Assembly: GCA_029786595.1 (NCBI GenBank)
Contig: JAFLXO010000010.1
Location: 1 to 34,218 of the forward strand
Source: Nitrososphaerota archaeon
Lineage (GTDB): Archaea > Thermoproteota > Nitrososphaeria > Conexivisphaerales > UBA164
Reading direction: 5' to 3'
Length of the DNA: 34,218 bases
Position numbers and translations under genes: made by a program. Positions 1-34,218 of this stretch are shown in pieces. The notes beneath the pieces were generated by a model, which saw only the letters and a list, made by a program, of their open reading frames with translations, was not told the origin of the DNA and searched no databases. The stretch's first letter is position 1, and every line of letters begins with the position of its first letter.

Positions 1-93
1 GAGGTTACCGCGGAGGAGCATAATGATGCTGCCCGATCTTATGGTAAGCCGTTTGCAGGATATACCAAGGCTCATAAGAACTTCATAAACTAA
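1..93 (+). CDS. C-terminal fragment of an unidentified protein truncated by the window edge (...EVTAEEHNDAARSYGKPFAGYTKAHKNFIN*)
   Basis: Open frame from base 1 to TAA at 91-93; no family recognised. Confidence 0.45.
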   Translation, partial: EVTAEEHNDAARSYGKPFAGYTKAHKNFIN

Positions 94-133
94 CGCGAAT
101 GATTTATTAGAAAGCCATCCTCATTTTTCTTAC

Positions 134-742
134 ATGGGTGAGATATGCGATATAATAGCTTCCTCCCTAAAGGACAGCGTAACCGCCCTTTATGAAGATG
201 TTCACGTGTTAAGGGCAATCATGTTAATAGGTAATGGTCCCATTGGAAGAAAGCGCTTAGTTAAGGAGCTTAACTTAGGGGAGGGCTCTGTAAGGACGTT
301 AATAGGTAGACTAAGGTACCTCTCAATTATAACCGAAGAGCGGCATGGATGTACTCTTACAGAAAAAGGAGCGAGACTTCTAAATATTATTATGGACCAT
401 ATAAAACTTGAACATTTAGCATTAACCGGCGATCATCCTCATGAAGTATATGTAATTGTAAGGGGAGGGGCTTCACATGTTGAAAAAGGTCTTCAAGAGA
501 GGGATAACGCAATTAAAAAGGGCGCAGAGGGAGCGCTGGTGGTTTCCGCCTATAGGGGCAAAATCTGGTTTCCTTCTTTAACAAACCTGAGCACCGAATA
601 TCCGCAATTTGCAGAAAAAGTCAAGGGCACTGGAATTCGCGATGGGGACATAATGATAATATCATGGGGTAGCAGCATGCTGAATGCTGAAAATGGAGCG
701 CTATATTCAGCAATAGAACTGATGAAGAAAATGGACATCTAA
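134..742 (+). CDS. DUF4443-like archaeal protein with N-terminal winged-helix/HTH
   Basis: 202 aa ORF; N-terminal HTH pattern (GRKRLVKELNLGEGSVRTLIGRLRYLSIITEERHGCTLTEKG). Confidence 0.7.
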   Translation: MGEICDIIASSLKDSVTALYEDVHVLRAIMLIGNGPIGRKRLVKELNLGEGSVRTLIGRLRYLSIITEERHGCTLTEKGARLLNIIMDHIKLEHLALTGDHPHEVYVIVRGGASHVEKGLQERDNAIKKGAEGALVVSAYRGKIWFPSLTNLSTEYPQFAEKVKGTGIRDGDIMIISWGSSMLNAENGALYSAIELMKKMDI

Positions 743-770
743 GGGGGTACTAAAAAGCTATGACAAAAAC

Positions 771-855
771 GCCGGGGGTGGGATTTGAACCCACGAGGCC
801 GAAAAGGGCCACAGGCTCTCCAGGCCTGCCCCCTACCAGGCTAGGGTACCCCGGC
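771..855 (-). tRNA. tRNA-Ser(GGA)
   Basis: Reverse complement GCCGGGGTACCCTAGCCTGGTAGGGGGCAGGCCTGGAGAGCCTGTGGCCCTTTTCGGCCTCGTGGGTTCAAATCCCACCCCCGGC: acceptor stem closes, GGTTCAAATCC T-loop, CAGGC-CTGGAGA-GCCTG anticodon arm, long variable arm typical of class II tRNA-Ser. Confidence 0.95.
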
Positions 856-2196
856 TTCGCTTTCTTGCAGTAATTCCCGCAACTTTTCGAGGAATGAGCT
901 TCCCTTGAATATGGGGATGGAGGCGGTCATATATCTCCCATCACCTTTAACTGATCCATGGAAGTCCTTGGCTAGCTTGCGTACATCTGAATACACATCT
1001 TTCTTGATATTATTGATACTGAATATAGAATTCGAATCAAGGCTGGTTTGGACGATTATCGTCTTTCCTTTGAAGTCCGGCAATAATGCCGCCCATCTAA
1101 GTATCAGGGGGGCCTCCATCGCAGTAAAAAGGTTATCACCGTAGATGTTTATAATTGAATGCGTTACTATCCGCCTTAATTGATCCGCAAGCATCCTGTT
1201 GAACCTGCTTATCAGGTTTTCCAACTCCTTTATTAGCAAATCTAGGGACGACGAAAAAAGGTCTCGATGCGCACCCAGCATCAGCATAAATGCCTCTTCA
1301 TACCTGCCCGACGCTATCAAAATTTGCGCCAGAAGCGAATGGTCCCTTAAGTTCCAGATTGGTGATATCCTATCTTCCGACATTGAGAAGAAGGACAATC
1401 TTTTAAGCGGCTCGGACTTGTCCTGTATTAGCTCCTGAAGAGATGATTCAATTTTTGCCAGTTCCTCGGGTGACAGATCATAAGCGGTCTTAAATCTATC
1501 CTCTTTTTTAAGTTCGACGCCAGCCTGACCAATATAAGATAGGGCAGCTCGTGGATTGCCCGTAAGCCCAGTAATATATGGATCTACGGATAACGTCAGA
1601 GATCTGTGCAATGGAAGAAGTTGACCCAGCGGAAATTCAAGCCTTTCTTCTATTCCTATGACCTCCTTTAAATTAGCTTCGTTTAGGGCAGCTTCATTTA
1701 ATGATATCAGATTTCTTTTATCCCCCACGTCTTGCCAGTCACCTAGCGATCCTATGACGGCAAGCGTAGCCAAACCAAATCCCTCCTCGAGAGCTATCTT
1801 AGCAAACATATATGATAGGGTAGCGCAGCTGACATCCGAACTTCCATCGAACCCAAAGGCTTCGCCGCTTATACCGCTACTTGGCTCCTTGTCTATCGAG
1901 ACCAATAAACCCTGGCTGCCAAGTTCGTTGACAGTATCGCCACCCATATCCAACGCTATGGTCGCATCGGCTGAATAAGCCTTTACAGATTGACTGACCG
2001 GAGCGTACGCTTCATGAAATTTTACGGCAACCCTTGCACCACGCCCGCTTATCACCCTGTACATTATGGCTGCAGAGGCTATACCATCAACGCTCTTGTC
2101 GGCCAGTATCAGAAAGTTTCCCCTTTCCTTTAATGGTTTCTTGACCCTATTATATGCCTTTTCCAGCTCATTCTGCAGTTCGTTAAACTTTGGCAT
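841..2196 (-). CDS. RecJ/GAN-like DHH-superfamily protein with degenerate catalytic motifs (possible Cdc45-like)
   Basis: 451 aa; DHH-family architecture (ADKSVDGIAS, ALDMGGD, SIDKEPSSG, IGSLGDWQD) directly downstream of rpsO, a linkage known in archaea. Confidence 0.85.
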   Translation of the reverse strand: MPKFNELQNELEKAYNRVKKPLKERGNFLILADKSVDGIASAAIMYRVISGRGARVAVKFHEAYAPVSQSVKAYSADATIALDMGGDTVNELGSQGLLVSIDKEPSSGISGEAFGFDGSSDVSCATLSYMFAKIALEEGFGLATLAVIGSLGDWQDVGDKRNLISLNEAALNEANLKEVIGIEERLEFPLGQLLPLHRSLTLSVDPYITGLTGNPRAALSYIGQAGVELKKEDRFKTAYDLSPEELAKIESSLQELIQDKSEPLKRLSFFSMSEDRISPIWNLRDHSLLAQILIASGRYEEAFMLMLGAHRDLFSSSLDLLIKELENLISRFNRMLADQLRRIVTHSIINIYGDNLFTAMEAPLILRWAALLPDFKGKTIIVQTSLDSNSIFSINNIKKDVYSDVRKLAKDFHGSVKGDGRYMTASIPIFKGSSFLEKLRELLQESEAGVP

Positions 2197-2197
2197 T

Positions 2198-2647
2198 CTA
2201 GGCCAACTGTGCCACTACCGTTTTATATTTCCAATCCTTGGGTAACATACCCTTTCTTTTATAGTACTTGGATAATCTGTATATCTTCGCTTCTACCAGT
2301 TCTAACGCGTGGACATTCCTTCTATCAGATTTAAATTGGCTGATGTGCTGTGTCATTCTCTGGGCCCTTCTAACTAAGTTTTCAATATCCTCCGGCATGC
2401 CGGTCAAGAGCTTGCGCTCTAGGAGTATCGCTTTCACGGATTTGTTCGTGACGTATTTAACGCCTGGTACACCATAAACATCTCGTAGCTTTATTCCGAT
2501 CATACTCAGTGGCAATCCTTCCTTATGTAACTTCTCCACTATAGATTCAATCTCTTCGCCACTCATGGTCAACCATTGAGTGGACCTTACAGCCGGTGGC
2601 CTATTGCTATGCGATTTTCCCTTCTTCTTTGAATGTAGACGCGCCAT
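2198..2647 (-). CDS. rpsO: 30S ribosomal protein S15 (archaeal/eukaryotic S13 type)
   Basis: 149 aa; MARLHSKKKGKSHSNRPP...LPKDWKYKTVVAQLA typical of archaeal S15. Confidence 0.95.
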   Translation of the reverse strand: MARLHSKKKGKSHSNRPPAVRSTQWLTMSGEEIESIVEKLHKEGLPLSMIGIKLRDVYGVPGVKYVTNKSVKAILLERKLLTGMPEDIENLVRRAQRMTQHISQFKSDRRNVHALELVEAKIYRLSKYYKRKGMLPKDWKYKTVVAQLA

Positions 2648-2827
2648 AATAAATTGGCCATAAAGGGCAGTATATATTAATCTATCGCCCAGGTTTTAAG
2701 TTCTGATATTATGAAGCCGTGCGTGATCACCAGTTAGCTTTTTATACAGAAGCTATTTTGAATAGCGATATATATGCCTCCCGTTGGCACTCTACCACAT
2801 GGGATGGATCCATTAAATTTCGATAAA

Positions 2828-2835
2828 TATAAAAG
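2828..2835 (+). promoter_or_regulatory. TATA box of the aspS-gatCAB operon
   Basis: TATAAAAG about 30 nt upstream of the aspS ATG (2862), consistent with a leaderless archaeal transcript. Confidence 0.6.
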
Positions 2836-2861
2836 CTCATGAAAGATACCACATACACTAA

Positions 2862-4118
2862 ATGTCATCCTTATATTTGGAAACAAAAGAAGGCTCTTCT
2901 GTCAATATAAAGGGATGGATACTAAGTATAAGAGAGCAGAAGACCATACTGTTTCTGATCGTAGTGAGGATGAGGGAACAGGTTCAGCTGGTCATCAAGG
3001 ATCCAAAGTTAATAGACAAGTGTAGCGGGCTCAATGTAAATACGGCGATCGAAGCCGTGGGTACGGTGAAGCGCACGGATAGGGTTCCCTCAGGATTTGA
3101 AATCGAGGTCAAAAGCATAAAAACAATTGTAACCCCTAAGAAAAGGTCACCTTTCGACCTTATTGGCAAGAACATGCCCGGTATAGAAACCAGGCTTGAT
3201 ATGAGGTCCCTGGATCTTAGACATCCTCTTAACCTTGCGCTTTTTAAGCTGCGGGCATATATGCTTTCCTCGATCAGGGAGCACCTTACCGCTAACGGAT
3301 TCCTGGAAGTGAACACGCCCAAGATAATAGCGACCGCCAGCGAGGGTGGTGCGGCCCTTTTTCCAATAATGTACTATGATAAGGAGGCATTCTTGGCACA
3401 AAGCCCACAGCTTTATAAGGAGGAACTGGTCATGTCGTTCGAAAGGGTATTCGAAATAGGGCCAATTTTCAGAGCTGAACCTTCACATACAGTTCGCCAC
3501 TTGAGCGAGGCCACCAGCCTTGATGCCGAAGCCGCATTCTTTAATAATGAAGAGATGATGGAGCTTTTGGAGCGAACCCTCGTCCATGTATTAGAGGACC
3601 TGGCGGGCAGATCTGAAATGGCTATCATCAAGGCGCCAAAGATCACCGCGATAACGCCATTTAGTAGATTTAAATATGGTGAAATTGTGGACAGGTTAGC
3701 TTCAACTGGTTTTCATATAGAATTCGGCGATGATTTGGATTCGGCAGCCCTTAAGGCATGGGGGGACAGGGTTGGCGGGTTTTATTTTATTACGGAGTGG
3801 CCAAATAAGCTCAAGCCATTCTATATCAAGCCAAAGGATGATAAGGTGTCTTTTTCATTTGATCTTATGTACAGAGAAATAGAGCTTAGCAGCGGCGGGG
3901 AAAGAATATACGACAGAAGGGTTCTAGAAAAAAGGATCAGGGAAGCAGGATTGCCAGTGCAGGCGTTCAAAAATCACCTTTCTGTGTATGATTACGGTAT
4001 GCCACCTCATGCTGGGTTCGGCGTAGGGATCGAGCGGTTACTGATGGTTATAGCAGGCCTTAAAAATATAAGGGATGCGGTACTTTACCCGAGAGATATA
4101 AGGAGGTTGACACCTTGA
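2862..4118 (+). CDS. aspS: Aspartyl-tRNA synthetase, archaeal type, probably non-discriminating Asp/Asn
   Basis: 418 aa; class II motifs (FLAQSPQLYKEELV, FRAEPSHTVRHLSEATSLDAE, GFGVGIERL); operon with gatCAB. Confidence 0.95.
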   Translation: MSSLYLETKEGSSVNIKGWILSIREQKTILFLIVVRMREQVQLVIKDPKLIDKCSGLNVNTAIEAVGTVKRTDRVPSGFEIEVKSIKTIVTPKKRSPFDLIGKNMPGIETRLDMRSLDLRHPLNLALFKLRAYMLSSIREHLTANGFLEVNTPKIIATASEGGAALFPIMYYDKEAFLAQSPQLYKEELVMSFERVFEIGPIFRAEPSHTVRHLSEATSLDAEAAFFNNEEMMELLERTLVHVLEDLAGRSEMAIIKAPKITAITPFSRFKYGEIVDRLASTGFHIEFGDDLDSAALKAWGDRVGGFYFITEWPNKLKPFYIKPKDDKVSFSFDLMYREIELSSGGERIYDRRVLEKRIREAGLPVQAFKNHLSVYDYGMPPHAGFGVGIERLLMVIAGLKNIRDAVLYPRDIRRLTP

Positions 4119-4381
4119 AATTCGATGTAGATGAGATATCCAATATGTCTCTTATAAAGCTCAATAGGTCCGAAAAGAAGGAAATAGTGAAGAGATTGAA
4201 TGCCTTGAAGTCATATCTAGATGCCATCAATTCAGTCAAGACGCCATCTTCTCCGATTATACTTGCACCAGAAGGTATCAATCAAAGGGCAGATGAGCCT
4301 ATTGTATTCGATAGCGATAAGGTATTGGCCTCCTTTCACACCATCAAGAATAGGTACATCAAGGCGCCGAGGACACTTTGA
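4115..4381 (+). CDS. gatC: Asp-tRNA(Asn)/Glu-tRNA(Gln) amidotransferase subunit C
   Basis: 88 aa, TTG start overlapping the aspS stop; position between aspS and gatA; GatC-like size and C-terminus. Confidence 0.75.
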   Translation: MKFDVDEISNMSLIKLNRSEKKEIVKRLNALKSYLDAINSVKTPSSPIILAPEGINQRADEPIVFDSDKVLASFHTIKNRYIKAPRTL

Positions 4382-5793
4382 GCTCTGGGATAATTTCAAA
4401 GGGAGCTCGCCAACTAGTGGATGAGCTGCAAAGGGGATCTCTTGAGGCGTCCGAGGTCTTTGAAACATATAGAAAAAGGATCAATGAATTCACTAAATTA
4501 AATGCCTTTATAACAAGCTTAGAATATAAGCCGAATGCCAGAAAGGAGGGGTCCATATATGGCTTGCCACTCGCAATCAAGGATAATATATCCACAGAGG
4601 GCATAAGGACTACTTGCGCTTCGCTAATGCTGAAGGACTATATGCCGCCGTACGATGCCACGGCCGTTGCCAAGCTCAAGGCCGCAGGGGTTTCAATCCT
4701 AGGGAAGACGAATATGGATGAATTCGGCATGGGGAGTTCAGGAGAGAACAGTGCATTTGGACCTACAAGAAATCCATGGGATATTGAAAGAGTGCCAGGA
4801 GGCTCGAGCAGTGGAAGCGCGGTGGCAGTCTCTGCTAGACTGAGCCCTGCTGCCCTTGGCACCGATACTGGAGGATCGATCAGGGCGCCAGCGAGTTTCA
4901 CTGGAACGGTTGGTTTCAAGCCTTCCTATGGGTACGTGAGCAGATACGGGCTAATTGCTTACGCTAACAGCCTTGAACAGATCGGAGTGATAGCAAGGAC
5001 CGTTGATGATGTAGCTTTAATATTTGGAGTTATACGAGGTAAAGATAGGTTTGATTCAACTTCAACGGATGCAAAACCGCTTAGCAATAATGAGAGCAAA
5101 CTGCCGAGTGGCGGCCATTTTAGGGGAGCGTTGTTACCGCAGCTCAGCGATCTAGTTTCGAAGGATGTTCGTGAAGCGTTTGATTCTTCCGTGGCAAAGC
5201 TAGACTCGCAAGGCATAGGATTCGCTGAAGAAAAAGTAGAAGAACTGGAACTTGCACTTAAATCGTATTACGTTGTAGCATGTTGTGAGGCAACTACTAA
5301 CCTGGCAAGATACGATGGCGTAAGATATGGGCCAGTTGCGGATCCTTCGAGGGATTGGAAATCGGCAATCAGCGAAAGCAGGACAATGTTTGGTAAGGAG
5401 GTTAAAGCGAGAATAATGTTAGGCTCGTATATGCTTTCCTCCGGCTATTATGAGGAGTACTATCTAAAGGCGCTTTATATAAGGAGGAACCTGAAACTTA
5501 GACTTTTAAAACTATCAGAGTCTTATGATTTTATCTACACGCCGACCATGCCGGTCCTGCCCTGGAAAATAGGTGAAATGATCGATGACCCGCTTCAGGT
5601 TTACCTATCTGATGCATTTACTGTCATCGCAAATTTAACCGGTGCGCCGGCCATATCCATTCCCATCGCGTTGAAGAAAGGATTGCCGGTGGGAGGCCAG
5701 CTTCAGGGCCGATATGGTGAGGATGATAGGTTGCTTGAAATGGCGGCAACGATATCTGGCCTGCTAAAATTTAGAGGTGAGCCCTCGATTTGA
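4378..5793 (+). CDS. gatA: Asp-tRNA(Asn)/Glu-tRNA(Gln) amidotransferase subunit A
   Basis: 471 aa; amidase signature GSSGENSAFGPTRNPWDIERVPGGSSSGSAVAVSA and GTDTGGSIRAPASFTGTVGFKPSYG. Confidence 0.97.
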   Translation: MSSGIISKGARQLVDELQRGSLEASEVFETYRKRINEFTKLNAFITSLEYKPNARKEGSIYGLPLAIKDNISTEGIRTTCASLMLKDYMPPYDATAVAKLKAAGVSILGKTNMDEFGMGSSGENSAFGPTRNPWDIERVPGGSSSGSAVAVSARLSPAALGTDTGGSIRAPASFTGTVGFKPSYGYVSRYGLIAYANSLEQIGVIARTVDDVALIFGVIRGKDRFDSTSTDAKPLSNNESKLPSGGHFRGALLPQLSDLVSKDVREAFDSSVAKLDSQGIGFAEEKVEELELALKSYYVVACCEATTNLARYDGVRYGPVADPSRDWKSAISESRTMFGKEVKARIMLGSYMLSSGYYEEYYLKALYIRRNLKLRLLKLSESYDFIYTPTMPVLPWKIGEMIDDPLQVYLSDAFTVIANLTGAPAISIPIALKKGLPVGGQLQGRYGEDDRLLEMAATISGLLKFRGEPSI

Positions 5794-7178
5794 GTGATTA
5801 TATGATTGGGCTAGAGGTTCATGTTCAAATGGTCAGTTTGAAAAGCAAGCTGTTCTGTACCTGTCCCACAGATTACAGGGGTAAGCCCCCAAACACCAAC
5901 ATATGTCCTATTTGTACTGGTCTACCTGGAGCCCTTCCAGTGCTTAATGTAAAGGCCGTCGAAGAAGGGCTTAAGATAGCCGTAGCCTTGCACGCAGAGC
6001 CCAGCTCTGCTTCATATTTCTTCAGGAAAAGCTACTTCTACCCTGACCTCCCTAAAAACTTTCAAATAACTCAATATGATAAGGCTGGAGGCGTTCCGTT
6101 AGCTCACGATGGATATTATACTCTCAAGAAGGGAAAGACTATAAGAATCGAAAGGATCCATATGGAAGAGGACCCAGGGCGAATTTACTATGAAGGTGGA
6201 CGAGGCGAGTCACGATTTTCACTAGTAGATTACAACAGGTCAGGAATAGCCCTCGTTGAAATAGTAACCTCCCCTGATTTTACAGAGCCTGGAGAAGCCA
6301 GGGAGTTTCTCGAACTCTTGCAGAAGAATCTTGATGAGATAGGCATCAACGTTAGCGAATATGAAGGTTCAGTAAGATGCGACGCCAATATTTCGTATGC
6401 TGGTGGTGAAAGGGTTGAAGTTAAGAATATAAGCGGGGCAACAGAAGTTGAAAAAGCGCTTAGGTACGAGTCCGTTAGGCAACGGAACATGGCGACAAGG
6501 GGGGTCAAGATAAGGAGGGAAACCAGGAGCTGGGACGAGAGAAGGAGAATAACGATTTCCTCAAGGTCTAAGGAAGTAGAAGCTGAATATAGATATATGC
6601 CCGAGGAGGATCTCCCACCTGTGAGCCTGAATCAGGCTATAATAAAAAATATAGCCTTGAATATGCGCGGCTCATTTGAAGACAGATACAGGATATGTAC
6701 TAAATACGGCGTTGGTGAAGAGGCGGCCAAAAGGCTGGCCGGTGATCCCGCCTTATACACGTTATTTATGTCCATAGTAGGGGCCAGTGGGATGGACGCT
6801 AGCAGAGTAGGTAATGTGTTGGCTAACGAATTCGCATTTGTCGTCAAAAAACATAACAATCCTTCCCTGTCAGGGGATATAAGTAGCCTCGAAACTATTA
6901 TTCGCGCCTATATATCGGACGGTGATAGAAGCAGGTTCATCAGTGCTACTTACTCTTGGATAAGTGGGATTCCAGTAAGGGCCGAAGAATACAAACCGAA
7001 AGTCGATATCGATGCATTGATCGACAAAACGCTTGAAAAAGAAATCAAGAATATAGGTAACCTAGAGGGGAAGAGGCGTCTTGATTATCTGATGGGTCAA
7101 ATACTTAAGGTATCCAGCCAACTTAACCGAAAAGAACTATATATTAAATTGCAAAAAAAGCTCGAGGAACTTGGATGA
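5790..7178 (+). CDS. gatB: Asp-tRNA(Asn)/Glu-tRNA(Gln) amidotransferase subunit B
   Basis: 462 aa; IGLEVHVQM, KSYFYPDLPKNFQITQYD, YNRSGIALVEIVTSPD, YRYMPEEDLPP. Confidence 0.97.
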   Translation: MSDYMIGLEVHVQMVSLKSKLFCTCPTDYRGKPPNTNICPICTGLPGALPVLNVKAVEEGLKIAVALHAEPSSASYFFRKSYFYPDLPKNFQITQYDKAGGVPLAHDGYYTLKKGKTIRIERIHMEEDPGRIYYEGGRGESRFSLVDYNRSGIALVEIVTSPDFTEPGEAREFLELLQKNLDEIGINVSEYEGSVRCDANISYAGGERVEVKNISGATEVEKALRYESVRQRNMATRGVKIRRETRSWDERRRITISSRSKEVEAEYRYMPEEDLPPVSLNQAIIKNIALNMRGSFEDRYRICTKYGVGEEAAKRLAGDPALYTLFMSIVGASGMDASRVGNVLANEFAFVVKKHNNPSLSGDISSLETIIRAYISDGDRSRFISATYSWISGIPVRAEEYKPKVDIDALIDKTLEKEIKNIGNLEGKRRLDYLMGQILKVSSQLNRKELYIKLQKKLEELG

Positions 7179-7264
7179 TGAGAACTTTGTGGCCATCCTT
7201 TATTTGTCCACCCGCGAAATCGATAAATAACCCCGCTTTAACGTTCATAAAGTGGTGATGAAAA

Positions 7265-7741
7265 GTGGACGTGCTATGGGCACCATGGAGGATGCAATTT
7301 GTGGACAAGGAAAATAAAGATATTTGCATCTTTTGTAACATGAAGGATCAGAGCGATGACAGGGGAAATTTGCTAATTAAAAGGGGGGAGGTCTCCATGC
7401 TGATGATGAACAGATATCCCTATAACAATGGCCACGTGATGGTAGCACCTTATAGGCATATCAATGACTTTGGCGAGTTAACTGCAAGAGAAATAAACGA
7501 AATATTTCAAATGCTGAAACTTGCAAAGTATGCCATTGATAAAGTTATGCATCCACATGGGTATAACATGGGTTTAAACGAAGGAGAAGTTGCAGGCGCT
7601 GGGTTTGAACATATACATTTTCACCTTGTACCGCGTTGGACAGGTGATACAAATTTTATGCCGGTTACTGCAAGCACAAAGGTTATGCCGGAACTACTTC
7701 TGAACACGTACGACAAGATATTCGAAGCCCTTAAACGATGA
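7265..7741 (+). CDS. HIT family hydrolase
   Basis: 158 aa; HIT motif EHIHFHLVPRW and N-terminal CIFCN. Confidence 0.93.
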   Translation: MDVLWAPWRMQFVDKENKDICIFCNMKDQSDDRGNLLIKRGEVSMLMMNRYPYNNGHVMVAPYRHINDFGELTAREINEIFQMLKLAKYAIDKVMHPHGYNMGLNEGEVAGAGFEHIHFHLVPRWTGDTNFMPVTASTKVMPELLLNTYDKIFEALKR

Positions 7742-7771
7742 CAGGGAGAATTAATAATAAAGTGCGTAAAA

Positions 7772-7779
7772 TATAAAAG
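7772..7779 (+). promoter_or_regulatory. TATA box of the adenine deaminase gene
   Basis: TATAAAAG about 27 nt upstream of ATG 7802. Confidence 0.55.
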
Positions 7780-7801
7780 ATAGCTATTCCCATCGGCCTT
7801 A

Positions 7802-9571
7802 ATGTGGGTCAAAGGGTATGAACCGGCTGTTATAAGGCAATTGATCGACACCGCCATGGGAAGGAGAAAGGCGTCCCTCGTAATTAAAAAGGCAAAGCTG
7901 GTAAATGTGTTAACATCTGAAATAGAAGAGGGGATTGACGTAGCCTTTCAGGGTGATAGGATAGCTCTTGTGGGAAATGCTAGTGATTCCATTGGAGATA
8001 ATACGAGGATAATAGAGGCCGATGGCCTCTACCTTTCACCCGGTTTCATCGATGGGCATATGCACATTGAATCCACCATGCTTACACCAGGACAGTTCGC
8101 TAGGGCCGTACTACCTCTCGGTACCACTACTGTCTTTGCTGATCCTCATGAAATAGAGAACGTAAGCGGTTTAACAGGTCTCAGCTATTTTCTCAAAGCC
8201 GCAAGCGTTTTGCCCATGAGGATTTATATGCTCGAAGCATCCTGTGTTCCGGCAAATCCGCCATTTGAAACAAATGGGGCAACTATTGGTGAAAAAGAGA
8301 TCAGGAGCACGATAGGACTTGATGGAGTGGCAGGCCTCGGCGAGGTGATGAACTATGAAGGGGTCATAAACTTGGACGGAAGGATGTTGGGTGAGATCAC
8401 ACAAACGCTGATAGGTGGGAAAGTTGTAGAAGGACACGCCCCCCAGCTAAGTGGGAAAGAACTTTCAGCTTATATTGCGGCTGGCGTCAGTACGGACCAT
8501 GAGTGCTCTACCAAGGAAGAGGCTATGGAAAAGGTAAGGAGGGGCATGATGGTGTATGTGCGAGAGGGCTCATCCGAACTTAACCTGAAGGAAGTGATAA
8601 AGGCGATCACCGAAGGAGGAATGGACAGCCGTAACTTTTCCCTATGTACTGATGACCGCGACCCTCCGTCCCTTATTGAGCAGGGGCATATAAATTACGT
8701 AATAAAGAGAGCTATTGAGGAGGGACTGAACCCGATAACTGCTATCCAATTGGCCACCATCAATCCCGCAACTCATTATGGTGTTTCAAACCTGCTAGGG
8801 GCTATAGCTCCGTTCAGAATGGCTGACGCTGTGCTCTTTGAAGAAATAGCAGACCCTAAGCCAAAATATGTAATTGCTAATGGGATGATTGTAGCTGAGA
8901 ATGAGGCGCTAACCGTGCAGATCAGACAGATAAGCCCACCTCCTGAAGTTATAAATACGGTTCATCTGAATCCCTTAGCCCGATCCGACTTCGAAGTGGC
9001 GATTAAGGGGGACTCGGCTAAAGCTAGGGTGATCGAGCTGATTAATGACAGCATCATTACCCGTGGCATTACGGAAACAATCAATGGAGTTGGTGGGAAG
9101 GCCGTACTACCGAAGGGAATTTCCAAATTGGCCATCTTTGAGCGACACGGCAAGGGGAACAATAGGTCGTTCGCCTTTGTCAAAGGATTCGGCCTAAAGG
9201 GAGGAGCTGTCGCATCGACCGTGGCCCATGACTCCCACAACCTAATGGTCCTTGGTAATGATGATGAAGATATGGCAGAGGCCGCAAATAACGTCATAAA
9301 GATGAATGGTGGAATTGTAATAGTCTATGGAGGGCGAGTCCTGGCTTCCTTGGAATTACCTATAGGCGGGCTTATGTCTGATGAGAAGCTTGAGGTAGTG
9401 AATAGGAAGCTGGCTAATGTTAACGAAGCCTGGAAACAACTTGGTTGCAATATCCCCACTCCGTCGATAACTATGTCCTTTCTGGCCTTGTCGGTCCTCC
9501 CATCATTAAGGATAACCGATATGGGGTTGCTTGATACGGAAAAATTCAAATTTGTCCCATTAATTGAATAG
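7802..9571 (+). CDS. ade: Adenine deaminase
   Basis: 589 aa; PGFIDGHMHIESTMLTPGQFARAVLPLGTTTVFADPHEIENV signature and the C-terminal adenine deaminase domain. Confidence 0.95.
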   Translation: MWVKGYEPAVIRQLIDTAMGRRKASLVIKKAKLVNVLTSEIEEGIDVAFQGDRIALVGNASDSIGDNTRIIEADGLYLSPGFIDGHMHIESTMLTPGQFARAVLPLGTTTVFADPHEIENVSGLTGLSYFLKAASVLPMRIYMLEASCVPANPPFETNGATIGEKEIRSTIGLDGVAGLGEVMNYEGVINLDGRMLGEITQTLIGGKVVEGHAPQLSGKELSAYIAAGVSTDHECSTKEEAMEKVRRGMMVYVREGSSELNLKEVIKAITEGGMDSRNFSLCTDDRDPPSLIEQGHINYVIKRAIEEGLNPITAIQLATINPATHYGVSNLLGAIAPFRMADAVLFEEIADPKPKYVIANGMIVAENEALTVQIRQISPPPEVINTVHLNPLARSDFEVAIKGDSAKARVIELINDSIITRGITETINGVGGKAVLPKGISKLAIFERHGKGNNRSFAFVKGFGLKGGAVASTVAHDSHNLMVLGNDDEDMAEAANNVIKMNGGIVIVYGGRVLASLELPIGGLMSDEKLEVVNRKLANVNEAWKQLGCNIPTPSITMSFLALSVLPSLRITDMGLLDTEKFKFVPLIE

Positions 9572-9584
9572 GCGTTCAATTAAT
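9559..9584. terminator. 10-bp perfect hairpin, 6-nt loop, at the convergent junction of ade and the phosphorylase gene
   Basis: ATTAATTGAA-TAGGCG-TTCAATTAAT; the ade stop codon TAG (9569-9571) is the first half of the loop. Confidence 0.5.
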
Positions 9585-9597
9585 CGAGGATACAGTG

Positions 9598-10530
9598 CTA
9601 AAGGCTTCGTCTATAGAGGACCCTTATTGCGCCGGAGAGATCAAATTGGATTTCCGAGTTCCCATCTATGGCTAGATCATCGAGATGCATCTTTTTTGCT
9701 AGCGATTCAAGGGCAAGGGTAACGAGTTTCATTTCCGATCCTTCATCGACCTTAAATTGTATATCACCTGTTTCTAAATAGTATGGCGATACTATCAGCA
9801 GGGCGCTGGCAAAGGAAAGCCTCACACCCGAACCTTGCATTGTTCTATTATAGAAATCTGTCAAAAGCGCCATCGGGCTCGATTCCATAGAAGCAGATAT
9901 GGCCCCCATCCTATCGTAAGCCTTTTGCTCCTCCTTAATATTTTCTGAAATGGCTGATCTGGTTTCAGGGCTTTCCTCCGCATATAACGTGTCTTTGCAT
10001 ATGCCCGTGCCAAACCATATGCGTTCATCCAGCCCAAGATCGTGCGCTGTTTGAGCGATCATCAGTGTGGTTATAAGATCTGTTTTGGCGGGCCATTCTA
10101 AAGGTGCTATCTTGGAGCTGGTGCCATCCGAACGCACTACACCGAGCTCCACCGCTATATCATTTACCGAAACCTTGGGGCTCCAGCTTGCTGCAGTTCC
10201 AGCCCTGATAATTGTAGGCCGCCTAAAACGGGCAGTGTCAATATTTGATATCACTTCTGTATATGAAATCTCGGCCGAGCTCGGTCCCATTCCACTGCAG
10301 AAAAGGGTTACGGGCGATCCCTTGTACACACCATTGTACACTATTAGCCCCCTGTTGCTGCTGACCAGCTTCGCGTCCTCGATCAGTTCCTTTGCTGCGT
10401 TTATCCTCTCAGGGCTACCGGCAGTCAAAATATACCCATTCAGTTCACCCTTCTTCGCCTTTACATGATATGATCTTCCACTTGTATCTCTAAATACATC
10501 AGGGAAGAGTCCGGATCTTGCCATTCCCAA
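9598..10530 (-). CDS. Uridine phosphorylase / purine-nucleoside phosphorylase-like protein
   Basis: 310 aa; nucleoside phosphorylase pattern (GYILTAGSPERI, GSPVTLFCSGMGPSSAEISYTEVI, IIRAGTAASWSPKVSVND). Start may be TTG 10530 or ATG 10524. Confidence 0.8.
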   Translation of the reverse strand: MGMARSGLFPDVFRDTSGRSYHVKAKKGELNGYILTAGSPERINAAKELIEDAKLVSSNRGLIVYNGVYKGSPVTLFCSGMGPSSAEISYTEVISNIDTARFRRPTIIRAGTAASWSPKVSVNDIAVELGVVRSDGTSSKIAPLEWPAKTDLITTLMIAQTAHDLGLDERIWFGTGICKDTLYAEESPETRSAISENIKEEQKAYDRMGAISASMESSPMALLTDFYNRTMQGSGVRLSFASALLIVSPYYLETGDIQFKVDEGSEMKLVTLALESLAKKMHLDDLAIDGNSEIQFDLSGAIRVLYRRSL

Positions 10531-10614
10531 TGTTATGCCCTTCCCATTAAAATATCTTTATTATTTGAGGCGTATCAAAAGAGCTTTATCTATACCTAAA
10601 GTAACCACTATAAT

Positions 10615-11808
10615 ATGATTCGCTCCCAAGGCCCTTCACCAGTGACCTATACTATTCTTGCAAGTAGGGCTATATACAGCATGTTTTGGGTTATATTGGC
10701 GCCCATATATACCGTTATAGGAAGTTCCATAGGAATTCCATCTATTGACTATGGGCTTATTTCGTGGGCGTTCATTTTGGGCGCAGGTATATTTCAGATT
10801 CCATCTGGGATCTTGACCGCACGAGTTAATGCCCAGTACGTTTACATGATGGGGCTGGCCATCTTGGCGTCTTCCATTTTTTTGACCGCTGGAGCTAATT
10901 CTCTTATTGTACTGCTATTATCAAGGGTAATAGGCGGGATAGGGGCGGCAATGTTCTTTTCATCGGCTGGTTATGTCCTGGAGGCCATAAACAGTAAACA
11001 TCTGGGGCTATATATGGGCTTCTATAATGCGGCTTTCAGCGCTGGAGCTGGTATCGGATTACTCTGGGCTGTCGTATACAGAATAATTTTCTGGAGGGTG
11101 GCGCTTGTTCTTGCTGGATTGATAGGTATTGCGTTTGTAGCGCTCGATTACCTCAGCTGGGCGCGTAGGCCCGAGGTCGGTGTTGAAAGGGCCAATCTGA
11201 AAAACCTAAAGGGAACACTGTTGAACCATAGGGTGATATTATTAGCGATCATGGTTTCTGGATTCTGGGGGGCCAATTATGCCGCAGAAACGCTGCTACC
11301 GTCCTATTTTACCTTATCCAGGCATCTTAGTCCCCTTTTAGGCAGCTATCTAACTTCTATCATGCTGTTTTCTAGCCTCCCTGGAGGCTTTGCTAATGTG
11401 ATATATGATCGAATCAAAAGAGGAGAACTGCTTCTCTTTGGGGCTGGAGGGCTTGTGGCCGTCAGCTTTCTACTATTTGAAACGGGAAGCATGGGGACAG
11501 TGATAGGCTTGATAGTGATGGGGTTTTCCAGTACGATAGTGTTTTCATCATTCTACTCCCTATCATTGGACTACGCAGACAGGCAAAATGGTGCCATAGT
11601 GCTGGCGTTGATAAATACGTTGAACATGGCAATAGGTATGTGGATATCGCCGGTCTTTTCGATAATTGAAAATTATGCATTGCCCGCGCTTTGGCCAACT
11701 ATGGCGGCCATAACTCTGGTGCCACTTATCCCACTTCTTGTTATGAAGAAACCAAAAACCCATCACCAGTCGGACAGGAAAAGAGATCATTTTGATCCTA
11801 TGAGTTGA
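10615..11808 (+). CDS. MFS transporter
   Basis: 397 aa polytopic protein; SRVIGGIGAAMFFSSAGYVLEAI and repeated hydrophobic helices. Confidence 0.85.
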   Translation: MIRSQGPSPVTYTILASRAIYSMFWVILAPIYTVIGSSIGIPSIDYGLISWAFILGAGIFQIPSGILTARVNAQYVYMMGLAILASSIFLTAGANSLIVLLLSRVIGGIGAAMFFSSAGYVLEAINSKHLGLYMGFYNAAFSAGAGIGLLWAVVYRIIFWRVALVLAGLIGIAFVALDYLSWARRPEVGVERANLKNLKGTLLNHRVILLAIMVSGFWGANYAAETLLPSYFTLSRHLSPLLGSYLTSIMLFSSLPGGFANVIYDRIKRGELLLFGAGGLVAVSFLLFETGSMGTVIGLIVMGFSSTIVFSSFYSLSLDYADRQNGAIVLALINTLNMAIGMWISPVFSIIENYALPALWPTMAAITLVPLIPLLVMKKPKTHHQSDRKRDHFDPMS

Positions 11809-11915
11809 CGAAGCCGGCTGGCTAAAAAAATCAGTACAATAAATTATGGCTTAACGGTCCCATGAGCTTGGCGTTTTGCTGGTCGATTAATTATGATAGT
11901 AGGCTCCATATATTT

Positions 11916-11940
11916 TAGCCACTTTAAACAATTAAGGCTA
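11916..11940 (-). terminator. Bulged hairpin overlapping the stop codon of the Nramp-like gene
   Basis: TAGCC-(ACT bulge)-TTAA-ACAA-TTAA-GGCTA on the + strand; the minus-strand stop TAA lies in one arm. Confidence 0.3.
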
Positions 11941-13108
11941 TGCCGGTTATACCAGCAACTACAATCGATAACGATGTGATCCAGAAAATAGCGGTCTCAT
12001 ATCTTTTCAATGGTTTTCCGTTCATGCACTCCCTGTTAGATGTCAATCTACCTAGGAAGAACAGCGATGGTATTATTATAATGGTATAAATGACCATTAG
12101 GGTAATCATCAGTGATACGTAGTTATTCACTAGGATCACCAACAGCAGGGCCGGGGCGCTCTCCAGGAGATATATTTTAATAAAGGAGTTTCTTGATCGG
12201 CGATTCAGGGCATCCATTATCCCCCAAGCGGACCCTAACGATACTACTACCAGGGCCAAGAAGCCGGCCGCTATAAAGCCTATTCCCATCACTATACTTG
12301 CGTAGCCTCCGAACGCCGAAAGAGCAGCCGATATCTGGCTGGCTTCTATAAGGCCGTTTACCTCCTTTATATGCATACCATCTAATACTATGATCGACAT
12401 AAGGGCCTCCGAAATCACAGCGCCTATGAGCGTTTCAAGCCTCTCCATCTTCAGGTCAGCGGCCTTTAGCTTCTTGCGAGAATCTGCACCAGAATGAAAA
12501 TAGAGCATCCAGGGCATGATCACGGCTCCCGTGTTTGCAGCTATTAGATAATCGAAACTGGCATTGCCATATGGCTGGATAGGAGAAAGTCCTATAGTAA
12601 TTATAGTCCTTATATCTAAATGGAATATCAGTGTGGAGGCGGCTATGCTTATGACCAGAAGGAAGCTTATCGGAAGAAGCAATAGTTCGGCCTTTCTATA
12701 CCGTCTACCCAACACTATTGTCGTATGGACAATGAACACTGCCGCAAGCCCAAGGATTATCGGCAAGCCTAACAGGTAAAGCCCAATAGCTATCCCTGCA
12801 TATTCCGCTACATATTCTAGGAAATCGGAAATAGCCATGGGTAGAGCGGCCACAATAGCGATCCATTTACCATAGAATTTATAGATGGCTTCACCGAGGC
12901 CCCACCCTCCAACGGTCCCCAATCTTCCCGCTGCGTCCTGAATGAAAAACAGTGGAAGTATAAGGATCATTTCTACGAAGACCATCCTGTATCCCCAGGA
13001 AGCCCCGGATTGAAGGGCCGTAATGATAGATGCGATATCTATGTCAGCTATCATGACAAGCCAAGCTGGGCCGAAGACCTGAGTCCACTTCTGTAATCGC
13101 TCGTTCAA
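11924..13108 (-). CDS. Nramp-related divalent metal transporter (divergent)
   Basis: 394 aa, multiple TM helices; VMIADIDIASIITALQSGASWGYRM (TM1) and MPWMLYFHSGADSRK (TM6) align to Nramp motifs. Confidence 0.8.
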   Translation of the reverse strand: MNERLQKWTQVFGPAWLVMIADIDIASIITALQSGASWGYRMVFVEMILILPLFFIQDAAGRLGTVGGWGLGEAIYKFYGKWIAIVAALPMAISDFLEYVAEYAGIAIGLYLLGLPIILGLAAVFIVHTTIVLGRRYRKAELLLLPISFLLVISIAASTLIFHLDIRTIITIGLSPIQPYGNASFDYLIAANTGAVIMPWMLYFHSGADSRKKLKAADLKMERLETLIGAVISEALMSIIVLDGMHIKEVNGLIEASQISAALSAFGGYASIVMGIGFIAAGFLALVVVSLGSAWGIMDALNRRSRNSFIKIYLLESAPALLLVILVNNYVSLMITLMVIYTIIIIPSLFFLGRLTSNRECMNGKPLKRYETAIFWITSLSIVVAGITGIALIV

Positions 13109-13320
13109 TCCCGAAGTTTCCCTAAATGGTCAGGTTATAAATATTTGGCTATAAAAGTGCCCGCTCTTATTACGATCTGCCGTCAGGTGGCATAAATCAA
13201 CCTTTTATGGATGCTATGATCCTTTGGTGTTTAAGGCTTATGAATATTCTGCTTGCCAAATGGATATCTTAAGATTCAATTCTATAGCAATATATACTAT
13301 GATAACGTACGATTTGTGCC

Positions 13321-14274
13321 TTGGTAAGGATCTGGAATTCCATAGATGCCCACCTTATGAATGGAAGCATCGTAATCAGGTCCAAAGGTAGGACTATTTC
13401 ACTGGATTCAACAGCCCCCCTACAGACCGATATCGCTTTCATCTCTCATGCACATTATGATCACCTTCCTAGGCGTGTTTCTTCTACAGTCCTTGCCTCT
13501 AATGAAACAGTCGAATTGGCTAGGATACGCGGGTTGCCCATTAAAAGCTATATCAATAAAGCTGAAGGTTTAAAGTTGATTGATAGTGGCCATATACTGG
13601 GTAGCCGCGCACTGCTTGTTGACGATGATCTTCTATATACTGGAGACTTTGCAGGAAGGCCAAGGGCATTTCTTTCAAAACTCATCAGTGTCAAATGTAA
13701 AACGCTGATAGTAGAAGCTACCTATGGGAAGCCGGGCATTGTTTTTCCGAGCGTCGCTAAGGTGATGGGGGCGGCCATGAATAGTATATCAAGCGCATAT
13801 GAATTGGGGAAGGGGATAGTTCTAGAGGGTTATACCCTTGGAAAGGCTCAACTTCTAAATTATATGTTTCAGACATGGAGGCCTATATTTATCCATCCTA
13901 AGATAGAGGCAGTTAATCAAATATACAGAAAATTTGGAATCTCAATCCCTATGCCCGATAAGGTAGTTGATGACATAGTTGGTTTAATCCATAAAGGCCC
14001 ATTTGTGTTCATTGCGCCAATGAACATCCAATTGCGTAGCGACGTACCAATGATTAAATTTACCGGATGGGCACATAACGCATCCAAGTCATCGCTTCCG
14101 CTTAGCGATCATGCAGACTTCGAAGAGCTCATTACATATATCAAGAAGGCCAATCCAGAGCGTATTCTTACTATATACGGATTTGACAGGGGTCTAGCTG
14201 AAGAACTCCGGAGGCAGGGCTTTAACGCTAAATCGGTCAGTGATCTACAGACAGATATCCTTGATTATACCTGA
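13321..14274 (+). CDS. MBL-fold protein resembling mRNA 3'-end-processing exonucleases
   Basis: 317 aa; HAHYDH, DSGHILGSRALLV, YTGDF, LPLSDHADF; TATA-like AATATATACT about 28 nt upstream of the TTG start. Confidence 0.85.
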   Translation: MVRIWNSIDAHLMNGSIVIRSKGRTISLDSTAPLQTDIAFISHAHYDHLPRRVSSTVLASNETVELARIRGLPIKSYINKAEGLKLIDSGHILGSRALLVDDDLLYTGDFAGRPRAFLSKLISVKCKTLIVEATYGKPGIVFPSVAKVMGAAMNSISSAYELGKGIVLEGYTLGKAQLLNYMFQTWRPIFIHPKIEAVNQIYRKFGISIPMPDKVVDDIVGLIHKGPFVFIAPMNIQLRSDVPMIKFTGWAHNASKSSLPLSDHADFEELITYIKKANPERILTIYGFDRGLAEELRRQGFNAKSVSDLQTDILDYT

Positions 14275-14334
14275 TGGCCAAGTAATTTTGTCCAAATTGT
14301 CGACTTTTATCAAGTACATCGTTAAAAAACCAAA

Positions 14335-14664
14335 AACGGTAAGGTATGTTGCCTGCGTGCGAGCGGAAAGATATCGCCCGTTGGACAAATGGTGCCCTCT
14401 CCCGTTGTGGCCACAATGGAAGAGCCGGATAGTCCGATGTGTGATGTCTCGAAGCGAAACCCGGATGGAGGCAAAAATGGGATCGGCCTTCTAGGTCGCT
14501 CTTGCATTAACGAAAGAACCGGTTAAGGATTCCGGGCGCCGGATCGGCGGCCTGAAAGCAATGGTGGGTGACCATTATTGCTGAGGGCTGAGGGTTTGGA
14601 GCCCGGAGGACGAAATCGGGGCTTGCGTAAATGTAAAAACGAACTAGATATCGTTCTCCTTTTT
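14335..14664 (+). ncRNA. Unidentified structured RNA candidate, approximately 330 nt (boundaries approximate)
   Basis: Non-coding, visibly GC-richer than surroundings; consecutive hairpins (CGCCG-gat-CGGCG at 14537; GCAATGGT/ACCATTattGC at 14558; GGGCT/AGCCC at 14585); possible TATA TTTTATCAA near 14303; AACGA/TCGTT hairpin followed by CTCCTTTTT at 14656-14664. Confidence 0.45.
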
Positions 14665-15032
14665 GCGTCCTTCAGGGTTTCTTGCACGCAGACAATATGA
14701 CTATCAGCATCAAAGATCAATTATAATATTAACCAGATATCCGCTAATATATGTCTAGCGAAAAGGACTTGATGCCCATCTTACAATTATGCTGGACTTG
14801 AACTAATTAAAATCTTATTATCTGAGCGCTGAGAATTTACGATAGTGTATAATATCGCAGTTTGGGGGAATAGAGTTTTTTAGTGGTTGCCATATATGTA
14901 GGCACATGCTAGCGGAGATGTATAAATTTAACCCTATGGATATATCGTCTTATAACAGTGCTTTTACGATAATGATTTTGCATGGAATGGTGGTGAATCA
15001 CATTACTATTTAGCAACCTTATCGTTCATGAA

Positions 15033-15824
15033 GTGAAGTCTCATGACTATCAGGATTTGAAGAACGACATATTGATCTATGCCAAATACAATAATGATAA
15101 GTTCATAAAATTGAAAGACACCTCATTAATGGTAATAGGTGATATCCATGGAGATCTTCATTCTTTGGAAACTATATTTGCAAGAGAAGGGGAATTAGAT
15201 GATAAAATGCTGGTGATCTTCTTAGGTGATTATGGCGACAGGGGTTACGGTCAATTGGAAACATGGTGGAGTATTATCAAGTTCAAAAATGCCTTCCCCA
15301 ATAACGTCGTCACAATACGTGGGAATCATGAGCCTCTGGCATGGGCGGTACCAGTACCGCACGATCTGCCTTTAAAATTTGATGCTGTTTTTGGTCAAGA
15401 AAGAGGCAATGAACTTTATGAAGATCTTTTTGGCACATTTGAAAATATGGCGCTATTAGCCGAATCTAATGGTTTCCTTTTCATGCATGGCGGACTCCCG
15501 ATTAACATTTTTGATCCAGTGGACGAATTGTCGCTTGATAGGGAAGCATATCAATTTTTGTGGAATGATCCTGCAGATATTTCTGGCTATAGGCTGTCCC
15601 CCCGTGGATTGGGGTATCTTTTTGGTGAGGATATTACAATCAATTGGCTAAGGTCACTAAAGGCTACTTATGTTGTTAGAGGCCACGAACCATGTGAAGG
15701 ATTTAAATTAGATCATCATGGACGAGTTATAACCATTTTTTCTCGTAAGGGGCATCCTTATTATAATCAAAATGCGGCTTATATGAAATTCGTTGACGGT
15801 AAGATGAATATAATTACGTTTTAA
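15033..15824 (+). CDS. PPP-family metallophosphatase (Ser/Thr protein phosphatase-like)
   Basis: 263 aa; GDIHGDLHSLETIF, GDYGDRG, RGNHE, MHGG, RGHEP. Confidence 0.92.
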   Translation: MKSHDYQDLKNDILIYAKYNNDKFIKLKDTSLMVIGDIHGDLHSLETIFAREGELDDKMLVIFLGDYGDRGYGQLETWWSIIKFKNAFPNNVVTIRGNHEPLAWAVPVPHDLPLKFDAVFGQERGNELYEDLFGTFENMALLAESNGFLFMHGGLPINIFDPVDELSLDREAYQFLWNDPADISGYRLSPRGLGYLFGEDITINWLRSLKATYVVRGHEPCEGFKLDHHGRVITIFSRKGHPYYNQNAAYMKFVDGKMNIITF

Positions 15825-16236
15825 TTGCGGGTCTGACCCTTAGTCAATATATCAGAGGCCTCTATAACCGTCTTGAAGTGCGGGTAGTGGTTCACTTAGG
15901 ACATAACCAGTCCATTTTGTGTTGGATTAACAGAGCTAATGATATATTCTCTACACCATCATTGAAAATTGAGAGGAAGGTAAATGGCATAACTCAATAT
16001 AAAATTCGGTTCAGTAATCCTTGCGTCTTGTCAAATAGAGGCAAGCAAGAGAAAATTAGCCGCAGGAGTACTTTTAAAAAACATAGTTACCATTTACATA
16101 TCCAGTGAAACAAGAGGTACGATAAGACCTTATCAAACACCATGTTATTGCTGGTTTTAGATTGCCTCAAATGTTAATAATAATAGCAGAATAATTTTTT
16201 AGATAAGTCTATAAGGAAAACAATTATTGGATACAT

Positions 16237-16686
16237 ATGCTCAGTGTTGGGGATGTTGCACCAGATTTCAAGGCTAAGGATCAAAACGGAAAGGAAGTAT
16301 CACTCGGCGAATACAAGGGAAAGCCAGTGGTCATCTATTTTTATCCGAAAGACAATACGCCAGGTTGCACAAAGGAGGCCTGCAGCTTTAGGGACGACAT
16401 GGGCTCCTATAAGGATGCAGGGGTTACAGTTCTTGGTGTAAGTGCAGATGGCGTAGATTCCCACCGGAATTTTACGGAAAAATATGGATTAAACTTCACT
16501 CTGGTATCAGATAAGGACAAATCAATCATAAACGCATATGGAGTAGGGGGGTTGCTCTTCACTAAGCGGACAACTTTCATAATAGACGGCGATGGGAAAA
16601 TAGCTTACGTGTTTCCGAGTGTGTCTCCAGAGGGTCATGCCAAGGAAGTGCTCGGAAAGTTAAGAGAATTGAAGTTAATAGATTAG
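16237..16686 (+). CDS. Peroxiredoxin, Bcp/PrxQ type
   Basis: 149 aa; YFYPKDNTPGCTKEACSFRDD with two Cys five residues apart. Confidence 0.95.
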   Translation: MLSVGDVAPDFKAKDQNGKEVSLGEYKGKPVVIYFYPKDNTPGCTKEACSFRDDMGSYKDAGVTVLGVSADGVDSHRNFTEKYGLNFTLVSDKDKSIINAYGVGGLLFTKRTTFIIDGDGKIAYVFPSVSPEGHAKEVLGKLRELKLID

Positions 16687-16716
16687 AGGACCATGGAAAA
16701 GTGGCATTCTCTATCG

Positions 16717-16857
16717 CTAAGGCCACGAGCTTCCCATGTAATTATCCCTTTGTGGATTCATCAGTAACATGAGACTTTTATCCTGTCTCATTGACACGCG
16801 GCTAGCATCCAGCTCATGGCCGGCTGTTGGTATTTTCGCAGGCGTAAATTCAGACAT
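16717..16857 (-). CDS. Possible small protein (46 aa), unconfirmed
   Basis: ATG-to-TAG frame MSEFTPAKIPTAGHELDASRVSMRQDKSLMLLMNPQRDNYMGSSWP*, below the ORF-track size cutoff; located downstream of the minus-strand MFS gene. Confidence 0.2.
   Translation of the reverse strand: MSEFTPAKIPTAGHELDASRVSMRQDKSLMLLMNPQRDNYMGSSWP
16769..16790. terminator. Small hairpin in the convergent prx/MFS intergenic region
   Basis: TGAGAC-...-GTCTCA stem (ATGAGACTTTTATCCTGTCTCAT). Confidence 0.3.
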
Positions 16858-17015
16858 GCCCATTCCAATTAAATAACGCACGTCGCAATATAATTATGCT
16901 TGTTTTGAAATCCCTCTGCGCCATATAGCTACACGAAGGATAGAAGATGTTCCTGACAACGCAACCTTATGGTTCACATAGCAAAGCGGTCAATAATTTC
17001 AACTACGCATTAATC

Positions 17016-18284
17016 TTATTTTCCTCGAGGCGAACTGCTATGGGCCGCTACTACCTCACTTTCAAGTTCATCCAAGTTCTTTCGTTCACTTCTTGGTGCC
17101 ATAGATACCCCGGCCAAACCTACAGCCATGGGCAGGGGAGCCAGTACCAGGAATAAAGGAGAGATGCCAAATGAAATGAGGAGGGTTGGGAATATGAGAG
17201 TGCTAAGGTATCCACCGAGTCTACCTGATGCAAAGCCTATTCCGCTCGAAGTACTTCGAAAGAGGGTTGGAAATAATTCATTCGAATAAATGGAGCTAGT
17301 AGTATAACCTACTCCACCAAGTACCCATATTATTGAAATATCTGATATAAAAAGCGCTATACTTGACCTGGCCAATAAATAACCTACCATCAAAAATACA
17401 CCGACTATTATCGAGGACGAGATGATCATAACCCTGCGCCCTATCCTGTCAACATATTTGAAAGTTAACGCGGTGCCGCCGGCGAATCCCATCCATTGAA
17501 AGCCGCTTATTAGCAGAGCCCATGCCTTTGATAGTCCTTCAGCATGGACTAAGAAGGATGGGGTATAACTTGCGAATATGGCTAAAATAAAGGTCCAAAT
17601 GAAGAACGCAATAGCAACAAACGAAAGTTTTGTGGCGAAACTTTGTTTATCAATCGGCTGGGCTTTTAGGTCATCCTTTTTCGAAGCGCTCCAGATTTTA
17701 CTTTCTGGTAGTCCTCTCCTAAGTAGTAACACTACGATAGGGGGGACAGCCCCCATCCCCAATATATATCTCCAGGATTCGGCGCCTAATGGTAGGAACA
17801 GCAGGGCAGCGATTGCGGCCGCACCTCCCCCCACTCCCCAAAGAAGAGACTGTAGAGCTACGAGCCTGCCCCTGTTCTCTTTGTTGGAAATTTCGGCCAG
17901 CAGGCTCCCGCCTACCGGAATATCGCCCCCTATTCCTATACCGACTAGAAGCCTGCTTAGCAATAGTATGGACGGTTCTGTCGCTACGGCGCTTAGAAGC
18001 GACCCTAGCACGAAAAACAGGAGGACGTTCAGAAATATAATGCGTCTGCCTGTTATATCAGCCAGCCTTCCAAATGCCAGGGCACCTATAATAGAGCCTA
18101 TAAAAGGCGCCGATACTATTAATCCTGTATAGCTGCTTGTAAGATGGAAATATGGGACAAGTGTTAAAAGGGCGCCGCTGGCGATCAGCAGGGCAAACCC
18201 ATCGGCGAAACCGCCCATCCCTATAAGGACCGGGGCATAATATCTTGATAAATTTAGATTGAGCTTCAATTTCCTTATGCACAC
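17016..18284 (-). CDS. MFS transporter, sugar/metabolite:H+ symporter type
   Basis: 422 aa; FGRLADITGRRIIFLNVLLF, LLVGIGIGGDIPVGGSLLAEISNKENRGRLVALQ. Confidence 0.9.
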   Translation of the reverse strand: MCIRKLKLNLNLSRYYAPVLIGMGGFADGFALLIASGALLTLVPYFHLTSSYTGLIVSAPFIGSIIGALAFGRLADITGRRIIFLNVLLFFVLGSLLSAVATEPSILLLSRLLVGIGIGGDIPVGGSLLAEISNKENRGRLVALQSLLWGVGGGAAAIAALLFLPLGAESWRYILGMGAVPPIVVLLLRRGLPESKIWSASKKDDLKAQPIDKQSFATKLSFVAIAFFIWTFILAIFASYTPSFLVHAEGLSKAWALLISGFQWMGFAGGTALTFKYVDRIGRRVMIISSSIIVGVFLMVGYLLARSSIALFISDISIIWVLGGVGYTTSSIYSNELFPTLFRSTSSGIGFASGRLGGYLSTLIFPTLLISFGISPLFLVLAPLPMAVGLAGVSMAPRSERKNLDELESEVVAAHSSSPRGK

Positions 18285-18399
18285 CTATGACATTGTCATA
18301 TTTAAGTCAATCGCAAATTTTTCAATGCTGGGAAGCAAGTATTTTAAACAACTTCTACTTAATAGAAAATATTTAAAGGAGGAGATACTAACATAATTT

Positions 18400-18984
18400 G
18401 TGAAACATATAGATATAGCTCGTCATCTGATAGAACAGGACTTTGCTTACAGGACCTGTTTAGCTCGAGGCGTGATCAATTATACCGCGCTTGCTAAGAA
18501 GATAAAACCTATCTTGGAAAGGACAACAGGGTATCCGGTTGCTACTAATACGATAGTCAAGATGCTGACTAGGATTAAAACACAAGAACTGAAGGCCGTA
18601 GATCCTTATGGCGCATTATCAAGGATCACCATTTCGATGGATTATGGATATGAGAGAAAAGAACTAAGATCATTCAAATATGAAGGAAATGAAATCATGA
18701 TAGTGAACTTAAACGACAGGTACGAAGTCCTATATAAAAATAAAAAAGGGACAGGACATGCCCTCCTTAAGATAAAACTCAATCGGGATATGGAGGAGAC
18801 CCCAGGTATAACCGTTCTTCTTCTATATTTGCTTGCGGGTAAGAACGTCGAAGTTAGCAGTATATACAGATTCGGTGATCAGGTGTGGTTCTTGCTGCCA
18901 GCTGGTGATGCCCCAAAATCCATAGAAGCTCTTTCACATTTCACTGTAGGTCTAAAGGTGAAGGTTGAAGCTTCAGGATTATAA
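18400..18984 (+). CDS. Conserved-looking archaeal protein, possible N-terminal HTH regulator
   Basis: 194 aa with GTG start; HTH-like N-terminus YTALAKKIKPILERTTGYPVATNTIVKMLTRI; family not identified. Confidence 0.55.
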   Translation: MKHIDIARHLIEQDFAYRTCLARGVINYTALAKKIKPILERTTGYPVATNTIVKMLTRIKTQELKAVDPYGALSRITISMDYGYERKELRSFKYEGNEIMIVNLNDRYEVLYKNKKGTGHALLKIKLNRDMEETPGITVLLLYLLAGKNVEVSSIYRFGDQVWFLLPAGDAPKSIEALSHFTVGLKVKVEASGL

Positions 18985-19006
18985 TTTCTAGTATGGGAAT
19001 AATCCT
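18975..19006. terminator. Hairpin overlapping a stop codon at a convergent junction
   Basis: AGGATTAT (18975-18982) / ATAATCCT (18999-19006), 8 bp; stop TAA begins at the last stem base. Confidence 0.35.
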
Positions 19007-19077
19007 ATTGGCTTTTCACTACTCTATAATATATCGCAGGAGTTTAAAGGTGCCGGCATTTTTTATACTTCAGAAAC

Positions 19078-19743
19078 TTAAAGTTTTAACATATGACCGT
19101 TTTCATTCAGCCATGTCCTATTTGTTTCATAGTCCGGTTTTAATAGCCCGACCTGCTTCCAAAATAGCTTAGAGTGGTTTCTTACCTTTAGATGCGCGAG
19201 CTCATGAACCACTACATAATCTATAACAGGTAGTGGGGCCATGACCAGTTTCCAGGAGAACCTCAAGTCCCCTTGCACTGAGCATGAACCCCATTTCCTA
19301 TTAGCATTAGAGATTTTCACACAACGGTATTTTAAACCGTTGATCGACGTGAAAAATTTTACCCTTTGTGTAATCACCTTAAGTGCTGCCTCTCTGTACC
19401 ATTTGGTTAGGATAGAGGTAACATCTATATCTACTCCCTTTAAAACATTAAATGAATCGCCATTCCAAACTGGCGAATTAAAGTCCTTCCTATTCAGCCT
19501 ATATAGATTACCTAAATATAGTAACTTCTCACCATCCTCGAACCTGTGATATGGTTCTTCGGTCAACCTTTTTATCATTAAGCCCTTCTTCTTTTGTATC
19601 CAAACATTATGCCTTTGAATAAACTCTTCGATATACCTATCTGCCACTCCATATGGGGCATGTAGAACTACAGACGCATCCTCCTTTACATGGAGTGAAA
19701 TCGTCTTCCTCTTCGACCTTATAACCTGGATATCCTTGTTCAT
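19078..19743 (-). CDS. YgjP-like (DUF45) zinc metallopeptidase
   Basis: 221 aa; NRKWGSCSVQGDLRFSWKLVMAPLPVIDYVVVHELAHLKVRNHSKLFW. Confidence 0.93.
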   Translation of the reverse strand: MNKDIQVIRSKRKTISLHVKEDASVVLHAPYGVADRYIEEFIQRHNVWIQKKKGLMIKRLTEEPYHRFEDGEKLLYLGNLYRLNRKDFNSPVWNGDSFNVLKGVDIDVTSILTKWYREAALKVITQRVKFFTSINGLKYRCVKISNANRKWGSCSVQGDLRFSWKLVMAPLPVIDYVVVHELAHLKVRNHSKLFWKQVGLLKPDYETNRTWLNENGHMLKL

Positions 19744-19898
19744 GACTGCTACTGCTAGGTGATATTGTGCATATCAACTTATCACCTACTCTGACAAGTA
19801 AAATTAATAAACGCTGGACTAAAAACAACAGGTTAGTATCAGCCGATTGAAGATTCAGTTAAACTTATCTATGGGTGTACTGAGAGGATAGAATATTC

Positions 19899-20993
19899 AT
19901 GGTGGCTATTAGTTTAACTGATGCTCTAGTATATGGAAGCAACATAGCTTGGATAGTGCTAATAGTGTTCATATTTGCCTATAATCAAAGGCTTCAAATA
20001 TTTTTAAGCTTGCGATCGGTTAATAAGAGCCTTGTAAAGATCGAGAGTTGGAATAAGGAAGCCAAGGATAAGTTCTTTTTACTCCTGAAAGAAAGAGGGG
20101 CTAGCGATGCTCTTTTAAAAACTGAAGCTAATGCCATGGTTAATACATTTGTGATCGAGCCTGTAAATATGGATCCAAAAGGGATAATCAGTAAAATAGA
20201 TAACGTGGTCCATAACTATGAAGAATTCTTTAAGGCTAAGATTCGGAAAATGTTACCGGCGGTTAATGAGGTTGATCTATATAATCTGAGCGATGTAGCT
20301 GAGGCTTCATTGGTTTTGAATGAAATATACAAGCAGATAAGGCATTACTATCTCTCGGCTAAGAAATACCATGACTACTACTCGCTGGTGCTCCTGCAGA
20401 TGCAAATGCCCATGATAATGGAGGTAGCTGAAGCTTATTATGGCGCTATTCCAGCCCTATCCAAGGGAACTAGTATCGGAGATGCCGTAGGCCCTCTTGT
20501 GATCACACAGCTCGCTGGAGGTGCCGAATTTAAGCCAATAGTAAAGGAAACCGTGGTGGCAGAAAGCACTGTCGAAGAACGAAAGGCCATTTTAATAAAG
20601 GCCAAAGGGCCAGGCGGTACTGTAGGGAGGCCAGGGGAAGCCATCAAAAAGGCGGTTGAAAGTTATAATATAAATTATATAATAACCGTAGACGCGGGGC
20701 TAAAGCTCGAAGGTGAGAATTCTGGACAGACCATAGAGGGTTATGGCGTAGCCATTGGCGGCCCTGGAACAGACAAGTTCTTTGTCGAGGAGTCCGCTAC
20801 CGCTCGGAAAATTCCCATGTACGTTGTTATAATAAAAATGTCTGAAAAGGAGGCCATAGGGGAGATGACTGACGCTGTAAGGCGTGCCTCATTGGACGCC
20901 ATAAACAAGGTCAAGATGATAGTTAGGGAAAGAACTAGTAAGGATGATGTGGTTCTAATAGCCGGAATAGGAAATACTATGGGAATAAGTTAA
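19899..20993 (+). CDS. DUF1512 family archaeal membrane-anchored protein
   Basis: 364 aa; N-terminal TM helix, KGPGGTVGRPGEAI, conserved archaeal C-terminus. Confidence 0.8.
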   Translation: MVAISLTDALVYGSNIAWIVLIVFIFAYNQRLQIFLSLRSVNKSLVKIESWNKEAKDKFFLLLKERGASDALLKTEANAMVNTFVIEPVNMDPKGIISKIDNVVHNYEEFFKAKIRKMLPAVNEVDLYNLSDVAEASLVLNEIYKQIRHYYLSAKKYHDYYSLVLLQMQMPMIMEVAEAYYGAIPALSKGTSIGDAVGPLVITQLAGGAEFKPIVKETVVAESTVEERKAILIKAKGPGGTVGRPGEAIKKAVESYNINYIITVDAGLKLEGENSGQTIEGYGVAIGGPGTDKFFVEESATARKIPMYVVIIKMSEKEAIGEMTDAVRRASLDAINKVKMIVRERTSKDDVVLIAGIGNTMGIS

Positions 20994-21469
20994 GGTCTAT
21001 CAGTAAGGATTGCCCTCTTAAGACCGTCGCTGTTCTGATACTTACCCCGGTATCCAGTTGATTCATAAGATTCCTGCATTAAAAAGTGCCATACCTTCAA
21101 ACCTTTCTCCAGCTTTATGGGGCGCGGCCCCATCCTTATAATTAGACTGAGGACGCCACTATAGCCAGCGTCTACTACCGTCGGTGGAATTAGGAGCCCC
21201 ATCCTTGCCCATGTGCTCTTGAGGAAGATCAATCCCACCACATTCAATGGCAGAGTTATCCTTTCAGCCGTACTCATTAGGTAAAAAGTGTCTGGCCTGC
21301 TCATAAATCCTTCATCCATACTGTATTCTAGTTCATTGCTTATATCCACAACCTTATCTCCAATTCGTAAATCGATGCCGTTGGGTGACAAATTATCCGA
21401 CAAAAAGGGTTCTATCCCAATTTCTCCGCTCAGGATCCTTTTCTTTATTTCAATATCAGAAAGTATCAA
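20990..21469 (-). CDS. dcd: dCTP deaminase
   Basis: 159 aa; MILSDIEIKKRI, SPNGIDLRIGD, KSTWARMGLLIPPTVVDAGYSG. Confidence 0.93.
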   Translation of the reverse strand: MILSDIEIKKRILSGEIGIEPFLSDNLSPNGIDLRIGDKVVDISNELEYSMDEGFMSRPDTFYLMSTAERITLPLNVVGLIFLKSTWARMGLLIPPTVVDAGYSGVLSLIIRMGPRPIKLEKGLKVWHFLMQESYESTGYRGKYQNSDGLKRAILTDRP

Positions 21470-21470
21470 C

Positions 21471-22550
21471 TCAGATCCTCTTTTTATTTATCAGGCCTGG
21501 TAAAGAATCTATTAGGGGGCGTGGTGCCATGGAAAATCTCAGTGGGTTTTTGAATTTCAAAAATGGTTTTAGTCTCCTTGTTATGTATCCATTTTTGAGC
21601 AGTTCATTAAACAGCTTTTCAGTCGAGGTTTGTGTAGATATTGTAAGGAAGAAGGTATCGGTTGGTGTTTTCTTTATTCCTTGATCTAGCTCACTTAGGA
21701 ACCAGCTCATGGTTTCCAACGCCTGATTCCACTTGGCTTTAAAATAATCTAGGTGCTCTAGGGCTTCAGCTGCAAGGGCCAGAGACAGGCTCGATATGGG
21801 GAAAGTGAGCTGCATGTTGTTCAACACCCTTATTAAATCAGGCGGACCAATTATATACCCTATTCTCATTCCAGCAAGTGCAAATGACTTCGAAAATGTA
21901 CGCATTATGGCTAAATTATCATAGCGCTTGAGATATTTAATCAGGCTCCTTTTGGATATCTCAGCATAAGTTTCATCTATAACTAGGAGACCCGGAAAGG
22001 AATCCAAGAGCCGTTTTAGCTCCTCCTCATCTATGGAGTTCCCGGTAGGGTTATTTGGGGAACACAAAAAGAGCATATCGGTGCCCCCCTTTAAAATCAT
22101 TTCAACTGGAAGGCTAAAATCTTCACGGTAAGGAAAGGATACTGCGCGAACCCGGTTTAGGGTTGATCTGACTTTATACATGGAAAAGGTCGGTTCGACG
22201 ATCCCCACGCCTCCATTTTTTTTAAAAACAAGCGTAAGTAAGTCTATTATCTGATCAGTGCCGGCGCCAAGAAACACACTGGAAGCATTTATACCGAGGT
22301 ACCTTCCTATCGATTCCTTCAAATAATCTGTCTCCATATGGGGATATAACCTGGGGTCCACCCTGTCAATGGCCCTTTTAAGTAAGCCAGAAATAAACTC
22401 CCTTTCTACAAATAGGTTTTCATTTGATTGCAGAGGAATCATATCCTCTGTTTTTATTCCAGTTATCCTTGCTGCCTTCTGAATACTTATGCCCCCTTCG
22501 TATAGATCTCTATCTGAAAACATCCTGAGCCGCTTCGTCCATTCCTTCAA
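21471..22550 (-). CDS. hisC: Histidinol-phosphate aminotransferase-like PLP enzyme
   Basis: 359 aa; LQSNENLF, LGAGTDQIIDLL, LCSPNNPTGN, IDETYAEI, TFSKSFALAGMRIGY. True start may be an internal Met (MFSDRD). Confidence 0.88.
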   Translation of the reverse strand: MKEWTKRLRMFSDRDLYEGGISIQKAARITGIKTEDMIPLQSNENLFVEREFISGLLKRAIDRVDPRLYPHMETDYLKESIGRYLGINASSVFLGAGTDQIIDLLTLVFKKNGGVGIVEPTFSMYKVRSTLNRVRAVSFPYREDFSLPVEMILKGGTDMLFLCSPNNPTGNSIDEEELKRLLDSFPGLLVIDETYAEISKRSLIKYLKRYDNLAIMRTFSKSFALAGMRIGYIIGPPDLIRVLNNMQLTFPISSLSLALAAEALEHLDYFKAKWNQALETMSWFLSELDQGIKKTPTDTFFLTISTQTSTEKLFNELLKNGYITRRLKPFLKFKNPLRFSMAPRPLIDSLPGLINKKRI

Positions 22551-22709
22551 AGATTGCGCCCTTGATGACTCCTACTATATCCGTTTTAAGTTTATCCTTT
22601 GAACTATTTATTACAAAATTATACTGTTGATAGATCAACGGCATGCCTTATTTAAAAGTGAAGAATTTTACACAAAACGCTTTTTAATCTAGGTATTAAG
22701 ACACATTTT

Positions 22710-23906
22710 ATGCACTCAAGGATCAATCGGATTTCGCTTGAAGAGGCATTTAGCCTATTATCACAAGAATTAAGAGCAAAGCCATTGGAGGCCATGGATG
22801 TTGAATCAGCGGTGGGAAGGGTACTGGCAGAAAACATAGTTTCTAGAGAAGATGTCCCAAAATGGCCAATCAGCGAAGTTGATGGGTACGCCCTTCGCGC
22901 TGACTCAAGGGTTACTACTTATACCATAGTGGGAAGGAGCGGACCTGGAGAAAGATTCAGCGGGCCCCTAACCGATGCACAATGTATAAGGATATTGACG
23001 GGCAGCTATTTGCCCGAGGGCACGGATACTGTGGTACCTCAGGAGGAGGTAATAAAAGATGGCAGCTCGATAACCATCAAGGGTGAAATCCCGCGGGGGG
23101 GTAGCCTAATGAAAAGTGGTTATGAATATAAAAATGGAGAGCTGATAGCTGGCCAGGGCAGCAGGATCACACCGTCTATGGCGGCATTCCTGACGTACCT
23201 GAGGATAGATCGTGTGTTGACTTACTCAACCATCAGTGTTGGCATCATTTCTGTCGGGTCTGAATTAACTACCATGGGTAAGTGGAGAGATGGAAAGGTC
23301 GTTAATTCTAATTATATATCGCTGATGGGATCGGCCCGGTCAATGGGATTAAATCCAAAGAACTTCGGTATAGTCAGGGACGATGTCACTGAAATTTCCG
23401 AGAAGATAAGAACCGCGCTAAGGAAATGCGATATTGTGGTTATGAGCGGGGGATCGAGCGTTGGAGATACCGACATGGTGTTTGAAGCACTGCATCAAAT
23501 CAAATCCAAGTATATTTTCCATGGCTTAAAACTTAAGCCTGGAAGGACTGCCGGAGTTGCAATTATGAATGGAAAACCAATAGTCTCCGTTTCAGGAAAT
23601 ATACAAGCTGCAACCATCGAGCTGATGATAGTTGTTAGTGAAATTGCCAGATTGCTGTCAGGAGGCGGTATTACGGTTAAACGAATGACATGTATGATAG
23701 ACAGGGATGTCGAACTTAATACCAAGCCTGGCTATAAAAGCGTACTATGGCTTAAGCTCTATCAGATAGGGAATCAGCTCTTTGGGTCTCCTCTTATGGC
23801 AAGAAGCCCGATGAAGAGTATCGTTATGAGGGCGGACGGGTTCAGTATAGTTGAATCGCCCAATTTGAGGAGTGGAGAAAACATCGAAACTATACTTCTG
23901 AATTAA
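22710..23906 (+). CDS. moeA: Molybdopterin molybdotransferase MoeA
   Basis: 398 aa; EDVPKWPISEVDGYALRA, RILTGSYLPEGTDTVVPQE, VMSGGSSVGDTDMV, GLKLKPGRTAGVAIMNGKPIVSVSGN. Confidence 0.95.
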   Translation: MHSRINRISLEEAFSLLSQELRAKPLEAMDVESAVGRVLAENIVSREDVPKWPISEVDGYALRADSRVTTYTIVGRSGPGERFSGPLTDAQCIRILTGSYLPEGTDTVVPQEEVIKDGSSITIKGEIPRGGSLMKSGYEYKNGELIAGQGSRITPSMAAFLTYLRIDRVLTYSTISVGIISVGSELTTMGKWRDGKVVNSNYISLMGSARSMGLNPKNFGIVRDDVTEISEKIRTALRKCDIVVMSGGSSVGDTDMVFEALHQIKSKYIFHGLKLKPGRTAGVAIMNGKPIVSVSGNIQAATIELMIVVSEIARLLSGGGITVKRMTCMIDRDVELNTKPGYKSVLWLKLYQIGNQLFGSPLMARSPMKSIVMRADGFSIVESPNLRSGENIETILLN

Positions 23907-23973
23907 GCTGGGGGCGAAACTGATGAAAAAAATCAATATACGGATGTTCTATTGATTATTTCTGCAAAATCTG

Positions 23974-24000
23974 CTTTTATATAAATTTTTTATGTAAAAG
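23974..24000. promoter_or_regulatory. 11-bp AT-rich inverted repeat upstream of the BMP-ABC operon (operator or terminator candidate)
   Basis: CTTTTATATAA-ATTTT-TTATGTAAAAG, all positions paired with one G-T wobble. Confidence 0.35.
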
Positions 24001-24055
24001 ACCTTTTTTTTATTACAGAAACATCACACGAAACATATATATATGAACAATAATA

Positions 24056-25192
24056 GTGGTTATTAAATTGACAAAAAAACTTAAGTCGATTTCTACATTA
24101 GCAATAGTAGCAGTAATCATCGTGATCATAGTCGTCGCAGGAGTTGGCGGATATTACTATTATATGACAACTTCTAGCAAGGTAACACCTCCACCAACAC
24201 CATCAAAGGGTTCCGTAAAGATTGCCTTACTTCTTGCTGGGGTAAGCACCGATCTCTCATGGAACGAAGCCGGGTATGCCATGACACAACAGTTAGCGCA
24301 AGATCTCACTAATGCTGGCTACAACGTCACGGTTAGCGTTGCAGAAGGGCTGTATACGTCCGAAGAGATCCAGCCGGCCATGCAGACATATGCATCTGAA
24401 GGATATAACATAATAATAGGTATGGGCTTCCAAGACCAGGCGCCTGCAACCTCGATTTACGCCCAATATCCAAATACGCTATTCCTAATAGCTGACGGGT
24501 ATCAATCAGGGCCAAATATGCAAACCGTTATAGATGATGCTGCGCAGCTTGGTTTCGTACAGGGTGTCCAAGCTGCCCTACTGAGCAAGAACCACATAGT
24601 GGCAGCAATAGGAGGAGAGAATGTGGGTGATATAACGTGGGCGACGACCGGATTCGAACTGGGTGTCCAGTACGCTGATCAGAACTTCTTAAATGGGATA
24701 AATACTACAATAATAACTACTTATACAGGCAATTTCAACGATCCTGCTGCAGCACTTAGTGCAGCCACAGCCGCCGTATCCGATGGAGCGGATGTCCTGT
24801 GGTGTAGCGGCGACGGCATAACCGAAGGGGTAGCTCAGGAGGCTGCGACAGCAAATGTTCCGTTCCTGTATGCAGAGTACAATGCTACATCCTTTGACCC
24901 AGAAACCACCTATGGTGGTGTCTCATTTACCTTTGCACCACTGCTGTATCAGGCGGCTACAAGCTGGTTAGTAAACAAGACCATATCGCCACTACCGTAT
25001 TATGCGAACTTCGGCAATGGTGGACTAACATTGAACCTTACACCTTACAACCCATCAAATGTGACAACCATAGTCAACAACATAGAGAGCGCCCTTGCAA
25101 GCAATAAGATAATGATATATCAGGAAAACACCACTACTGGAAGCTTGTATTACTCCCCAGTAACTCCATCCTATAATTCTCTATTTGGATAG
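24056..25192 (+). CDS. BMP-family ABC transporter substrate-binding protein
   Basis: 378 aa; N-terminal hydrophobic helix, PPPTPSKG linker, BMP/PnrA-like fold (KIALLLAGVSTDLSWNEAGY...IIGMGFQDQAPATSIYAQYPNTLFLIADG). Confidence 0.9.
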   Translation: MVIKLTKKLKSISTLAIVAVIIVIIVVAGVGGYYYYMTTSSKVTPPPTPSKGSVKIALLLAGVSTDLSWNEAGYAMTQQLAQDLTNAGYNVTVSVAEGLYTSEEIQPAMQTYASEGYNIIIGMGFQDQAPATSIYAQYPNTLFLIADGYQSGPNMQTVIDDAAQLGFVQGVQAALLSKNHIVAAIGGENVGDITWATTGFELGVQYADQNFLNGINTTIITTYTGNFNDPAAALSAATAAVSDGADVLWCSGDGITEGVAQEAATANVPFLYAEYNATSFDPETTYGGVSFTFAPLLYQAATSWLVNKTISPLPYYANFGNGGLTLNLTPYNPSNVTTIVNNIESALASNKIMIYQENTTTGSLYYSPVTPSYNSLFG

Positions 25193-25200
25193 GGTTCCCC

Positions 25201-26247
25201 TTGAACATAGGAAAACCAATCCAAATCATTTTTTTTATAATTTTAGCCTTACTGATTAGTTCATTCCTACTTCTTATCGATCATGTTTCACCGATAGCCG
25301 GTATAGCTGAGCTTATCTCCAGCGGGTTTTTAACCCACTACGGCCTTATGGCGACCCTTAATGATACCATTCCATTATTGATAGTTGCCGTGGCTATCAT
25401 CATTCCGTTCGTCGCTAAGTTCTGGAACATCGGAGGGCAGGGGCAGTACATATTTGGGTCCATATTCGCTACATGGATAGGGCTTGAGCTAGCCGGTTCC
25501 CTGCCGGTTGCCCTCCTTATAACAGTCGCAATAATATTTGCATTCATAGGCGGCGCTCTTTGGGCCATACCACCTACCTTGATGAAGATCTACTTTGGGA
25601 CCAATGAGATAATTACGACCCTCATGATGAACTTCATCGCGGTCTACTTCCTGGACTATATGACCATAGGTCCCATGGAAGGCGCTTTGGCCAAGATAAC
25701 CCACGTGCCATCTTCGGCGCCAATTCCCACACCTGATCTACTACCTCACATTGGGGGGGTAAGCACCGGCATCTTTCTGGCGCTGGCTATTGCTATAATA
25801 ATATTTCTTCTTTTAAGATATACCAATTTTGGTTATGAGTTGAAACTGATAGGTAGCAGCGTTGACGCTGCCAAGTATTCAGGGGCGTCGTTAAGGAGGG
25901 ATTTGCTTTTATCCATGGTACTCAGCGGCGGAATCGCCGGAATAGCTGGTATGATTCAGGTTTTTGGAATAACCACCGTGCTTTTGCCACAGGTGTTCAG
26001 CGATATTACGACTAGCTTTGGTTACGTGGGAATACCGGTGGCGCTTGTTGCATCCCTCAATCCTTTAATTACGATCATCTCAGCCTTCTTCTTCTCTGGT
26101 ATTCTTAATGGCGCATATGCTATGGAGATTTCGTTTGGGATACCTATTGACCTGGTAATCACAATATATGGCCTGATGATGTTCTTCGCCGTTATAGGCG
26201 TTATGATAAACCTTGGAAAGATCTTTAGGAGGCCTAGAGCGAAATGA
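25201..26247 (+). CDS. ABC transporter permease (BMP/nucleoside type)
   Basis: 348 aa polytopic; GTNEIITTLMMNFIAVYFLDYM typical of BMP-associated permeases. Confidence 0.9.
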   Translation: MNIGKPIQIIFFIILALLISSFLLLIDHVSPIAGIAELISSGFLTHYGLMATLNDTIPLLIVAVAIIIPFVAKFWNIGGQGQYIFGSIFATWIGLELAGSLPVALLITVAIIFAFIGGALWAIPPTLMKIYFGTNEIITTLMMNFIAVYFLDYMTIGPMEGALAKITHVPSSAPIPTPDLLPHIGGVSTGIFLALAIAIIIFLLLRYTNFGYELKLIGSSVDAAKYSGASLRRDLLLSMVLSGGIAGIAGMIQVFGITTVLLPQVFSDITTSFGYVGIPVALVASLNPLITIISAFFFSGILNGAYAMEISFGIPIDLVITIYGLMMFFAVIGVMINLGKIFRRPRAK

Positions 26248-27188
26248 ACTCCTTAGTATCCATTTTACTGCTTTTATTGCCTACTGTGGTGCTGGGCATG
26301 GTACCGCGTGCAGCCCCCATATTCGCGGCGGCACTTGGTGAAGACGTGGACCAGAGCGCTGGAACGCTAAATCTAGGGGTAGAAGGTATGATGCTTTTGG
26401 GGACCATAATAGGGTTTGTAATTGACTTCGAAACGGGGGACTTTGTACTGGCTTTCATCGTTGCGGGGCTAGCATCGGCCCTATTGGCGCTATTTCACGG
26501 GATAGCTACTATATCATTTAAGGCGGACCAGGTCACTAGTGGTACTGCCATATGGTTCATTGGATGGGGCCTATCTGGGTTCATCTATTCCTCCCTTTTT
26601 GGTAAAGCTTCTTCACCTCCGGTGGTTAAGACCATTCCTACGCTATACATACCTCATCTAACCGATATACCGTATATCGGCAAATTCCTGTTCGGGCAGG
26701 ACCCGGTGGTTTATGCACTTCTTATAACGTTCTTGGCTGTGCAGTATTTCCTATTTCATACAAAGGCTGGGCTAAACCTGAGAACGGTTGGCGAAGACCC
26801 CCTTGTGGCCGAAATTATGGGTGTTAACCCGGACCTTTACAGGTATCTTGCACTTATATTCGGCGGCTTTATGGCCGGAGTGGGTGGCGCATATATAACG
26901 CTTTCCTTGGTGGGCTCATTTTATTTTGATATGACAGCTGGCATGGGGTTCATCGCAGTGGCTTTGGTATATTTTGGCAAATGGAATCCTGTGAGGGTGC
27001 TGATAGGTTCCCTAGTTTTCGGGGCTGTATATGTGCTCTATCTTGCATTGGAAACCTACTTCCCTGCAACCCCTTACCAGTTCTTTTCGATGTTTCCTTA
27101 TATAGCTACCATGATTCTGATAATCCTAGTCGGTGCAAAGGCGCACGCCCCTGCGGCGCTGGCGCTTCCGTACATTAAGGAGGGATAG
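26244..27188 (+). CDS. ABC transporter permease, second subunit (BMP/nucleoside type)
   Basis: 314 aa; GTLNLGVEGMMLLGTIIGF and GLNLRTVGEDPLVAEIMGVN; ATGA overlap with the preceding gene. Confidence 0.9.
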   Translation: MNSLVSILLLLLPTVVLGMVPRAAPIFAAALGEDVDQSAGTLNLGVEGMMLLGTIIGFVIDFETGDFVLAFIVAGLASALLALFHGIATISFKADQVTSGTAIWFIGWGLSGFIYSSLFGKASSPPVVKTIPTLYIPHLTDIPYIGKFLFGQDPVVYALLITFLAVQYFLFHTKAGLNLRTVGEDPLVAEIMGVNPDLYRYLALIFGGFMAGVGGAYITLSLVGSFYFDMTAGMGFIAVALVYFGKWNPVRVLIGSLVFGAVYVLYLALETYFPATPYQFFSMFPYIATMILIILVGAKAHAPAALALPYIKEG

Positions 27189-27190
27189 GC

Positions 27191-28708
27191 TTGGTCACAG
27201 AACCCGCTATAATAATGAAAGGGATAGTCAAACAATTCCCGGGTGTGCTTGCGGTGGATCATGTGGACTTCGAGCTCTATCCGAAGGAAATACACGCGCT
27301 GCTGGGGGAAAACGGAGCTGGCAAAACAACCCTAATGAACGTGCTCTATGGCGTATACAGGGCTGATGAAGGTCAGATATTAATAAATGGAAAGGAGGTC
27401 AAAATTAGGAATGCTGTGGACGCCCAAAGTAACGGCATAGGTATGGTACACCAACACTTTTCCCTTATTCCGGTATTTACCGTTAAGGAAAACCTGTCGA
27501 TAGGCCTCAGGACCGGCGGTTTCAGGTTAAATCTTAATCAAATAGAATCAAAAATAGAGGAAGCCGAAAGGAACTACGGCATAGAAATCGATCTTGATAA
27601 AAAGGTGCAACAGCTCAGCGTCGGCGAGCAGCAGAGGGTGGAAATCCTTAAGCTGCTTTTCAGGGGGGCAAGCACGTTGATCCTGGATGAGCCCACATCT
27701 TCACTGACGCCTCAGGAGGTGGCTAACCTGTTCAAGAGCCTAAGGGCTCTACAGTCTGAAGGTAAAACGATAATAATCATAACCCATAAGCTATATGAAG
27801 TGCTCGATATTGCAGACAGGGTTACAGTGCTTCGGAAGGGCAAAGTCGTATTCAAATCGATGAAGGAAGGATTGACCTCTCAGGTCCTAACCGAAGCCAT
27901 GATAGGGAGAGGTGTTGAGCTATCAAACTATAAGAGGGAGAAGGTAAGCTCCGGAAATTCATTGGTTGTTGAGGGGCTTTCGGTTAGGGGTGACAGGAAC
28001 GATGAGGTGGTAAGCGATGCCAGCCTGGAGGTCCGCGCGGGCGAAATACTTGGAATAGCTGGAGTATCCGGCAATGGCCAGAAGGAGCTTGTCGAGTCAA
28101 TATTTGGGCTTAGGAAAAGCAAGAGGGGCAGGATAACGATTAACGGGAATGATATAACTAATTTAGGAGTCAAGGAACGTATTAAGGTTGGCCTAGGATA
28201 TATCCCAGAGGAAAGGAAGACACGTGGTGCAGCAGGTTCCCTTCCATTAACTCTTAATAGTGTGATGCATGATCACTGGGGGCAACCATATCTCACAAGG
28301 GGCGCTTTCAACTATAAAGCAATAAAGAAATTCGCAGGTGATATTATCTCCGGTTTTAAGGTGGCCTCCAAGGACGAAAACGTTCTCGCTAGGGATCTAT
28401 CCGGGGGCAACCTACAGAAGTTCATAGTAGGACGGGAAATGATAAGGAATTCTAGCTTTTTGATGTCAGTCAACCCGACATCCGGGCTCGATGTAGGTGC
28501 AACAGAATATGTTAGGAATGAACTTGTAGCCTATAGGAACAAGGGCGGTGGGGTGTTACTCGTGTCAGAAGATTTGGACGAGGTGTTAGCCCTTAGCGAC
28601 AGGATAGTGGTTATGTATAGGGGGAAAACATCCAAACCTGTAGAGCAAAAGGACTTCGATAGGCTAAAGATAGGTGCTATGATGCTTGGAGAGGGCTTTA
28701 GTCACTGA
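27191..28708 (+). CDS. ABC transporter ATP-binding protein, tandem ATPase (sugar/nucleoside type)
   Basis: 505 aa; GENGAGKTTLM, LSVGEQQRVEILKLLFRGASTLILDEPTSSLTPQE, degenerate second half GVSGNGQKELVE, LSGGNLQKFIVGRE. Confidence 0.95.
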   Translation: MVTEPAIIMKGIVKQFPGVLAVDHVDFELYPKEIHALLGENGAGKTTLMNVLYGVYRADEGQILINGKEVKIRNAVDAQSNGIGMVHQHFSLIPVFTVKENLSIGLRTGGFRLNLNQIESKIEEAERNYGIEIDLDKKVQQLSVGEQQRVEILKLLFRGASTLILDEPTSSLTPQEVANLFKSLRALQSEGKTIIIITHKLYEVLDIADRVTVLRKGKVVFKSMKEGLTSQVLTEAMIGRGVELSNYKREKVSSGNSLVVEGLSVRGDRNDEVVSDASLEVRAGEILGIAGVSGNGQKELVESIFGLRKSKRGRITINGNDITNLGVKERIKVGLGYIPEERKTRGAAGSLPLTLNSVMHDHWGQPYLTRGAFNYKAIKKFAGDIISGFKVASKDENVLARDLSGGNLQKFIVGREMIRNSSFLMSVNPTSGLDVGATEYVRNELVAYRNKGGGVLLVSEDLDEVLALSDRIVVMYRGKTSKPVEQKDFDRLKIGAMMLGEGFSH

Positions 28709-28762
28709 TCCGTTGGCTACCATGCAAAAGAGATAATAAGGTACAGTAAATTTGCATATGTC

Positions 28763-29752
28763 ATGCCGGAGATCAGGCACGACCAGTTATCGGATTTTAG
28801 CAGCATTGATCAACAGCTAAATAGCGGGGCATCTGAATGTGAACTATGTGGTCGTTCCAATGGCCTAATTTTATCTATAAAAAAGGTTGGGAACTACATT
28901 AAGATAAGCAAAGAAGAAGACGCCGATTGGGATGTAAAGGTCATAAAGAACCCTCACCCATTGTTCGACGAAAATTTTAGCGGCGAGTGGGGGGAAGGTC
29001 CATTCAAGAGTGAACCTGCGAAGGGGACCGATGAACTCATAGTTATAGGCGCTGCACATCTACCTTTTCACAACTTGAGCGTTCAACTTATCGCTGAAGG
29101 GCTTTATGCGGCTCAGGAGGATATCAAGATGATTTCATCCAGAAGCCGCATTACATATGTAAGCATGGCTTTGAATTCAGCGCTGGGGACTGATCATTCT
29201 GACCATCCGGCATTTTCGATCACGGGATTGACATTTATTCCTAGGTCAATAATCAATGAAATGAGGGCCTTTAAGGATGAATATGATAATCGAGCGTCAT
29301 GTCCGGTTTGTGAAATAGTAAAAGCTGAGACAAATGGCCCAAGACAAATATACAGAAGCGATAACTTCATCGTGGTCTTGCCATGGTCGCCGGCGCGGGA
29401 TAATGAGATAAGGGTCCTGCCCATTCTACACTCGAAACCCTTCCAAAAATTGACACAAAAGGAAATCGATGATTTGGCCTTAATTCTAAAGCTAACAGGC
29501 TCGGCACTCTATAAGAAATCAGGTAAGGATTATGGAATAGCGTTTCGCCTCAACCCAGTTAAGCGCTCGAGCCTTTTTTACCACTGGTACATGAGTGTCT
29601 TTAATATCAATAATGCAAGGGATATGTATAGAGAAAATTTGGGGTTAATAATCATGGAAAAATCACAAAGCAGAGATGCAGAGCCGATGGCCAAGGTGTT
29701 CAGAGAATCATTTACTGAATATGTTAAGATGTCGACTGTTAAACATGATTAA
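28763..29752 (+). CDS. GalT-like (HIT-superfamily) protein with altered HPH motif
   Basis: 329 aa; CELCG and CPVCEIVKAE, HPLF, HLPFHNL; nucleophile region reads GTDHSDHPAFSITGLTFIP. Confidence 0.65.
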   Translation: MPEIRHDQLSDFSSIDQQLNSGASECELCGRSNGLILSIKKVGNYIKISKEEDADWDVKVIKNPHPLFDENFSGEWGEGPFKSEPAKGTDELIVIGAAHLPFHNLSVQLIAEGLYAAQEDIKMISSRSRITYVSMALNSALGTDHSDHPAFSITGLTFIPRSIINEMRAFKDEYDNRASCPVCEIVKAETNGPRQIYRSDNFIVVLPWSPARDNEIRVLPILHSKPFQKLTQKEIDDLALILKLTGSALYKKSGKDYGIAFRLNPVKRSSLFYHWYMSVFNINNARDMYRENLGLIIMEKSQSRDAEPMAKVFRESFTEYVKMSTVKHD

Positions 29753-29917
29753 CCAGCATCCGTGTCGGGTTAAAATAAATTTAGATTTCTATCTGGTTCA
29801 TGTATAGCCCTAACTCGATACGCTAGTTTGCAGTGCGAACAATATACTCTAAAGTTGGAGGATATATATGCTTACAGTTAGCAAGCGTTAAATAATCCGC
29901 TGTATACGCCACACCAA

Positions 29918-30682
29918 ATGAATGAGGATCTTAGCACTCATCTGGAGATATTTGGGGTAAAAGGTATTCCGGAAATAAAATACGGCGACGATCTCCCCCA
30001 TTTAATCTATAATGCTATTACAAAAAAGGATGGGCTCCAAGACGGCGACATAATAGTGGTAACTTCCAAGATCGTTTCAAAGGCTGAAGGGAGATATGTT
30101 GATTTGAATACGGTCAAGCCCAGTGATTTCGCCATGCGGATTTCAAACACACTGAAAAAGGACCCAAGAGAGGTAGAAGTCATACTTAGAGAATCCAAGA
30201 GTATAATAAAGATACGTAGAGGGATAATAATAGTAGAGAGCAACCAAGGCGTTATATGCGCTAATGCCGGTATAGACAGGTCAAACCTGAAGGGAGATAA
30301 ACTGGTCCTCCTCCTACCTAAGGATCCTGATCGTTCGGCTAGGTGGATGAGGCGTGAAATAGAAAAGATGTCAAAGAAGAGAATAGCCCTGTTGATCACA
30401 GATACGTATAGCCGTGCCTGGAGGGATGGTCATATTGACTATACGATAGGCGCATCCGGATTGAGGCTTTTCAGGGATTATAGGGGTAAAAAGGATCATT
30501 TCGGAAGGCCTCTAAGGGTTACAAATATAGCTCAAGCCGATGAACTGGCGGCGGCTTCCGAGCTGGTCATGGGAAAATCAATGATGATTCCTGTAGCAGT
30601 CATACGCAATTACAAGTACGAAACCGGGGAAGAAAGGGCTATCAAGTTAAACAGGCCTATTTCAAGGGACCTTTTCAGGTAA
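29918..30682 (+). CDS. cofE: Coenzyme F420-0:L-glutamate ligase family protein
   Basis: 254 aa; GDIIVVTSKIVSKAEGR, NQGVICANAGIDRSN, LITDTYSRAWRDGHIDYTIGASGL. Confidence 0.92.
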   Translation: MNEDLSTHLEIFGVKGIPEIKYGDDLPHLIYNAITKKDGLQDGDIIVVTSKIVSKAEGRYVDLNTVKPSDFAMRISNTLKKDPREVEVILRESKSIIKIRRGIIIVESNQGVICANAGIDRSNLKGDKLVLLLPKDPDRSARWMRREIEKMSKKRIALLITDTYSRAWRDGHIDYTIGASGLRLFRDYRGKKDHFGRPLRVTNIAQADELAAASELVMGKSMMIPVAVIRNYKYETGEERAIKLNRPISRDLFR

Positions 30683-30759
30683 ATACTGAGCGTAAATGAT
30701 TAAAAATCTTTGATATATTAAAAATAACTTATATTATTGATGTTTTTAAATAATAAATA

Positions 30760-30785
30760 GAAAAGGAAGAGTTTACTTCCTTTTC
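30760..30785 (-). terminator. 10-bp perfect hairpin, 6-nt loop, spanning the alba stop codon at the convergent cofE/alba junction
   Basis: GAAAAGGAAG-AGTTTA-CTTCCTTTTC; on the minus strand the loop is TAAACT, beginning with the alba stop TAA, followed by T-rich CTATTTATTATTTA. Confidence 0.55.
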
Positions 30786-31114
30786 ACTGTTATTTCTATT
30801 GTAGAAACGTTTCTTCTTTGATCAGCTTCTCCGACGAGCTCTGTTCCAGCTTTTATATTCTTTATTTCATATGTGCTGTTTCCAAGTCTGTTAACTAGCA
30901 CTTCTGCTACATCAACAGCCCTAGATATTGACCTTCCCCTAGCCCTCAGTATAATTTCTTCGTAAGTCGCGAGTTGCATTTGGGCCGAAAGGGCATACAC
31001 CATGACCGGTTTCTTTCCTATGAATATGTTGTTAGCTGGAGATTCTCTACGTGGCGCTGCTGTTCTAGCTGCCTCTTCTGTCGCTCCTTCTACATCCTTT
31101 TCTGCGTTTGCCAT
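30773..31114 (-). CDS. alba: DNA/RNA-binding protein Alba
   Basis: 113 aa; NNIFIGKKPVMVYALSAQMQL, ILRARGRSISRAVDVAEVLVNR; Ala/Glu-rich N-terminal extension of about 25 residues. Confidence 0.93.
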   Translation of the reverse strand: MANAEKDVEGATEEAARTAAPRRESPANNIFIGKKPVMVYALSAQMQLATYEEIILRARGRSISRAVDVAEVLVNRLGNSTYEIKNIKAGTELVGEADQRRNVSTIEITVKRK

Positions 31115-31241
31115 GTTTGTTCTGGATAGCTTCTTTTTGTGATCTATTTATATTTTTTGGTTCAATTCCTTTGTTCTCTTTTCTTTAAATTAATCATATG
31201 TGGACGGAGGGGATAAACGAAACTCAAACGATATCAGGCAT

Positions 31242-31515
31242 ATGTTCGTAGGATTGGATCTGCACAAAAACTACATCCAGGCCGCAGTGGTCGACGATAA
31301 CGGGAAATTGCTTAAGGAGAAAAGGATACCGAAGGGGGATAGTTACTGAGTGCGCCAAATCCCACATAAGGACCCAGCCGGACAGCGCCCTCACCGCCTT
31401 CTACAGGGACCTGGCGAGGAGGAGGGGCGGGTCGAAGGCCACGGTGGCGGCCGCCTCCAAGCTTCTCAGGATCATCTACTGGGTCCTGAAGGAGAAGAGG
31501 GAGTATTACAGTTAG
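31242..31515 (+). pseudogene. IS110-family transposase relic with internal deletion
   Basis: MFVGLDLHKNYIQAAVVDDNGKLLKEKRIPKG (31242-31349) abuts, in another frame, CAKSHIRTQPDSALTAFYRDLARRRGGSKATVAAASKLLRIIYWVLKEKREYYS* (31351-31515), recognisable as N- and C-terminal ends of IS110-type transposases. Confidence 0.8.
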
Positions 31516-31782
31516 GGGGATTGGTGGGTGCGGCGCGTTAATGGGAGTAAGTGCCGGGAAATTATTTGCATCGCGCCCCTTAACATGGTGCCGGAATGAC
31601 GATAGTGAGGATAGGGCCTCGAATAGGTATACGGCATCTGTACCGTCCGCTAAGAGGAGGATTTACTAGCCACAAAATTTTGTTGGAAATCCTTCATTGC
31701 ATAAATTAACCTGTTTATCCATCGCATTTAATTTATAACCTAATTGTCTAAATAGGATAGACGTATTGACTAACCGACCTTG

Positions 31783-32453
31783 ACAGGTAGGGATCGGGCT
31801 GAATATGGTAATAACCTTGCAAATGGAGTAGTTGAGGTGTTTATCAACACCGGCCTCTCGGTTGACCAGTATAAGCCACTGGAACACATGAACTACGGCA
31901 AAAACATCAGGCCTATAATTACTCCAATGCGCTGATGCTCATTTCAAAATACAGAAAGAGTAACAGGGCAATCTACACATTCAGGAACGATTTCCTGAGG
32001 GCTGAGGAGAAAAGGAACTACCTTAACAGGCACAGATCATTAGGCAAGCTCAAGGAAAGGATGGGCACGATCTCGGTAACGACCAACCTGAATGCAACTG
32101 CGGAGTAGGCCTTTAGCCTTCTAAACCCCCGCTCATACATAGAGCAGTCTTATGATACATTTAAGAATATCATCCATGCTGACAGGACTTGCATGAGGGA
32201 TAATCAGCAGCTGCAGGGATGGACCTTCTTGAACTTCATTACGTTTATCCTCCATTACCGGATATACGGCACGCTCAAGCAAAGAGATCTGCCGAGAAGG
32301 TATTCGCTAAAAGATGTAATAGAATACATTGAGCGAATAAGCATGCTGAAAATAGGCGAGGAATAGAAGCTTTCAGAAATTCCCAAGAAATCCAAGGATA
32401 TAGTTGATGCGCTAAAATATCTATTGTATAAAACAGCTGGAGTTAGAGATTAA
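31783..32453 (+). pseudogene. Decayed IS4/IS1634-like DDE transposase, C-terminal half
   Basis: TGRDRAEYGNNLANGVVEVFINTGLSVDQYKPLEHMNYGKNIRPIITP in one frame, frameshift near 31933, then LMLISKYRKSNRAIYTFRNDFLRAEEKRNYL...YIEQSYDTFKNIIHADRTCMRDNQQLQGWTFLNFITFILHYRIYGTL with in-frame TAGs at 32106 and 32364, ending TAA 32451-32453. Confidence 0.8.
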
Positions 32454-32565
32454 GTGAAGATTTAAATCGATAAAGGGAACAGTTAGTGTCGATCAAAATG
32501 ATTAGAATTGGGTGCATGAAATTAAAAGCAAAAATTGAGACAAGTTCTCTTGGTTTGGTGATATC

Positions 32566-33894
32566 ATGGAAAAGATAGCCATTAAAAATGGCCATATATT
32601 GACTTATGCGGACACCTTAAGGAGTTTTGAAGGTTCGGTCTTTGTAGATGGGGGTTCTATAGTTCATGTAGGGGACCTTGATGGGGAATATAGAGAATCA
32701 TTAGCAGATGAAGTTATAGATGCGCGTGGCTGTGTCATAACTCCCGGCTTTGTTAATCTGCACACTCATGCAGGTTCTAATGCTTTACGTGGTCTAGCTG
32801 AAGACGTGCCATTGACCCCTTGGCTCAATAGGTACGTTTTGCCAGCTCACAAGTTTCTGAATAAGGATGAAGCGCGCAGTGATTACTTGCTTGCTTACAT
32901 GGAAATGATCAAGGCTGGTATAACCAGCGCGTTGGACATGTACAGGTTCTTGGAAGAAGGGGTAAATGTAGCAAATCTGATTGGTATAAGGGCAAACCTT
33001 CTTCCATATGGGTCTGATCTGCCAGAATATGAATACTTGGAAAAGCCCAAGGAGAACATTCGTTTATTTGAAAAGTATATAGCGTATACTGGGTTGGCCA
33101 GGATATGGCTAGGGTTTGAGCATTCAACTTATTGTACTGACGAATGTCTACGCATGTACGGAGAAATAAAGAAGAAATATAATGCTCTATTTCACACACA
33201 CGAGTCAGAAACTTTGGATGTCGTTAAGAGAGTAAAGAAGAGATTTGGGATGAGCCCCGTAGATGTTCTAAGGAAGTATGAGCTACTGGGTCCGAAAACA
33301 GTTCTTGCCCACGGTGTCTGGTTTGATGACAAAGAAATCGCAGAAATGGTCGCCTCCGGTACGAGTATAGCACATAATCCAACTACTAATATGAAACTCG
33401 CCTCTGGTGTTGCGCCAGTGGCAAAGATGTTAAAAATGGGTGCCAACGTGGGCCTTGGTACAGACAGCTCAAAGTGTAATAACAGGCTCGATATGATTCA
33501 GGAAATGAAGGCCGCATCCTTGCTTCAAAAGGTCCACTTGAAGGATGCGTCGATCATGAGTACTGCTGAAGTGTTTAAGATGGCTACGGTTAATGGTGCT
33601 AAGGCTCTTGGAATGGGTAGTCAAATTGGAAGGATTGAAGCCGGGTATAAAGCTGATTTAGCCATCATAGATTTCAAAAGTGCGCATCTTATGCCTATGT
33701 TTAGAGGTCAAGGCATAGATAACACATTAACGAACCTCGTTTATTCTGCCATGGCATCCGATGTCAAGACAGTTTTAGTCGATGGACGTTTTTCTATGAA
33801 GAACCGCAAAATGATTAACATAGATGAAGAGGAAGTAATAAAAATAGCCAACGAAAAAGCCGAAGAGTTATTGAACAGGATGGGTATAAGATAG
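32566..33894 (+). CDS. Amidohydrolase, SAH/MTA (5'-deoxyadenosine) deaminase-like
   Basis: 442 aa; TPGFVNLHTHAGSNALRGLAEDVPLTPWL, HTHESETLDVVKRVKKRFG, VLAHGVWFDDKEIAEMVASGTSIAHNPTTNMKLASGVAPV, GLGTDSSKCNNRLDMIQEMK. Confidence 0.9.
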   Translation: MEKIAIKNGHILTYADTLRSFEGSVFVDGGSIVHVGDLDGEYRESLADEVIDARGCVITPGFVNLHTHAGSNALRGLAEDVPLTPWLNRYVLPAHKFLNKDEARSDYLLAYMEMIKAGITSALDMYRFLEEGVNVANLIGIRANLLPYGSDLPEYEYLEKPKENIRLFEKYIAYTGLARIWLGFEHSTYCTDECLRMYGEIKKKYNALFHTHESETLDVVKRVKKRFGMSPVDVLRKYELLGPKTVLAHGVWFDDKEIAEMVASGTSIAHNPTTNMKLASGVAPVAKMLKMGANVGLGTDSSKCNNRLDMIQEMKAASLLQKVHLKDASIMSTAEVFKMATVNGAKALGMGSQIGRIEAGYKADLAIIDFKSAHLMPMFRGQGIDNTLTNLVYSAMASDVKTVLVDGRFSMKNRKMINIDEEEVIKIANEKAEELLNRMGIR

Positions 33895-33950
33895 CTTATT
33901 GATTTAAGCATAATTTAGTTATTAGTCAATATTTTTTGTCGTTATCATAT

Positions 33951-34218
33951 ATGTATCCTGAACAAATATGCCCATTATGGCTAAATGGATTCAAAAAAAG
34001 GAGGGATTCCCTGACGCTTGAAGAAAGGCGTGTGAAAGGGGTTAAGATGATCATCGAAGGAGGGCTATCTGAACACGAAGTAGCCAGGAAGCTAGGAGTG
34101 TCGCAGGCAGCCGTAAGCAAGTGGTACAGCGCATACATGGATGGTGGAGGTTATGATGCGCTCAGGAGCAGGACTCACACGGGCCGCCCTTCTAAGCTGG
34201 ACGATGGACGGCTGCAGG
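33951..34218 (+). mobile_element. N-terminus of an IS630-like transposase, running off the window
   Basis: Open frame MYPEQICPLWLNGFKKRRDSLTLEERRVKGVKMIIEGGLSEHEVARKLGVSQAAVSKWYSAYMDGGGYDALRSRTHTGRPSKLDDGRLQ: HTH plus GGYDALRSRTHTGRPSKL typical of IS630-type transposases. Confidence 0.8.

Follow-up and report, generated by a model that had tools for sequence, protein, structure and literature searches.

GAN, the archaeal RecJ of T. kodakarensis and P. furiosus (arCOG00427), is a full-length DHH-CID-DHHA1 protein encoded in an S15 neighbourhood (PMC3307487), and it is an active exonuclease. Independent inactivation of RecJ in Crenarchaeota and Halobacteria was described by Makarova et al. 2012 (PMC3307487): the S15-region orthologues of Desulfurococcales (arCOG00432), Halobacteria (arCOG00428) and Thermoproteales (arCOG05692) have a decayed DHH and were proposed to be structural CMG subunits. 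Eukaryotic Cdc45 likewise combines the same fold, including the CID, with a decayed active site, and in the human protein three of the four motifs carry inactivating changes (PMC4873980). The CID is the region through which both Cdc45 and GAN contact MCM, and it remains open whether a nuclease belonged to the ancestral archaeal replicative helicase and how many times it has been lost (PMC5484177).

Here we analyse a stretch of 34,218 nucleotides from a Nitrososphaerota archaeon (hereafter the window), which carries a minus-strand gene at 841-2196 that shares its domain architecture and S15 neighbourhood with GAN; unlike in GAN, both the catalytic site and the GGGH motif are decayed. From sequence and predicted-fold comparisons we consider that its product is very probably a nuclease-dead, Cdc45-like non-catalytic subunit completing a CMG-type replicative helicase, this being the best-supported role. 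It resembles the inactivated orthologues listed above, which belong to lineages other than Nitrososphaeria. Compared with eukaryotic Cdc45 it is shorter (451 aa versus 530-570 aa in the matched chains), is only about 11-12% identical and retains the motif II and IV aspartates. Inactivated archaeal RecJ is already known as a kind, and the Nitrososphaeria lineage extends it; the literature searched, whose coverage excluded subscription journals, held no report of an inactive RecJ in Nitrososphaeria.

An S15-linked gene of the RecJ/Cdc45 family

The ORF has an ATG start one base past the rpsO stop codon, runs in the same direction as rpsO and is open throughout its 451 codons. The features of the locus, all on the minus strand, are:

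770-855, minus: tRNA-Ser(GGA), from ARAGORN and sequence; its first 15 nt (841-855) encode the last four residues of the ORF, AGVP, and the stop
841-2196, minus: RecJ/GAN/Cdc45-like protein of 451 aa with a decayed nuclease site, from profiles, PDB matches and fold match
919-954, minus: decayed DHHA1 GGGH motif, SVKGDGRYMTAS (residues 415-426), from alignment with intact homologues
1426-1617, minus: CID-type domain (residues 194-257), the MCM-contact region of Cdc45/GAN; Pfam PF21763, 38.5 bits, cut-off 27
1729-1755, minus: motif IV, IGSLGDWQD (residues 148-156), Asp153 kept, from the same alignment
1873-1899, minus: decayed motif III, SIDKEPSSG (residues 100-108; DHH expected), from the same alignment
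1936-1956, minus: motif II, ALDMGGD (residues 81-87), Asp83 kept, from the same alignment
2074-2103, minus: decayed motif I, ADKSVDGIAS (residues 32-41; HxDxDG expected), from the same alignment
2198-2647, minus: rpsO, encoding ribosomal protein S15, immediately upstream and co-oriented; NCBIfam PRK08561.1, 172 bits, cut-off 154

Profile searches recovered NCBIfam RecJ_archaeal with E=2e-36 and 126 bits, well short of its equivalog cut-off of 360, and Pfam DHH_CID above its cut-off; Pfam DHH reached 13.5 bits, under its cut-off of 28.1, DHHA1 was undetected in the Pfam search, and the GAN_nuclease profile scored 35 bits against a cut-off of 850. Relatives of known structure recovered by sequence (E=1e-10 to 7e-5) are Methanothermobacter RecJ-Cdc45, Pyrococcus RecJ and Thermococcus GAN. 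An AlphaFold (AF2) model built from a 48-sequence alignment (mean pLDDT 88, pTM 0.90) has the full-length RecJ/Cdc45 fold. In Foldseek comparisons this model matches 7bih (Methanothermobacter RecJ-Cdc45, in which, unlike here, the DHH motif is intact) with a TM of 0.86, ranked as the best fold match, and 5x4h (PfuRecJ) with a TM of 0.87, the fold match having E=7e-29; the TM to human and yeast Cdc45 is about 0.65. Given these full-length fold matches, the protein is, as modelled, a complete DHH-CID-DHHA1 protein.

The RecJ_archaeal E-value and the above-threshold DHH_CID match, along with the PDB and fold matches, establish that the homology to archaeal RecJ/GAN is not due to chance. The fold, the S15 neighbourhood and the profile match are all those of the archaeal RecJ/Cdc45 family (arCOG00427 and its inactive relatives), and the best explanation is that the ORF is the single archaeal RecJ/Cdc45 orthologue of its lineage. 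An earlier note on this DNA had taken it for an rpsO-linked, RecJ/GAN-like protein and had suggested a structure prediction as a check; both the linkage and the identity hold, and the model agrees with them. The note had also raised the possibility of a second, intact DHH paralogue. None of the RecJ/GAN type was found in the assembled genome, an incomplete MAG in which the ORF is the only such gene detected; across the family, exactly one RecJ match was found in each of ten of the 11 genomes. The one other DHH protein found in the genome (G000:C44, 319 aa) is an intact protein of the DHH-DHHA1 phosphoesterase type, and since it lacks the CID its domain composition indicates that it is not a second GAN.

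Decay of the nuclease site under purifying selection

For the comparisons below the window's family is labelled f1, its genera g1 (that of the window) to g4, and two other families of the same order f2 and f3. Examination of the aligned motifs revealed that motif I reads DKSVDG, with the histidine replaced by D33, the first aspartate by S35 and the second, D37, retained, while DHH has become D102-K103-E104 (DKE) and GGGH has become KGD within the C-terminal segment. The site has thus lost the two histidines of DHH along with two ligands of motif I, and the intact series that marks GAN (HxDxDG, D, DHH, D, GGGH) is not present. Throughout g1 the acidic site residues D37, D83, D102 and D153 are retained, and new acids occupy three former ligand positions (D33, E104 and D419). 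The earlier note had called the DHH motifs erased: all the motifs that it quoted are present and the histidines are lost, but with four aspartates in place the site has decayed without being erased completely. Its observations that motifs II and IV remain and that the C-terminal DHHA1 motif is replaced are borne out by the alignment.

Two other g1 genomes (98% identity) carry identical residues at the DHH-domain sites, so sequencing error does not account for the decay. In the sister genera g2-g4 motifs II, III and IV are lost, and D37 is all that is left of the site. Mutation of DHH to AAA abolished the activity of the M. jannaschii RecJs (PMC5615345), which makes catalysis by a protein reading DKE at this position appear very unlikely.

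Strong purifying selection acts on the gene: dN/dS, where measurable, is about 0.04-0.11 between g1 genomes and about 0.06-0.12 within g2 and g3, and the ten f1 loci are without frameshifts or stops. It lies directly after S15 in nine of these ten loci; in the g4 genome a different ORF is found upstream, and a search of that genome for the S15 gene did not find one. Between f1 genera the proteins are 26-31% identical, and the CID is the best-conserved domain (identity 0.45 versus 0.29-0.32 for the other domains); in g2-g4 no other Pfam domain of RecJ type can still be detected. Such a pattern would fit retention for MCM contact, not for catalysis.

Adjacency to S15 extends to f2 and f3. Within the class Nitrososphaeria, the metal-site motifs are kept in families f7, f9, f11, f12, f13, f16, f17 and f18, where motif II has either D or E. 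In f2 the motif-I histidine and the DHH aspartate have been lost, and erosion, partial or stronger, affects f14 and f22, four of the five f10 sequences and some of f19. The S15-adjacent gene of f3 was located by position and is eroded past profile recognition; at loci L063, L065, L066 and L067 it codes for a protein of 421-432 aa that is probably an even more decayed RecJ/Cdc45. Placing the label intact or not intact on a quick tree, which has long branches and an unsure deep branching order, requires at least four changes, and there would be more if loss were irreversible. As intact homologues exist within the class Nitrososphaeria, the site appears to have been lost in the window's lineage separately from the known inactivated archaeal groups, and other families of the class show erosion of their own. 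With intact, partly decayed and fully decayed S15-linked versions in one class, how a nuclease became a structural subunit can be traced and tested.

A probable Cdc45-like role and its alternatives

We infer that the 451-aa protein is inactive as a nuclease and a member of a CMG-type complex. Having lost the DHH exonuclease site, it would work as Cdc45 does, non-catalytically, docking through the CID onto the N-terminal tier of MCM and through the DHH domain onto GINS, and this docking would complete the replicative helicase. Two features expected of a Cdc45-like protein, a DHH site decayed by sequence under purifying selection and a CID, are both found. The earlier reading of the gene as an inactive S15-linked RecJ/Cdc45 draws support from position, fold, histidine loss, the deeper loss in sister genera, purifying selection and CID conservation.

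The predicted partners are encoded by adjacent genes, MCM being found in eight and GINS in seven of the 11 f1 genomes; both are missing from the three g1 assemblies, G000, G006 and G007 (83, 73 and 74% complete). S10 is a universally needed gene. It lies near GINS-MCM in the sister genera g2 and g4, and these three assemblies lack it as well, in a search where the S10 query had no positive control. The simplest reading is that the absence of MCM, GINS and S10 in g1 is probably one shared assembly or binning gap, and real loss of MCM and GINS in g1 was rejected as the likely reading because S10 is missing alongside them. Weak MCM matches in the window's own genome were discarded as candidates: they correspond to winged-helix domains at the C-terminus of proteins that are at least partly mobile-element-like helicases, and not to MCM. 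An MCM-type winged-helix domain is found at the C-terminus of the proteins encoded at loci L077, L079 and L080 (G000:C15, G007:C68 and G000:C69), of which two or more are mobile-element-like helicases, in assemblies that lack MCM. At G009:C185:9276-11513 the MCM match falls in two pieces inside one 1206-aa open frame, which suggests an intein.

The acids retained in g1, together with the new ones, make an altered metal site conceivable, and a remodelled site formed by D33, D37, D83, D102, E104 and D153 might still support a weak or altered phosphodiesterase activity. The persistence of motifs II and IV and of two further aspartates, and the turning acidic of two lost histidine positions, would agree with this; we nonetheless hold it quite improbable, as both DHH histidines and the DHHA1 GGGH are gone, the AAA mutants of the M. 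jannaschii RecJs are inactive (PMC5615345), and g2-g4 keep the gene under selection without motifs II, III and IV. An inactive RecJ could instead act outside replication, for instance in RNA decay or ssDNA binding, in the manner of the Haloferax accessory RecJ proteins: Haloferax RecJ3/RecJ4 are reported to form a complex with aRNase J (PMC10470531), and having S15 and a tRNA as neighbours places the gene in a translation context. Against this, the protein is the only one of RecJ type found in its genome and it retains the CID, and we regard such a role as very improbable. That the gene is a degenerating, non-essential relic whose replication job is done by another protein is scarcely credible: the high divergence between genera would fit a relic, but uninterrupted frames at ten loci, low dN/dS, the near-constant place beside S15 and the preferential conservation of the CID all speak against it.

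Overlap with a tRNA-Ser(GGA) gene

At each of the ten f1 loci the ORF runs in frame into a tRNA-Ser(GGA) gene on the same strand and ends inside it, and the overlap persists despite the divergence of the proteins; the 20 non-f1 loci scanned have no tRNA at this place. The stop codon corresponds to tRNA nucleotides 13-15, and the residues AGVP at the C-terminus of the protein (AGVL at one f1 locus) are encoded by the 5' sequence of the tRNA. Related second tRNA-Ser copies in the f1 genomes examined have TGA or GCT anticodons, and so the overlapping gene appears to be their only GGA tRNA-Ser gene. Since the 15 nt are common to both genes on one strand, a single transcript cannot yield both products: were RNase P to cut at the 5' end of the tRNA, the cdc45 mRNA would be left without its stop codon and the four codons before it. 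This might couple the output of the cdc45-like gene to tRNA maturation, which we consider unlikely; alternatively, the overlap may be harmless and frozen, with an internal promoter for the tRNA. In g2-g4 synonymous codon conservation is raised (0.55-0.70 versus 0.42) in an interval some 35-65 nt before the tRNA, which may hint at such a promoter in these genera but is suggestive only, and the same interval holds no clear TATA-like box in g1. A functional overlap would tie a replication gene to a translation gene in an unusual way; the literature searched, subscription journals being outside its coverage, held nothing on point about tRNA/ORF overlaps.

Two further explanations of the overlap were rejected. 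There is no need to see AGVP as a C-terminal peptide selected for binding, since the tRNA sequence itself explains these residues, and the stop triplet is no adaptation to the overlap, because non-overlapping tRNA-Ser(TGA) genes have the same TAA/TAG at 13-15. In sister genera (L106, L121, L122, L124 and L125) tRNA-Ser(TGA) also follows an ORF tightly, starting no more than about three bases from the stop codon of an amidohydrolase-like gene upstream. Elsewhere in the window, at 2862-5793 on the plus strand, an aspartyl-tRNA synthetase gene is followed by amidotransferase-like ORFs (GatC/GatA type), as read from their sequence only.
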